A DNA stretch of 64,000 nt from Butyrivibrio sp. (GTDB lineage: Bacteria; Bacillota; Clostridia; Lachnospirales; Lachnospiraceae), in the NCBI GenBank assembly GCA_015056655.1, contig SVFV01000017.1, forward strand, positions 1-64,000. Direction: 5' to 3'. Below are positions 1-64,000 of this stretch, piece after piece. Below the pieces are notes generated by a model, which was not told where the DNA came from, did not search any database, and saw only the letters and a program-made list of their open reading frames with translations. The position numbers were made by a program, and so were the translations under genes. The first letter of the stretch is position 1; each line of letters opens with the position of its first letter.

Positions 1-103
1 CCTTGCATCTATTATCTCACGGATTGCCCGCAAAGTCAGTAAATATCAGTGGTTATTAATTGTTGAGCACGCACTAATTATAATGAAGTTAACCCTAACA
101 AAA

Positions 104-128
104 AAGAAGCCTCATAAAGGCTTCTAAA
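104..128. terminator. Short hairpin AGAAGCC-N6-GGCTTCT flanked by A/T runs
   Basis: Inverted repeat AGAAGCC/GGCTTCT with A-run before and after, just left of the tRNA-Arg 3' fragment. Confidence 0.5.
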
Positions 129-132
129 AAAT

Positions 133-228
133 AACGTTCCCGATGTGGCGCTCGATGTCCGGGGGACATCGGTTTAGCGCTGACCGTAGTGGAACGGAGA
201 CCGAACACACGACCTTCCGCTTAGGAGG
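133..228 (-). pseudogene. Broken 3' fragment of tRNA-Arg(CCU) with a 54-nt insertion in the T arm
   Basis: 133-147 (aacgttcccgatgtg) and 202-228 (cgaacacacgaccttccgcttaggagg) match the intact tRNA at 1424-1470 exactly; 'att' of the T arm is replaced by 54 nt (148-201). Confidence 0.75.
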
Positions 229-280
229 AAAACGTTCACACTATAATATAGAAAGGAAGCGGATTCCAGAGACTCCACAA

Positions 281-307
281 TTTTGTCACTCACTTTTGTC
301 ACTCACC
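281..307. repeat. Tandem 13-mer TTTTGTCACTCAC x2; its last 12 nt are inverted at 1345-1356
   Basis: TTTTGTCACTCAC at 281-293 and 294-306; TTGTCACTCACC (296-307) is the reverse complement of GGTGAGTGACAA (1345-1356). Confidence 0.6.
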
Positions 308-313
308 ATCGTA

Positions 314-760
314 TCAGACCTTGTATTTACTACGAAAATGAGCAACATTACTCTTATACGATGGTTTGAGTGACACAAGCCAGTCTTCTGTTTCTATCAT
401 TGCACTTACAATAGAATCAATTCTAATAGAATAATTCAATGAGTACCTACTTTCAGCTTCCCATCTTGTATATTCTTTAGCATTCTTAACTATCTTCTTC
501 GGAACAGTAATACCATATTTCACACAGTAATTCTTTATAAGCAAATCAAGATTATGCGTATATAATTCCTGTATCTTATTGCCATTCTGGCTTTGGCTAT
601 TATATATAGAATACTTAAGGACTTTTTCTATAGCCTGCTGAATATGGTATGATGCCATATTCTTCATATCTTTAAGCTTAGTGTTAGTCTTATATGTATC
701 TATTGCCTGCCTTGCAACTATTAAGTCTGAAAGCGCTTTACTCAGGTATTCATCATACAT
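314..760 (-). CDS. HEPN-domain protein (toxin-like partner of MNT)
   Basis: Small alpha-helical protein with ASYHIQQAIEKVLK and YTHNLDLL signatures; 8-bp overlap with the upstream nucleotidyltransferase ORF. Confidence 0.75.
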   Translation of the reverse strand: MYDEYLSKALSDLIVARQAIDTYKTNTKLKDMKNMASYHIQQAIEKVLKYSIYNSQSQNGNKIQELYTHNLDLLIKNYCVKYGITVPKKIVKNAKEYTRWEAESRYSLNYSIRIDSIVSAMIETEDWLVSLKPSYKSNVAHFRSKYKV

Positions 761-1133
761 TTCTAAATATCACTCTTCCCTTCGTCAGTATATCTCTAGC
801 AACAAACTCTTTACTATTGTCTAATGCTTCTTGTGAATTAAACTGCAGAATATCGTAGTCCTGGTCTTCAGATATCTGATAAAGTTTTGTCGTAAAGTCA
901 TCATAAGCTTTAGACTTAAAAAGCTTTGACCTTGTCACATTACTGATAATGGCGAGGTCTATGTCTGACCTTTTCGTACATCTCTTTTCTAATGCTGAAC
1001 CAAAAAGGTATATAGTATCTATAAGTTTGCAATCGGCAGCTATTTCAATTATTTTCTCTATAATATCCCTCTTGATATCAGCGACACCTAAAGAATCTCC
1101 TATGTTGTTTTTAATGGTAACTATATTACACAT
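753..1133 (-). CDS. Minimal nucleotidyltransferase (MNT) domain protein
   Basis: FGSALEKRCTKRSDIDLAI matches the pol-beta superfamily GS..DxD motif. Confidence 0.8.
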   Translation of the reverse strand: MCNIVTIKNNIGDSLGVADIKRDIIEKIIEIAADCKLIDTIYLFGSALEKRCTKRSDIDLAIISNVTRSKLFKSKAYDDFTTKLYQISEDQDYDILQFNSQEALDNSKEFVARDILTKGRVIFRNV

Positions 1134-1344
1134 AAGGAATACCTCATAATACAGCAGAACTTTATTTTTCTACAATTGATTATATCATTTTTTTACTGAT
1201 ATTATTTTACATACATGTCACAACAGCTATATTTTTCAATTTCACACTTGCCATACTAATAAGAATAATCACAAGTAATAGGATAATATTGTTATTTCCC
1301 TGACCGATATGAGAAGGTTATCTGAAATGAAGGATATGCTTATA

Positions 1345-1356
1345 GGTGAGTGACAA
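1345..1356. repeat. Inverted copy of the 296-307 repeat
   Basis: GGTGAGTGACAA; a further related GGTGACAAT lies about 13 nt downstream. Confidence 0.5.
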
Positions 1357-1425
1357 TTTAAGTAAATCTGGTGACAATAATATATAAAAAAGAAACCAAC
1401 TTCGTTAGAAACCAGTTTCTTTTAA

Positions 1426-1499
1426 CGTTCCCGATGTGATTCGAACACACGACCTTCCGCTTAGGAGGCGGACGCTCTATCCAGCTGAGCTACGAGAAC
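1426..1499 (-). tRNA. tRNA-Arg (anticodon CCU)
   Basis: Minus strand GTTCTCGTAGCTCAGCTGGATAGAGCGTCCGCCTCCTAAGCGGAAGGTCGTGTGTTCGAATCACATCGGGAACG folds as a cloverleaf; anticodon loop CTCCTAA. Confidence 0.95.
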
Positions 1500-1554
1500 A
1501 ACTATAAAAGCTTGCTACTACAAGCGACTTTCATATTTTATCACAGTGAAATGC

Positions 1555-2454
1555 TCAGTTCAACTGCTCTGGATAATTTACAAAGCCCTGCATCCAGATA
1601 TTTCCTTTGAATCTTCTACCTGGTTTAGGTTCGCCAAGGAGGTCCTTTCTGTTTATGCAGACATCAAAGATAAGTTCATTGCAATTGATGGTCATGACTA
1701 CTATTGTCTGGCCGGTTATCTTGTTGATTACTTCCTTGCAATCTTCGATTTCACCCATGATAGAATACTGATCGCACTCTACTCCGAAGGGCATAAAGTA
1801 ATTATCGATGATTGTGTAAATGTCAGAAGTTCTAATCTGCTTGGAAATCACGCTATAAGTATCCATGTCTTCCATAGATAATGTTTCAATAGCGTTCTCA
1901 TCTCCCTTTCTCGCTTTGTTCATAAGCTTTTCTCTTGCTCTTGTTCTTTTCTTGGCAAAAGATTTGTCGCTGTCTGACTTGGCGATTGGCATCATGATTG
2001 TTCCATTAAGTGAAAGTGCAGATAAAGTGAGGGTTGTTCCTTTAATTGGGAAACGGTCCTCATTCTGAACTTTAATATATGGAATCATGTTCTGCAGATA
2101 GAAAATTAGAGTAACTCCAACTCGAAGGTCATCGCAGACTCCGGCGTATGATTCGTTAGCCGCATGTCTAGAAACTGTGATGTCTTCCTCAGTTGTAACT
2201 CTGGTTCCTCTGATATAAGGATAGTAATAATCGTATAAGAATTTATCCTGTTCGTTGAATTCACCACAAACGCAAATTCCGATTCCGTCGGCGAAATCCT
2301 TACAGAACTCGCCGATGAGTTTTTCACCATCCTTAGTTACATAGGATCTTGAGTCTGCCTGCTGAACAGTCATGGCTATAAGGTTCTGAATTTCTTCTCT
2401 GGATTTTAAGTTTTCAAAGCCAACGGCCCTTAAATAGTTATGCATGGATTTCAC
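1555..2454 (-). CDS. DUF3881-like conserved protein
   Basis: N-terminus MHNYLRAVGFENLKSREE resembles the Lachnospiraceae DUF3881 family; RBS-like aaggaggtg upstream. Confidence 0.6.
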   Translation of the reverse strand: MKSMHNYLRAVGFENLKSREEIQNLIAMTVQQADSRSYVTKDGEKLIGEFCKDFADGIGICVCGEFNEQDKFLYDYYYPYIRGTRVTTEEDITVSRHAANESYAGVCDDLRVGVTLIFYLQNMIPYIKVQNEDRFPIKGTTLTLSALSLNGTIMMPIAKSDSDKSFAKKRTRAREKLMNKARKGDENAIETLSMEDMDTYSVISKQIRTSDIYTIIDNYFMPFGVECDQYSIMGEIEDCKEVINKITGQTIVVMTINCNELIFDVCINRKDLLGEPKPGRRFKGNIWMQGFVNYPEQLN

Positions 2455-2481
2455 CTCCTTTCCGGAATTATATTTATTGCA

Positions 2482-3768
2482 TTACTTAACAGGAATAAGT
2501 TTTTCTTTTCCACCCATGTAAGGTCTGAGTGCTACAGGTACATTCACTGATCCATCCTCATTGAGGTTGTTCTCAAGGAATGCGATGAGCATACGAGGCG
2601 GAGCAACTACTGTATTGTTAAGTGTGTGAGCAAGGTAGTTTCCATCCTTACCCTTGATACGAATCTTAAGTCTTCTAGCCTGAGCATCACCAAGGTTAGA
2701 GCAGCTACCAACTTCAAAGTACTTCTTCTGTCTGGGTGACCATGCTTCTACGTCACAACTCTTGCACTTAAGGTCTGCAAGGTCTCCTGAGCAGCACTCA
2801 AGAGTACGTACAGGAATATCAAGTGAACGGAACAGATCTACTGTGTTCTGCCAAAGCTTGTCATACCAAGCCTTTGACTCTTCAGGCTTACATACAACGA
2901 TCATCTCCTGCTTCTCAAACTGGTGAATTCTGTAAACACCACGCTCCTCAATACCATGAGCACCTTTCTCTTTTCTGAAACAAGGTGAATAGCTTGTAAG
3001 AGTCTGAGGAAGTTCTTCCTCCATGATCTGCTGATCCTTGAACTTACCGATCATTGAATGCTCACTTGTACCGATGAGGTAAAGGTCCTCGCCCTCAATC
3101 TTGTACATCATAGCTTCCATTTCAGGGAAACTCATAACACCTTCAACAACATTGCCATGAATCATGTAAGGAGGAATGCAATATGTAAATCCTCTGTCAA
3201 TCATGAAGTCTCTTGCATAAGAGATAACTGCTGAGTGAAGTCTTGCAATGTCACCCATGAGGTAGTAGAAGCCGTTACCAGCTACTCTTCTTGCAGCTTC
3301 GAAATCTACACCATTGAATCTCTCCATAATATCTGTGTGATAAGGAATTTCAAAATCAGGAACTACAGGATCACCATACTTCTGGATTTCAACGTTCTCT
3401 GAATCATCTTTACCAATAGGAACTGTCTCATCAATAATCTGAGGAATAACCATCATGATCTTCATGACTTTTTCATCAACAACCTTCTGATTCTCCTCAA
3501 GCTCTTCAAGGCGCTTAGCAAAAGCTGCTACTTCTGCCTTCTTAGCTTCAGCTTCTTCCTTTTTGCCCTGACCCATGAGCATACCGATTTCTTTTGAAAT
3601 CTTATTTCTGTTTGCACGAAGCTCATCAGCTTCCTGCTGATTAGATCTTCTCTCGTTATCAAGCTCGATTACTTCATCAACAAGTGGAAGCTTCTCGTCC
3701 TGGAATTTTTTCTTAATGTTTTCTTTTACTACGTCCGGATTTTCTCTTAGAAATCTGATATCAATCAT
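2482..3768 (-). CDS. serS: Seryl-tRNA synthetase
   Basis: MIDIRFLRENPDVVKENIKKK N-terminus and class II aaRS motifs (FRKEKGAHG, GVYRIHQFEKQE). Confidence 0.97.
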   Translation of the reverse strand: MIDIRFLRENPDVVKENIKKKFQDEKLPLVDEVIELDNERRSNQQEADELRANRNKISKEIGMLMGQGKKEEAEAKKAEVAAFAKRLEELEENQKVVDEKVMKIMMVIPQIIDETVPIGKDDSENVEIQKYGDPVVPDFEIPYHTDIMERFNGVDFEAARRVAGNGFYYLMGDIARLHSAVISYARDFMIDRGFTYCIPPYMIHGNVVEGVMSFPEMEAMMYKIEGEDLYLIGTSEHSMIGKFKDQQIMEEELPQTLTSYSPCFRKEKGAHGIEERGVYRIHQFEKQEMIVVCKPEESKAWYDKLWQNTVDLFRSLDIPVRTLECCSGDLADLKCKSCDVEAWSPRQKKYFEVGSCSNLGDAQARRLKIRIKGKDGNYLAHTLNNTVVAPPRMLIAFLENNLNEDGSVNVPVALRPYMGGKEKLIPVK

Positions 3769-3786
3769 TTTCTCATCCCCTTTAAT

Positions 3787-4299
3787 TTAATTAAGATAAT
3801 TTATTGCTTTATCAAGTGCCTGCTGCTCCTCATCACCAAGCTCAAGATTGCATAATCCATTTTTTATTTCTTTTGAATATGTGTAGTTACCATCGGAACT
3901 ATGCACTGAATTCAAAATGAATCCGTTATTGTCTTCATCCAGAAGTGCAAGTGAATAACTAAGCTGACCACCCATCTGGTTGAATGCATCATATTTTACT
4001 ATACCAATCTTCTGAAAGCAAAATGCCAGGCGATTGTATAAGTCATTGATGTTTTTACGATTCTTTTCTGTTTCGATTTTGATAAACTTATTATCTTCAA
4101 AAAGTGCTACTATCTCATCCTCAAGTGATGCTGCGTCTTTACCCTTCATGAACTTTGCAATCTGTGCTTTGATTGCCTTGATTTTTTTGTTCTGAAGAAT
4201 CAGCATAACTATCATTATCAGGATGATAAGTACTAGGCAGATAATAATATATGCAATGTCAATGTTCAATCCCAAACTGTTAAATAAGTTACTATTCAT
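3787..4299 (-). CDS. DUF4446 family protein
   Basis: N-terminal TM plus VKYDAFNQMGGQLSYSLALLDEDNNGFILNSVHSSDG motif; usual position next to parB. Confidence 0.85.
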   Translation of the reverse strand: MNSNLFNSLGLNIDIAYIIICLVLIILIMIVMLILQNKKIKAIKAQIAKFMKGKDAASLEDEIVALFEDNKFIKIETEKNRKNINDLYNRLAFCFQKIGIVKYDAFNQMGGQLSYSLALLDEDNNGFILNSVHSSDGNYTYSKEIKNGLCNLELGDEEQQALDKAINYLN

Positions 4300-4323
4300 T
4301 TAAGAGCTCCCCACAAGTCTTTT

Positions 4324-5217
4324 TTATCTATATAATCTTTCGGTGATTTTCTCAAGATCATCTGTACTGTAAAATTCGATTTCGATTTTACCAGTGCCAT
4401 CACCCTTGGATACTATCTCTACCTTAGTGCCGATAGCCTGCTTGCATTTCTCTTCTAATTCTCTGTAAGCTGATTCAACACTTTCATTTTTCTGAACCTT
4501 GTTCTTTTTCTTGGAAGGTTTACCAAGATTTTTAACAAGCTTCTCAGTATCTCTAACGCTCATCTTCTCATCGAAAATCTGCTCAGCAATCTGAAGCTGT
4601 TCCTCAGGATTCTCGATTGAGATAATAGCTCTTGCATGTCCGGTACTAAGTTTACCATCAATTACCATCTGTCTAACTTCTTCACAAAGTTTAAGAAGAC
4701 GAAGTGAGTTGGTAATTGCTACTCGGCTCTTAGAAACTTTCTCAGCGACTACATCCTGTGTATATCCAAAATCATCAATAAGTTTTTTGAAAGCAAGTGC
4801 TTCATCAATAGGATTGAGATCATCTCTCTGGATGTTATCGATAAGAGCGTACTCAGCGATTTCTTCCTCAGTAAGATTTTTGATGATAACCGGAACTTCT
4901 TTAAGTCCAGCCTTTTTTGCTGCTCTCCATCTTCTCTCACCACCGATGATTTCATAGTGATCTTTTCTATCCTGAACAATGAGAGGATTTATAATTCCAT
5001 GCTGCTTAATTGATTCTGAAAGTTCAATAAGCTTATCCTCATCAAAAGTTTTTCTAGGCTGATCTCTGTTAGGTTCAACCTTTGTAATATTTACTATTGA
5101 TACCTGACCCTCTTCAGGTACATCTGTTGTCTTTCCACTTTTGGAAGCAGCAGGTGCCGGAGCAATCAATGCATCAAGTCCTTTTCCTAATCCCCTTTTT
5201 GCATTTTTCGGTGCCAT
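4324..5217 (-). CDS. parB: Chromosome-partitioning protein ParB
   Basis: RGLGKGLDALI, EIIGGERRWRAAKKAGLKEVPVI, HTH and C-terminal domain. Confidence 0.96.
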   Translation of the reverse strand: MAPKNAKRGLGKGLDALIAPAPAASKSGKTTDVPEEGQVSIVNITKVEPNRDQPRKTFDEDKLIELSESIKQHGIINPLIVQDRKDHYEIIGGERRWRAAKKAGLKEVPVIIKNLTEEEIAEYALIDNIQRDDLNPIDEALAFKKLIDDFGYTQDVVAEKVSKSRVAITNSLRLLKLCEEVRQMVIDGKLSTGHARAIISIENPEEQLQIAEQIFDEKMSVRDTEKLVKNLGKPSKKKNKVQKNESVESAYRELEEKCKQAIGTKVEIVSKGDGTGKIEIEFYSTDDLEKITERLYR

Positions 5218-5244
5218 AATTTCCTCTTTCTATATTTAGTATTA

Positions 5245-5260
5245 TGTTTCACGTGAAACA
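5245..5260. promoter_or_regulatory. parS site
   Basis: Perfect TGTTTCACGTGAAACA. Confidence 0.95.
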
Positions 5261-5284
5261 CTAATTATTGTATTTACTATTTTA

Positions 5285-6049
5285 TCAGAATTTTCTTCCG
5301 ATTACTTCATCTGCAAGTAATCTATATGCTTCTGCACCGGAAGATTTGGAATCATATAAGTTGATTGGAAGACCATAACTGGGAGCTTCTGCTAATCTTA
5401 TATTTCTTGGAATGATTGTCTTATAAACATTCTCGTTTATGTGATCTTTTACATTCTCAACAACCTGCATTGAAAGATTTGTTCTGGAATCATACATTGT
5501 AAATATGACACCTTCCATCTCCAGGTCATTGTTCAGTCTCTCTTTTACAAGGTTAACTGTATGTACTAACTGACTAAGTCCTTCAAGTGCATAGTACTCA
5601 CACTGAATAGGAACAAGAACAGTATTAGCTGTAGTCATAGCATTAATTGTCAGCATACTAAGTGAAGGAGGACAATCAATAATAATGAAGTCATAATTAT
5701 TTCTAATACTCTCAACTGCATTCTTAAGAATATATTCCTTATGCTCCATATCAATAAGTTCAATTTCAACAGCAGCAAGATTTACATTAGAAGGAATAAT
5801 ATCTACTCCATCAACAACATCTTTATAAAGTGCTTCTTCTACTTCACACTCTCCGATGAGTAATTCATAAATTGTATTTTCCATCTGATTCTTATTGAGA
5901 CCAAATCCACTGGTTGTATTTCCCTGGGGATCTGTATCTATAACTAAAACTTTCTTACCTTTTTCTGCAAGAGTAGCAGAAAGATTTATAGATGTGGTAG
6001 TTTTTCCAACGCCACCTTTTTGATTTGCAATTGCTATTGCTCTTCCCAT
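5285..6049 (-). CDS. parA: Chromosome-partitioning ATPase ParA/Soj
   Basis: IANQKGGVGKTTTSINL deviant Walker A; adjacent to parB and parS. Confidence 0.96.
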   Translation of the reverse strand: MGRAIAIANQKGGVGKTTTSINLSATLAEKGKKVLVIDTDPQGNTTSGFGLNKNQMENTIYELLIGECEVEEALYKDVVDGVDIIPSNVNLAAVEIELIDMEHKEYILKNAVESIRNNYDFIIIDCPPSLSMLTINAMTTANTVLVPIQCEYYALEGLSQLVHTVNLVKERLNNDLEMEGVIFTMYDSRTNLSMQVVENVKDHINENVYKTIIPRNIRLAEAPSYGLPINLYDSKSSGAEAYRLLADEVIGRKF

Positions 6050-6196
6050 TTCATCTCTCCCTCTTTATTTTTTAGCTCAATTACGTATTATATCACAAAT
6101 AAAATAAATATCTCTTGGCAAATTGTTTAAATTATTCATTCAAATCAAGTGATATTAATGTTTCACGGATTAAAATAACTATATATTGGGTTTCGA

Positions 6197-6212
6197 TGTT
6201 TCACGTGAAACA
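6197..6212. promoter_or_regulatory. parS site
   Basis: Perfect TGTTTCACGTGAAACA. Confidence 0.95.
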
Positions 6213-6244
6213 ATTTGTGGTAAAAAATATTTTTCAAATTGTAA

Positions 6245-6260
6245 TGTTTCACGTGAAACA
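6245..6260. promoter_or_regulatory. parS site
   Basis: Perfect TGTTTCACGTGAAACA. Confidence 0.95.
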
Positions 6261-6271
6261 AATTATATTTT

Positions 6272-7009
6272 TTATAAAGGACTCTTCTGAGGAGTTCCAG
6301 CCTTACGAGGATATTTAGATGAAGTAGGTTGAGTCTTATTAATAATACAAATAGCTCTCTGAATATCACTATCAGGAAGAGTGAACTCATTAACTGAATT
6401 TAACTTTCCACCTAAAAGGAATATTGCACTATTTGCTTCAGCAACTTCTTCGGAAGCTTTGTCCCCTTTATAAGAAAGGAACGATCCGCCGACTCTTATA
6501 TATGGAAGACAATACTCACAGAGAGTTGAAAATCTGGCAACTGCTCTTGAAACAGCTATATCAAATTTTTCTCTAAGCTCTCCATTTTTAGAATCAGAAA
6601 AATCTTCTGCTCTTCCATGAACCGTAGTTATACTACCTTCATCATTTAATGAAAGTTCATCTATAACATGATTCAAAAATCCAATTCTCTTTTGTAAGGA
6701 ATCAAGTAATGTAACATTAAGCTTAGGAAAAACTATCTTCAAAACAATACCAGGAAATCCAGCACCTGTTCCTATATCAATTAAAGATAAGTTGTCTTTT
6801 GTAAAATCAAAAAACTGAGCTGATGAAACACTATCAGTAAAATGAAGCTTACATACTTCATCAAAATCTGTTATAGCTGTAAGATTCATTTTATTATTCC
6901 AATCAACTAATAACTCATAATATTTGTCGAGCTGTTCTATCTGCTTATCAGTTAGTTCTATTTCAAAAGATTTAAAATCTTTTAACATAGATTCGTAATT
7001 ATGTGTCAC
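6272..7009 (-). CDS. rsmG: 16S rRNA (guanine527-N7)-methyltransferase RsmG
   Basis: LIDIGTGAGFPGIVLKI SAM motif; gidB position next to gidA. Confidence 0.95.
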   Translation of the reverse strand: MTHNYESMLKDFKSFEIELTDKQIEQLDKYYELLVDWNNKMNLTAITDFDEVCKLHFTDSVSSAQFFDFTKDNLSLIDIGTGAGFPGIVLKIVFPKLNVTLLDSLQKRIGFLNHVIDELSLNDEGSITTVHGRAEDFSDSKNGELREKFDIAVSRAVARFSTLCEYCLPYIRVGGSFLSYKGDKASEEVAEANSAIFLLGGKLNSVNEFTLPDSDIQRAICIINKTQPTSSKYPRKAGTPQKSPL

Positions 7010-7029
7010 TTATAATCCTCCAGGAGAAA

Positions 7030-8958
7030 TTACTTTTGTCTGTTATAATTTTCAAGGTAAACAAGTAATACAGAAATATCAGCGGGATTAACTCCACTAA
7101 TTCGAGATGCCTGTCCAACATTTTTCGGTCTGAACTTTTTAAGGTTCTGTCTTGCTTCAAGTCGAAGACTTATTACATCATCATAATCTATTTCAGGTGG
7201 AATAATTTTCTTTTCAGTCTTTCTGAATTTATCCACCTGTCTCTGCTGTCTCTCAATATAGCCTTCATACTTAACATTGATTTCAACCTGTTCGATTACT
7301 TCCTTAGATAAGGTTGGTCTATCTGGATCAAGTTCTTTTAATAATTCATAATCAAGTTCGGGTCTGCAGATAAGTTCAGCAAGAGATACAGCTGTTTTTA
7401 ATCTTGGAGAATTATGTTCATCCATAAACTTCTGAACATTTGAATTAGCTCCAAGTTTCACATTTTTAATTCTCTCGGTCTCTTCTTCTATCTGTTTTTC
7501 TTTAAGAAGAAGTGCCTGGTATTTTTCTTCAGATATAAGTCCAACCTCATATCCTTTTTTGCGAAGTCTGATGTCGGCATTATCCTGTCTTAAAAGTAAT
7601 CTATACTCAGCTCTTGAAGTCATCATTCTATAAGGTTCAAGATTATCTTTTGTAACAAGGTCATCAACCAGTACACCAATATATCCTTCTGATCTGTCGA
7701 TTGAAAGATAAGGTTTTCCAAGAATCTGCATGCATGCATTTATACTTGCATAAAGTCCCTGAGCTGCAGCTTCTTCATAGCCACTACTTCCATTAAACTG
7801 ACCTGCACTGAAAAGTCCTCTTACTTTTTTAATCTCGAGAGTAGGATAAAGCTGACCAGAGCATAAGCAATCATATTCAATAGCGTATGCATTTTTAACG
7901 ATTACACAATTTTCTAATCCAGGTACTGATCTGTACATCTGAATCTGAACATCCTCTGGCATAGAAGAAGACATTCCATCAATATACATTTCATTTGTGT
8001 GAGTACCTTCTGGCTCAACAAAAACCTGATGTCTGATTTTATCAGGGAACTTTACAACCTTATCTTCTATTGAAGGACAATATCTGGGTCCAATACCTTC
8101 AATTACTCCAGCATAGATTGGTGATCTATCTATGTTATTTCGTATTATTTCATGTGTCTTTTCGTTTGTATATGTAAGGTAACAATAATGCTGTTCCTTC
8201 TGAATATCATCAGGATTAGTATCAAAAGAAAAAGGAACAACAGGAGTATCACCTGTCTGAATTTCCATCTTGGAATAGTCGATTGTATTTCCATCCATTC
8301 TGGCAGGTGTTCCAGTTTTAAATCTTCTAAGTTCTACTCCACCCTTTATAAGTGATTCAGATAAAAGGTTGGATGGCTGAAGTCCGTTAGGTCCAGTGTA
8401 AGAAATTGATTCTCCACAAAGACATCTGGATTTAAGATAAGTTCCAGTACAAAGAATAATAGTTTTTCCTAAATACTCTAAACCAGTTACAGTTTTTACA
8501 CCTTTAACTTTTCTCTCATAGCCTTCCTTTAAAAGCTCATCTCCACTTTCTAATTCTTCAAAAAGAATTTCAGAAATCTCAGCCTGTTTTATAGTAAGGT
8601 TTTCCTGAGCCTGCATTATCATCTTCATTGACTTTGAATACTCAGCCTTATCAGCCTGAGCTCTAAGAGAATGAATAGCAGGACCCTTGGATTTATTGAG
8701 CATCTTTGACTGGAGATAGGTCTTATCTATATTTTTTCCCATCTCTCCACCAAGTGCATCTATCTCTCTAACAAGATGTCCCTTTGATGATCCACCAATA
8801 TGTGGATTACAAGGCATGAATGCAATATTATCTATACTTAAAGTAAAAACAATTGTCTTAAGTCCAAGTCTAGCTGCTGCAAGTCCGGCTTCACAACCTG
8901 CATGACCTCCACCTATAACAATCACATCAAAATTATCAACTACCATCAAATTCTCCAA
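7030..8958 (-). CDS. mnmG: tRNA uridine-5-carboxymethylaminomethyl modification enzyme MnmG
   Basis: FDVIVIGGGHAGCEAGLAAARLG, MNKSKGPAIHSLRAQADK. Confidence 0.97.
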   Translation of the reverse strand: MENLMVVDNFDVIVIGGGHAGCEAGLAAARLGLKTIVFTLSIDNIAFMPCNPHIGGSSKGHLVREIDALGGEMGKNIDKTYLQSKMLNKSKGPAIHSLRAQADKAEYSKSMKMIMQAQENLTIKQAEISEILFEELESGDELLKEGYERKVKGVKTVTGLEYLGKTIILCTGTYLKSRCLCGESISYTGPNGLQPSNLLSESLIKGGVELRRFKTGTPARMDGNTIDYSKMEIQTGDTPVVPFSFDTNPDDIQKEQHYCYLTYTNEKTHEIIRNNIDRSPIYAGVIEGIGPRYCPSIEDKVVKFPDKIRHQVFVEPEGTHTNEMYIDGMSSSMPEDVQIQMYRSVPGLENCVIVKNAYAIEYDCLCSGQLYPTLEIKKVRGLFSAGQFNGSSGYEEAAAQGLYASINACMQILGKPYLSIDRSEGYIGVLVDDLVTKDNLEPYRMMTSRAEYRLLLRQDNADIRLRKKGYEVGLISEEKYQALLLKEKQIEEETERIKNVKLGANSNVQKFMDEHNSPRLKTAVSLAELICRPELDYELLKELDPDRPTLSKEVIEQVEINVKYEGYIERQQRQVDKFRKTEKKIIPPEIDYDDVISLRLEARQNLKKFRPKNVGQASRISGVNPADISVLLVYLENYNRQK

Positions 8959-10356
8959 TCACTTACCCATACAGAATTTTGAGAAAATCTCTTCAACCAG
9001 ATCTTCATCAACTTCCTGTCCTATTATTTCACCAAGATATGTATATGCATTCATAAGATCAATTGAGAAAAAGTCTTCTGACATTTCTTCTTCAATACTA
9101 AGCTGAACTTTTTTAAGACTTTCCTCAACATGAATCAAGGCTTCTTTTTGTCTTAAGTTTGTTACATACATTTCTTCTTTAGGAAGAATATCTCCATTAA
9201 GGAACATATCAGAAATTATTTTCTTAAGTTCATCAATTCCATCCTCATCAACCATGGATGTTTTAACAACCTGAATATCATCACCATATATTTTGTGGAT
9301 ATCTTCTGCTGTAATGTTTATACTGTCACTCTTATCATTTTTATTTAGAAGGACAATTACATGGTTGTTATCAATTATGTTTTTGATTCTGTCATCATTA
9401 GAAATCTCATCATCAGTAGAATCAATGATGTACAAAATAAGGTCAGCAGTGTCAGCAGACTTAACAGCCTTTTCAACACCAATCTGTTCTATCTTATCTT
9501 CTGTATCTCGGATACCGGCTGTATCGATTACATGCAAAATAATATTTCCAAGATTTATACTCTCTTCAATAATATCTCTGGTGGTACCTTCAATGTCAGT
9601 AACTATTGCTCTCTCCTCACCTGCAAGTTTATTAAGCAGTGAAGATTTACCAGCATTAGGTTTTCCAATAATTACAGTTTTTATTCCATCTTTTCTGATC
9701 ATACCTTCATCAGCATTTTTTATAAGCTTCTGAATTTTTGAAAGCCAGGAATTATTTTTCTCATTAAGTCTGTCCGGATATCCATCAAGATCATAATTCT
9801 CAGGATCATCTATTGCAGATTCAATAAAAGCCATTTCATATAAAACTTCTTTTCTTATTGAATCAATCTTATTAAAAAGTTCTCCACTAAGCTGAAGTTC
9901 AGAGTTCTTCATTGAAAACTCATTCTTCGCATGAATCAGATCCATGATTGCTTCAGCTTTTGTCAGATCAATTCGACCATTCAAAAAGGCTCTCTTTGTA
10001 AACTCGCCGGGTTCAGCAATTCTACATCCGATATTTATAAGTAAATTGATGATAGTCTCCATAATGAGTCTTCCACCATGGGAGTTGATTTCCACAACAT
10101 CCTCTCTGGTATAACTCTTAGGTCCCCTCATAATTGAGACCATAACTTCATCAATTTTGTTTTCTTTTTCATCAACAATAAACCCATAATTTATAGTATG
10201 GGTCTCATAGTTTTTAAGAGTATGTTTTCCAGATGGATTAACATAAAGTTTATCCACATAATCAATAGCATTCTCTCCACTAACTCTGATGATACCAATT
10301 CCAGCATCCATCATGGAAGTTGCTATTGCACAAATTGTGTCATCCTTGAAAATCAT
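8959..10356 (-). CDS. mnmE: tRNA modification GTPase MnmE
   Basis: GKPNAGKSSLLNKL, DTAGIRDT, C-terminal FCMGK. Confidence 0.97.
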   Translation of the reverse strand: MIFKDDTICAIATSMMDAGIGIIRVSGENAIDYVDKLYVNPSGKHTLKNYETHTINYGFIVDEKENKIDEVMVSIMRGPKSYTREDVVEINSHGGRLIMETIINLLINIGCRIAEPGEFTKRAFLNGRIDLTKAEAIMDLIHAKNEFSMKNSELQLSGELFNKIDSIRKEVLYEMAFIESAIDDPENYDLDGYPDRLNEKNNSWLSKIQKLIKNADEGMIRKDGIKTVIIGKPNAGKSSLLNKLAGEERAIVTDIEGTTRDIIEESINLGNIILHVIDTAGIRDTEDKIEQIGVEKAVKSADTADLILYIIDSTDDEISNDDRIKNIIDNNHVIVLLNKNDKSDSINITAEDIHKIYGDDIQVVKTSMVDEDGIDELKKIISDMFLNGDILPKEEMYVTNLRQKEALIHVEESLKKVQLSIEEEMSEDFFSIDLMNAYTYLGEIIGQEVDEDLVEEIFSKFCMGK

Positions 10357-10463
10357 AGGAATATATCCTCATAGTTAAAAATAGACTGTCAAAGATTTTT
10401 GAATAGTATGACTTACATCAGTAAACATAATTCAATAAATCAATGACAGCCCTTTTAAAGAAA

Positions 10464-11270
10464 TTACTTTTTAAGTGTTACAACTACTCTGCGGAAGGGC
10501 TCTTCACCTTCACTATGTGTTGTCACATATTTGTCTGACTGAAGTGCTGAATGAATAATTCTTCTCTCATAAGGATTCATAGGCTCAAGTGAAACAGCCT
10601 GTCTGTTCTTACGAACCTTATATGCAATATTCTTTGCAAGGTTTTCAAGAGTAGCTTTTCTACGATTTCTGTAGTTCTCTGTATCAACCTTTACATGAAT
10701 GTAATCTTCACTTCCTCTGTTAACAACAAGAGAAATCAGATACTGCAAAGAATCAAGAGTCTGTCCTCTCTTACCGATAAGAACACCCATCTCATCACCA
10801 GATAATTCAACTTCAAGAACTTTATCTGTCTCATTGTATTTAGCATCAACATCTACCTTCATGTTCATTGCGCCAAATACATTTGCTGAGAATTCCTTTG
10901 CTCTGTTTATGAACTCGTGATCATAAACATAAGAAACTTCTTTTACTTCTTCAACAGGAGCAGCTTCTTCAACTTTTTCTTCCTTCTTAGGAGCTGATTC
11001 CTTTTTAGAAGATTTCTTCTGTTCCTTTTCCTGAAGCTTTTTATCAATCTGTTCTTCTAAAGAAATTGTCTTCTCTTCCTGAACAGCTTCGCTCTCATCA
11101 GATTTAATCTTTACTCTGATTACTGCAGGCTTTACCTTAAGTCCCAAAAAACCTGTAGATCCTTCGGAAATAACTTCATAATCAAGCTTGTCACTGGTTA
11201 CTGTAAATTGCTCACAAGCATCTGTAATGCAATCATCGACTGTTTTAGCCGATATTTCAATGTAATCCAT
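10464..11270 (-). CDS. jag: Jag/KhpB RNA-binding protein
   Basis: Jag-N domain, KH (LIGKRGQTLDSLQYL) and R3H region; adjacent to yidC. Confidence 0.92.
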   Translation of the reverse strand: MDYIEISAKTVDDCITDACEQFTVTSDKLDYEVISEGSTGFLGLKVKPAVIRVKIKSDESEAVQEEKTISLEEQIDKKLQEKEQKKSSKKESAPKKEEKVEEAAPVEEVKEVSYVYDHEFINRAKEFSANVFGAMNMKVDVDAKYNETDKVLEVELSGDEMGVLIGKRGQTLDSLQYLISLVVNRGSEDYIHVKVDTENYRNRRKATLENLAKNIAYKVRKNRQAVSLEPMNPYERRIIHSALQSDKYVTTHSEGEEPFRRVVVTLKK

Positions 11271-11284
11271 TTGTAATCCCCCTA

Positions 11285-12577
11285 TTAGTTGTTGTTATTA
11301 TCAAACTCTTTTACCATATTAGCTCTGGCAAGAAGACTCTTCTTATTTATGTTTCCCTTTGCATAAATATCATTAGCCTTTTTAATACCAGCTTCCTTCT
11401 CCGCCTCAGTAAGTGTTGAACCAATTGATGAAACAGATCTTGTGTTCATGTTAGCATATCTGTTCATCTGAGGTGTTTCCTTCTGAGCCTCAAGTTTTTT
11501 CTTATATTTCTCAGTGTTCTTCTCAATCTCAGCATCAATATCAATACTATCGATGTGCTTGTTGATAATGATCTGCTGGAAAATTCTGAATACAGCACCG
11601 GCAATCCAGTAAAGACCAAGACCTGCAGGTAATGTAAATGTAAATACAAGTGACATTACAGGCATCATCATATTCATGGTCTTCATAGAATTAGCCATCT
11701 GAGCCGCCTGATCGTTAGGGTCATTTGATGTAGGAGCTGCCTGAGGCATAAGCTTCATGTTAATCCAGTTTGTAAAACCAGCTAATACAGGAATTGAAAG
11801 AGCTGCGATAAACATGATAAATGATTTATCAGCAAATGCAGTCTTAAACATATAAGAAGGTGAATCAGCAATGTTAAGACCAAGAAAACTATTATACTGA
11901 TTAAGTAAGTCATGAGTCTTAGTAATAGAATCACCAATACTTGTAAATTTCTCAGTTAAAGCACTCCAGTCAGCTGATGAAGCTTTGTTAAGTACATCAA
12001 TGAAAGTATTCTCGATGTATGTGGCATCACCAGAAGTGAAAGCTTCACTACTAAACTGTTTGCTATACTGGTTTGCACTTGAAAGAGTCTGAATGAATTC
12101 GCTTGCACCAGCAGTCTCTCTTAAGTTAGATACAAGTGGATAAAATGCTTCTTTTACCTGTGTAACATAAGCAGGCATTGAGTAGATAACTCTGTAAAGA
12201 GCAATCATTACAGGGAACTGAATAAGAAGCTGTACGCAGCTACCTGTCTGTGATACTCCATATTTAGCATAAAGAGCTTTAATCTCTTCCTGCTGAGCAA
12301 GCATGGAATCATTATCCTTCTTGCCCTTGTATTTTGCCTGAATAGCCTGAAGCTCAGGATTCATCTTTGCCTGAAGCTTAGAAAACTTCTGCTGCTTATA
12401 AGTAAGAGGCAGCAAAAGCATATACATGAAAAATGTAAATAAAATGATAGCAAGTCCGGTACTGGGAATTCCAATCTTATCAAGAACAATGAAAATCCAG
12501 TTCATGATATGACCAAGAAGCCAGGCAATAGGACCTACAATCTTCCCTTGATATTGTGTTAATGCTATTAAATTCAA
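11285..12577 (-). CDS. yidC: Membrane insertase YidC/OxaI
   Basis: 60KD_IMP features, multi-TM, rnpA-yidD-yidC context. Confidence 0.95.
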   Translation of the reverse strand: MNLIALTQYQGKIVGPIAWLLGHIMNWIFIVLDKIGIPSTGLAIILFTFFMYMLLLPLTYKQQKFSKLQAKMNPELQAIQAKYKGKKDNDSMLAQQEEIKALYAKYGVSQTGSCVQLLIQFPVMIALYRVIYSMPAYVTQVKEAFYPLVSNLRETAGASEFIQTLSSANQYSKQFSSEAFTSGDATYIENTFIDVLNKASSADWSALTEKFTSIGDSITKTHDLLNQYNSFLGLNIADSPSYMFKTAFADKSFIMFIAALSIPVLAGFTNWINMKLMPQAAPTSNDPNDQAAQMANSMKTMNMMMPVMSLVFTFTLPAGLGLYWIAGAVFRIFQQIIINKHIDSIDIDAEIEKNTEKYKKKLEAQKETPQMNRYANMNTRSVSSIGSTLTEAEKEAGIKKANDIYAKGNINKKSLLARANMVKEFDNNNN

Positions 12578-12593
12578 AACCTATCCTCCGTTT

Positions 12594-12803
12594 TTACGGA
12601 ACAGGATCATAACCCCCGCTTGAAAAAGGATTGCATCTAAGAATTCGCCATGCGGCTAATAGACTACCTTTAAAAGCTCCGTATTTTTCAATCGCCTCTA
12701 ATCCGTATTGTGAACATGTTGGTATATACGGACATTTTGTTCTCTTCATAGGAGAAACATACTTTTGATAAAATTTAATCAGATATATCAGTATTTTCTT
12801 CAT
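12594..12803 (-). CDS. yidD: Membrane protein insertion efficiency factor YidD
   Basis: [34 protein letters not shown]. Confidence 0.95.
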
Positions 12804-13152
12804 ATGTCACCTCATCATTTTTCCTTAGATGAGACTTTCCAGCCAGATATAAGAATGACTTTTCAATATCAAAATACCCCGCATCCTTAGCACAGCTTCT
12901 GGCCACGACTACTATATCTAAACCACTATTAAATATATTTTCGTGTAGTCGGTATACTTCTCGAACAAGTCTTGCAAATCTGTGCCTTACAATACTGTTC
13001 CCTACTTTTTTACTTACTGAAATTCCAAGTCTGTTTATTGTAAGATCATTTTTTCTGATATAAAGGACAATATTTTTGTCCGCAAAACTAGTACCTGTTT
13101 TATAAACTTTATGGAAATCAGTTGTCTTTTTTAACGATTCTGTATGATTCAT
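12775..13152 (-). CDS. rnpA: Ribonuclease P protein component
   Basis: [29 protein letters not shown]. Confidence 0.95.
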
Positions 13153-13229
13153 ATAAATTTTCTAATAAAGAAATACGCGAATATGCATTCAGCACATTCG
13201 CGCAAAAGACCACAAGGCATGTGGCCCTA

Positions 13230-13364
13230 TTATGCAGATATTCTCTTTCTACCCTTAAGTCTTCTTGCAGCAAGTACTTTTCTGCCTCCGTTGCTGCTCA
13301 TTCTTGCTCTAAAGCCGTGAACACGAGCTCTCTGAAGCTTATGCGGCTGATAAGTTCTCTTCAT
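13230..13364 (-). CDS. rpmH: 50S ribosomal protein L34 (absent from the supplied ORF track because it is short)
   Basis: Manual translation [44 protein letters not shown], 44 aa, with RBS aaggaggtg upstream. Confidence 0.98.
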
Positions 13365-13389
13365 AGTCGAAATACACCTCCTTCTCAAT

Positions 13390-13866
13390 AATGTATGCAA
13401 AGTTCGGTAAAAACCTCACTAAGTGTTCTGCTTATCAGAAAAAATCGATGTTATTATATGATAAATAGTAAACCCAGTCAAGTTCAAAAAAAAATGTGGA
13501 TAACTTGCAAAAAAAATTAATTATTTCTTAATCAATATATGGTGCATAAAAAAGTTATCCACACCAAAATGTTGATTTTGTGGATAAGTTGTTATTATCT
13601 GTAAATTTAAAAATCTTATCCACATTTTGTGGATATAATGTGGAAAACATGTTTGAATAGTTTTGTTTATAATCTTATTAATCCAGTATTTATGTGGGGT
13701 TTGAAGTGTGATTTATTTTCACATAGTTTTCCACTTTTCCCACTTAGATAGTTTTGACAAAAAAAATAAAAAAATTTTTTTTAAAAGTTATCCACAATTT
13801 CTGCTCGTTTGAAATTCTTATCCCCATATTATAAAATAAATTTCTAAATTATATTGGGAGAAAGAT
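13390..13866. other. oriC: Replication origin oriC (AT-rich, DnaA-box cluster)
   Basis: DnaA boxes TTATCCACA/TGTGGATAA at 13495-13503, 13555-13563, 13579-13587, 13616-13624, 13788-13796, plus near matches at 13629-13637 and 13818-13826; A/T run at about 13757-13785; rpmH/dnaA divergence. Confidence 0.95.
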
Positions 13867-15258
13867 ATGGAAAAAGACACTGAAATAACTAACAAACTAA
13901 GGGAGAACTGGGATGTCATCAAAGATGAGGTTCGCAAGGATCTGGATATGACTACAATATCCTTTGATACCTGGGTTAAACCTCTTACCTTATATAAATA
14001 TGAAAATGATACAGTTATCATTTTGATTCCTTTTGATGATAGTAATGCTCTTAATTATATTGAAAAGAAATATTTAATGTTCTTCACAGTTAGAATTTCC
14101 GAGTTTCTTAATCAGAATGTGAACATCAAATTTTTATTAGAAAAAGACGTTACTATTAATAATGAAGAAACTCATTCAAAAAATGATGAGGAGCAGGAAA
14201 ATAATTCAAATAACTACGAGTTTTCAAATCTAAATCCTAAATATAGATTTGATACTTATGTCGTAGGTGGTAATAACCGTTTTGCTCACAATGCATCTCT
14301 TGCTGTTGCAGAGTCACCTGGTGAAGCCTACAATCCTCTCTTTCTTTATGGAGGACCCGGACTTGGTAAGACTCACCTTATGCATGCAATAGGTCATTTC
14401 ATTATTGAGAATAATCCTGGATCCAAGGTTTTATATGTAACTTCTGAGCAGTTTACTAATGAAGTTATTGAATCTATCAGAAGTGGTAAAGCTGAGACCA
14501 TGAGCAGACTTCGTGATAAATACAGAACTGTTGATGTTCTCATGGTAGATGATGTTCAGTTTATTATAGGAAAGGAAAGTACACAGGAAGAGTTTTTCCA
14601 CACCTTCAACGTACTTCATCAGTCTGGTAAACAGATTATCCTTTCATCTGATAAACCTCCGAAGGAAATGGAAACCCTTGAAGAGAGATTCCGTTCAAGA
14701 TTCGAGATGGGTCTTATATCAGATATTCAGGCTCCTGACTACGAAACACGTATGGCCATCCTGAAGAAAAACTCTGAGACAAATCTTCAGCATATAAACG
14801 ATGAAGTCTTTGAATACATTGCTACAAATATTAAATCAAACATCCGAGAGCTTGAAGGTGCTTATAATAAGATAATCGCTTTCTCAAGACTTAATTCATT
14901 AGAAGAAATTACTATTGAAGATGCTAAGGAAGCTCTTAAGGATATTGTTACACCGGATGAATCAAAGGTAATAACAATTCCTCTTATAATAAGTACAGTT
15001 TGCGAACAGTACGGAATCAAGCAGGAAGATATTTCTTCCAAGAAGAGAAACAAAGAGATAGTACTTCCAAGACAGATCATCATGTATCTTGCAAGGGAAT
15101 ACACAGATGCTCCTCTTGAAGAAATCGGAAGAGCACTTGGAAAGAAAGACCATACAACAGTAATAAGTGGTGTAAACAAAATAAAGGATCTTCTTAATGG
15201 AGATAATGATGTCTCAAGAACTATAGATATTATTAATAAGAAGCTTAATCCTTCATAA
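13867..15258 (+). CDS. dnaA: Chromosomal replication initiator DnaA
   Basis: LFLYGGPGLGKTHLMHAIGH, DDVQFIIGKESTQEEFFHTFN, C-terminal GKKDHTTV. Confidence 0.98.
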   Translation: MEKDTEITNKLRENWDVIKDEVRKDLDMTTISFDTWVKPLTLYKYENDTVIILIPFDDSNALNYIEKKYLMFFTVRISEFLNQNVNIKFLLEKDVTINNEETHSKNDEEQENNSNNYEFSNLNPKYRFDTYVVGGNNRFAHNASLAVAESPGEAYNPLFLYGGPGLGKTHLMHAIGHFIIENNPGSKVLYVTSEQFTNEVIESIRSGKAETMSRLRDKYRTVDVLMVDDVQFIIGKESTQEEFFHTFNVLHQSGKQIILSSDKPPKEMETLEERFRSRFEMGLISDIQAPDYETRMAILKKNSETNLQHINDEVFEYIATNIKSNIRELEGAYNKIIAFSRLNSLEEITIEDAKEALKDIVTPDESKVITIPLIISTVCEQYGIKQEDISSKKRNKEIVLPRQIIMYLAREYTDAPLEEIGRALGKKDHTTVISGVNKIKDLLNGDNDVSRTIDIINKKLNPS

Positions 15259-15274
15259 TGATGATTTAATGATC

Positions 15275-15309
15275 TGGCAGGCTTTAAAGTTCATTTAATG
15301 CCTGCCATT
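15275..15309 (+). terminator. Hairpin downstream of dnaA
   Basis: TGGCAGGC ... GCCTGCCA followed by a T-rich run. Confidence 0.7.
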
Positions 15310-15631
15310 TATTATGTAATCTTTTTTATTCACAAAAACAATTTATAAAATATGTGGATAAGTTTGTTTATAATTAGTTTATACTTTGTTTATAAATTCA
15401 TTTTGACGTGGAAAACTTTTTTATAGCTTTAAATCGCAAAATTTGGCTTGTGGTTAAGTTTAAAGTTTGTAACATTAAATTTTTATTTATCAACTATTAA
15501 AAATTTGTAAAAAGGGCAGATAAATTGTATAATGGATAAGGATTTCCACATATCAACACCTATTACTAAGTATAATATTATTTTATTAATTAATTATATA
15601 TACATACGATGTCGAAGGGAGTTTCTTAAGA

Positions 15632-16741
15632 ATGAAATTTGTTTGTTCGAAGTCAAACCTAATAACAGGACTTCAGATTGTTTCAAAAGCTGTACCGAAC
15701 AAAACAACAATGTCTATATTAGAATGTATTCTCATTGATGCTACAGAAGGTATAATCAAGTTCATCGCTAATGATATGGAGCTTGGTATTCAGACAGAGG
15801 TTGATGGTAATATTTTGGAGAGAGGCTATATAGCTATTGATGCCAAGATATTCTTTGATATTATTCGTAAACTTCCTGACAGCGACGTTACTATTGAATC
15901 TGATCAGAGTGGTAAAGTTTCAATTAGCTGTGAAAAGGCTAAGTTTGGTATTGTTGGAAGAAATGCAGATGACTTTACCTATTTACCCAGCATTGAGAAG
16001 ATAGATGGAATTTCTATTTCTCAGTACACACTTAAGAATGTAATTCAGCAGACTATTTTCTCTATTTCAGAGAATGATGCTAATAAGATGATGGGTGGTG
16101 AGCTCTTTGAGATAAACCAGGATACTTTGAAGCTGGTTTCTCTTGATGGTCACCGTATCTCTATTCGTAAGGTTAAGCTTCAAAAGTCTTATGGTTCAAG
16201 AAAGGTAGTTGTACCTGGCAAGACTTTATCTGATATCAGTAAGATCATCAGTGACAGCACTGAGAACAATGTAGATATTTTCTTTACTGATAAGCACATA
16301 TTATTTGAATTTGATAAGACAATAGTTGTATCAAGACTCCTTGAGGGTGAATATTTCAACATTGATCAGATGCTTTCAAGTGATTACGAGACTAAGATGA
16401 CTATCTCCAGAAAAGAGATGCTTGATTGTATAGACAGAGCAACTCTTCTTGTAAAAGAAGGAGATAAAAAGCCTGTAATTATTTCCATAAATGATGAGAA
16501 GATGGAACTTAAGATCAATTCCACTATCGGAAGTATGGATGAAGAAATAGAAATTGAAAAACAGGGTAAGGACATTATCATTGGATTCAATCCTAAGTTC
16601 CTTATTGATGCACTTAGAGCAATTGAGGATGATAACATTGATATTTACATGGTAAATCCTAAGGCTCCTTGCTTCATCAGAGATAAGGATTCCAATTATA
16701 TTTATCTTGTTCTTCCTATCAACTTTACAACAGTGAGCTAA
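15632..16741 (+). CDS. dnaN: DNA polymerase III beta subunit
   Basis: Sliding-clamp length and fold motifs; dnaA-dnaN-recF order. Confidence 0.97.
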   Translation: MKFVCSKSNLITGLQIVSKAVPNKTTMSILECILIDATEGIIKFIANDMELGIQTEVDGNILERGYIAIDAKIFFDIIRKLPDSDVTIESDQSGKVSISCEKAKFGIVGRNADDFTYLPSIEKIDGISISQYTLKNVIQQTIFSISENDANKMMGGELFEINQDTLKLVSLDGHRISIRKVKLQKSYGSRKVVVPGKTLSDISKIISDSTENNVDIFFTDKHILFEFDKTIVVSRLLEGEYFNIDQMLSSDYETKMTISRKEMLDCIDRATLLVKEGDKKPVIISINDEKMELKINSTIGSMDEEIEIEKQGKDIIIGFNPKFLIDALRAIEDDNIDIYMVNPKAPCFIRDKDSNYIYLVLPINFTTVS

Positions 16742-16745
16742 AAAA

Positions 16746-16957
16746 ATGGAAAATATAAGTTTAAGAGAAGGCGAAGAGTTTATTAAACTCGGACAAGCCA
16801 TGAAAAAAGCCGGCCTTGAAGAATCCGGAGTAGACGCAAAGATGGATATTCAGGATGGACTTGTTAAGGTAAACGGTGAAGTAGAAACAAGAAGAGGACG
16901 CAAGCTCTATGACGGTGATGTCTTTGAGTATGATGGCGTTCAGGTAAAAATATCAAA

Positions 16958-16961
<4 letters not shown>
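16746..16961 (+). CDS. S4-domain RNA-binding protein (YaaA/RlbA-like)
   Basis: EFIKLGQAMKKAGLEESGVDAKMDIQDGLVKVNGEVETRRGRKLYDGD. Confidence 0.92.
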
Positions 16962-20057
<3,096 letters not shown>

Positions 20058-20109
20058 AAATATTAAAAACATAAGTATTTAAAATATCCAAAAAACTAAG
20101 AGGTAAAAA

Positions 20110-22752
20110 ATGGCTGACAACAATAATAATAATCAAAACGGTGAAGAGCTTGCCGATGATGTGTTTGATCAGGTAACAACTGATCGAATTAAAGAGGTTG
20201 ATCTTCAGAAGACCATGGAAGCAGACTACATAGATTATGCTATGAGTGTTATCGCTTCCAGAGCAATTCCTGACGTAAGAGACGGACTTAAGCCGGTTCA
20301 GAGACGTGTGCTTTATTCTATGATAGAGCTCAACAACGGTCCTGATAAGCCGCATCGTAAGTGCGCTCGTATCGTCGGTGATACAATGGGTAAATATCAC
20401 CCTCATGGTGATAGTTCAATTTACGGATCACTCGTAAATATGGCTCAGCCCTGGTCTATGAGATACTGTCTTGTTGATGGACATGGTAACTTTGGTTCAG
20501 TAGATGGTGATTCACCGGCTGCTATGCGATATACAGAGGCTCGTCTTTCCAAGATTTCAATGGAGATGACAGCTGATATCAACAAAAATACAGTTGATTT
20601 CGTACCTAACTTTGATGAAACAGAAAAAGAACCCTCAGTTCTTCCTTCAAGATTTCCTAATCTTCTTGTAAATGGAACAACTGGTATTGCTGTAGGTATG
20701 GCAACAAACATACCTCCTCACAACCTTAGAGAAGTCATCAGTGCTGTAACAAAGATGATTGATAACAAGGTTCTTGAGGACAGAGATACTGATATTGAGG
20801 AACTTCTTCCCATAGTTAAGGCTCCTGACTTCCCTACAGGTGGTATTATCCTTGGAACAAGAGGAGCAGAAGAAGCTTACAGAACAGGTAGAGGAAAAGT
20901 TATCTGCCGCGCCGTTACTGACATTGAAACAATGCCAAATGGTAAGAGCAGAATTGTAGTAACTGAGCTTCCTTACCTTGTAAACAAGGCAAATCTTATT
21001 ACTAAGATTGCAGAACTTGTAAAGCTTAAAAAGCTTGATGGTATTACTCTTCTTCGTGATGAATCAGACCGTGAAGGTATGAGAATCGTAATAGAGCTTA
21101 GACATGACGTTAATGCAAATGTAATGCTCAATAAGCTCTATAAGCATACACAGCTTCAGGATTCCTTTGGAATCATTATGCTTTCACTTGTAAACAACGA
21201 GCCTAAGGTTCTTGGACTTGTTGATATGCTTCACCATTACATCGTTCACCAGGAGGATGTAGTAACAAGAAGAACTCAGTTTGACCTTAACAAAGCTGAG
21301 GAAAGAAATCATATCGTTGAGGGATTACTTATTGCCCTTGATAATATCGATGAAGTAATAAGAATTATCCGTGGAAGTGAAACTGTTCAGATTGCAAAAG
21401 AACAGTTGATGGAGAGATTCGGACTTTCTGATGCACAGGCACAGGCAATCGTAGACATGCGTCTTCGTACTCTCACAGGTTTGGAGAGAGACAAGCTTGA
21501 GCAGGAGCACGCTGAACTCTTAAAGAAGATTGAAGAATTAAAGCTTATTCTTTCTGACAAGAAGGTACTTCTTGGAGTAATCAAGAAAGAAATTACAGAA
21601 ATCGCAGACAAATACGGCGATGATAGAAAGACTCAGATCGGACATGATGATTCTGATATTGATATTGAGGACATGATTCCCAATGTTAATACAGTTATCG
21701 CTATGACAAACGTTGGATATATCAAGCGTATGTCCATAGATAATTTCCGTTCTCAGAATCGTGGTGGTAAGGGAATAAAGGGAATATCCACAATCGAAAA
21801 TGACTATGTGGAAGACCTTCTAATGACAACCACACACAATTACATTATGTTCTTCACAAATAAGGGTAGAGCATACAGACTTAAGGCTTATCAGATACCT
21901 GAGGCTTCAAGAACATCAAGAGGAACAGCTATAGTTAACCTGCTGCAGCTTGCTCCTGATGAAAAGATCACAGCTACTATTCCGATTAAGGAATACAGTG
22001 ATGAGAAGAACCTCTTCATGGTTACTAAGAAGGGTACAGTTAAGAAGACTCATGTAATGGAATTTGCCAACGTCAGAAAGAATGGTCTTACAGCCATTAA
22101 TCTTGACGATGATGATGAACTTATCGAGGTAAAGACCACAAAGGCTGACTCTGAAATTTTCCTAATCACAAAGAATGGTATGTGTATCAGATTTAAGGAG
22201 ACAGATGTAAGACCTACAGGTAGAACATCAATGGGTGTCAGAGGTATTATGCTTGGCGACCAGGATGAAGTAGTAGGAATGCAGCTCAACAGCCAGGGTG
22301 ATTCACTTCTCATCGTATCCGAAAAAGGATTTGGAAAGAGAACTGAGCTTGACGAGTTCCACCTTCAGAACAGAGGTGGTAAGGGCGTTAAGTGCTACAA
22401 GATAACTGAGAAGACTGGAAACGTTATAGGCGTTAAGGCAGTTAGAGATGAGCACGAAATAATGATGATCACAAACAGTGGTATCATTATCCAGCTGAGA
22501 ATGGAAGAGATTACTGTTCATGGAAGAGTAACTTCCGGAGTTAAGATGATCAATCTTGATAAGGGAGTACTTGTTGTTGCAATAGCCAAAGTCAGAGAAA
22601 AGATTTCTAATGGCGATCAGGAATTCGAGGATATTGAAGAAGCTATGGAAGATATCCCTGAAGATGAAGTAGCAATGGAAGAAGACATTGATGCTGAAGA
22701 TGAAACCGGCGAAGAAACTGATGATGAAGCAGATGCAGGTGACGAAGAGTAA
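20110..22752 (+). CDS. gyrA: DNA gyrase subunit A
   Basis: [28 protein letters not shown], GyrA-box QNRGGKG; long acidic C-terminal tail. Confidence 0.98.
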
Positions 22753-24197
22753 TGAGAATAGGCTTACTGATTTCTGAATTTAATGATGATGATGAGCTTA
22801 ATCTTTGCCTTGGTGCCGATCAGGCAGCAAAGGATTTGGGAGTAGAGCTTGTTATCTTTCCTGGGAAATTTATCATAGCTGATAAAAATTTCGATAAGGA
22901 TTGCCCATACGAATATCAGCATCAGGTAGTATATGATTACTGCATTGATGCTGGCTTCGATGGCATCATTGTGGATATTGAGAAAATCGGTAAGAATGTA
23001 CCAATACTCAGAAAAGAAGCATTCCTTAATCAGTTTGGAAAGAAACCACTTCTGACTATAACTGAGCAGGAAGGTTTTAAACAGGTTAAATACAAAGACG
23101 TTGATTACTATGAAATAGGGCATCTGGCTATTGAGCAGATGATCAGCAAAATTTCAGGTAATAATGTAAAAGCAAATAGAAAAGCTTTAAAGAAATTTTC
23201 AGCAGATGACTATAAAAATACAATTGGACGAGTCTCTAAGATTGCAAACCTCATAATTAACAATGAGTGCTATGACAATTATGAGCTTGGAATCAAAAAG
23301 ATAGCAGATGCCGGACTTAAGAATTTTGAAGTTTTTATTTTGGAAGAACCAACAGAGTGCTCTCAGAAGAAGGGATGGAAAGTTCCGAAGAATTGTAAGA
23401 TTCTATTTTCTGTTCATGATGGAATTTCAGAGAAAAATGTCAGTTTTACTGACAGAGAAATATCCGGAATTTTTAATGAAACAAAAATAGAAGGAACGAT
23501 AGTAATCAAAAACTTCTTCCGTAAAAATGAGCAGATTGGATTCTTACTTACTGAATTCACTGAAGATTTCAGAATCGGATATTTCTCAGATTTTATTGAA
23601 ATCATTGTAAATGGTGGAAATAATATAGCATTTTTGCAAAGACTTCTCAGTAATGTTGAGCAGGAGCTGACTGAATGCCAGGAAGAGCTTGCAAGAGAAG
23701 GCTCTGTCCTTGATCACATAGGAGATAAGGATTACCTAACTGATTTACCAAACAGACGAGGATTCTTTGCAAAAGCTTATGACTATCTGAAAGAAAACTT
23801 CCAGGATGGCACTTATGCAGTTGTCTCTTACATAGATATGGATTCCCTTAAAAATATTAATGCTATCCATGGACATGATGAAGGAGATAATGCGGTTAGA
23901 AGAGTTGCTCAGATTTTGAAAGAAGTATTTGGAGAGCAGAGTATCTGCGGACGAATCAGAGGAGATGAGTTTGCGGTAATCCAGATTACTGATGAAGAGG
24001 ATAAGGCCGAGATGCTAAGAATCGAGATGGCAAGGCAGAATAATAAACTCTTCATGGAGAACACAAAATATCTCAACCACCTGATTTATTCCATATGCGA
24101 GTTTGACTACGAAGAAAGCCTCTCACTTAGAGAAATGCTTAAAGAGACTGATGACAACCTCAAAAATATGAGACGTATGGAAACAGTTGGTAAATAG
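22752..24197 (+). CDS. GGDEF-domain protein with an N-terminal periplasmic-binding-like sensor region
   Basis: YLTDLPNRRGF ... GRIRGDEFAVIQI; N-terminal [36 protein letters not shown] resembles a type I PBP fold without signal peptide. Confidence 0.85.
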   Translation: MRIGLLISEFNDDDELNLCLGADQAAKDLGVELVIFPGKFIIADKNFDKDCPYEYQHQVVYDYCIDAGFDGIIVDIEKIGKNVPILRKEAFLNQFGKKPLLTITEQEGFKQVKYKDVDYYEIGHLAIEQMISKISGNNVKANRKALKKFSADDYKNTIGRVSKIANLIINNECYDNYELGIKKIADAGLKNFEVFILEEPTECSQKKGWKVPKNCKILFSVHDGISEKNVSFTDREISGIFNETKIEGTIVIKNFFRKNEQIGFLLTEFTEDFRIGYFSDFIEIIVNGGNNIAFLQRLLSNVEQELTECQEELAREGSVLDHIGDKDYLTDLPNRRGFFAKAYDYLKENFQDGTYAVVSYIDMDSLKNINAIHGHDEGDNAVRRVAQILKEVFGEQSICGRIRGDEFAVIQITDEEDKAEMLRIEMARQNNKLFMENTKYLNHLIYSICEFDYEESLSLREMLKETDDNLKNMRRMETVGK

Positions 24198-24206
24198 AAA
24201 TTATAC

Positions 24207-24243
24207 AATCCCTCTTTATTTGAGAAAATAAGGAGGGATTTTT
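24207..24243 (+). terminator. Rho-independent terminator
   Basis: AATCCCTC..GAGGGATT stem followed by TTT. Confidence 0.85.
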
Positions 24244-24361
24244 ATTGGGAAGGAATTGCATTGATATCAATGAAACTTAATAAATAGTTGAGAAATGACG
24301 AAAAACAAGATAGAATAAGCATAACTATATGTTTTTTGTTATTTTTTTATGAGGTAATTGA

Positions 24362-24577
24362 ATGGGAATTGATGCAAACGGACTTGATCCTGAACAGCAG
24401 GCACTTCTTGCAAGCATTATGGGAAAGTCTTCTCAACAGGGTGGAGGAGGAGGATTCAGCATTCCACAGCCCGCCGCAGGTGGGGCAACACCCGCAGCTG
24501 CTCCAGATCCAGGAAACAGCGGAAAGATGCTGAACCAGTCTGAAATTGATGCTTTGATTGCTTCCATGACAAAGTGA
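24362..24577 (+). CDS. 71-aa small protein with C-terminal FliM/FliY-like EIDALI peptide
   Basis: MGIDANGLDPEQQ...GKMLNQSEIDALIASMTK; RBS gaggtaa upstream of ATG. Confidence 0.75.
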   Translation: MGIDANGLDPEQQALLASIMGKSSQQGGGGGFSIPQPAAGGATPAAAPDPGNSGKMLNQSEIDALIASMTK

Positions 24578-24674
24578 AATTTTCGATAAATAAATACACA
24601 TTAGGAAATCTCATTTTGTATGGATGTGGTTTTCTTGATGCGCTTAACTATAAAAAACGTTTAAGTGAGGAATT

Positions 24675-25952
24675 ATGACTGAGATTAATCAGGATATAAA
24701 CAATGCTGAACCACACTATAAACACACAGTCAGGAGACTAAAAGCGACTTTTAAGTGGCTGGTTTTGGGAATAGTAGTGGGAATGATCGTAGGGGCAGTG
24801 GGAGCTGCCTTTTTCCATGGAATTAAATATGCTACGGCATTCAGGAAAAGTAATACTTTTATGATTTACCTGTTGCCGTTTGCCGGACTTTTGATAGTTT
24901 TTCTGTACAGACTTTCAAAGGAATATGAGGATACAGGTACAAACCTTGTAATTACCACTATTTCTGCAGGAGACCACCTTCCAAAGAGAAAGATTCCTCT
25001 TATTTTCGTGGCAACAATACTTACCCATCTTTGCGGAGGTAGTGCTGGTCGAGAAAGCGCTGCTCTTCAGCTTGGTGGAAGTATAGGACATAACCTTGGA
25101 GAAATCATAAAGCTTGATGAGGATGACTGCAAAATCATAACCATGTGTGGTATGAGTGCAGCATTTGCAGCGCTTTTTGGAACTCCTATGGCTGCGGCTT
25201 TTCTTGCAATGGAGATAGAGGCAATAGGTGTTATGTACTACGCAGCACTTATTCCCTGCGTACTTTCAGCACTTGTTGCAAGCAAAGTAGCTTCATACTT
25301 TGGAACAGTTCCGGATGTTTTCGCAGTTAAGATTATTCCGGAGTTTACAGTAGAAAATGCAGTAAAAGGCGCAGTACTTGCAGTTCTCTGTGCACTTATA
25401 AGTATTCTTTTCTGTGTGGTAATGAAAAAGAGTGGGGAACTCTATAAGAAACTCTTTAAAAATCCTTACCTTAGAATTTTTGTTGGCGGCTGCCTTGTAG
25501 TTATATTGACTGTCCTTGTGGGCAATAATAACTATAACGGTGCTGGAATGGATATTATTGAGCTGGCTACTAAGGGAGAAGCACCCTATGAAGCATTTGC
25601 TCTTAAGATGTTATTTACAGCTGTAACTATGGGAGCCGGATATAAAGGCGGTGAAATTATTCCTGCCTTGTATATTGGAGCAACCTTTGGATGCCTGTAC
25701 TCTCAGATATTCGGATTTAATGCAGCTCTTTGCTCAGCAATTGGTATGGGTGCATTATTCTGCGGAATTACAAATTGCCCTATTTCATCACTTCTCTTGT
25801 GCTTTGAGATGTTTGGATATGACGGAATGCCATATTATCTTTTGGCAATAGCTCTTAGCTACACATTTTCAGGGTACTACGGAGTATATGGATCTCAGAA
25901 AATCATGTACTCAAAATATCACAATAAATACATTAACCAGAAGACAAGATAA
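24675..25952 (+). CDS. ClC-family chloride/fluoride channel-like protein (possible CLC-F/EriC-F type)
   Basis: HLCGGSAGRESAALQLGGSIG, GYKGGEIIPALYIGATFG, FCGITNCPISSLLLCFEMF. Confidence 0.85.
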   Translation: MTEINQDINNAEPHYKHTVRRLKATFKWLVLGIVVGMIVGAVGAAFFHGIKYATAFRKSNTFMIYLLPFAGLLIVFLYRLSKEYEDTGTNLVITTISAGDHLPKRKIPLIFVATILTHLCGGSAGRESAALQLGGSIGHNLGEIIKLDEDDCKIITMCGMSAAFAALFGTPMAAAFLAMEIEAIGVMYYAALIPCVLSALVASKVASYFGTVPDVFAVKIIPEFTVENAVKGAVLAVLCALISILFCVVMKKSGELYKKLFKNPYLRIFVGGCLVVILTVLVGNNNYNGAGMDIIELATKGEAPYEAFALKMLFTAVTMGAGYKGGEIIPALYIGATFGCLYSQIFGFNAALCSAIGMGALFCGITNCPISSLLLCFEMFGYDGMPYYLLAIALSYTFSGYYGVYGSQKIMYSKYHNKYINQKTR

Positions 25953-26005
25953 TCAGGAAAAATCTGATATTATCGAAATCGTAGATTCATAAAAGTGAGG
26001 ATAGT

Positions 26006-26770
26006 ATGTCAAAAAAGTTAGTTTCATGGAATGTTAACGGACTTAGAGCTTGTGTATCAAAGGGTGAATTCCAGAAATTTATGGATGAGGAACAGCCTGA
26101 TGTAATCGGTCTTCAGGAGACAAAGCTTCAGGAAGGACAGATAGAGATTGAACTTCCTGGATATCATCAGTACTGGAACTATGCAGAAAAGAAGGGCTAT
26201 TCAGGTACTGCACTTTTCACAAAGGAAGAGCCAATAAATGTTACCTATGGTCTTGGAATTGAGGAACATGATCATGAAGGAAGAGTTATAACTGCAGAGT
26301 ATCCTGACTATTATCTGATCACAGTATATGTGCCAAATGCTAAGGATGATCTTTCAAGACTTGAATACAGATGCGTATGGGAGGATGACTTCCTCGCTTA
26401 TGTAAAAAAGCTTGAAGAGAAAAAGCCTGTTATCTACTGCGGAGATTTGAACGTAGCACACAAGGAAATTGACCTTAAAAATCCTAAGCCTAATCGCGGA
26501 CATGCAGGATTTACTGATGAGGAAAGAGAAAAGTTTGACAATGTGGTTTCAGCAGACCTTGTCGACACCTTCAGACATTTCTATCCTGACCTTGAAGGTG
26601 CATATTCATGGTGGTCATATCGCTTTCAGGCAAGAGCAAAGAATGCTGGCTGGCGTATCGACTACTTTGTAACTTCAAAAGCTCTGACTGATAAACTGGA
26701 GGATGCGATAATCTACAAGGATCAGATGGGCTCAGATCACTGTCCCGTTGGACTGATTCTGAAAGATTAA
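26006..26770 (+). CDS. Exodeoxyribonuclease III / AP endonuclease
   Basis: [56 protein letters not shown]. Confidence 0.95.
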
Positions 26771-26776
26771 GACACT

Positions 26777-28321
26777 ATGCTTTTTAATTCATTTTCATTT
26801 ATTTTAATATTCTTACCTGTCGTATTACTTGTATGGCATGGACTTAATTACATAAAAAAAGAGAAGCTGGCGGATATTTTTCTGGTAGCAGCTTCTCTGT
26901 ATTTTTATGGTCGTTTTTCAAAAGAATTTGTAGTTCTACTGCTTATTTCCTGTTGTATAACCTATATAATTTCATCACTGATCATTGATCTGAAAAAAGC
27001 GTATACTTCCAAGCTATTGATGTACTTTGGAATTATCCTGAACCTTGGTATGCTTGGATATTTTAAGTACACAAACTTTTTTATGGAAAATATCGCTGCC
27101 ATTACAGGTAAAGAGTTTTCAGCGCTAAACATAGCACTTCCAATTGGAATTAGCTTTTATGTATTTTCACAGATAGCATTTTTAGTGGATATTTATAGAG
27201 AAAATCAGGAGGGACATCCACTTATTAAGGATGGTGAGCTTTTAGGAAAAGTAAGTCCCATTGAATATCTTCTCTACATAACATATTTTCCCAAAATCAT
27301 TCAGGGACCTATCGCTTTACCTTATGAAATGATAAGTCAGTTTAGAGATAAGGAAAGAAGAACATTAAAGGCAGTTAATTTCAGAAAAGGAATACAGCTT
27401 TTCGTAATAGGTCTTTCCAAAAAAGTTCTTCTTGGAGATAACCTTTCAAAAATCGCTGACTACGGCTTTAAGTACACCTATTATATGGATACAATAACTG
27501 GAATACTTGTACTTATTTCCTACGCATTCCAGCTTTACTTTGATTTTTCAGGATACTGTGACATGGCAGAGGGCATAAGTCTCATGCTTGGAACTGAGCT
27601 TCCACAGAACTTCAATTCCCCTTACAAGGCTTACAGTGTTAGAAATCTCTGGCAGAGATGGCACATGACACTCACCAGATTTTTTGTGAGATATATCTAC
27701 ATTCCCATGGGTGGATCCAGAAAGGGAAAGCTTAGAACAGCATTAAACATTCTCATAATCTTCGTTGTAAGTGGTTTTTGGCATGGAGCAGGCTGGACCT
27801 ATATTTGCTGGGGACTGATAATGGGAATTCTTGTTGTATTTGATAACCTTGGATTTATCGCAACAGAGGGAGATATAAAGAAAAATTATCTCTTAAGGGA
27901 TAAACCTCTTTTAGTTATCCCCAAAGTATTGGGACAGGCTCTTACATTTATAGCATTTCTCATTTCACTGGTATTTTTCAGATCACAGGATATGACCTAT
28001 GCTTTCCAGATGTTTAAACAGTTCTTTTTCTTTACATGGCCTGGATTTATGTACAAAACAGCAGAAATGCTGGATATTTCAGAAAATTACATGGTTTTAC
28101 AGGCAGCAAAATTATACGCTAAGGGCTTTGTAAACTACATTTATGTAGGAAGCTGGATTGTGCTTCTTTTGATTTCTACTGTAGTTATGGCAAAGGATAA
28201 CGCCAGAGAAATAATTGAAAAGGAACCAAAGAAGGGACAGATAGCACTTCTTGTAATCCTTTTTGCCTGGTCATTTATTTCGCTTTCACAGGTAAGTACA
28301 TTTATATACTTCCAGTTCTAA
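26777..28321 (+). CDS. MBOAT family O-acyltransferase
   Basis: AlgI-like: YFPKIIQGPIALP, LYFDFSGYCDMAEGISLMLG, GFWHGAGWTYICWG. Confidence 0.92.
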   Translation: MLFNSFSFILIFLPVVLLVWHGLNYIKKEKLADIFLVAASLYFYGRFSKEFVVLLLISCCITYIISSLIIDLKKAYTSKLLMYFGIILNLGMLGYFKYTNFFMENIAAITGKEFSALNIALPIGISFYVFSQIAFLVDIYRENQEGHPLIKDGELLGKVSPIEYLLYITYFPKIIQGPIALPYEMISQFRDKERRTLKAVNFRKGIQLFVIGLSKKVLLGDNLSKIADYGFKYTYYMDTITGILVLISYAFQLYFDFSGYCDMAEGISLMLGTELPQNFNSPYKAYSVRNLWQRWHMTLTRFFVRYIYIPMGGSRKGKLRTALNILIIFVVSGFWHGAGWTYICWGLIMGILVVFDNLGFIATEGDIKKNYLLRDKPLLVIPKVLGQALTFIAFLISLVFFRSQDMTYAFQMFKQFFFFTWPGFMYKTAEMLDISENYMVLQAAKLYAKGFVNYIYVGSWIVLLLISTVVMAKDNAREIIEKEPKKGQIALLVILFAWSFISLSQVSTFIYFQF

Positions 28322-28351
28322 GATAGAACTGAGAAAATTGAGGTTTATAGT

Positions 28352-29443
28352 TTGTCAGATAAAACAAAGGATTTGAATTTTATAAAGAAATTCATAGTGG
28401 CAGCGCTTTCGCTTTTAGCAGTGATAGGGCTGATGGTTGTAGTTATTGATCCCTTCTACCACTATCACAAGCCCTGGTTTGGATTAAAGGCAGTACTAAA
28501 TGACAAGGAATATCAGTGCATTGGTACACTCCGCCACTTTGATTATGATGCTCTTATCGTTGGATCCTCAGTTGTTGAGAACAACGATAATGACTGGTTT
28601 AATGAAGTTTATGACTGTAATTGTATAAAGGCAGTAAGGTCTTATGGAGCAACAGCAGACCTTTGCTATCTTTTGGATGAAGCCTATGAATCAGGAAATG
28701 ATATCAAAAAGGTATTCTATAACATAGATCCTTCATCTCTAAATGCAGATATTGAGCCAACCTACGAATCCACAGGTTGTCCAATGTATCTCTATGATAA
28801 AAATCCCTTAAATGACATTCAGTACATTTTCAACAAGGGAGTTATCATGGAGAAGATTCCCTACATGATAGTAAATTCCTACATTGCTGATTATGACGAA
28901 TCACTTTCCTACAACTGGGCTAAGTGGAAAAGCTTCGATTCAGGAAGTATCCTCGGACTGTATTTCAGGTCAAAAGAAATAAAGCCCATGCAGGATGAGA
29001 AGATTTACGAAGAGCAGCTTAGAGGAAATATAGAGCTTCTTACAAAGGAAGTTGAAAAGCATAAGGATACTCAGTTCTACTTCTACTTCCCATCTTATTC
29101 CATGCTCTGGTGGGATGGAATTTACAGAAATGGAGAGACAGATGCCTACATCTACTCTGAAAAAGAAATGGTAAAGGCCCTTCTTAAATACGACAACGCC
29201 AAGGTTTACTGCTTCCAGAATGAGCCTGAAGTAATAACAAATCTTGAAAACTATCTGGATACAATTCACTTTTCACCTGAAATCAACAAGCTTATGCTGG
29301 ATCAGATGGTAGAAGGAAAGTACCAGATGACAGAAGACAACTACGAGGAAATGCTGGATGAGATGAAGGCATTTTCTGACAAAATAGTAAATGAACTTGT
29401 AATCCCTTATGAGGAGCAGGGGCTTTTTAATTATCAGGAGTAG
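28352..29443 (+). CDS. Membrane-anchored AlgJ/SGNH-like partner of the MBOAT protein (TTG start)
   Basis: N-terminal TM, DALIVGSSVVENNDNDWFN, C-terminal LDTIHFSPEIN; adjacent to MBOAT gene. Confidence 0.6.
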   Translation: MSDKTKDLNFIKKFIVAALSLLAVIGLMVVVIDPFYHYHKPWFGLKAVLNDKEYQCIGTLRHFDYDALIVGSSVVENNDNDWFNEVYDCNCIKAVRSYGATADLCYLLDEAYESGNDIKKVFYNIDPSSLNADIEPTYESTGCPMYLYDKNPLNDIQYIFNKGVIMEKIPYMIVNSYIADYDESLSYNWAKWKSFDSGSILGLYFRSKEIKPMQDEKIYEEQLRGNIELLTKEVEKHKDTQFYFYFPSYSMLWWDGIYRNGETDAYIYSEKEMVKALLKYDNAKVYCFQNEPEVITNLENYLDTIHFSPEINKLMLDQMVEGKYQMTEDNYEEMLDEMKAFSDKIVNELVIPYEEQGLFNYQE

Positions 29444-29483
29444 ATTTAGAATAGAAATATAAACGAAAACTAGCGAGAACAGT

Positions 29484-30980
29484 ATGAAAAAAAGTAAGTA
29501 CCTTCTTTTTCTAATTTCAGTATTTGCATTTTTGCTTTTGGCATCAAGATCTTCATTTCTCTATGTTTGTAACAACTGGGATGATGCTAACAGCTATTTT
29601 TCTGTGGGCAAAGCCCTGTTCAATGGAAAGATGCCCTATAGGGATGTTTTTGATCAGAAGGGAATGTACCTCTACTTCTTTTATGGACTCGCATATCTTA
29701 TAAAAAGCACTTCATTCTTTGGAGTATTTATACTGGAAATAGTTTTTGGAACTATTGATGTAATTGGATTCTACAAGATTCTTAACCTTTATATCAGCGA
29801 AAAGCAATCTGCTTTTCTTGCACCAGCTGCCTATGCAACAATTGTTGTATCAAGGAGCTTCTGGTGGGGCGGAGCAGCAGAAGAAATCTGCCTGCCATTC
29901 TATATTTTTGGACTATATCTTATTCTTTCATACTTTAGAAAAGAATATCAGGATAGCACTATGGGAGCGGATAAACTTCTCATAGGAGGAATTCTTGCTG
30001 GATTTATCGCTAACATCAAATTCACAGGACTTGGATTTTTCTTTGCATGGATGGCACTAGTATGGTTATCCTTTGTAATTAAAAAGGAATTTGTAAAAAG
30101 CATTAAAGCCTGTCTGATATTCCTATTTGGAATGTTTCTGCCATTTATTCCATGGATAATTTACTTTGGTTTCCAGAATAGCCTTTATGAATGGTACTGG
30201 GGATACGTATTCATTAATGTTTTCTTATATCCAAACAGCCAGGATGGAGGTGCTTTTCAAAAGCTTTATACCTTTGCAAAGATTCTCTACTGGCTAATAA
30301 GAGATAATTATCAGTACTTTGTATTTGCACTTGCAGGCATCATTTTCACAGTCCTTGAAAGGGGACAAAAAATTATTACAAGGCTGATAGTTCCGGTACT
30401 TTTTGGATTTTTATTCCTTGGAATATTTATAGGAGGCAGAACTCTGCCATATTATTCTCTTCCACTTGGCGTATTTTCAGTATTTGGATTTGCTCTTATT
30501 GGAAGAATAATAGACAGATTCAGTCAGAATCATGAACTAACCAGTAGTTTTTCAAATGTGGCTATTTACGCAATAATCACAGTTGTCTTTTCAGCAATGA
30601 TTTTTGATTTATCCATGAATGTACCATTTATGTCTGAAAAAGAGGACAGCTACTTCATGTTCAGATTTAAGGACGAGGTTTTGGAAAAAGAAAATCCTAC
30701 ACTTTTGAATATAGGATGTCTTGATGCAGGCCTTTATACCATAACAGGAATTGTGCCCTCCTGCAGATGGTTCCAGACACAGACTCTGGATATTCCTGAA
30801 AAAGAAAATAACCCCTACTTTGAGCAGGAACGCTACATAAAAGAGGGGTTAACAGATTTTGTTTTAGCAAGAGATACTTATCCTGAATGTATCTACGACA
30901 ATTATGAACTTATAGATCAAGCGGATTATAGCTATAGTGGCTATGATTTTACCTATTACCTGTTCCAGAAAAATCAATAA
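29484..30980 (+). CDS. Multi-TM glycosyltransferase-like membrane protein (GT39/PMT style)
   Basis: CNNWDDANSYFSVGKALFNGKMPYRDVFDQKGMYLYFFYG followed by many TM helices. Confidence 0.7.
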   Translation: MKKSKYLLFLISVFAFLLLASRSSFLYVCNNWDDANSYFSVGKALFNGKMPYRDVFDQKGMYLYFFYGLAYLIKSTSFFGVFILEIVFGTIDVIGFYKILNLYISEKQSAFLAPAAYATIVVSRSFWWGGAAEEICLPFYIFGLYLILSYFRKEYQDSTMGADKLLIGGILAGFIANIKFTGLGFFFAWMALVWLSFVIKKEFVKSIKACLIFLFGMFLPFIPWIIYFGFQNSLYEWYWGYVFINVFLYPNSQDGGAFQKLYTFAKILYWLIRDNYQYFVFALAGIIFTVLERGQKIITRLIVPVLFGFLFLGIFIGGRTLPYYSLPLGVFSVFGFALIGRIIDRFSQNHELTSSFSNVAIYAIITVVFSAMIFDLSMNVPFMSEKEDSYFMFRFKDEVLEKENPTLLNIGCLDAGLYTITGIVPSCRWFQTQTLDIPEKENNPYFEQERYIKEGLTDFVLARDTYPECIYDNYELIDQADYSYSGYDFTYYLFQKNQ

Positions 30981-31831
30981 TTTGCCATATCGTGAAACAG
31001 ATTGTAGGAATCCTGAAGATGCTGTCTGATATTGACAAAGTCCTTATTTGCTATAGCTGTATATAAGGTATCAACCATGAAAAGCTGAGCAAATCTGGAA
31101 CTTGTCACACCACTCTTCTTATCAATTTCAGGAGAAGTGGTAAACATTACATGATCACAACCCTGAGCTAAAGGACTGTTACCAAGCTTTGTAATAGCAA
31201 CAGTGGCAGATCCTTTTTCTTTTGCAATCTTTAGAAGCTGCATGATTTCTTCGGTTTTTCCGGAATCACATAAAAATACTGCAACGTCATCTTCCCTTAG
31301 CTGCGCAGCATTCATGAGGCTGTTATGGAAATCCTCATTGAAAGTGACATTGTAGGAAAGCCTCTGAAGCTTGGTGTAAAGATCATAAGCTGCAAGTCCG
31401 CTGCTACCAACACCAAAAATACGGATCATTCTGGCATTAATGATTGCATCCACAGCTCCTTCAAAGGACTTAGATTCAAATAATCTATAGGTTGTCTGAA
31501 TAGCCTGTGTACTTGTAGCACAGATATTATCAGCAATTGCCTGCATAGATGTATACTGATCTACATCTTTAAACTCTATCTTAGGGCCTGGCTTCTCAGC
31601 ATTATTTGCAGATGTGAAAAGCTCATGCTTTAAGCCCTTTAAACCTGTATAGCCAAGAGATTTTGCGAATCTGCTCCAGGTAGCCTGAGTTGTACCAGAG
31701 TCGGTTGCAAGCTGGGCTACAGTTTTATTAAAGATACTTGCGTCATTCTTTAAGCAGTAGTCTGCAGCCTTACGCTCCTCTCTTGTGAGGCTTGTATATA
31801 CACTTTTAATTCTTTCTTCAAGGATAGTCAT
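30974..31831 (-). CDS. MurR/RpiR family transcriptional regulator
   Basis: HTH_6 N-terminus and SIS domain (MIRIFGVGSSGLAAYDLYTKLQRL). Confidence 0.9.
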   Translation of the reverse strand: MTILEERIKSVYTSLTREERKAADYCLKNDASIFNKTVAQLATDSGTTQATWSRFAKSLGYTGLKGLKHELFTSANNAEKPGPKIEFKDVDQYTSMQAIADNICATSTQAIQTTYRLFESKSFEGAVDAIINARMIRIFGVGSSGLAAYDLYTKLQRLSYNVTFNEDFHNSLMNAAQLREDDVAVFLCDSGKTEEIMQLLKIAKEKGSATVAITKLGNSPLAQGCDHVMFTTSPEIDKKSGVTSSRFAQLFMVDTLYTAIANKDFVNIRQHLQDSYNLFHDMANY

Positions 31832-32098
31832 CGATTTTCTCCAATATTCGAAATGTTGAAGTACAAAAAACGGTGGGCTATGGGGATGGAATACTATACT
31901 GCCCCATTCACATTATATCGCGAAACTGACAATTGTTTTATTAAATAACAATAATATAAGTGACAGATTTATTAAAATTTCATAAACGATATTAAGTACA
32001 CAATTTATTTGATATACTAATAAATAGGCAGAATTAATCTAGATAAAAGCTGAAAATTCTACATTTTTAGCTTAACTACGGAAAGGAGTTTTTTAGAT

Positions 32099-32638
32099 AT
32101 GAAATGGGTATGTTCAGTTTGCGGATATGTACATGAGGGAGATACTCCTCCGGCAGAATGTCCTGTATGTCATGCACCTGCTGAGAAGTTTACAAAGCAG
32201 GAAGGCGATATGGTCTGGGCTGCTGAGCATGTTGTTGGCGTAGCAAAGGGTGCTCCGGACGATATTCTTGAAGACCTTCGCTCAAATTTTAATGGTGAGT
32301 GCTCAGAAGTTGGTATGTACCTTGCAATGAGCCGCCAGGCATATAGAGAGGGCTATCCTGAGGTTGGTGATTACTATGCTAAGGCTGCTTGGGAAGAGGC
32401 AGAGCATGCTGCCAAGTTTGCAGAGCTCCTTGGTGAGGTTCTCACTGATTCTACAAAGAAGAATCTTCAGATGCGTGTAGATGCTGAGAATGGTGCTACT
32501 GCAGGTAAGGTAGATCTTGCTAAGCGTGCTAAGGCACTCGACCTTGACGCAATCCATGACACAGTTCATGAGATGGCAAGAGATGAGGCTAGACACGGCA
32601 AGGCATTCAAGGGTCTCCTTGACAGATATTTTAGCTAA
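32099..32638 (+). CDS. Rubrerythrin with N-terminal rubredoxin domain (reverse rubrerythrin type)
   Basis: [25 protein letters not shown] then [17 protein letters not shown]. Confidence 0.93.
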
Positions 32639-32668
32639 TAATATCTCCAAAATAGAATAAACATTTTG

Positions 32669-32704
32669 AAAGGAGCTGGCAGGTGACTGACAGTTCCTTT
32701 TTTG
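32669..32704 (+). terminator. Rho-independent terminator
   Basis: AAAGGAGCTG..CAGTTCCTTT + TTT. Confidence 0.85.
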
Positions 32705-32738
32705 ATGAAAAGATAAACAAAAAATTACTAACTTTTTG

Positions 32739-32767
32739 TTGACAATTACGTTATAGGATAATATTAT
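32739..32767 (+). promoter_or_regulatory. Putative lysR promoter with an internal GTTATAGG half-site
   Basis: TTGACA-N17-TATTAT; GTTATAGG at 32750-32757 is the reverse complement of the CCTATAAC half-site. Confidence 0.6.
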
Positions 32768-32817
32768 AATCACAATAACTACTATTCCTACCAAATTAGT
32801 ATGAAAGAGGGAACGAC

Positions 32818-33744
32818 ATGACACTAAACCAACTTTATTACGCAATTGCAGTATCCAGAGAGAACTCATTAAATGAAGCAGCGAAGAAGCTTTTTATATC
32901 ACAGCCTTCTTTGACTGGAGCCATGCACGCCCTTGAAAGTGAGCTGGGATTTGATATTTTTATCAGATCAAAAAGCGGAGTTTCACTTACAACAAAGGGA
33001 GCAGAGTTTATTGGATACGCAAGATCTGTCATTGAGCAGTATGACATCCTTGATGCCAAGTACATTTCAAAGAAGGGCGTTAAGAGATTCTTTGGTGTTT
33101 CCATGCAGCATTACACATTTGCTGTAAATGCGTTCATAGAGCTTGTTAAGGAATATGGTTGTGATGAATACGAGTTTGAAATCCGAGAGACCAAGACACA
33201 TGACGTAATTCAGAACGTCAAAAATCAGAACAGTGAGCTTGGAATACTTTACCTCAACGATTTCAACAAGAAAGTGCTAGGCAAGGTATTTTCAGAATCG
33301 GGAGTAGAGTTTACGCCACTTTTTGAATGTAGCATATATGCATATTTAAGTAAGCAAAACCCCCTTGCAGTGGAGAAGCTTGAAACCGGAGAAATGATAA
33401 GCCTTGAAGAACTAGATGATTACCCTTGTTTGTGTTTTGACCAGGGAGATCACAACTCTGCATATTACGCAGAGGAGGTTCTTAGCACCAGAGCCAACAA
33501 AAAGTACATTAAGGCAGATGACAGAGCGACCATGCTAAACCTTATAAAAGGTCTTAATGGATACACACTTTGTTCGGGCATAATCTGTGAAGACCTAAAC
33601 GGCGATGACTATTGTGCCATCAAGCTTGATGTAGAAGAAAAGATGACCATTGGCTATATAGCAAGGAAAAACTCCATTATCAGCGAGATGGGAAAAAAAT
33701 ACATCGAAGAAATATCTAAGTACGAAAACAACATTTTACAGTAA
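32818..33744 (+). CDS. LysR-family transcriptional regulator (CmbR/MtaR-like)
   Basis: LNQLYYAIAVSRENSLNEAAKKLFISQPSLTGAMHALESELGFDIF HTH; upstream of sulfur amino acid genes. Confidence 0.9.
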   Translation: MTLNQLYYAIAVSRENSLNEAAKKLFISQPSLTGAMHALESELGFDIFIRSKSGVSLTTKGAEFIGYARSVIEQYDILDAKYISKKGVKRFFGVSMQHYTFAVNAFIELVKEYGCDEYEFEIRETKTHDVIQNVKNQNSELGILYLNDFNKKVLGKVFSESGVEFTPLFECSIYAYLSKQNPLAVEKLETGEMISLEELDDYPCLCFDQGDHNSAYYAEEVLSTRANKKYIKADDRATMLNLIKGLNGYTLCSGIICEDLNGDDYCAIKLDVEEKMTIGYIARKNSIISEMGKKYIEEISKYENNILQ

Positions 33745-33776
33745 AAGACTAGAGAAGTTTTACGGAGGAGATACAA

Positions 33777-34928
33777 ATGAGCTACAAGATTGATTCATTA
33801 CTTATACATGGCGGAATTGACGGAGATGAAACAACAGGAGCAGTTAATGTTCCGATTTACCAGACATCAACCTACAAACAGGACGGACTTGGAGAGAACA
33901 GAGGCTGGGAGTATTCAAGAACAGGAAATCCCACAAGAGCAGCACTTGAGAAGCTGATCGCAGATCTTGAGCATGGAAAATATGGACTTGCTTTTGCATC
34001 AGGACTAGCTGCAATTAATACAGTTCTTTCACTTTTTAAGGAGGGCGACAAGCTTATTGTTTCAGACAACATCTATGGAGGAACCTTCAGAATTCTTGAT
34101 AACGTATTCAAAAACTTTGGAATTACCTATGAAATAGTTGATACTTCAGATCTTGATGCTGTTCAGAAGGCAATCAGTGATGAGGTTAAGGCTATTTACG
34201 TTGAAAGCCCTGCAAATCCGCTTCTTACAGTAACAGATATTGCAGCTGTTGCAGAGATTTCAAAGAAAAACGATAAGCTCCTTATTGTTGATAACACATT
34301 TATGACACCATACCTTCAGAGACCTATAGAGCTTGGCGCAGACATAGTTATCCACAGTGGAACTAAGTACCTTGGAGGTCACAGCGATACAATTTCAGGC
34401 TTTGTGGTTGTAGATAATAAGGAAATTGCTGACAGACTTTACTATCTTCAGAACGCTATCGGCGGAGTGCTTGCTCCTTTTGACAGCTTCCTTATGATCC
34501 GTGGAATAAAGACTCTTGGTGTAAGAATGGACAGACATGTTGAGAATGCAGTAAAGATTGCCAACTGGCTTAAAGAGAGTGGATACGCAGAAAAGATTTA
34601 TTTCCCTGGTCTTGAATCAGACCCTGGCTTTGAAACTCAGAAAAAGCAGGCTGATGGTCCCGGAGCAATGATCTCATTTGTACTTGATAAAAAGTATGAC
34701 TACAAGAAGTTCTTTAAATCCTTAAAGCTTGTGACCCTGGCAGAGAGTCTTGGCGGAGTTGAATCCCTTGTATGCCATCCTGCATCAATGACTCACGCAG
34801 CTATTCCGAAGGAAATCAGAGAAGAAGTAGGAATCGTTGATGAACTCATCAGACTTTCAGTTGGAATAGAAAACGTACAGGATATCATCGATGACTTAAA
34901 AGCAGCCATCGAGAATTCAAAGGCATAA
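33777..34928 (+). CDS. Cystathionine gamma-synthase/lyase family PLP enzyme
   Basis: EYSRTGNPTRAALE, HSGTKYLGGHSDTISG. Confidence 0.92.
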   Translation: MSYKIDSLLIHGGIDGDETTGAVNVPIYQTSTYKQDGLGENRGWEYSRTGNPTRAALEKLIADLEHGKYGLAFASGLAAINTVLSLFKEGDKLIVSDNIYGGTFRILDNVFKNFGITYEIVDTSDLDAVQKAISDEVKAIYVESPANPLLTVTDIAAVAEISKKNDKLLIVDNTFMTPYLQRPIELGADIVIHSGTKYLGGHSDTISGFVVVDNKEIADRLYYLQNAIGGVLAPFDSFLMIRGIKTLGVRMDRHVENAVKIANWLKESGYAEKIYFPGLESDPGFETQKKQADGPGAMISFVLDKKYDYKKFFKSLKLVTLAESLGGVESLVCHPASMTHAAIPKEIREEVGIVDELIRLSVGIENVQDIIDDLKAAIENSKA

Positions 34929-34976
34929 CACAGAGGAAAACGCCCTGGAAAATGGGCGTGGACAGGAGATAAGACT

Positions 34977-35885
34977 ATGGATGTATATATGGACATAAAG
35001 GAGATGATTGGAAACACTCCTATACTTAAGCTTAATAACCTTGGCGTGAAGAAAAAGGTTAATCTCTATGCAAAGCTGGAGCTCTTTAATCCGGCAGGAA
35101 GCGTAAAGGACAGAGTTGGCGTATTCATGCTTGATGATGCAGAAAACAGAGGAATCCTCAAAAAGGGCGGCACAATTGTTGCTGCTACAGCAGGAAATAC
35201 AGGAATTGGTATTGCAATTGCTGCCTTAAACAGAGGCTATAGAATTATTTTCGCAGTTCCTGAGAAATTCTCTGAGGAAAAGCTGAAGGTAATGGAAGCT
35301 CTCGGAGCAGAGATAGTTCACACTCCCAGAGAGGAAGGAATGCTTGGAGCAGATAGAAAAGCAGAAGAGCTTTTAAAGGAAATCCCTGGTGCTATTACGA
35401 TCAAGCAGTTTGAGAATCCCTTCAATCCACTTGCACACTACAAGACAACAGGACCTGAAATTTATAAGCAGATGGATGGAAAAATTGATTACTTCGTTGC
35501 TGGTGCTGGAAGTGGTGGAACCTTCTCAGGAGTAATGAAGTACTTAAAGGAACAGAACCCTAACATCAAGGGCGTTCTCGCTGATCCCTACGGCTCAATC
35601 ATTGGCGGCGGTGAGCACGCAGACTATGACATCGAGGGAATAGGAAACGACTTTATCGCTAAGACAATGGATATAAGCCTTGTGGATAAGGTGATAAAAA
35701 TAACTGATACAGAGGCCTTTGAGACTTCAAGAAAGCTTGCCAAGCATGAGGGTGTTCTTGCAGGATCATCTTCAGGAGCTGCTCTTGCAGCCAGCCTTAA
35801 GCTTGCAGAAGAGATTCATGAAGGCAATATAGTTACCCTTTTCCCTGACAGAGGAGACAGATATTTCAGCAAAGGACTCTTCTAA
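34977..35885 (+). CDS. Cysteine synthase / cystathionine beta-synthase family PLP enzyme
   Basis: MIGNTPILKLNN, NPAGSVKDRVGVFML, ATAGNTGIGIA, AGSSSGAALAA. Confidence 0.93.
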   Translation: MDVYMDIKEMIGNTPILKLNNLGVKKKVNLYAKLELFNPAGSVKDRVGVFMLDDAENRGILKKGGTIVAATAGNTGIGIAIAALNRGYRIIFAVPEKFSEEKLKVMEALGAEIVHTPREEGMLGADRKAEELLKEIPGAITIKQFENPFNPLAHYKTTGPEIYKQMDGKIDYFVAGAGSGGTFSGVMKYLKEQNPNIKGVLADPYGSIIGGGEHADYDIEGIGNDFIAKTMDISLVDKVIKITDTEAFETSRKLAKHEGVLAGSSSGAALAASLKLAEEIHEGNIVTLFPDRGDRYFSKGLF

Positions 35886-35936
35886 ACATCACTTCAAAAG
35901 TAGAGGAAACCGCACAAAACAAAGGGTTTTGAATTT

Positions 35937-35955
35937 TATAGGCAAAACCTATAAC
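35937..35955. promoter_or_regulatory. Putative LysR operator: TATAGG-CAAAA-CCTATA palindrome
   Basis: TATAGGCAAAACCTATAAC, identical 19-mer at 38534-38552. Confidence 0.75.
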
Positions 35956-36093
35956 ACACAATAACATTTAGGAATTATACAAAACCTATAACCTCTTGTA
36001 ACATCAAATTCAAGCAAGGGGAATGCTAAACAAATTACAAAATGCCATCAAAACAAATATTATAAAAACTTAGAAAAACAGGAGGATGAAAAA

Positions 36094-36648
36094 ATGGCTA
36101 GAATTAAATTACAGGAACTTGAAGATACTAAAGGAGCAGAGAGAGAGCGTTACGAAGAGCTCGCAGGAAGAAATGCAGTTACAAACATGAAGAGAGGACT
36201 TTTGAATGATGCTGCTACATACGATGCTTACATGGCTTGGTACACATCTTGGAATCGTCTTGTAGAAGTAATCGGTGAGAAGGATGCAGTTCTTTACGCA
36301 CATTCAATTTCCACAACAAACTCATGCCAGTTGTGCTCACTGTTTTTCATAAGTGATGTTAAGGGACTTGGACTTGATCCTCACAATCTTCAGTATGATG
36401 AGAAGGAAGAAATCCTTACCACTCTCGGACAGCAGATTGTAAAGGATCCCACATCAGTATCAGATGAACTCTTTGACAGATTAAGGAAATTCTGGAATGA
36501 CGCTGAAATCGTAGCAATCGTCGGATTTGCCGGTCAGATGATCGCAACAAACAATTTCAACTCAGTCCTGAAGATAGATGTAGATAAGAGACTCCTTCCT
36601 ATTATTGATGAATTTAAGCCTGCTACCTGGAGAAGCAACATCGCTTAA
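36094..36648 (+). CDS. Carboxymuconolactone decarboxylase/AhpD-like protein with CxxC
   Basis: All-helical, HSISTTNSCQLCSLFFISDVK motif; RBS ggagga. Confidence 0.6.
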   Translation: MARIKLQELEDTKGAERERYEELAGRNAVTNMKRGLLNDAATYDAYMAWYTSWNRLVEVIGEKDAVLYAHSISTTNSCQLCSLFFISDVKGLGLDPHNLQYDEKEEILTTLGQQIVKDPTSVSDELFDRLRKFWNDAEIVAIVGFAGQMIATNNFNSVLKIDVDKRLLPIIDEFKPATWRSNIA

Positions 36649-36686
36649 AAAACAAAGACCTCTCATTTGAGATCACAAGGTATGCC

Positions 36687-36726
36687 ATAAAGACAGGTAC
36701 CTCATTCGGTTCCTGTCTTTATTTTT
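36687..36726 (+). terminator. Rho-independent terminator
   Basis: ATAAAGACAGGTACC..GGTTCCTGTCTTTAT + T-run. Confidence 0.85.
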
Positions 36727-36819
36727 CAAAAGAGTAATAGATGAAAACTATAACATCGATTTTGCAATTATAAGAAAAACTTATTACGCCATTGCAATAA
36801 AAGGTGAAAGAGGATAGGT

Positions 36820-37842
36820 ATGAATCAGAAAATATATGAACTAAAGAACATAACCAAGATATATAGAAACGAGGGAACGGAGTTCACTGCTCTTAAAAAT
36901 GTAAGTCTTGATATAAATGAAGGCGAGATTTTTGGAATTATTGGAATGAGCGGTGCAGGAAAATCAACACTTGTCCGCACACTAAACAGACTAGAGGAAA
37001 TAGATGGGGGAGAAATCCTTTTTCTTGGAAATGATATAGGAAAGCTTAAAGCACCTGAACTTAGAAAGGTAAGGCAGTCAATCTCCATGATTTTCCAGAG
37101 CTTTAACCTTCTTATGCAGAAGAGCGTTCTGGATAATGTAATGATTCCTTTAAAGATTGCAAAGGTACCAAAGGCAGAGAGAAAAAGGACAGCCCTCGAA
37201 ATGCTTAAGGTCGTTGGCCTCGAGGATAAAAAGGATTCATATCCATCAAAGCTATCCGGAGGACAAAGACAGAGAGTAGCGATAGCCAGAGCACTTGCAG
37301 CTAATCCAAAGGTTCTTCTTTGCGACGAAGCAACTTCAGCTCTTGATCCCAAGATGACAGAGGAAATATTGGAGCTCTTAAAGGAAATTAACAGAACAAG
37401 AAAACTCACAGTAATAATCATTACCCATGAGATGTCAGTAGTAGAGAAAATCTGCGACAGGGTAGCAATCATTGATGCAGGCGAGCTTGCTGAGGTTGGG
37501 GAAGTAACAGATATATTTACAAATCCACAGTCAGAAGCTGCAAAGCACCTTATTTTGCCAAATGGCGAAGCGGATACTACTAATCCCTTTGATTCAGGTA
37601 ACCCGGACAGCCATCTTGTAAGAATTGCATTTGATGGAACCAGCGCAAATGAGCCATTTATAGCAAACCTTGTTGAAGAAACAGGTAAGAAGGTAAATAT
37701 CCTCAGCGCAAACACCAAGAGTGTTGGTGGAATTGGTTTTGGACAGATGGTAGTTGAACTGCCAAAGAATAAAGAAGACCAGCAGATTGTCCTTAACTAC
37801 TTCAGAGGAAAAGGATTAAGCGTAGTGGAGGTGAATGAATAA
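36820..37842 (+). CDS. metN: Methionine ABC transporter ATP-binding protein
   Basis: Walker A GMSGAGKST, LSGGQRQRVAIARAL, C-terminal NIL-type domain. Confidence 0.93.
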   Translation: MNQKIYELKNITKIYRNEGTEFTALKNVSLDINEGEIFGIIGMSGAGKSTLVRTLNRLEEIDGGEILFLGNDIGKLKAPELRKVRQSISMIFQSFNLLMQKSVLDNVMIPLKIAKVPKAERKRTALEMLKVVGLEDKKDSYPSKLSGGQRQRVAIARALAANPKVLLCDEATSALDPKMTEEILELLKEINRTRKLTVIIITHEMSVVEKICDRVAIIDAGELAEVGEVTDIFTNPQSEAAKHLILPNGEADTTNPFDSGNPDSHLVRIAFDGTSANEPFIANLVEETGKKVNILSANTKSVGGIGFGQMVVELPKNKEDQQIVLNYFRGKGLSVVEVNE

Positions 37843-38495
37843 TGGGAACATATTTAAGAGACGCGATTTTAATGGGCATTATTGAAACCCTTCAGATGAC
37901 ATTTTTCTCATCTATTTTTGCATATATTTTAGGACTTCCGGTTGGAATTATCCTGTATGCAACAGCAAAAGACCATATTTTAGAAAACAGAGCAGTAAAT
38001 GCGGCAGTTGGAGCAATAGTAAATATCTTAAGATCTCTGCCCTTTCTCATCCTTTTAGTACTAATGATCCCTGTTACAAGATTTATTGTTGGCTCATCAA
38101 TTGGAACAACAGCTTCAATAGTTCCTCTTACAGTGGGCGCCATCCCAATCGTAGCCAGAATGGTGGAATCTTCATTAAACGAAGTTCCTTCAGGAATAAT
38201 CGAAGCTGGAAATTCAATGGGAGCAAGTCCTGCTTTTGTAATATTCAATTTCATTCTCCCAGAAGCTGTTCCTTCACTACTTCTTGGAGGAGCCATAAAT
38301 GTAGCAACTATCCTTGGATATTCAGCAATGGCAGGAGTTATTGGAGGAGGCGGACTTGGAGCAATAGCACTTCAGTACGGATATTACAGATATGAAAAGA
38401 GCGTACTCTGGGTTACAGTAGCCCTTTTAGTAGTAATGGTAATGCTCATTCAGGAGGCAGGAGGCTTCCTTTCAAAGAAGACCAGAAGATCATAA
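37842..38495 (+). CDS. metI: Methionine ABC transporter permease
   Basis: IVNILRSLPFLILLV, EAGNSMGASPAFVIFNFILPEA; TAATG overlap with metN. Confidence 0.93.
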   Translation: MGTYLRDAILMGIIETLQMTFFSSIFAYILGLPVGIILYATAKDHILENRAVNAAVGAIVNILRSLPFLILLVLMIPVTRFIVGSSIGTTASIVPLTVGAIPIVARMVESSLNEVPSGIIEAGNSMGASPAFVIFNFILPEAVPSLLLGGAINVATILGYSAMAGVIGGGGLGAIALQYGYYRYEKSVLWVTVALLVVMVMLIQEAGGFLSKKTRRS

Positions 38496-38533
38496 ACAGG
38501 TTAAAAGAAAAACCTATATAAGAAAAATAAATA

Positions 38534-38552
38534 TATAGGCAAAACCTATAAC
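38534..38552. promoter_or_regulatory. Putative LysR operator upstream of metQ
   Basis: TATAGGCAAAACCTATAAC, identical to 35937-35955. Confidence 0.75.
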
Positions 38553-38649
38553 TATTCATAAAATTCATGTATTTTACGGGAAAGAAATCAACCTTTATAG
38601 TATAGACATACCAAACAAAAACGTTAAGCACCTTAAGGAGGAAACAATT

Positions 38650-39513
38650 ATGAAAAACAGATTTTTTGCACTTGGACTTACACTTGCACTTACTCTTGGA
38701 GCAGTTGGATGCGGAAAAGCATCAGCAAGCACAGCAGATGCAACTAAGACAGAAGATGCTCCTGCAGCTACTTCCGAATCAGCAGAGGTTACAATCAAGG
38801 TTGGAGCAAACATTACTCCTCATTCAGAAATCCTTGATGTTGCAAAGCCAATTCTTGCAGAACAGGGAATCAACCTTGAAGTTGTAAAGATAGAAGATTC
38901 TGTAACACCTAACATTGGTGTAGCAGAGGGAAGCTTAGATGCAAACTACTTCCAGCATGTTCCTTATCTTGATCAGTATAACGAAGAGAACGGAACAGAC
39001 ATCGTATCAATTGGAGCTATCCACTACGAGCCCTTCGGAATCTACGCAGGAAAGACCACAGACCTTTCACAGCTTCCTGACGGAGCAACTGTAGCAGTTC
39101 CCAACAACGTAACAAACGAAGCAAGAGCACTTCTCTTACTTGCACAGGAAGGCCTTCTTACACTTAAGGATGACGCAGGAATTGAGGCAACTGTAGCAGA
39201 TATCGTAGAGAATCCCAAGAACATTCAGTTCAAGGAGCTTGCACCTGAGCAGCTCGTACAGGCACTTGCAGATGTAGACGTAGCAGTTATCAATGGTAAC
39301 TACGCAATCGAGGGTGGCCTCCACGTTAGCCAGGCACTTGCAGTTGAAGCTAATGACGGACTTGCAGCTCAGACATACGGAAACATCATCGCAGCAAAGC
39401 CTGATAAGGCTGATGATCCTGCACTCAAGGCTCTTGTAGAAGTTCTTCAGGGTGATGAAGTAAAGGCATTTATTGAAAGCACATACGACGGAGCAGTAGT
39501 TCCACTTAACTAA
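38650..39513 (+). CDS. metQ: MetQ/NlpA family lipoprotein (methionine-binding)
   Basis: Lipobox GAVGC; NYFQHVPYLDQYNEENGTDIVSIGAIHYEPFGIY. Confidence 0.93.
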   Translation: MKNRFFALGLTLALTLGAVGCGKASASTADATKTEDAPAATSESAEVTIKVGANITPHSEILDVAKPILAEQGINLEVVKIEDSVTPNIGVAEGSLDANYFQHVPYLDQYNEENGTDIVSIGAIHYEPFGIYAGKTTDLSQLPDGATVAVPNNVTNEARALLLLAQEGLLTLKDDAGIEATVADIVENPKNIQFKELAPEQLVQALADVDVAVINGNYAIEGGLHVSQALAVEANDGLAAQTYGNIIAAKPDKADDPALKALVEVLQGDEVKAFIESTYDGAVVPLN

Positions 39514-39521
39514 TAAATTCT

Positions 39522-39562
39522 AATGGAACATCTCCCTTAACATAGGGGATGTTCCATTTTTT
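39522..39562 (+). terminator. Rho-independent terminator
   Basis: AATGGAACATCtCCC..GGGgATGTTCCATT + TTTT. Confidence 0.9.
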
Positions 39563-39586
39563 ATACACAAAACGGAGGACAAAGGC

Positions 39587-40750
39587 ATGATAGGTTTTAA
39601 CTATTACAATCCGGCAAAAATAGTATTCGGCGAAGACAGTGAAAATAAAATAGGTGAGCTTTTAAAGGAAAATGGCGCAACAAGCGTACTCCTTGTGTAC
39701 AGTGGCGAGTTTATTAAGAATCTTGGAATATATAGTGCTATTACAAAGGCTACAGATGAGCTTGGTATAAAGCTTATTGAAAACGGAAATGTAGTTCCAA
39801 ATCCTGACATAGCGCTTGTACGTGAGCTTGTTAAGGAAGGAAAAGAAAATAACGTTGATTTCGTACTTGCAGTTGGTGGAGGAAGCTCCATAGATACAGC
39901 AAAGGCAATTTCAATCGGTATCCCTTATGATGGAGATTCCTGGGATTTCTTTGAGAAAGGTATTGTACCAGAAAAAGTTCTCCCTGTTGGCGTAATCGCA
40001 ACAACAGCTTCAAGCGGATCAGAGACATCAAATGCAGCAATCCTGTCAAACGGCGAGTGGAAGCTTGGATTTGAGGATGACAGAATCATACCTAAGTTTG
40101 CAATAATGAATCCTAAGTTTACAGTGGGGCTCCCTTGGTTCCAGACAGCAGTTGGCATTGCAGATGTATTATCCCATCTTCTTGAGAGATATTTCTCAGA
40201 CACACAGTACTCTGATACCACAGACTACCTGATTGAAGGAGCAATAAGAGCACTTCTTTTAAATGCTGACAGATTAAAGAAAAATCCTAAGGACGTAAAT
40301 GCCAGAGGAGAAATTCAGTGGCTTGCAAGCGTAGCACACAATAACTTCCTTGATGCCGGAAGATCAGCAGACTGGGGATCACACAGAATTGAGCATGAGC
40401 TCTCAGCGCAGTATAACATTACTCATGGCGAGGGAATGGCAGTGGTTACAGCTGCATGGGTAAAATACGCTGCAAAGGTTAAGCCCTGGAGACCAGCTCT
40501 TCTTGCAAGCAGAGTATTTGGTGTGGATGCACATGATTACACAGAGGAAGAGAGAGCAATTATTTTATCTGATAAACTCACTGACTTTTATAAATTCCTT
40601 GGAATAGCTACTACGCTTACGGAACTTAAAATTGATGACAAAGATTTTCAGGTTATGGCAAAGAGAGCAACAAGAAACGGAAGTGTGGGCCATTATATAA
40701 AGCTTGATGAAAAGGCAATAGAGGATATTTTGGAATTGGCCCTAAGCTGA
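39587..40750 (+). CDS. Iron-containing alcohol dehydrogenase
   Basis: VLAVGGGSSIDTAKAISIGI, DWGSHRIEHELSAQYNITHGEGMAVV. Confidence 0.93.
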   Translation: MIGFNYYNPAKIVFGEDSENKIGELLKENGATSVLLVYSGEFIKNLGIYSAITKATDELGIKLIENGNVVPNPDIALVRELVKEGKENNVDFVLAVGGGSSIDTAKAISIGIPYDGDSWDFFEKGIVPEKVLPVGVIATTASSGSETSNAAILSNGEWKLGFEDDRIIPKFAIMNPKFTVGLPWFQTAVGIADVLSHLLERYFSDTQYSDTTDYLIEGAIRALLLNADRLKKNPKDVNARGEIQWLASVAHNNFLDAGRSADWGSHRIEHELSAQYNITHGEGMAVVTAAWVKYAAKVKPWRPALLASRVFGVDAHDYTEEERAIILSDKLTDFYKFLGIATTLTELKIDDKDFQVMAKRATRNGSVGHYIKLDEKAIEDILELALS

Positions 40751-40800
40751 TTTGACAACGTACTCCTTTTTATGTAGTTTAAAAATTGGAGGTAATTATC

Positions 40801-41280
40801 ATGGAAAAAATAGCTAGTTTTACAGTTAATCATTTAGTACTTGAACCCGGAATATATGTTTCAAGAAAAGATAAGGTTGGAGCAGAGACTATTACGACCT
40901 TTGATCTTAGAATGACAACTCCTAATAAGGAACCAGTTATGAATACTGCAGAGGTTCATACAATAGAGCATCTTGGTGCTACATTTCTTAGAAATGACCC
41001 TGAATATAAGGATAAGACCATTTATTTTGGACCTATGGGTTGCAGAACAGGATTTTATGTAATTTTTGCAGGTGACCTTGAATCAAAGGAAATAGTGGAT
41101 GTGATCACAAGACTATTTGAATTTGTAAGAGATTTTGAAGGAGAGGTTCCCGGAGCAAGTGCAAGAGATTGCGGCAATTATCAGGACATGAATCTGAATA
41201 TGGCAAAATTCCTTGCAAAGCAGTATCTTGAGAGAGCTCTTTACAAAATAGATGAGAAGCATCTGGTGTATCAGCCATAA
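40801..41280 (+). CDS. luxS: S-ribosylhomocysteine lyase LuxS (start set at the ATG after GGAGG rather than track start 40786)
   Basis: EVHTIEHLGATFLRN, YFGPMGCRTGFY. Confidence 0.97.
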   Translation: MEKIASFTVNHLVLEPGIYVSRKDKVGAETITTFDLRMTTPNKEPVMNTAEVHTIEHLGATFLRNDPEYKDKTIYFGPMGCRTGFYVIFAGDLESKEIVDVITRLFEFVRDFEGEVPGASARDCGNYQDMNLNMAKFLAKQYLERALYKIDEKHLVYQP

Positions 41281-41319
41281 AACTGTTGTAAGAATAGATG
41301 ACAGAAAGGACTATTATTA

Positions 41320-42024
41320 ATGGCATATAAAATTGGAATTATCGGCGCTATGGAAGTCGAGGTAGAAACCCTCAAAAAGGATATGGAGATATCCCGTACA
41401 GTTAAGAAGGCTTCCATGGAGTTTTGTGAAGGAAAGCTTGAAGGCTTAGATGTTGTTATAGTCAGAAGTGGAATTGGTAAGGTAAACGCTGGTATCTGCG
41501 TTCAGATTCTTGCTGATGAGTTCAAGGTTACCCACATTATCAACACTGGTGTAGCTGGATCACTGGATGCGTCAATTGATATAGGCGACTTTGTAGTATC
41601 AACTGATGCTGTATACCACGATGTAAACGCAACAGTATTTGGCTACAAGAGAGGCGAGATTCCTCAGACCGGAAGACTTGAGTTCCCTGCAGATGAGTGG
41701 ATGAGACAGGAAATCAAGAAGGCTGCAAGGGCAGCAGGCATCACTCAGAAGATCATCGATGGAAGAGTATGCTCAGGAGACCAGTTCATTTCTGATGGAG
41801 CTGTTAAGGACGATATCAAAAAGGAATTCGGTGGAATGTGCACTGAGATGGAAGGCGCTGCAATTGCGCATGCGAGCTTCTTAAACGAGATACCTTTTGT
41901 AATCTTAAGAGCTATTTCAGATAAGGCTGATGGAAGCGATATCGTTGACTATCCTGTATTTGAAGCAAAAGCTGCAAAGGACTGCGCAAGTCTTACAAAG
42001 GCCTTCATAAAAGGAATTCAGTAA
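41320..42024 (+). CDS. mtnN: 5'-methylthioadenosine/S-adenosylhomocysteine nucleosidase
   Basis: IGIIGAMEVEVETLKKDM, EMEGAAIAHASFLNEIPFVILRAISDKAD. Confidence 0.96.
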   Translation: MAYKIGIIGAMEVEVETLKKDMEISRTVKKASMEFCEGKLEGLDVVIVRSGIGKVNAGICVQILADEFKVTHIINTGVAGSLDASIDIGDFVVSTDAVYHDVNATVFGYKRGEIPQTGRLEFPADEWMRQEIKKAARAAGITQKIIDGRVCSGDQFISDGAVKDDIKKEFGGMCTEMEGAAIAHASFLNEIPFVILRAISDKADGSDIVDYPVFEAKAAKDCASLTKAFIKGIQ

Positions 42025-42039
42025 ATTCTATTAATAAGT

Positions 42040-42075
42040 GAAGCCGTACTGGTCATCCCAGTGCGGCTTTTATTT
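42040..42075. terminator. Bidirectional terminator
   Basis: AAGCCGtACTGG..CCAGTgCGGCTT between convergent genes. Confidence 0.8.
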
Positions 42076-43768
42076 CTTCTTCCATTTCTTCGTTTTCTCT
42101 TTGGATAAGTTTTTCAAATTCTTTGGGAGCACAGGGCATTGCGAAGTAGAAGCCCTGAATTACATCGCATCCTGCCTTTTTCAGAAGGTCATATTGTTCC
42201 TGATTTTCTACTCCTTCAGCAACAACCCTGACTTTAAGGGATCTTGCAATATCCATCATAAGTTCAACCATCTTCATATCCTTGTTGCCCTCGTGGATAT
42301 TTTTAACAAATGCCATATCGAGCTTTAAAATGTCCAGCGGAATAGAGGTTATCATATTAAGTGATGAATAACCTGTTCCAAAGTCGTCCATTTCGATGGA
42401 AAAGCCCTTGTCGCGGAGCTTAGTTACAACCTTTATGATCTGATCTGAGTTCTCTGTATATGCTGATTCTGTGATTTCAAGATTGAGCATACCAGGGGAT
42501 ATCCAGTTGTTCTGAACAACTGTAAAAATCTCTTCTTCCAGGTCAGGAGCGCCAATATCAATTCGTGAGACATTCACAGAAACTGGGATTTTCAGGTCGA
42601 AATTTACCATCCATTCACCCACCTGCTTTGAAACCTCATCCCATACATAGTGGTCCAGCTTATGGATAAGACCATTTTCCTCAAAAAGAGGGATAAAGTT
42701 GTCGGGACGAAGAAGACCAAGCTCAGGATGATCCCAGCGAACAAGTGCTTCCGCTCCATACAAAGAATCTCTCTCTCCCTGTATAGCATACTTTGGCTGA
42801 TAATATACTTTGAACTGATGGTTTTCTATTCCAGACTTCATGTCATGAATAAGACGCTCATTGAGAGCTTCTCTTTCACTCATATCCTCGTCATATACAG
42901 AAATCTGGGTACTGTAGACACCTCTTATGCTGTTGCAGGCAATTCGTGCTTTGTCAAAGCGATGTTCTACTGTCAGGTCTTTGTTAACATTCTTATAGAT
43001 TCCCATTCTGATATAAACGCGGGAATTGTTCAGCATATCTTCTATGCCATTTTCTATTTTCTGAAGGATGGCTTCGGGATCAGAGCCGCTTGGGATATAG
43101 AGTAAAAACTCATCAGATCCGCTTCTTCCAGCTATTCCGCCATTTTCCTTAGCGATTTTCTTAACACTTTCTGCTATTTTTATCAGAATGTCATCGCCTG
43201 CACGCTTTCCCTGGAGCTCATTGATAAGGTGGAACTTATTAATGTTCATAACTATAGCGTCCATGGGATTATTGTTGTAATGAAGATCTCTGAAATGAGA
43301 ATACTCCATGAAATAGTCGTGGGAAAGAAGACCAGTCAGTGAATCATTCTGGGTCGCATGAATAAGGCCCCTGTCTTCTCTTATCTCGATAGCCCTGTCA
43401 ATTCGGGCCTTTATTACAGCAGGGTGATCGTAGGGTTTTGCGATAAAATCAACAGCCCCCAGCTTTAGACATTTAACCTCTTCATCCTTTTCAGAAGTGC
43501 AGACTATGACAGGAATCTGCTTTAAGACTTTATCTTCCTTCATAAACTTCAGCACTTCAAACCCGTCCATATCGGGCATCAAAAGGTCTAAAAGAACTAA
43601 TGAGAGCAAATCACTTTGCTCCCTTATAGTTTCAACTGCCTCGACACCATCCCGCGCGAAAATTCCTTCATAATCATTATCAAGGATGGTTTCAAGTATT
43701 TTTCTATTGATTGGCTCATCTTCTACGATGAGAACCTTGCGCTTTAACTGTTTGAGCTGCTCAACCAT
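42053..43768 (-). CDS. Response-regulator receiver + degenerate GGDEF (SGSDEF) + EAL protein
   Basis: REC domain with LLDLLMPDMDG; GRSGSDEFLLYI; GAEALVRWDHPELG; DDFGTGYSSL. Confidence 0.92.
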   Translation of the reverse strand: MVEQLKQLKRKVLIVEDEPINRKILETILDNDYEGIFARDGVEAVETIREQSDLLSLVLLDLLMPDMDGFEVLKFMKEDKVLKQIPVIVCTSEKDEEVKCLKLGAVDFIAKPYDHPAVIKARIDRAIEIREDRGLIHATQNDSLTGLLSHDYFMEYSHFRDLHYNNNPMDAIVMNINKFHLINELQGKRAGDDILIKIAESVKKIAKENGGIAGRSGSDEFLLYIPSGSDPEAILQKIENGIEDMLNNSRVYIRMGIYKNVNKDLTVEHRFDKARIACNSIRGVYSTQISVYDEDMSEREALNERLIHDMKSGIENHQFKVYYQPKYAIQGERDSLYGAEALVRWDHPELGLLRPDNFIPLFEENGLIHKLDHYVWDEVSKQVGEWMVNFDLKIPVSVNVSRIDIGAPDLEEEIFTVVQNNWISPGMLNLEITESAYTENSDQIIKVVTKLRDKGFSIEMDDFGTGYSSLNMITSIPLDILKLDMAFVKNIHEGNKDMKMVELMMDIARSLKVRVVAEGVENQEQYDLLKKAGCDVIQGFYFAMPCAPKEFEKLIQRENEEMEEEIKAALG

Positions 43769-43998
43769 GGTATTCTATCCCCTCATATTTTCCATGTGAC
43801 AAGAACATTTTATCATGCGTGTGTTTCCAAAATGATTTATAAGTTCTTAAAGTTGTATTAAATTTGATGAAATTTTTCAACGAAACATTGTATTTATGTG
43901 CCGTTGCATGGTAAGTTTTATATGGTATAGTGCGAAATAATGGAGAAAAGGTGCTATAATCGTTTCGACAGAAACAAAGATTTTAGGAGGACATATAA

Positions 43999-45579
43999 AT
44001 GATTAACTGGAAGAACCTGGATACACTTGCAGCTTTCGATGAGCTTAAGAGTGTAAAGCCTATCGATCTTGTAAGTGAGATGTCAGGAGAGAGCGGAGCT
44101 GAGAGAGTAAAGAAGTATTCTGTAAAGATGGCAGCAGGACTTGATTACAACTATGCTGCAAAGGAAGTAAACGACGATATTCTGAAGGCTCTTGATAAAC
44201 TTGCTAACGAGGCACAGCTTGCTGAGAAGTTTGAAGCACTTTATAACGGAGAAGTTATAAATACAGGCGAGAAGCGTATGGTTCTTCATCAGCTTACAAG
44301 AGGACAGCTCGGTGAAAACGTAATGGCTGACGGAGTTAATAAGCGTGAGTTTTATATAAATGAACAGAAGAGAATTGCAGATTTTGCTAACAAAGTACAT
44401 AGCGGTGAAATCGCAAATGCAAAGGGTGAGAAGTTCACAACTGTAGTACAGATCGGTATCGGCGGAAGTGACCTTGGCCCTCGTGCAATGTATCTTGCTC
44501 TTGAGAACTGGGCACACAAGACTGGTAACTTCAAGATGGAAGCTAAGTTCATCAGTAACGTAGATCCTGATGATGCTTCAGCAGTTCTTAATTCAATTGA
44601 TGTTGCTCATTCAATCTTTATCCTGGTTTCTAAGTCAGGAACAACACTTGAGACACTTACAAACCAGTCATTTGTAATGGATGCTTTAAAGAAGGCTGGT
44701 CTTGATGCTTCTAAGCACATGATCGCTGTTACATCAGAGACATCTCCTCTTGCAAAGAGTGATGACTTTATCGAAGCATTCTACATGGATGATTATATCG
44801 GCGGACGTTATTCTTCAACATCAGGCGTAGGTGGAGCAGTTCTTTCACTTGCATTTGGTCCTGACGTATTTGCACAGTTCCTTGACGGTGCAGCAGAAGA
44901 AGATAAGCTTGCTGCAAACAAGAACATGCTTGAGAATCCTGCAATGCTTGATGCAATGATCGGATTCTATGAGAGAAACGTACTTGGATATCCTGCAACA
45001 GCAGTACTTCCTTACTCACAGGGACTTAGCCGTTTCCCTGCTCACCTCCAGCAGCTTGATATGGAGTCAAATGGTAAGAGCGTTAACAGATTCGGTGAGC
45101 CTATCGATTATGTAACAGGCCCTGTAATCTTTGGTGAGCCTGGTACAAACGGACAGCACTCATTCTATCAGCTCCTTCACCAGGGAACAGATGTGATTCC
45201 TATGCAGTTCATTGGCTTCAAGAACAGTCAGCTTCGTAATGATGTTGATATTCAGGGCAGCACAAGCCAGCAGAAGCTTTGCGCTAACGTGGCAGCTCAG
45301 ATCGTTGCATTCGCATGTGGTAAGAAGGATGAGAACCTTAACAAGAACTTCAAGGGTGGACGTCCTTCCAGCATCATCATTGGTGATGAGCTTAATCCTA
45401 AGTCACTTGGAGCACTTCTTTCACACTTCGAGAACAAGGTTATGTTCCAGGGCTTTGTATGGAACGTTAACAGCTTTGACCAGGAAGGTGTACAGCTCGG
45501 TAAGGTTCTTGCAAAGAAGGTTCTTGCTCATGAGACAGACGGAGCACTTAAGGTATATAGCGACCTTTTAAACATCTGA
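43999..45579 (+). CDS. pgi: Glucose-6-phosphate isomerase
   Basis: VVQIGIGGSDLGPRAMYLAL, GGRYSSTSGVGG, GEPGTNGQHSFYQLLHQGT. Confidence 0.96.
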   Translation: MINWKNLDTLAAFDELKSVKPIDLVSEMSGESGAERVKKYSVKMAAGLDYNYAAKEVNDDILKALDKLANEAQLAEKFEALYNGEVINTGEKRMVLHQLTRGQLGENVMADGVNKREFYINEQKRIADFANKVHSGEIANAKGEKFTTVVQIGIGGSDLGPRAMYLALENWAHKTGNFKMEAKFISNVDPDDASAVLNSIDVAHSIFILVSKSGTTLETLTNQSFVMDALKKAGLDASKHMIAVTSETSPLAKSDDFIEAFYMDDYIGGRYSSTSGVGGAVLSLAFGPDVFAQFLDGAAEEDKLAANKNMLENPAMLDAMIGFYERNVLGYPATAVLPYSQGLSRFPAHLQQLDMESNGKSVNRFGEPIDYVTGPVIFGEPGTNGQHSFYQLLHQGTDVIPMQFIGFKNSQLRNDVDIQGSTSQQKLCANVAAQIVAFACGKKDENLNKNFKGGRPSSIIIGDELNPKSLGALLSHFENKVMFQGFVWNVNSFDQEGVQLGKVLAKKVLAHETDGALKVYSDLLNI

Positions 45580-45617
45580 TTATAGAATAGAATTACTAGT
45601 TTCTTAGGAGAGGGGAA

Positions 45618-47561
45618 ATGCTAGAAACTATTAGTAGTTACCATGCTAATTACACAGCGGTGGGTGATATCATTGTAATGGCGACAGTCATTGTATTTAT
45701 GATAATCATTCAAAGCGCATACATAGAGAAGAACAAGGAATTCCGTATTTTTACCGGAATTCTTGTTCAACTCTTTACTGCGGCCGCGGCAAATATCTAC
45801 TTTAATATGAAGGTCCATGAGCCAGGTTACCCGGTTTGGATTCTTTATCTATTAAGGTGGGGTTATTTACTCTGCCTGTTCTCAGTTCTGCATATGTTTG
45901 TCTTATATATGGGAGATCCCCTTAATCAGGGAGAAAAGATAGACAAAAGATATATGTGGTCGTCCAGAATCATTCTGATTGTCGCAGTTCTTTATAACAT
46001 AATCGGTACATTCTTTAAATTTGGGTTCTATATACAGGATGAGAAAGTCCATTCTGGCTTGAATATGTTCCCGATAGTATATATAGCCTTTGTTTCAATT
46101 ATCATGATCATGATAATTAACTATAGGCGGAAGGTCTTTACGCCAATCCTTATGGGCGTTATTTCTACATGCTCCATGTCATTCCTTGTAATGTTCATTC
46201 AGTACAGATATGGACAGATTTCATTTACAACAGCTACTTTCCTTTTCCCATGCTATGCAGTTTTATATCTGCTTCATTCAAGTGCGCTTGATGTAGAGAT
46301 GGGATCAGTGCATATCGGAGCATTTACAGGACATATAAAGGACCTGGGGGAAGCCGGAAAAGAAGGAATGCTATTCAGCATGTACCTTCCGGCTTTTGAG
46401 GAAGTAGGAAGAAAGTATCCAAAAGAAATCACCGATAAGATCAGGGATAACGTATATAGGCTTTTTAGAGGAACAACTATTTTCCAGATTTCCGGTGGAA
46501 GAACGATTCTTGTTATTGAGGCCTCGAAGAATCCGGACATTGAGTACGACATAAAAGAGATGCTTGATATATTTGCTTACGAATATGATATATACAAGCA
46601 GGATTACAAAATAGTAATTACAAAGACTATTGATAATAAGACTACTGGCAATGAATATCTTGGACTTATTCAGTATATTGAGACCAGGATGCCAATGAAT
46701 GATGTCCACGAGATTACTGAAAAAGAAGTAGATGCTTATCAGGAGTACAAATATATTGTTGATGAGCTGGCTGACATTTATAACAAGAAGGATATGGATG
46801 ATCCAAGAATTCTGGTTTTCTGTCAGCCCGTATACAACATTGAAACAGGGAAATTTGATACAGCCGAAGCTCTTATGAGAATGAAGCTTGAGAAGACAGG
46901 AATGGTTTTCCCTGACAAGTTCATTCCGATAGCGGAAAACAACGGATATATCCATGCACTGAGTTTGATCATTCTTTCAAAGACCTGTGCTCAGATAAGA
47001 AAGCTCATGGAAGAGGGCTATTATTTAAAGAGAATCTCTGTTAACTTCTCAATCATGGACGTAAGAGAAGAGCATTTCTGTTTCCATGTAAAGCAGATTG
47101 TTCAGGATAGGGGAGTTCCTTTTGATAAGGTGGCAATAGAAATAACAGAGAGCCAGAATGAGAAGGACTTTATGCTCATCAAGGAAAAGCTGTATGAGCT
47201 TAAACAGAGCGGAATAACCTTTTATCTGGATGACTTTGGAACAGGCTATTCAAACTTTGACAGAATCATGGAGCTGCCATTTGATATTATCAAGTTCGAC
47301 AGATCCCTTGTAATTGCAAGTGCAGAGGATGAAAAGACCAGAATCATGGTCAACCATCTGGCACAGCTGTTTGCAGATCTTGATTATTCAGTTCTATACG
47401 AAGGTATAGAGAATGAGGATGATGAAAAGAGATGTACAGAAATGCATGCAAGCTACCTGCAGGGTTATAAATACTCAAAGCCGATTCCTATTGAACAGCT
47501 CACTGAGTATTTTGAGAGAAAATATGATCCTCCGGTAGAGATAGCTAATCCATACGATTAA
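45618..47561 (+). CDS. Membrane EAL-domain protein (multi-TM N-terminus)
   Basis: N-terminal TM helices; TAEALMRMK and YLDDFGTGYSNFDRIMELPFDIIKFDRSL. Confidence 0.9.
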   Translation: MLETISSYHANYTAVGDIIVMATVIVFMIIIQSAYIEKNKEFRIFTGILVQLFTAAAANIYFNMKVHEPGYPVWILYLLRWGYLLCLFSVLHMFVLYMGDPLNQGEKIDKRYMWSSRIILIVAVLYNIIGTFFKFGFYIQDEKVHSGLNMFPIVYIAFVSIIMIMIINYRRKVFTPILMGVISTCSMSFLVMFIQYRYGQISFTTATFLFPCYAVLYLLHSSALDVEMGSVHIGAFTGHIKDLGEAGKEGMLFSMYLPAFEEVGRKYPKEITDKIRDNVYRLFRGTTIFQISGGRTILVIEASKNPDIEYDIKEMLDIFAYEYDIYKQDYKIVITKTIDNKTTGNEYLGLIQYIETRMPMNDVHEITEKEVDAYQEYKYIVDELADIYNKKDMDDPRILVFCQPVYNIETGKFDTAEALMRMKLEKTGMVFPDKFIPIAENNGYIHALSLIILSKTCAQIRKLMEEGYYLKRISVNFSIMDVREEHFCFHVKQIVQDRGVPFDKVAIEITESQNEKDFMLIKEKLYELKQSGITFYLDDFGTGYSNFDRIMELPFDIIKFDRSLVIASAEDEKTRIMVNHLAQLFADLDYSVLYEGIENEDDEKRCTEMHASYLQGYKYSKPIPIEQLTEYFERKYDPPVEIANPYD

Positions 47562-47568
47562 TATATAT

Positions 47569-47603
47569 AAGCCGTAGCAGACAGATGCTACGGCTTACTT
47601 TTT
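47569..47603. terminator. Bidirectional terminator
   Basis: AAGCCGTAGCA..TGCTACGGCTT between convergent genes. Confidence 0.9.
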
Positions 47604-47616
47604 GTCTTTAAATCTA

Positions 47617-48741
47617 TTATTTTAAAATATGTTCAACGCTGATGGTATTTCCTTTTGCTGTTACCTTAGCGTATGCGCCAGTTATAAGAGGCATCATGGG
47701 CGGAAGGTGTCCGATATCAAGATCCATAAGGACAGGAACCTGATACTCAGCTAAAAGGTCTGTTACGGCGTTGTACTGGTCAAGTCCCATCATCTCTTCG
47801 CCAAAGCAAAGGGGACGGCCAATCATAAAGCCCTTAACATATTTGAACCATCCTGTGCATTTCATCTGCCATATAGCCCTACGAATTGACATTACATTAA
47901 GGTCACAGGATTCGATGAACCAGATAATTCCATCCTCCTTATAGCGCTCATTAAAATCATCCACATGATCAAAATCTGTTCCGCGAAGATTAACAAGGCA
48001 GTCCATACATCCGCCAAGAAGTCTTCCTTCAAGAGTAATAGTAGAGTCTGTATCATCTAATTTAAGTTCCAATCCAGATCCATCGGGAACGAAAAACTTA
48101 TACTCTGTTTTTCTGTTAGGCTTGTATGGCTCAAGAGGATTTTCCTCTCTAAGTTCAGCTCTGTCGGGAGCAGCATTTTCCTCTACAATAGGATCGCCAT
48201 TTTCATCAAGAACTGGAAGAGCAGGCCCTTCCCACATATCATAGCCATGGGATACAAGGTTTCTGCCAGTGATAAGGTCTAAAGCATCCTGAACTGAAGA
48301 ATGCCAGGGCTCCATACCAAAGGATGATACACATGGACCATAGATAGCTGCAGTATCTGCTATAGTTGCTGATAGGAAAGTGAAATTAGTGTTGTCGGAA
48401 TAGCCCATGTACCATTTGGGAGTGCTCTTTTTAACAAGGTCAAAATCCATAAACGGAACGACCTCGCACATAAGCTCACCGCCGCCGCAGGAAATGATTG
48501 CATCAATTTCGTTATCAGTATAGGCCTCGTTGAGCTCTTTTCCGCAAAGATGAGGCTTATTACTTATACCAATTCCCTCTCCGGCGTAAGCGTTTGGACC
48601 AAGCTTCATCTTATAGCCAAGGGCTTTGAAATGCTCCTGGGCATTATTAAATAGTGAAATATAAGGCTCTGTAGAACACCCAAAGGAGGGTGCTACAAAG
48701 CCTATTGTACCGTTATCATGTAAAAACTCAGGATATCTCAT
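47617..48741 (-). CDS. S66 family peptidase (LD-carboxypeptidase/MccF-like)
   Basis: IGFVAPSFG, WYMGYSDNTNFTFLSATIA, GGCMDCLVNLRGT. Confidence 0.88.
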   Translation of the reverse strand: MRYPEFLHDNGTIGFVAPSFGCSTEPYISLFNNAQEHFKALGYKMKLGPNAYAGEGIGISNKPHLCGKELNEAYTDNEIDAIISCGGGELMCEVVPFMDFDLVKKSTPKWYMGYSDNTNFTFLSATIADTAAIYGPCVSSFGMEPWHSSVQDALDLITGRNLVSHGYDMWEGPALPVLDENGDPIVEENAAPDRAELREENPLEPYKPNRKTEYKFFVPDGSGLELKLDDTDSTITLEGRLLGGCMDCLVNLRGTDFDHVDDFNERYKEDGIIWFIESCDLNVMSIRRAIWQMKCTGWFKYVKGFMIGRPLCFGEEMMGLDQYNAVTDLLAEYQVPVLMDLDIGHLPPMMPLITGAYAKVTAKGNTISVEHILK

Positions 48742-49805
48742 GAAATAGTGTCCTCTATGATTTTAAGGATGGTTTCGGTTGCTCCAAACTGGTTGGACTT
48801 CTTCATCTTCTCAATGAACTTTTCTCTATTCTCATATACATCGAAGATGCTCTCAACAAGGATATCCTCATCAAGCTCCTCGTTGTCTATTACTACAGAA
48901 AAGCCCTGCTGTTCAAAGGACTTTGCATTGATTATCTGATCACCTCTGCTGCTCTTTGCAGAAAGAGGGATAAGTACGTTTGGTTTATTGAGGGCTGCAA
49001 GCTCGCAGATAGCGTTAGCACCTGCTCTTGAAACAACAACATCTGCCATTGCAAAGAGATCCTTCATCTCATTTTTAACATATTCAAACTGCTTATAGCC
49101 TTCTACCTGAAGTTTAAGGTTATCCATCTTTTCTTTGCCGCAAAGATGAACAATGTTGAAATATGGAAGGAGTCTGGGAAGAGCGAAACGAATAGTCTCA
49201 TTAATACTCTGTGCACCAAGACTTCCGCCTGTAACCATAATGACAGGCTTATCATCAGTGAATCCGCAGAACTTCTTGCCTGCTTCCTTAGAACCCTGCA
49301 TAAGCTCTTTACGGATGGGAGTTCCTGTGAGGCGAGCCTTATCGACAGGAAGCATCTCAAGGGTCTCAGGGAAATTGCAGCAAATAGTTTTTGCAGAAGA
49401 AAAACTAAGCTTGTTTGCAAGTCCGGGAGTCATATCGGATTCATGCAAAATGCAGGGAACTCCAAGACTGGCAGCCGCTTTAATAACAGGAACGGAAACA
49501 AATCCGCCCTTTGAAAATACAACATCAGGCTGAATCTTTTTAATAAGCTTTCTTGCTTCCATAAATCCCTTGCATACGCGGAAGGGATCAGTGAAGTTCT
49601 TTGGATCAAAATATCTGCGGAATTTACCTGTAGATATTGAGTAATAGGGAATATTGAAATCAGCTATCAGCTTTTTCTCAATACCATTGTGTGATCCAAT
49701 ATAGCTTATTTCATAGCCATTTGCCTTAAGCTCAGGAATAAGAGCCATATTAGGCGTAACATGACCGGCTGTACCTCCGCCGGTAAGGATTATCTTCTTT
49801 GACAC
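48738..49805 (-). CDS. murG: UDP-GlcNAc:MurNAc-pentapeptide transferase MurG
   Basis: ILTGGGTAGHVTPNMAL, VTGGSLGAQSIN, SRAGANAICELAAL. Confidence 0.95.
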   Translation of the reverse strand: MSKKIILTGGGTAGHVTPNMALIPELKANGYEISYIGSHNGIEKKLIADFNIPYYSISTGKFRRYFDPKNFTDPFRVCKGFMEARKLIKKIQPDVVFSKGGFVSVPVIKAAASLGVPCILHESDMTPGLANKLSFSSAKTICCNFPETLEMLPVDKARLTGTPIRKELMQGSKEAGKKFCGFTDDKPVIMVTGGSLGAQSINETIRFALPRLLPYFNIVHLCGKEKMDNLKLQVEGYKQFEYVKNEMKDLFAMADVVVSRAGANAICELAALNKPNVLIPLSAKSSRGDQIINAKSFEQQGFSVVIDNEELDEDILVESIFDVYENREKFIEKMKKSNQFGATETILKIIEDTIS

Positions 49806-49834
49806 TTTTATAACCTACCATTCAATATAAATAA

Positions 49835-50767
49835 TTAGAAATCAGTTTTCTCCATGAGGCTATGGACCTTTTTCCAGTATTTCTCAGGATCAATATAAGC
49901 ACCCTGAACATGGTCTGCGCCAAGAATGAGACAATACTGCTTGGGAGAAGCGCACTTCTCATAGAGACGAGCGCACATCTGAGGATCTATAACCTTGTCT
50001 TCATCTCCATGTATGAACAAAGTAGGAGTTTTAGACTTAGAAACAGCCTCAAGTACATCAACCTTTCTAATATCATAGCCGCACTTAAGCTGAACCATAA
50101 CTCTGATAAGGAAAAGAGCTACAGAAAGCGGAATAATACCGCCCTTAAGCTTCTTATATACATCTCCAAATTCCTCGCAGAGAGTGGTGTAGCTACTATC
50201 AGCTATAGCCATGATAACCTGCTCGGGGAGATGCTCACCTGTTGTCAAAAGAGTTGTGGCTGCGCCCATGCTTGTTCCATGAAGGAGGATTTTGGCCTTA
50301 TCATCATGACGGATGATCCAGTAAATCCATTCAAGAATATCGAGACGGTCATAGTAACCGTAGCCGATATAATTTCCTTCACTTTTGCCGAATCCGCGAA
50401 GATCCGGCAAAAGAACATTAATACCTTTTTCATGGTAATGCTTAGCGTAATAGCCCATAAATTCGCCATCGCTTTTAACACCATGGATACAGATTGCATA
50501 CTGATGAGAATCTGTGTCAGCTTTCACAAAAGTAGCGTGAAGACGAAGCTCATCGATAGACTCGACAAAAACATCTTCTTTTTTATCTGAATCAAGAGAT
50601 TTGAGCCATTTAACGGACTCAGCATCCATGGGATTTTTATCAATATCTTCCTGAGTTTTCTGTTTAGGAACAACTGAAAGATCATACAGGTATGAAGCTG
50701 CAGCTGCGCCTGAGCCGAGCACGGCAGAAACCAGGCCAAATAATACGAAATTTCGCTTTTTGCTCAT
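49835..50767 (-). CDS. Membrane-anchored alpha/beta hydrolase
   Basis: ICIHGVKSDGEFMGYYA, ILLHGTSMGAATTL nucleophile elbow (G-T-S-M-G), FIHGDEDKVI. Confidence 0.9.
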   Translation of the reverse strand: MSKKRNFVLFGLVSAVLGSGAAAASYLYDLSVVPKQKTQEDIDKNPMDAESVKWLKSLDSDKKEDVFVESIDELRLHATFVKADTDSHQYAICIHGVKSDGEFMGYYAKHYHEKGINVLLPDLRGFGKSEGNYIGYGYYDRLDILEWIYWIIRHDDKAKILLHGTSMGAATTLLTTGEHLPEQVIMAIADSSYTTLCEEFGDVYKKLKGGIIPLSVALFLIRVMVQLKCGYDIRKVDVLEAVSKSKTPTLFIHGDEDKVIDPQMCARLYEKCASPKQYCLILGADHVQGAYIDPEKYWKKVHSLMEKTDF

Positions 50768-50915
50768 GCAAGCCTCCTTGCTAAAGAAATTATAGAAATT
50801 TTAGCAAATACGAACAAATTATGCAATCAAGGGCGTATTATCATGGCAAAAATAAACGAAATATGGTATTGTAAAACTAAGTATATAGATTTGCAGTTCT
50901 TTTTTGTATTAATGT

Positions 50916-52823
50916 ATGAGGGGTGTACAAGTGATAGAAAGGAAACTTGCAGAGAAATTCAGGAGACTGTATACAGAAAACTCCATTAAATTAAATGACT
51001 ATGAGAACCAGCTCTATACTTTGCAGGATCCTTTCGATTGGGTTCAACTTCTATCAGAGCGCTCTTATGTCATGCGTGAAATCTATGCTGAAAATGAAGA
51101 GCTTATGTCTGAGCTGTGGGATAATTGCTCTGAGGAGATTACTCCCGAAGAAGCAGAGCTTCTTTATGATCTTGCCATAGGTTTTTTCTTTGACGGACAC
51201 CATGACTTCGCAGTTCTTACAAATTTCTGCGAAAAGATTTTACCTGTATTTGAAGAAATGCAGGAACCGGAATTTCTGGTAGCCATTTATCATGTTCTTG
51301 GAAATGAGTATGCAGCCTTTTATCGCACAATTAACGATAGAAAGGGCATGAACCTTGCTTTGGATTTCTATCGTAAATCTATCGAGCAGGCAAAAAATTA
51401 CACGAAGATTTCTACGCCTGAAATCAGAGAATTCATTTTTGAGGACTATTTCAACCTCATAAGCTACCTTGGAAATTTCTATTATAAATATGATGACAGA
51501 GTAATAGAGAGTATTGATCTTTACGAGCAGGCTCGAAAGCTTTGGGAGAGCAGTGAAGTTCAGGAGCTTGATAAAGACAGTAAGTTCATAAAGAGAATGC
51601 TCAATAGTATTGATGATGCTTTCCTTGCAAAGACCATGCACATCGAGGTTATGACTCCTGAAGAGAGGGAGAACTATTCAAAACTCGTAAAAGAAATGGC
51701 AGAAAGATCCTTTGCAGAAGGCGGAGATATTGAGGGAACACCAAGCTATCGCATTAGCATGACTTACAAGAGACTGATGAGAGAGATTTCATCAGAGGAG
51801 CTTTTGGAAAGCTTTATAAAATGTATTAACGAAATAATTCCTGCTCCGGATTATACGGGAGATGAGGAAGAGGCGCTGAACCTTATAATGCGTCACTTTA
51901 AATATGCTTGCACAGCTATCATGATTCTTAGAAGAATGAATTTGTCGCCAGCAGAGCTTGAAGAATGGACTGACAGATTCCTCCCTAAATCAATGAGCAT
52001 CATTGCAGATGTACCTTTCCAGTTTTTCGCAGGAACAATGCTTCCTGTATGTGCTGAATGGTATCATGCAGCAGAGCCTGTACTCACAGGAGAACTGAAT
52101 AAGGTTCAGTTCATGATGCATATGATAGTAAGAAGACAGCCATTTACCTATATCCATTCACAGATGGTTGCAAAGATTGCGACAATGATAGGTAAAGAGA
52201 TGCTGGATAAATGCCCTGAAGAGTTTGTTGGAATCAGGGGAATAGAGACAGTTGAAGAAGTACAAAAGAACAGAGCATATCTGCTTTCCTTTATTAACAT
52301 AAGCGGACTTGTACACGATATAGGAAAATGTAACATTCCTGAAGTTGTTAACAGACAGAATAGAAGTCTTACAAATGCAGAGTATGCAACAATCAGAAAA
52401 CACTGTGAACTTGGACATAGGATTGCTGAGGATAATGCAGCGCTTAAACCTTATGGTGATGTAATTTTAGGACACCATAAGCATTATGATGGCCTTCATG
52501 GATATCCTTTGGGATTTGATAATAACGAGTCTCCTATAAAGCTTATTATAGATATTATTTCTATATCAGACTCTTTGGACGCAGGAACAGATACTTTGTC
52601 ACGAAGCTATGCTCCTGGAAAAGAGTTCTCAAAGCTTATGAAAGAATTGGAGAATGAGGCTGGAACAAGATACAATCCCAAGATTGTTGAGACAATCAAA
52701 AATTCTACAGAACTAATTGTAGAGCTTACGAATCTCACAGGACCCGGAAGGTATGACATATGCTTCAATGCTATGCAGGAAATACTTGGAAATCCTAAGA
52801 AAAACAATACAGAAATTCTTTAA
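50916..52823 (+). CDS. Large helical-repeat protein with C-terminal HD-GYP-like domain (translation may start at GTG 50931)
   Basis: LVHDIGKCNIPEVVN, GHHKHYDGLHGYPLG; SD gaggggtg is better spaced to the GTG. Confidence 0.8.
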   Translation: MRGVQVIERKLAEKFRRLYTENSIKLNDYENQLYTLQDPFDWVQLLSERSYVMREIYAENEELMSELWDNCSEEITPEEAELLYDLAIGFFFDGHHDFAVLTNFCEKILPVFEEMQEPEFLVAIYHVLGNEYAAFYRTINDRKGMNLALDFYRKSIEQAKNYTKISTPEIREFIFEDYFNLISYLGNFYYKYDDRVIESIDLYEQARKLWESSEVQELDKDSKFIKRMLNSIDDAFLAKTMHIEVMTPEERENYSKLVKEMAERSFAEGGDIEGTPSYRISMTYKRLMREISSEELLESFIKCINEIIPAPDYTGDEEEALNLIMRHFKYACTAIMILRRMNLSPAELEEWTDRFLPKSMSIIADVPFQFFAGTMLPVCAEWYHAAEPVLTGELNKVQFMMHMIVRRQPFTYIHSQMVAKIATMIGKEMLDKCPEEFVGIRGIETVEEVQKNRAYLLSFINISGLVHDIGKCNIPEVVNRQNRSLTNAEYATIRKHCELGHRIAEDNAALKPYGDVILGHHKHYDGLHGYPLGFDNNESPIKLIIDIISISDSLDAGTDTLSRSYAPGKEFSKLMKELENEAGTRYNPKIVETIKNSTELIVELTNLTGPGRYDICFNAMQEILGNPKKNNTEIL

Positions 52824-52839
52824 GGAGTAGACATACCGG

Positions 52840-53970
52840 ATGCGTTTTAGAACCAGACTAATGATAGCGTCGACTACCATCGTAGTCATACCGTTCATAT
52901 TGGTTATGGGGACGTTCTATTTGCTTCAACGAGCAGTTGGTGGTGATTCACCGAGACTGGTAAATTACACCGTTTTAGCTTTTGGAATTATCCTTGTTAC
53001 AAACAGCCTTATACTTACCACGTGGCTAAGGAAAAGCTTCTTTGAACCAATATACGAACTTAATATTGCGATGAAAAATATTAAGGACGGCAATTTTGAT
53101 TACATGCTGCCGACGGACATTAATGAAAAGGGCGAAATTGGCGAGCTATACAGAAACTACGAAGATATGAGGCTAAGGCTCAAGGAGTCAGCTGATGAAA
53201 AAGTATTAAGGGAAGGCCAAAATAAGGAACTGATAAGTAACATTTCCCATGACCTGAAGACTCCTATCACTGCCATAAAGGGATACTCCCAGGGACTATT
53301 GGAGGGAGTTGCCGACACCCCTGAAAGGCAGATGAAATATATTCGTACCATTTACAATAAAGCAAATGATATGAATAACCTCATAAATGAGCTGACACTG
53401 TATTCAAGCATAGACAACAACCGAATTCCTTATAACTTCACAAGGATCAATGTTGGGGATTACTTTGGAGATTGCATAGAAGAGATAGGAATGGAGCTGG
53501 ATAGTAAAGACATAAAGCTCAATTATGCAAATCTTACGACACCTGATACGCAGATCGTCGCGGATCCTGAACAGCTTAAGCGAGTGGTAAATAATATCAC
53601 AAGCAACAGCGTTAAATATCTTGGAAGAGAAGATGGAACAGGAATAATCGATATAAGAATTTTGGATGAAGTCGATTCCGTAAGGGTTGAGATAGAAGAT
53701 AATGGAAAGGGAATAGGAGCACAGGATATTCCCAATATCTTCGACAGATTTTACCGCACTGATTCTTCGAGAAACAGTAAACAGGGCGGAAGCGGAATTG
53801 GTTTATCAATAGTTAAAAAGATAATTGAAGACCACGGCGGATACATCTGGGCTACGAGCCACGAGGGAGAGGGCACGTGCATGCACTTCGTACTAAGGAA
53901 GTACAGAGAGCACCATGAGAAGACGGATAGCGAGGCAGTGGTTGAACACGACGTATTTGAAGACATTTAA
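52840..53970 (+). CDS. Sensor histidine kinase (HAMP-HisKA-HATPase)
   Basis: SNISHDLKTPITAIKGYSQGL, IEDNGKGIG, GGSGIGLSIVKKI. Confidence 0.95.
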   Translation: MRFRTRLMIASTTIVVIPFILVMGTFYLLQRAVGGDSPRLVNYTVLAFGIILVTNSLILTTWLRKSFFEPIYELNIAMKNIKDGNFDYMLPTDINEKGEIGELYRNYEDMRLRLKESADEKVLREGQNKELISNISHDLKTPITAIKGYSQGLLEGVADTPERQMKYIRTIYNKANDMNNLINELTLYSSIDNNRIPYNFTRINVGDYFGDCIEEIGMELDSKDIKLNYANLTTPDTQIVADPEQLKRVVNNITSNSVKYLGREDGTGIIDIRILDEVDSVRVEIEDNGKGIGAQDIPNIFDRFYRTDSSRNSKQGGSGIGLSIVKKIIEDHGGYIWATSHEGEGTCMHFVLRKYREHHEKTDSEAVVEHDVFEDI

Positions 53971-53993
53971 CAAAAAAACAATATGAGGAGGCA

Positions 53994-54689
53994 TTGAGTA
54001 TGAGCAGAATTTTGATCGTTGAGGACGAGGAAGCGATTGCTGATCTTGAGAAGGACTATTTAGAGTTATCAGATTTCGAGGTTAAGATTGAAAATGCAGG
54101 TGATGTAGGATTACAGACAGCATTAAGTGAAGAGTTTGATCTTGTTATTCTTGATCTGATGCTTCCTGGCATGGATGGCTTCGAGGTTTGCAAGCGCATC
54201 AGGGAAAAGAAAGATGTTCCGGTTCTCATGGTTTCAGCTAAGAAGGACGACATCGACAAGATAAGAGGTCTTGGCCTTGGTGCTGATGACTATATCACAA
54301 AGCCCTTCAGCCCTTCTGAGCTGGTTGCAAGAGTAAAAGCTCACATGGCACGCTACTCAAGACTTGTAGGCAGTGCAACTGAGTCTAATGATGTTGTCGA
54401 GATCAGAGGACTTAGAATCGACAAGACTGCAAGAAGAGTTTATGTGGATGGAGCTGAGAAGAGCTTTACTACAAAGGAGTTCGATCTTCTTACTTTCCTT
54501 GCAGAAAATCCGAATCATGTATTTACCAAAGAAGAACTTTTCCGTAAAATATGGAACATGGATTCAATCGGTGATATCGCTACTGTTACAGTACATATCA
54601 AAAAAATACGTGAGAAGATTGAATTTGATACCTCAAACCCTCAGTACATTGAGACAATCTGGGGTGTAGGTTACAGATTTAAGGTTTAA
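53994..54689 (+). CDS. OmpR-family response regulator
   Basis: REC domain and winged-helix C-terminus (VTVHIKKIREKIE, YIETIWGVGYRFKV). Confidence 0.96.
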   Translation: MSMSRILIVEDEEAIADLEKDYLELSDFEVKIENAGDVGLQTALSEEFDLVILDLMLPGMDGFEVCKRIREKKDVPVLMVSAKKDDIDKIRGLGLGADDYITKPFSPSELVARVKAHMARYSRLVGSATESNDVVEIRGLRIDKTARRVYVDGAEKSFTTKEFDLLTFLAENPNHVFTKEELFRKIWNMDSIGDIATVTVHIKKIREKIEFDTSNPQYIETIWGVGYRFKV

Positions 54690-54690
54690 T

Positions 54691-55410
54691 GTGGAAAGAC
54701 AGATAGAAATATTATTTGAAGATAATGACTTAATTGTTTGCCATAAGATGGCTGGAGTAGCTGTTCAAAGTAAAAGCTATGCTAATCCCGATATGGAGAG
54801 TATGTTAAAGAACATGCTCGCAAGACGGGAAGGAGCAAAAAAGCCGGTGGAGCTTTATGTAATCCACAGACTTGATCAGCCGGTTGAGGGAATAATTGTT
54901 TTTGCCAAAAGCAAAAAGGCAGCAGCTTCCCTCAGCAAACAGGTTCAGTCCGATGGAGGAATGAATAAGACCTACAAGGCAGTAGTTCTTGGGGAATTTC
55001 CAGAGGTTGAAAAGGAAGGCGAACTAAGGAATTATCTGATAAAAGATTCAAAAAACAAGTGCGCAGTGATAGTTGATGCGAATAATAAAGATGCTAAGGA
55101 AGCGGTCTTAGAATATAAAGTTCTTGAGACCAAAAAGGTTTTGGAAGATACTGTTCCAATCTCATTAGTGGAAATTCATCTTCAGACCGGACGTTTCCAC
55201 CAGATTCGTGCACAGCTTTCGAATATTAGTCATCCTCTGATTGGAGACAGGCGCTACTTTAACGAAAATAGTAGCAAACTGTCGCAGGAATTATCAGTAA
55301 AAAACGTGGCGTTATGCGCTACAAGCCTTACATTTAAGCATCCTGTCAGTGGCAAAAAAATGGAATTTAAGGTCGAACCAACAGGGGACATATTTAAAAC
55401 CATGAATTAA
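54691..55410 (+). CDS. RluA-family pseudouridine synthase (GTG start)
   Basis: VIHRLDQPVEGIIVFAKS, LQTGRFHQIRAQLSNISHPLIGDRRY. Confidence 0.93.
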   Translation: MERQIEILFEDNDLIVCHKMAGVAVQSKSYANPDMESMLKNMLARREGAKKPVELYVIHRLDQPVEGIIVFAKSKKAAASLSKQVQSDGGMNKTYKAVVLGEFPEVEKEGELRNYLIKDSKNKCAVIVDANNKDAKEAVLEYKVLETKKVLEDTVPISLVEIHLQTGRFHQIRAQLSNISHPLIGDRRYFNENSSKLSQELSVKNVALCATSLTFKHPVSGKKMEFKVEPTGDIFKTMN

Positions 55411-55415
55411 TAACA

Positions 55416-55461
55416 AATAGCTTTTTCTCAATAGGATTATAAAAATTGAGGAAAAGCTATT
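55416..55461 (+). terminator. Long hairpin (17-bp arms, 12-nt loop) after rluA-like gene
   Basis: AATAGCTTTTTCTCAAT ... ATTGAGGAAAAGCTATT; no strong U-tract. Confidence 0.6.
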
Positions 55462-55546
55462 AAATTACTCGAAAAAGCCTTGTTTTCTCTATATTTGTGG
55501 ACTATTATGTAAAATGCAAAAAATAAGTGTTAATGGAGAAAATATT

Positions 55547-56065
55547 ATGGCTTCTTACAAGGTTGGCGACAAAGTTATAATACTGGATTACAGTGGAAAG
55601 CCTGTTGTTCCTCAGGTAGTGGCTGAGATTGAAGATATTGTCAGTCCTACTAAGGTTAGACTGCATTTACCTGACAATGCATGCTGCTATGAGTACACAG
55701 ATTCTTTCGAGAAGATCGATGAGGAGACTTATGTAAAGTACTTAAACGCTGTTCGCAATCGTGAGCAGGAACTTCCTATGGATCTTCGTATGGATATCAG
55801 AAAGTTCATTGCGGATCACCCCCGACTTCGCAGAGATATCCTTAGAAATTATGAGTTAGATAAAAGGTATATCAGTATCATACATGCATACGCTGGACGT
55901 ATTTCAATGTATGGCAGGGAAAATATCCCTGAGAAATTCTTATGGGAATTCGAGAATGCTAAGGAAGGACTTGTTGAGACAAGACATTTCTTCCACGAGC
56001 TTGATCCCGATATCCATGAAGTAAAGGTACCGGCAGACGCAAATGCTCCGGTAGAAGTAGATTAA
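55547..56065 (+). CDS. Hypothetical protein (track start 55514; better RBS before ATG 55547)
   Basis: MASYKVGDKVIILDYSGKPVVPQVVAEIEDI; ggaga upstream of ATG. Confidence 0.7.
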   Translation: MASYKVGDKVIILDYSGKPVVPQVVAEIEDIVSPTKVRLHLPDNACCYEYTDSFEKIDEETYVKYLNAVRNREQELPMDLRMDIRKFIADHPRLRRDILRNYELDKRYISIIHAYAGRISMYGRENIPEKFLWEFENAKEGLVETRHFFHELDPDIHEVKVPADANAPVEVD

Positions 56066-56075
56066 AAGAAAAGTC

Positions 56076-56116
56076 AAAAGCTCCCGCGAAGGAAAATCCT
56101 TTGCAGGAGCTTTTTT
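56076..56116. terminator. Strong hairpin terminator, left member of an inverted pair
   Basis: AAAAGCTCCCGCGAAGGAAAATCCTTTGCAGGAGCTTTTTT. Confidence 0.9.
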
Positions 56117-56164
56117 ATGCCCTTTTTGAGGGATCAAAAAACTTTTTTTAAAATTTTTTTCTTT

Positions 56165-56196
56165 TTTAGGTTTCTTTTAGGTTGACGTTTTAATCT
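56165..56196 (+). promoter_or_regulatory. Putative OmpR/PhoB-type box and -10: TTTAGGTT-N3-TTTAGGTT-N7-TAATCT
   Basis: 8-mer direct repeats at 56165-56172 and 56176-56183 (11-bp period); same layout at 59639-59670. Confidence 0.65.
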
Positions 56197-56248
56197 AATC
56201 TCATAACAAAGAAAACCGATTGCGAAAGACAACAAGAGGTCAATAGAA

Positions 56249-56995
56249 ATGGGCGGATTTAAAGATACATTTGCAAGGATAGAAACAAAATATCTGTTGG
56301 AGGATTTCCAGTACCGGGCAATTAGAGAACGACTTGAGGGAATGGCTCAGGTTGATGAGTACGGAAAGACCTCCATCTTAAACATATATTACGATACCAA
56401 GGATTTTAATCTTATAAGAACATCTCTTGAAAAGCCGGTCTACAAGGAAAAGCTGAGACTTAGAACTTACGGAATTCCTGAGGATGACACAAAGGCATTT
56501 ATCGAGATCAAGAAAAAGTACAAGGGAATTGTTTATAAGAGAAGAATCGGAATGGATTACAGCGATGCACTTAAGTACCTGAATGAAGGAGCACCTGCTA
56601 AAAAGGAATCACAGATTTCAAATGAAATCGACTATTTCAAGAGCTTTTATAAAGGGCTTCGCCCGGCGATGGCAATATCCTACGACAGAATAGCCATGGC
56701 AGGCATAAGCGATCCGGAGCTTCGCATAACATTCGATGAAAATATCAGATGGAGAGTTGATCACCTGGATTTAAAGAAAGGTAATGTTGGAGAAGAAATC
56801 CTAAAACCAGGTCAGCATCTCATGGAACTTAAGATAGCTGGAGCAATGACATTGGAAATGGCACACATCCTCGATGAACTTGGAATCAGACAGACATCAT
56901 TTTCAAAATATGGCAGAGGATTTGTTGACTATATGTACGGTGGAAGAACAGATGCAGACAATATCATACGAGATATTCGAATTCTTTCAGCGTAA
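56249..56995 (+). CDS. VTC-domain (polyphosphate polymerase fold) protein
   Basis: FARIETKYLLEDFQ, LNIYYDTKDF, KEKLRLRTYG, AFIEIKKKYKGIVYKRR. Confidence 0.9.
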   Translation: MGGFKDTFARIETKYLLEDFQYRAIRERLEGMAQVDEYGKTSILNIYYDTKDFNLIRTSLEKPVYKEKLRLRTYGIPEDDTKAFIEIKKKYKGIVYKRRIGMDYSDALKYLNEGAPAKKESQISNEIDYFKSFYKGLRPAMAISYDRIAMAGISDPELRITFDENIRWRVDHLDLKKGNVGEEILKPGQHLMELKIAGAMTLEMAHILDELGIRQTSFSKYGRGFVDYMYGGRTDADNIIRDIRILSA

Positions 56996-57041
56996 AAAGG
57001 ATACATCAACACAGATATACAGTTTTTAAGGAGTTAGAACA

Positions 57042-57725
57042 ATGGAATCATTATTATTTAATTCAGTAATTGAATCAGGAAATATCACTGCAATGGCTTT
57101 TATGGCATCTACCCTTTGCTCACTTGCAATCGGTATCTATATAGCATTCATGGCAAACATTAAGGGTGGAACTTCAAGAAGCCTTTCAATCACACTGGCT
57201 CTTCTTCCTGCGGTAGTACAGCTTGTAATCATGCTGGTTAACGGAAATGTAGGAGCTGGAGTTGCAGTAGCCGGAACCTTCTCACTAGTAAGATTCAGAT
57301 CTCAGCCTGGTTCAGGACAGGATATCACAAACATTTTCCTGGCTATGGCAGTAGGCCTTGCAACAGGAATGGGATATATCGGAGTAGCACTTGTTTTCGC
57401 AGTAATCATCACACTTGCTAACCTTGCACTTAAGGTTATGAACTTTGGCGGACATGGATGTGATGTTAAGACAGTAAAGATTACAGTACCTGAAAGCCTT
57501 GATTTTGAAGGCATATTCGATGATATCTTCTCAAGATACACATCAAATGCAGGACTTATGGAAGTAAAAACAACAGGAATGGGAAGCCTTTATAAGCTTA
57601 CCTATAATGTAACAATGAGACCTCAGGCATCTACAAAGGGAATGATCGATGAGATGCGTCAGAGAAATGGAAACCTTGAAATCAGCTGCACAAGACCTGT
57701 AGCTGTAGTGCCGGAAGGACTTTAG
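57042..57725 (+). CDS. DUF4956 membrane protein
   Basis: TM segments plus GTFSLVRFRSQPGSGQDITNIFLAMAVGLATGMGYIGVA. Confidence 0.9.
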   Translation: MESLLFNSVIESGNITAMAFMASTLCSLAIGIYIAFMANIKGGTSRSLSITLALLPAVVQLVIMLVNGNVGAGVAVAGTFSLVRFRSQPGSGQDITNIFLAMAVGLATGMGYIGVALVFAVIITLANLALKVMNFGGHGCDVKTVKITVPESLDFEGIFDDIFSRYTSNAGLMEVKTTGMGSLYKLTYNVTMRPQASTKGMIDEMRQRNGNLEISCTRPVAVVPEGL

Positions 57726-57772
57726 TCTAAACTGAAAGTGATTCTCATCAGAGAAAAGGATGGGCTTTAAAT

Positions 57773-59572
57773 ATGAGAAAAAGAAATTTAATGGCTGTTT
57801 TTGCAACAGGAATGGTTTTAGGAGTTGGCGCAGCAGCCTGCGGAATTGCAGGAAGCGCAAATTCAAATAGTGAAAGTAATAGTGCTGCAGATGAAAGTAG
57901 CACAGAAACTGAAGAAAGCGCTGTTGCTGCAGATACAGCATCAAACACCGCTACTTTGGCAACAGCCGATGTAGACACTTCTACAATAGGTGCTGTAACA
58001 AAGGTTTCAGATCTTGATCTGGAAAACATGTTTACAGACAGAGATATTGATACTGGTTATGATGAGAGCCAGTCTGCGGTAATCACCTTAAATGGAGATA
58101 GCGCAGAAGGCACAGGAAGTGGATTTTCCATAGATGGAACAACAATTACCATTACGGAGGAAGGAACCTACATATTCAAAGGTAGCCTTAGTGATGGACA
58201 GATTGTGATCGAGGCGGATGATGCAGCCAAGATCCAGATAGTTTTAAACGGAGTAGACATAACCAATGATGATAGCGCATGTATATGGGTAAAGAGCGCT
58301 GACAAGGTATTTGTCACTCTCGCAGCAGGCAGTGATAACACATTATCCGACACTGGTGCTGAGTATGTACAGACAGATGATTCATCGAATGTTGATGGCG
58401 TTATTTTTAGTAAGGACGACATCACATTCAATGGATCAGGAACACTAACCATAAATGCCAGCTATGCTAATGGCATTGTTGGAAAAGACGATGTAAAGTT
58501 CACAAGCGGAACCTACAATATTAGTGCTACTGGCAATGCCATTGAAGGCAAGGATTCAGTAAGAATCAAGGATGGAACCTTCAACCTCAACAGCGGAAAA
58601 GAAAAGGATGGTATCCATACAAGTAATGAAGAGGATGCTGGAAAGGGCTACATCTACATTGAAGGTGGAGATCTCTCTATTTCAGCTCAGGACGATGGTA
58701 TTCATGCAGCAACTGTCCTTTATATAGCTGGTGGAAACATAGATGTTACTGAAAGCTATGAGGGTCTTGAAGGGGACACCATAGATATCCTTGGTGGAAA
58801 TATAAAGTTGAAGGCAAGCGATGATGGCTTAAATGCTTCAACAAGTACCTCTCAGGATGAGTTTGGCTTTGGAAACATGGGCGGTGGAATGGAATATGAT
58901 GAAAATGCATATATCCATATCTACGGCGGAGAGTTATATGTAAATGCAGATGGTGACGGAATTGACTCCAACGGCGACCTCTATGTGGATGGCGGATATG
59001 TGGTAGTTGATGGACCTGAGCAGGATATGAACGGTTCTCTTGATACAGGTGGAAACGCATACATTTATGGCGGAACAGTAATTGCAGTTGGTTCATCAGG
59101 AATGGTTGAAAATTTCAGCTCTGAATCAGGACAGTACTCGGTAAAATATGGATTTGAGAGTACCTTAGAAGCAGGCACTCAGATCACAATAGCAGACAGT
59201 AATGGAAATGAGCTTCTTAGCTACACACTCACAAAGAGTGCAGTTTCAATAGTATATAGCTCGGCAGATATAGCAGAAGGTGATTACACAATAACAGCTG
59301 GTGAGACATCCGATACATTCACAGTAAGCGATAAGGCTACATCAGCCGGAACTGAATCAGGCTTTGGTCCAGGAATGGGCGGTGGACACGGACAGATGCC
59401 TGATGGAGAAAGACCTGAATTTAAGGAAGGCGAGATGCCAGAGCTTCCTGACGGTGAAATGCCAGATTTTGAGAATGGCGAGATGCCTCAACCTCCAAGT
59501 GGAGGAATGCCACAGTCATCAGATGGAAATGGTGTAGACGCATCAACCCAGGATAGTACAGACCCCAATTAA
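57773..59572 (+). CDS. Cthe_2159-like carbohydrate-binding beta-helix lipoprotein
   Basis: Lipobox-like GAAAC; repeated GGxxxxxASDDGLNAS / ALEGKDSVRI-type rungs (ISAQDDGIHA, GDGIDSNGDLYVDGG); C-terminal GEMP repeats. Confidence 0.85.
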   Translation: MRKRNLMAVFATGMVLGVGAAACGIAGSANSNSESNSAADESSTETEESAVAADTASNTATLATADVDTSTIGAVTKVSDLDLENMFTDRDIDTGYDESQSAVITLNGDSAEGTGSGFSIDGTTITITEEGTYIFKGSLSDGQIVIEADDAAKIQIVLNGVDITNDDSACIWVKSADKVFVTLAAGSDNTLSDTGAEYVQTDDSSNVDGVIFSKDDITFNGSGTLTINASYANGIVGKDDVKFTSGTYNISATGNAIEGKDSVRIKDGTFNLNSGKEKDGIHTSNEEDAGKGYIYIEGGDLSISAQDDGIHAATVLYIAGGNIDVTESYEGLEGDTIDILGGNIKLKASDDGLNASTSTSQDEFGFGNMGGGMEYDENAYIHIYGGELYVNADGDGIDSNGDLYVDGGYVVVDGPEQDMNGSLDTGGNAYIYGGTVIAVGSSGMVENFSSESGQYSVKYGFESTLEAGTQITIADSNGNELLSYTLTKSAVSIVYSSADIAEGDYTITAGETSDTFTVSDKATSAGTESGFGPGMGGGHGQMPDGERPEFKEGEMPELPDGEMPDFENGEMPQPPSGGMPQSSDGNGVDASTQDSTDPN

Positions 59573-59586
59573 TTCTTCTTCCATAG

Positions 59587-59628
59587 AAAAAGCTCCTGCA
59601 AAGGATTTTTTCCTTAGCGGGAGCTTTT
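59587..59628. terminator. Hairpin terminator, right member of the inverted pair
   Basis: AAAAAGCTCCTGCAAAGGATTTTTTCCTTAGCGGGAGCTTTT. Confidence 0.9.
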
Positions 59629-59638
59629 AACATAGGAA

Positions 59639-59670
59639 TTTAGTTTGATTTTAGTTTAGCATTTTATTAT
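59639..59670 (+). promoter_or_regulatory. Putative OmpR/PhoB-type box and -10: TTTAGTTT-N3-TTTAGTTT-N7-TATTAT
   Basis: 8-mer direct repeats at 59639-59646 and 59650-59657; TATTAT at 59665-59670, same offset as at 56191. Confidence 0.65.
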
Positions 59671-59680
59671 TGTTATTAAT

Positions 59681-60793
59681 ATGAGACGAAAAGTTTTTGC
59701 TTCAATTTTCATATTGACTATAGTGCTGAATATTTTATCGATAGTTAGCACAGGCTTTGCAGATTTTTACACAAGATATATCTTTCCGATATGGGAGAGG
59801 ATCATGGGAGGAATAACATCACCCATGCCATTTTCCTTTGGAGAATGGATGATTATAGCAGGGCTTTTATGGCTACTGGTTCTATTGATTTCCTTCATAG
59901 TATTTTGCGTAAAGAAAAATCGCTTTTTTGTCGGATTTGGCAGAGCCACAATAGATCTTCTAATAATAATTGCACTGGTCATGACACTTAACTGCTTCAT
60001 AAATTACCACACGACACCCATTGGCGAGGAGATGACAAAAGAAGCTGGTGGAGAAAAAAGACAGTACACAGTGTCAGAGCTTGCAGAGTACCGGGACTTT
60101 GTTGTAACGAGATGCAACGAGCTTGCAGAGAAAATGGACAGGGATGAAAACGGATTTGTCAGATATGCAGGAACTGATGATGTAGACACAGTTAACGCAC
60201 TTATGGCAAAGGAAGCTAAGAAATCCATGGCAGGGCTATCCGACAGATTCCCTAAGCTTTCAGGATATTATGTAAATGCGAAGCCCCTCCTTTTTTCCGG
60301 CTTTATAAGTCAGCAGTATATGCAGGGTTACTACTTCCCGTTTTCCATGGAGGCTAACTATAACAACGTGATGTACGTTATGAATAAGCCTTTTACCATG
60401 TGCCACGAGCTATCTCACACAAAGAGCTACATCATGGAGGATGAAGCGAATTTCCTTGCGTACCTTGGATGCACGAATTCAGAGGACGAGGTCTTTGAGT
60501 ACAGCGGATATATCGGGATTCTGAACTATGTAAATAATGAGTTCTATAACAATGTGACTAAGGAAGAGTACGAATCCCATGTGAAGCTGTCGGATAAGGT
60601 TAAGACGGATAACATTTTCCTGACAAAGGAGAGCTGGGACAAGGTAGAAGAAAACGCTGTGTTATCTACAGAAACAGTGAAGCAGGCAGCAGATACCTTC
60701 GTGGATACAACTCTTAAGGTAAATGGAATAGATGATGGAATTGCCAGCTACTCAAGGGTAGTGGAGCTGCTTTTAATGGATTATTACAAATGA
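59681..60793 (+). CDS. DUF3810-like membrane protein with HExxH motif
   Basis: N-terminal TM helices; TMCHELSHTKSYIMEDEANFLAYLGC. Confidence 0.8.
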   Translation: MRRKVFASIFILTIVLNILSIVSTGFADFYTRYIFPIWERIMGGITSPMPFSFGEWMIIAGLLWLLVLLISFIVFCVKKNRFFVGFGRATIDLLIIIALVMTLNCFINYHTTPIGEEMTKEAGGEKRQYTVSELAEYRDFVVTRCNELAEKMDRDENGFVRYAGTDDVDTVNALMAKEAKKSMAGLSDRFPKLSGYYVNAKPLLFSGFISQQYMQGYYFPFSMEANYNNVMYVMNKPFTMCHELSHTKSYIMEDEANFLAYLGCTNSEDEVFEYSGYIGILNYVNNEFYNNVTKEEYESHVKLSDKVKTDNIFLTKESWDKVEENAVLSTETVKQAADTFVDTTLKVNGIDDGIASYSRVVELLLMDYYK

Positions 60794-60808
60794 TTTTCGG
60801 AGGGAAAA

Positions 60809-61483
60809 ATGAAATTACTTCTTGCAGAGGATGAAAAAGAGCTGTCAAATGCGCTGGTTGCCATTTTGAAGCACTCAAGCTATACAGTTGATGCTGTTTA
60901 TGATGGACAGGATGCGCTGGATTACATACTTACAAGTGAGTATGACGGAATTATCTTGGATATCATGATGCCTGGAATGGAGGGCACAGAAGTCCTCAAG
61001 GAAATTAGAGCAAAGGGAATTTCAACTCCTGTTCTTTTCCTTACAGCGAAGTCTGAGATTGATGACAGGATTAAAGGCCTTGATCTTGGGGCTGATGATT
61101 ATCTTACAAAGCCCTTTGACATGGGAGAACTCCTTGCAAGAATCAGGGCTATGACCAGAAGAAAGGCAGATTATGCTCCTAACAATCTAAGCTGCGGAAA
61201 TCTTAGTTTGGACAGAGCTACCTATGAGCTTAGTACACCGGAGCATGAGAGCATAAGGCTTGTGGGCAGAGAGTTTCAGATGCTTGAGATGCTCATGGAG
61301 AACCCAGGAAGAGTTATATCTGTTGATACTTTCATGGACAGAATCTGGTCTGATGGTGAAGCGGACGTAAATGTAGTATGGGTCTATATTTCCAATATCA
61401 GGAAAAAGCTTACTTTGCTTGAAGCAAACTGCGAGATCAAGGCTTCAAGGGGCGTCGGATATTCAATGATTGTTAAAGCTTAA
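60809..61483 (+). CDS. OmpR-family response regulator
   Basis: MKLLLAEDEKELSNALVAIL, LDIMMPGMEG, winged-helix C-terminus. Confidence 0.96.
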   Translation: MKLLLAEDEKELSNALVAILKHSSYTVDAVYDGQDALDYILTSEYDGIILDIMMPGMEGTEVLKEIRAKGISTPVLFLTAKSEIDDRIKGLDLGADDYLTKPFDMGELLARIRAMTRRKADYAPNNLSCGNLSLDRATYELSTPEHESIRLVGREFQMLEMLMENPGRVISVDTFMDRIWSDGEADVNVVWVYISNIRKKLTLLEANCEIKASRGVGYSMIVKA

Positions 61484-61494
61484 TCGGAGTCAGT

Positions 61495-62853
61495 ATGGTC
61501 AAAAAACTACGAAGAAAATTTGTTCTTACAGCAATGCTGTCACTTCTTGTGATAATCATCTGTATCATCGGTGTTATCAATGTGTACAATTACGTTCAGA
61601 TTCAAATGGGCGCAGACGAGATCCTGACTATTCTGTCTGAGAATGATGGCTTTTTCCCTGATCCTGTTTTTATGGGAATGATAAAAGAAGAACAGAATAA
61701 AACCCTGAATAATCAAAAGAATGAAAATGATGATAAGTCAGAAGATGGTCCTCCGCCATTTCCTGAGGGTGAGATGTTCTGGGGGGATAAAACCAATTAC
61801 AACAGACAGATGGAGATGCCATACCAGTCCAGATATTTCTGGGTAAGGCTTAGTGAGGATGGCAGTGTTAAGGAGATAAACACAGGCCATATTGCGGCTA
61901 TTTCTTCAAGCGATGCAAAGAGTGTTGCGACAGATATCTATGAAAGCGGCATAGTACAGGGCTACTATGACAATCACTACAGATATTTGGTCAAGCAAAA
62001 TGACAATGGCGAGTACCTGGTGATGTTCGTAGACTGTAGCAGAGATTTTTACAACGCAAACAGACTTCTTATCATGACCGTGCTTATAGGCATCATCAGT
62101 CTTCTGGCGATGTTTATCCTTGTATATATGTTCTCAGGAAAAGCAGTTGCGCCTGTGGTTGAGTCCCTGGAAAAGCAAAAGAGATTCATCACTGATGCCG
62201 GACACGAGCTTAAAACACCTATTGCTGTTATCTCGGCAAACGTTGATGTGCTTGAGCTTGAAAGCGGAAAAAGTGAGTGGACAAACAGTATTCGCGGTCA
62301 GGTAAAGCGAATGACAGAGCTTGTCAAAAATATGCTGACTCTTTCTCGAATGGAGGAGGAGAACATCCATGTAGTTTTTTCTGACCTGAACTTAAGCCAG
62401 ACTATTGTTGAAAACTCGGCCAGCTTTGCGGCGGTAGCTGATTCCAAGGGCTTAAAATACAACCTGGATATTGCAGAGGATATCCATATCCTTGGTGATA
62501 AGAACGGAATCAATCAGCTTTCATCTCTACTGATCGACAATGCTATGAAGTATTCCTCAGAAAATGGAAGCGTAAATGTAATGCTTTCAAAGGATCAGAG
62601 AGGAAAAAAAGCTATATTTGAGGTATCAAATACCTGCGATAGTATCCCGGAAGGAAATCTGGACAGACTTTTTGACAGATTTTATCGAGCAGACAATTCA
62701 CGAAGCAGAGATACAGGAGGTTATGGAATAGGCCTTTCTGTTGCAAGAGCTATAGCGAATTCTCATGGCGGAGAAATAGAGGCTCAGCGTGACGGAGATC
62801 ACATAATAAGGTTTATAGTAAAGATTCCTGTGGCAAAAAATAAGACAAACTGA
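61495..62853 (+). CDS. Sensor histidine kinase with extracytoplasmic domain
   Basis: Two TMs, FITDAGHELKTPIAVISANVDVLEL, GGYGIGLSVARAI. Confidence 0.95.
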   Translation: MVKKLRRKFVLTAMLSLLVIIICIIGVINVYNYVQIQMGADEILTILSENDGFFPDPVFMGMIKEEQNKTLNNQKNENDDKSEDGPPPFPEGEMFWGDKTNYNRQMEMPYQSRYFWVRLSEDGSVKEINTGHIAAISSSDAKSVATDIYESGIVQGYYDNHYRYLVKQNDNGEYLVMFVDCSRDFYNANRLLIMTVLIGIISLLAMFILVYMFSGKAVAPVVESLEKQKRFITDAGHELKTPIAVISANVDVLELESGKSEWTNSIRGQVKRMTELVKNMLTLSRMEEENIHVVFSDLNLSQTIVENSASFAAVADSKGLKYNLDIAEDIHILGDKNGINQLSSLLIDNAMKYSSENGSVNVMLSKDQRGKKAIFEVSNTCDSIPEGNLDRLFDRFYRADNSRSRDTGGYGIGLSVARAIANSHGGEIEAQRDGDHIIRFIVKIPVAKNKTN

Positions 62854-62895
62854 TAAAATGCAAGAAGTTCAAAGCCTATTAGAAATGAGGACAGG

Positions 62896-63714
62896 ATGAA
62901 AAGAAGATTTTTTGCAGCAGGAGCTTTAGTGATGGCGCTCCTTATCGGTGGATGTGGATTATCCGAGGAGAATTTACAGCTTGTTACAGAGACCAGAGAG
63001 AATCTTACAAAAGCGAAGACTGAAGCTGAGACCATTTATGGAAAGGTCACAGATGATGATAATGAAAAATATCTGGCTGATCTGGCTACGGAATACGAAG
63101 AGTTCGAGGCACTTAATCTCGAGAAGCTTAAGGATGAGGATGTAGAGGAGCTTGTTCCCAGAATGAAGGAGCTCATATCTTCTTATGAAGAACTCTACAT
63201 AGAGCTTGAGAGTGTGCATAAATACGAGCAGGATACTGCTGCGGAAGAGGCTAAGTACAAGGAAGTTACCTGCTACATAGAAAATAAGTCAGGTTCAGAG
63301 TTATCAGGAATTGTTTTAAATGATGTTACAAAGGGCGAAAGCTCAGACAATATTCTTTTTGAAGGAGAAACACTTCCTTCTGGAAGAATGCTTGCGGGAG
63401 TGACATTTTCTCTTTACTCTGAGAGCACTGCCTGGCAGCTTGTTACTACAGATACTCTTGGAAATGAGAACACCTATGATGTGACATTTACAGATTTTGA
63501 TAATCTTTCTCAAAATGGAATGTCACTTACGATATATTCTCCGGAGAGCGAGAGCAGTGTGAGCGTTGGAAGCTATGTAGCGGTTCCTGAGCCTGAAGAA
63601 GCTGTAGAAGATGCAACAGAAGGCGAAGCTACAGAGGATTCCTCTGAAGAAGAGACAGATACAACAGCCGAAGAAGAAAACACCGACACTACTGAAGATA
63701 GCGCCGGTGAATGA
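62896..63714 (+). CDS. Lipoprotein with acidic C-terminal tail
   Basis: Lipobox LIGGC; tail EAVEDATEGEATEDSSEEETDTTAEEENTDTTEDSAGE. Confidence 0.8.
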   Translation: MKRRFFAAGALVMALLIGGCGLSEENLQLVTETRENLTKAKTEAETIYGKVTDDDNEKYLADLATEYEEFEALNLEKLKDEDVEELVPRMKELISSYEELYIELESVHKYEQDTAAEEAKYKEVTCYIENKSGSELSGIVLNDVTKGESSDNILFEGETLPSGRMLAGVTFSLYSESTAWQLVTTDTLGNENTYDVTFTDFDNLSQNGMSLTIYSPESESSVSVGSYVAVPEPEEAVEDATEGEATEDSSEEETDTTAEEENTDTTEDSAGE

Positions 63715-64000
63715 TCAAACTATTATATGAAGTAAATCTAATATGAATCCAGTGAAGGTACCAATCAGATAAAGGATCAATGTGATCTGAATATTTCTGG
63801 TGGTGCCTTCATTTACTCTGTAGAGAATTAAGAGGCCGACACCAGCTCCGACAAGGAGTCCACTCATCATAGTACCAAAGGTTATGATTCCTGAGATATA
63901 AAGCTCCGTAATTACAATTGAAGCTGCGCAGTTAGGAATAAGTCCAACAAGTCCGGCAAGGGCGTGACTTAGAATTACGTTGCCCTGGAGGAAGCCTGCC
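63715..64000 (-). CDS. Partial CDS: C-terminus of a multi-TM transporter (ArsP_2 / 10TM heavy-metal exporter-like)
   Basis: Manual translation AGFLQGNVILSHALAGLVGLIPNCAASIVITELYISGIITFGTMMSGLLVGAGVGLLILYRVNE...LLHIIV*; 5' end outside window. Confidence 0.65.
   Translation of the reverse strand, partial: AGFLQGNVILSHALAGLVGLIPNCAASIVITELYISGIITFGTMMSGLLVGAGVGLLILYRVNEGTTRNIQITLILYLIGTFTGFILDLLHIIV

Follow-up and report, generated by a model that had tools for sequence, protein, structure and literature searches.

A direct-repeat promoter box in a Butyrivibrio VTC locus and its predicted two-component regulator

Within a window of 64,000 nucleotides (the whole stretch of DNA analysed here), two promoters of a VTC locus carry the same kind of box, an 11-bp direct repeat whose spacing to the -10 hexamer is fixed, and a nearby two-component regulator most likely switches on a set of cell-surface genes by means of it. 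Judging from sequence comparison, we consider it highly probable that the boxes are bound by dimers of the response regulator (RR) encoded at 60809 as class II activation sites, with the VTC operon and the regulator's own operon among the targets. The locus contains the following features:

56076..56116, + strand: intrinsic terminator of the gene preceding the VTC unit (stem-loop and T run, by folding), abutting box 1 upstream
56165..56183, + strand: box 1, TTTAGGTT-N3-TTTAGGTT, 11-bp direct repeat with spacer TCT, kept upstream of VTC in congeners
56191..56196, + strand: -10 hexamer TAATCT, 7 nt after box 1
56249..56995, + strand: VTC-domain gene of polyphosphate polymerase type (PF09359, E 4e-38)
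57042..57725, + strand: DUF4956 membrane protein gene (PF16316)
57773..59572, + strand: Cthe_2159-type carbohydrate-binding surface lipoprotein gene (PF14262, E 1e-77)
59587..59628, + strand: intrinsic terminator of the VTC unit (by folding), abutting box 2 upstream
59639..59657, + strand: box 2, TTTAGTTT-N3-TTTAGTTT, 11-bp direct repeat with spacer GAT, at the DUF3810 position in the source genome only
59665..59670, + strand: -10 hexamer TATTAT, 7 nt after box 2
59681..60793, + strand: DUF3810 membrane protein gene (PF12725, E 2e-92), start codon conserved in relatives
60809..61483, + strand: OmpR/PhoB-family response regulator with recognition helix VVWVYISNIRKKL (PF00072 and PF00486), the proposed box binder
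61495..62853, + strand: sensor histidine kinase (HK), partner of the 60809 regulator (HisKA and HATPase_c)
62896..63714, + strand: conserved lipoprotein-like gene, neighbour of DUF3810 and the two-component system (TCS) in relatives too

Each box lies directly behind an intrinsic terminator, which indicates that each opens its own transcription unit: box 1 precedes the VTC-DUF4956-Cthe_2159 unit, and box 2 precedes DUF3810-RR-HK together with the lipoprotein-like gene, for which no Pfam match was obtained. The original prediction placed 8-mer repeats with 11-bp spacing at 56165-56183 and 59639-59657, with the -10 hexamers beginning 8 nt past the last base of the repeat, i.e. after a gap of 7 nt; the repeats were found at both positions and the spacing was confirmed for both hexamers. 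TAATCT, the hexamer of box 1, is a weak one. In the 60809 regulator both the receiver and the winged-helix Trans_reg_C domain are present; NCBIfam provided no name above cut-off for this protein or its HK, and the equivalogs for PhoB and others scored far below their cut-offs on the regulator.

Repeats of this kind might be chance products of AT-rich, terminator-proximal DNA. The region is T-rich, and the bare 19-mer, with 3 mismatches allowed, occurred 5 times in the window against 4.9 expected, which is not above chance. Against such an origin stands first the exactness of the matches: the 19-mer joined to TAnnnT at gap 7 (with as many as 3 mismatches allowed) was present 2 times in the window, both with 0 mismatches, versus 0.17 expected, and two such matches appeared in 0 of 100 shuffles of the window. 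A scoring matrix of 32 columns was trained on 21 distinct VTC-promoter boxes, all from other genomes, and the box 2 site (59639) was never part of the training set. Box 1 scored 29.8 and box 2 scored 29.2; no other place in the 64 kb exceeded 7.6, and the best score in 60 simulated windows was 15.8. Sites in the source genome were counted by pattern searches, and the genome scan suggested along with the original prediction returned only 5 matches of TTTAGNNTNNNTTTAGNNT in 4.0 Mb (0 for the reversed control pattern), so the motif is not abundant. On the strength of the matrix scores, the rarity in the genome, and the conservation and spacing tests given below, chance origin was rejected, and we regard it as extremely improbable.

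VTC genes were taken from about 45 congeneric genomes and annotated by iterated HMMs instead of single-sequence phmmer, which missed divergent VTC genes. The box was found in about 27 congeneric VTC operons, mostly 30-100 nt before the start, and reads TTTA(A/G)GTT in the first half-site and TTTAGGTT in the second, followed by 7 nt and TAnnnT. In the spacing test, boxes were picked by the 19-mer alone, without the -10, in order to avoid circularity, and every distance was checked; TAnnnT stood at gap 7 in 34 of 43 boxes and in at most 6 at any other gap. Conservation in orthologous upstream regions, anticipated for both promoters, was thus found for the VTC box, across the genus and with the exact -10 spacing, but not for the DUF3810 box, which is absent at that position from all 17 other DUF3810 regions compared. 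In some VTC promoters (L100, L151, L153, L098) a third half-site, weaker than the other two, precedes the box by another 11 bp, which suggests that more than one regulator dimer may be accommodated there.

At the TCS locus of several relatives, boxes are placed elsewhere: between RR and HK (L163, L164), close to where DUF3810 and the lipoprotein gene meet (L165, L167) or ahead of the RR (L169). In three near relatives (L128, L129, L157) the box-driven VTC operon is immediately followed by the TCS, and transcription from the VTC promoter could extend into the TCS genes; in L129 a possible terminator stands between the two. Given boxes at varied places of the TCS locus and the TCS located behind the VTC operon, autoregulation is plausible, by way of different layouts.

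In the mechanism that we propose, a dimer of the 60809 OmpR/PhoB-family regulator would bind each repeat, which would stand in for the -35 element. As 7 nt separate the end of the second half-site from the -10 hexamer, the regulator in its phosphorylated, bound form would be positioned at about -38 to -20, where it would recruit RNA polymerase (class II activation). Inside the box no TTGACA-like -35 is found at these promoters, and this lack, combined with the rigid 7-nt phasing, is the pattern to be expected under class II activation. A protein bound at -35 can also occlude polymerase, and the box does cover the -35 position, hence the repeat might block the enzyme and act in repression. We find this reading quite improbable: the box has no -35 hexamer of its own, the phasing to the -10 is as rigid as contact activation expects, and in the CiaR system promoters laid out in this way are activated (PMC3091779). 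Binding by the 60809 regulator, its dependence on phosphorylation and activation rather than repression are what we infer, and our guess, from the nature of the targets, is that the signal might be envelope or surface stress.

Predicted targets of activation by the 60809 regulator are the VTC-DUF4956-Cthe_2159 operon and, through positive autoregulation, the DUF3810-RR-HK operon; further ones would be the genes of a surface lipoprotein and of a small membrane protein as well as an operon for an HlyD-type exporter, and probably small RNAs. The five source-genome sites lie before the VTC operon, the DUF3810-TCS operon and genes of C22, C72 and C1. The C22 site precedes a gene of a 519-aa lipoprotein, the C72 site a three-gene HlyD-type exporter operon (with a poor -10 at gap 7 and a matrix score of 11.7), and the C1 site the gene of a 141-aa membrane protein, with a DnaJ-domain gene behind it. 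The same types of predicted target recur behind boxes of congeners: lipoproteins of this kind in many genomes, the 141-aa MYGRNG protein in G012, and an exporter-type box also in G007, G008 and G052. Both units of the regulon originally postulated (VTC and DUF3810-RR-HK) are boxed, and the predicted regulon is wider than these two.

Genus-wide, the box with its -10 gave 216 matches versus 23 for the reversed pattern. Among genomes at least 90% complete, the box was present in 40 of 40 having an orthologue of 60809 (mean 3.6) and in 2 of 8 lacking it (mean 0.25), with a Fisher p of 2e-6 computed without correction for shared ancestry; this test covered the cognate regulator only. On an rpoB tree of 25 genomes, presence of the regulator changes about 5 times, at least 3 of them on well-supported branches. 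Half of the eight regulator-less genomes (G021, G028, G046, G070) keep DUF3810, which means that the box tracks the regulator and not its neighbour, and the counts of 0-4 for the reversed pattern of the looser 19-mer in these eight indicate that base composition alone is not sufficient.

The sites could nevertheless be genuine but meant for another OmpR-family protein, their linkage to 60809 being incidental. OmpR-type regulators are numerous in the genome (76 first-look candidates) and could bind similar repeats, and in other genomes box-carrying VTC operons are often far from the TCS. We think this unlikely, as genomes without the 60809 orthologue are mostly boxless, even the four that retain DUF3810, and two further lines of evidence speak for the 60809 regulator. 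Firstly, regulators 46-64% identical to it occur in Lachnospiraceae, Ruminococcus and other Clostridia MAGs, in loci arranged as RR-HK-box-VTC or divergently (e.g. L190, L195, L210). The repeats there have an 11-bp period, and TAnnnT again follows after 7 nt; in L210 the repeat is present at both the VTC and the RR promoter, and degenerate versions are seen in L194, L199 and L201. Secondly, paralogous RR-HK-VTC systems (L158-L161, in G004, G005, G023 and G069) use the box TTCAGGTT-N3-TTCAGGTT at gap 7, where TTCAGGTT differs by one base from TTTAGGTT found here, and their recognition helix is VVWTTIGYVRKKL versus VVWVYISN(I/L)RKKL in the 60809 family, so box letter and helix change together. 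The postulated link to the 60809 regulator gains support from co-occurrence, Clostridia linkage and this joint change; the DUF3810 box, strong in itself but specific to the source genome, is the weaker half. The paralogous systems make a natural specificity pair with the 60809 system. The TCS encoded upstream, at 52840-54689, was also considered as a candidate and was rejected, its recognition helix (ATVTVHIKKIREKI) being unrelated.

The closest known parallel is CiaRH of streptococci. The CiaR box is TTTAAG-N5-TTTAAG (NTTAAG is allowed as first half-site), located ten bases before the -10, and the CiaR helix is VVEVYVSKVRKKL (PMC3091779). In both systems an 11-bp direct repeat replaces the -35 at a fixed distance to the -10, and the recognition helices of CiaR and 60809 are identical in 9 of 13 residues. 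Unlike in CiaRH, the box here is TTTA(A/G)G-N5-TTTAGG with conserved flanking TT, very close but not identical, 9 nt separate hexamer and -10 versus 10 in CiaR, and the targets centre on VTC, DUF4956 and surface lipoproteins. Orthology of 60809 and CiaR was rejected: CiaR of Streptococcus ratti (L422, helix VVEVYVSKIRKKL) shares 89 of 224 residues with it (40%) and is the fifth-best match in that genome, four other S. ratti regulators matching 60809 better. With shared logic and a regulator that is not a CiaR orthologue, the system appears to work like CiaRH without being CiaRH.

The likeness may extend to candidate small RNAs. The csRNAs of the CiaR regulon possess two stem-loops, with anti-SD/anti-AUG sequences in the unpaired region (PMC3091779), and candidate targets here include putative small RNAs in which two stem-loops are accompanied by an unpaired linker rich in C and U. 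Several gene-less boxes precede stretches of 80-155 nt that open with a hairpin at the 5' end and close with a terminator hairpin, the unpaired linker lying between the two:

L336, L337, L338, L347, L352, L356, L359, L360: box-driven candidate noncoding stretches with two hairpins
C54:99, C88:16418 and C92:31737 of G000 (L185, L186, L187): source-genome small-RNA sites, one family with a conserved linker

Judged by the pattern only, the three source-genome sites are at control level, and they are notable because of their family membership. A search with the linker only yielded 14 copies of one small-RNA core in 10 genomes and 0 in the control. The box score was at least 16 in 8 of these copies, a degenerate box occupied the same place in 5, and a contig end accounted for 1; in random 260-nt stretches, genuine boxes still included, such a score is reached in 0.5%, and the 14 copies are homologous and thus not independent trials. 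Single folds of the small RNAs were significant; consensus folding on a MAFFT alignment did not bring the hairpins into register and gave no covariation support. No relevant Rfam family was found, and target prediction with the linker in the source genome returned matches at control level only. The three copies here (C54, C88, C92) would consist of the 5' hairpin, unpaired linker and terminator, and the linker (CUCAUAAGAACAC...CUUUUCUUCAUA) could pair with translation starts. Boxes probably also precede a family of csRNA-like small RNAs that had not been listed before. We are slightly inclined to the broader view that the VTC-linked regulon, widespread in Butyrivibrio and other Clostridia, is a functional counterpart of CiaRH with its own csRNA-like RNAs and a non-orthologous regulator.

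Operators of the PhoB/PhoP/OmpR type combine a winged-helix regulator with tandem half-sites of 11-bp period in class II position. The regulator type, the 11-bp tandem half-sites and the class II distance are the same here, but the half-site sequence is its own and VTC is the only known phosphate gene among the targets. A VTC-type polymerase beside DUF4956 is also known from the cotH-polyphosphate polymerase-DUF4956 accessory module of Gram-positive pel clusters; unlike that module, the present locus includes a Cthe_2159 lipoprotein and a dedicated TCS, and in the part of the article considered here no regulator or operator is described (PMC7112168).

Gut and rumen Clostridia commonly carry VTC-DUF4956 loci, and our literature search found no regulator or operator named for them, nor any mention of DUF3810. 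With its rigid spacing, the box makes the regulon open to direct testing and offers a means of finding targets in any genome. TTTAGG and TTCAGG, natural specificity variants whose regulators differ in the recognition helix, lend themselves to studying regulator-box co-evolution, and the small-RNA arm, if true, would be a second instance of the CiaR-csRNA design, apparently an independent one.

The DUF3810 gene adjoins a 60809-type TCS in most of the genus genomes examined, and its product has a HELSH motif of zinc-metallopeptidase type (60404-60418). The predicted start of the box 2 promoter, at about 59677, is only about 4 nt before the DUF3810 ATG and no Shine-Dalgarno is visible, so the mRNA is possibly leaderless; in L157 and L143 a -10-like hexamer likewise stands right before the conserved DUF3810 start codon. 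Acidic proline-rich GEM/PEGEMP motifs are present in the outer segment of the sensor kinase (PPPFPEGEMFWG, window 61750-61790) and also in tails or linkers of box-driven surface lipoproteins (window 59380-59510; L007 4228-5787), a likeness which may be due to unrelated composition.
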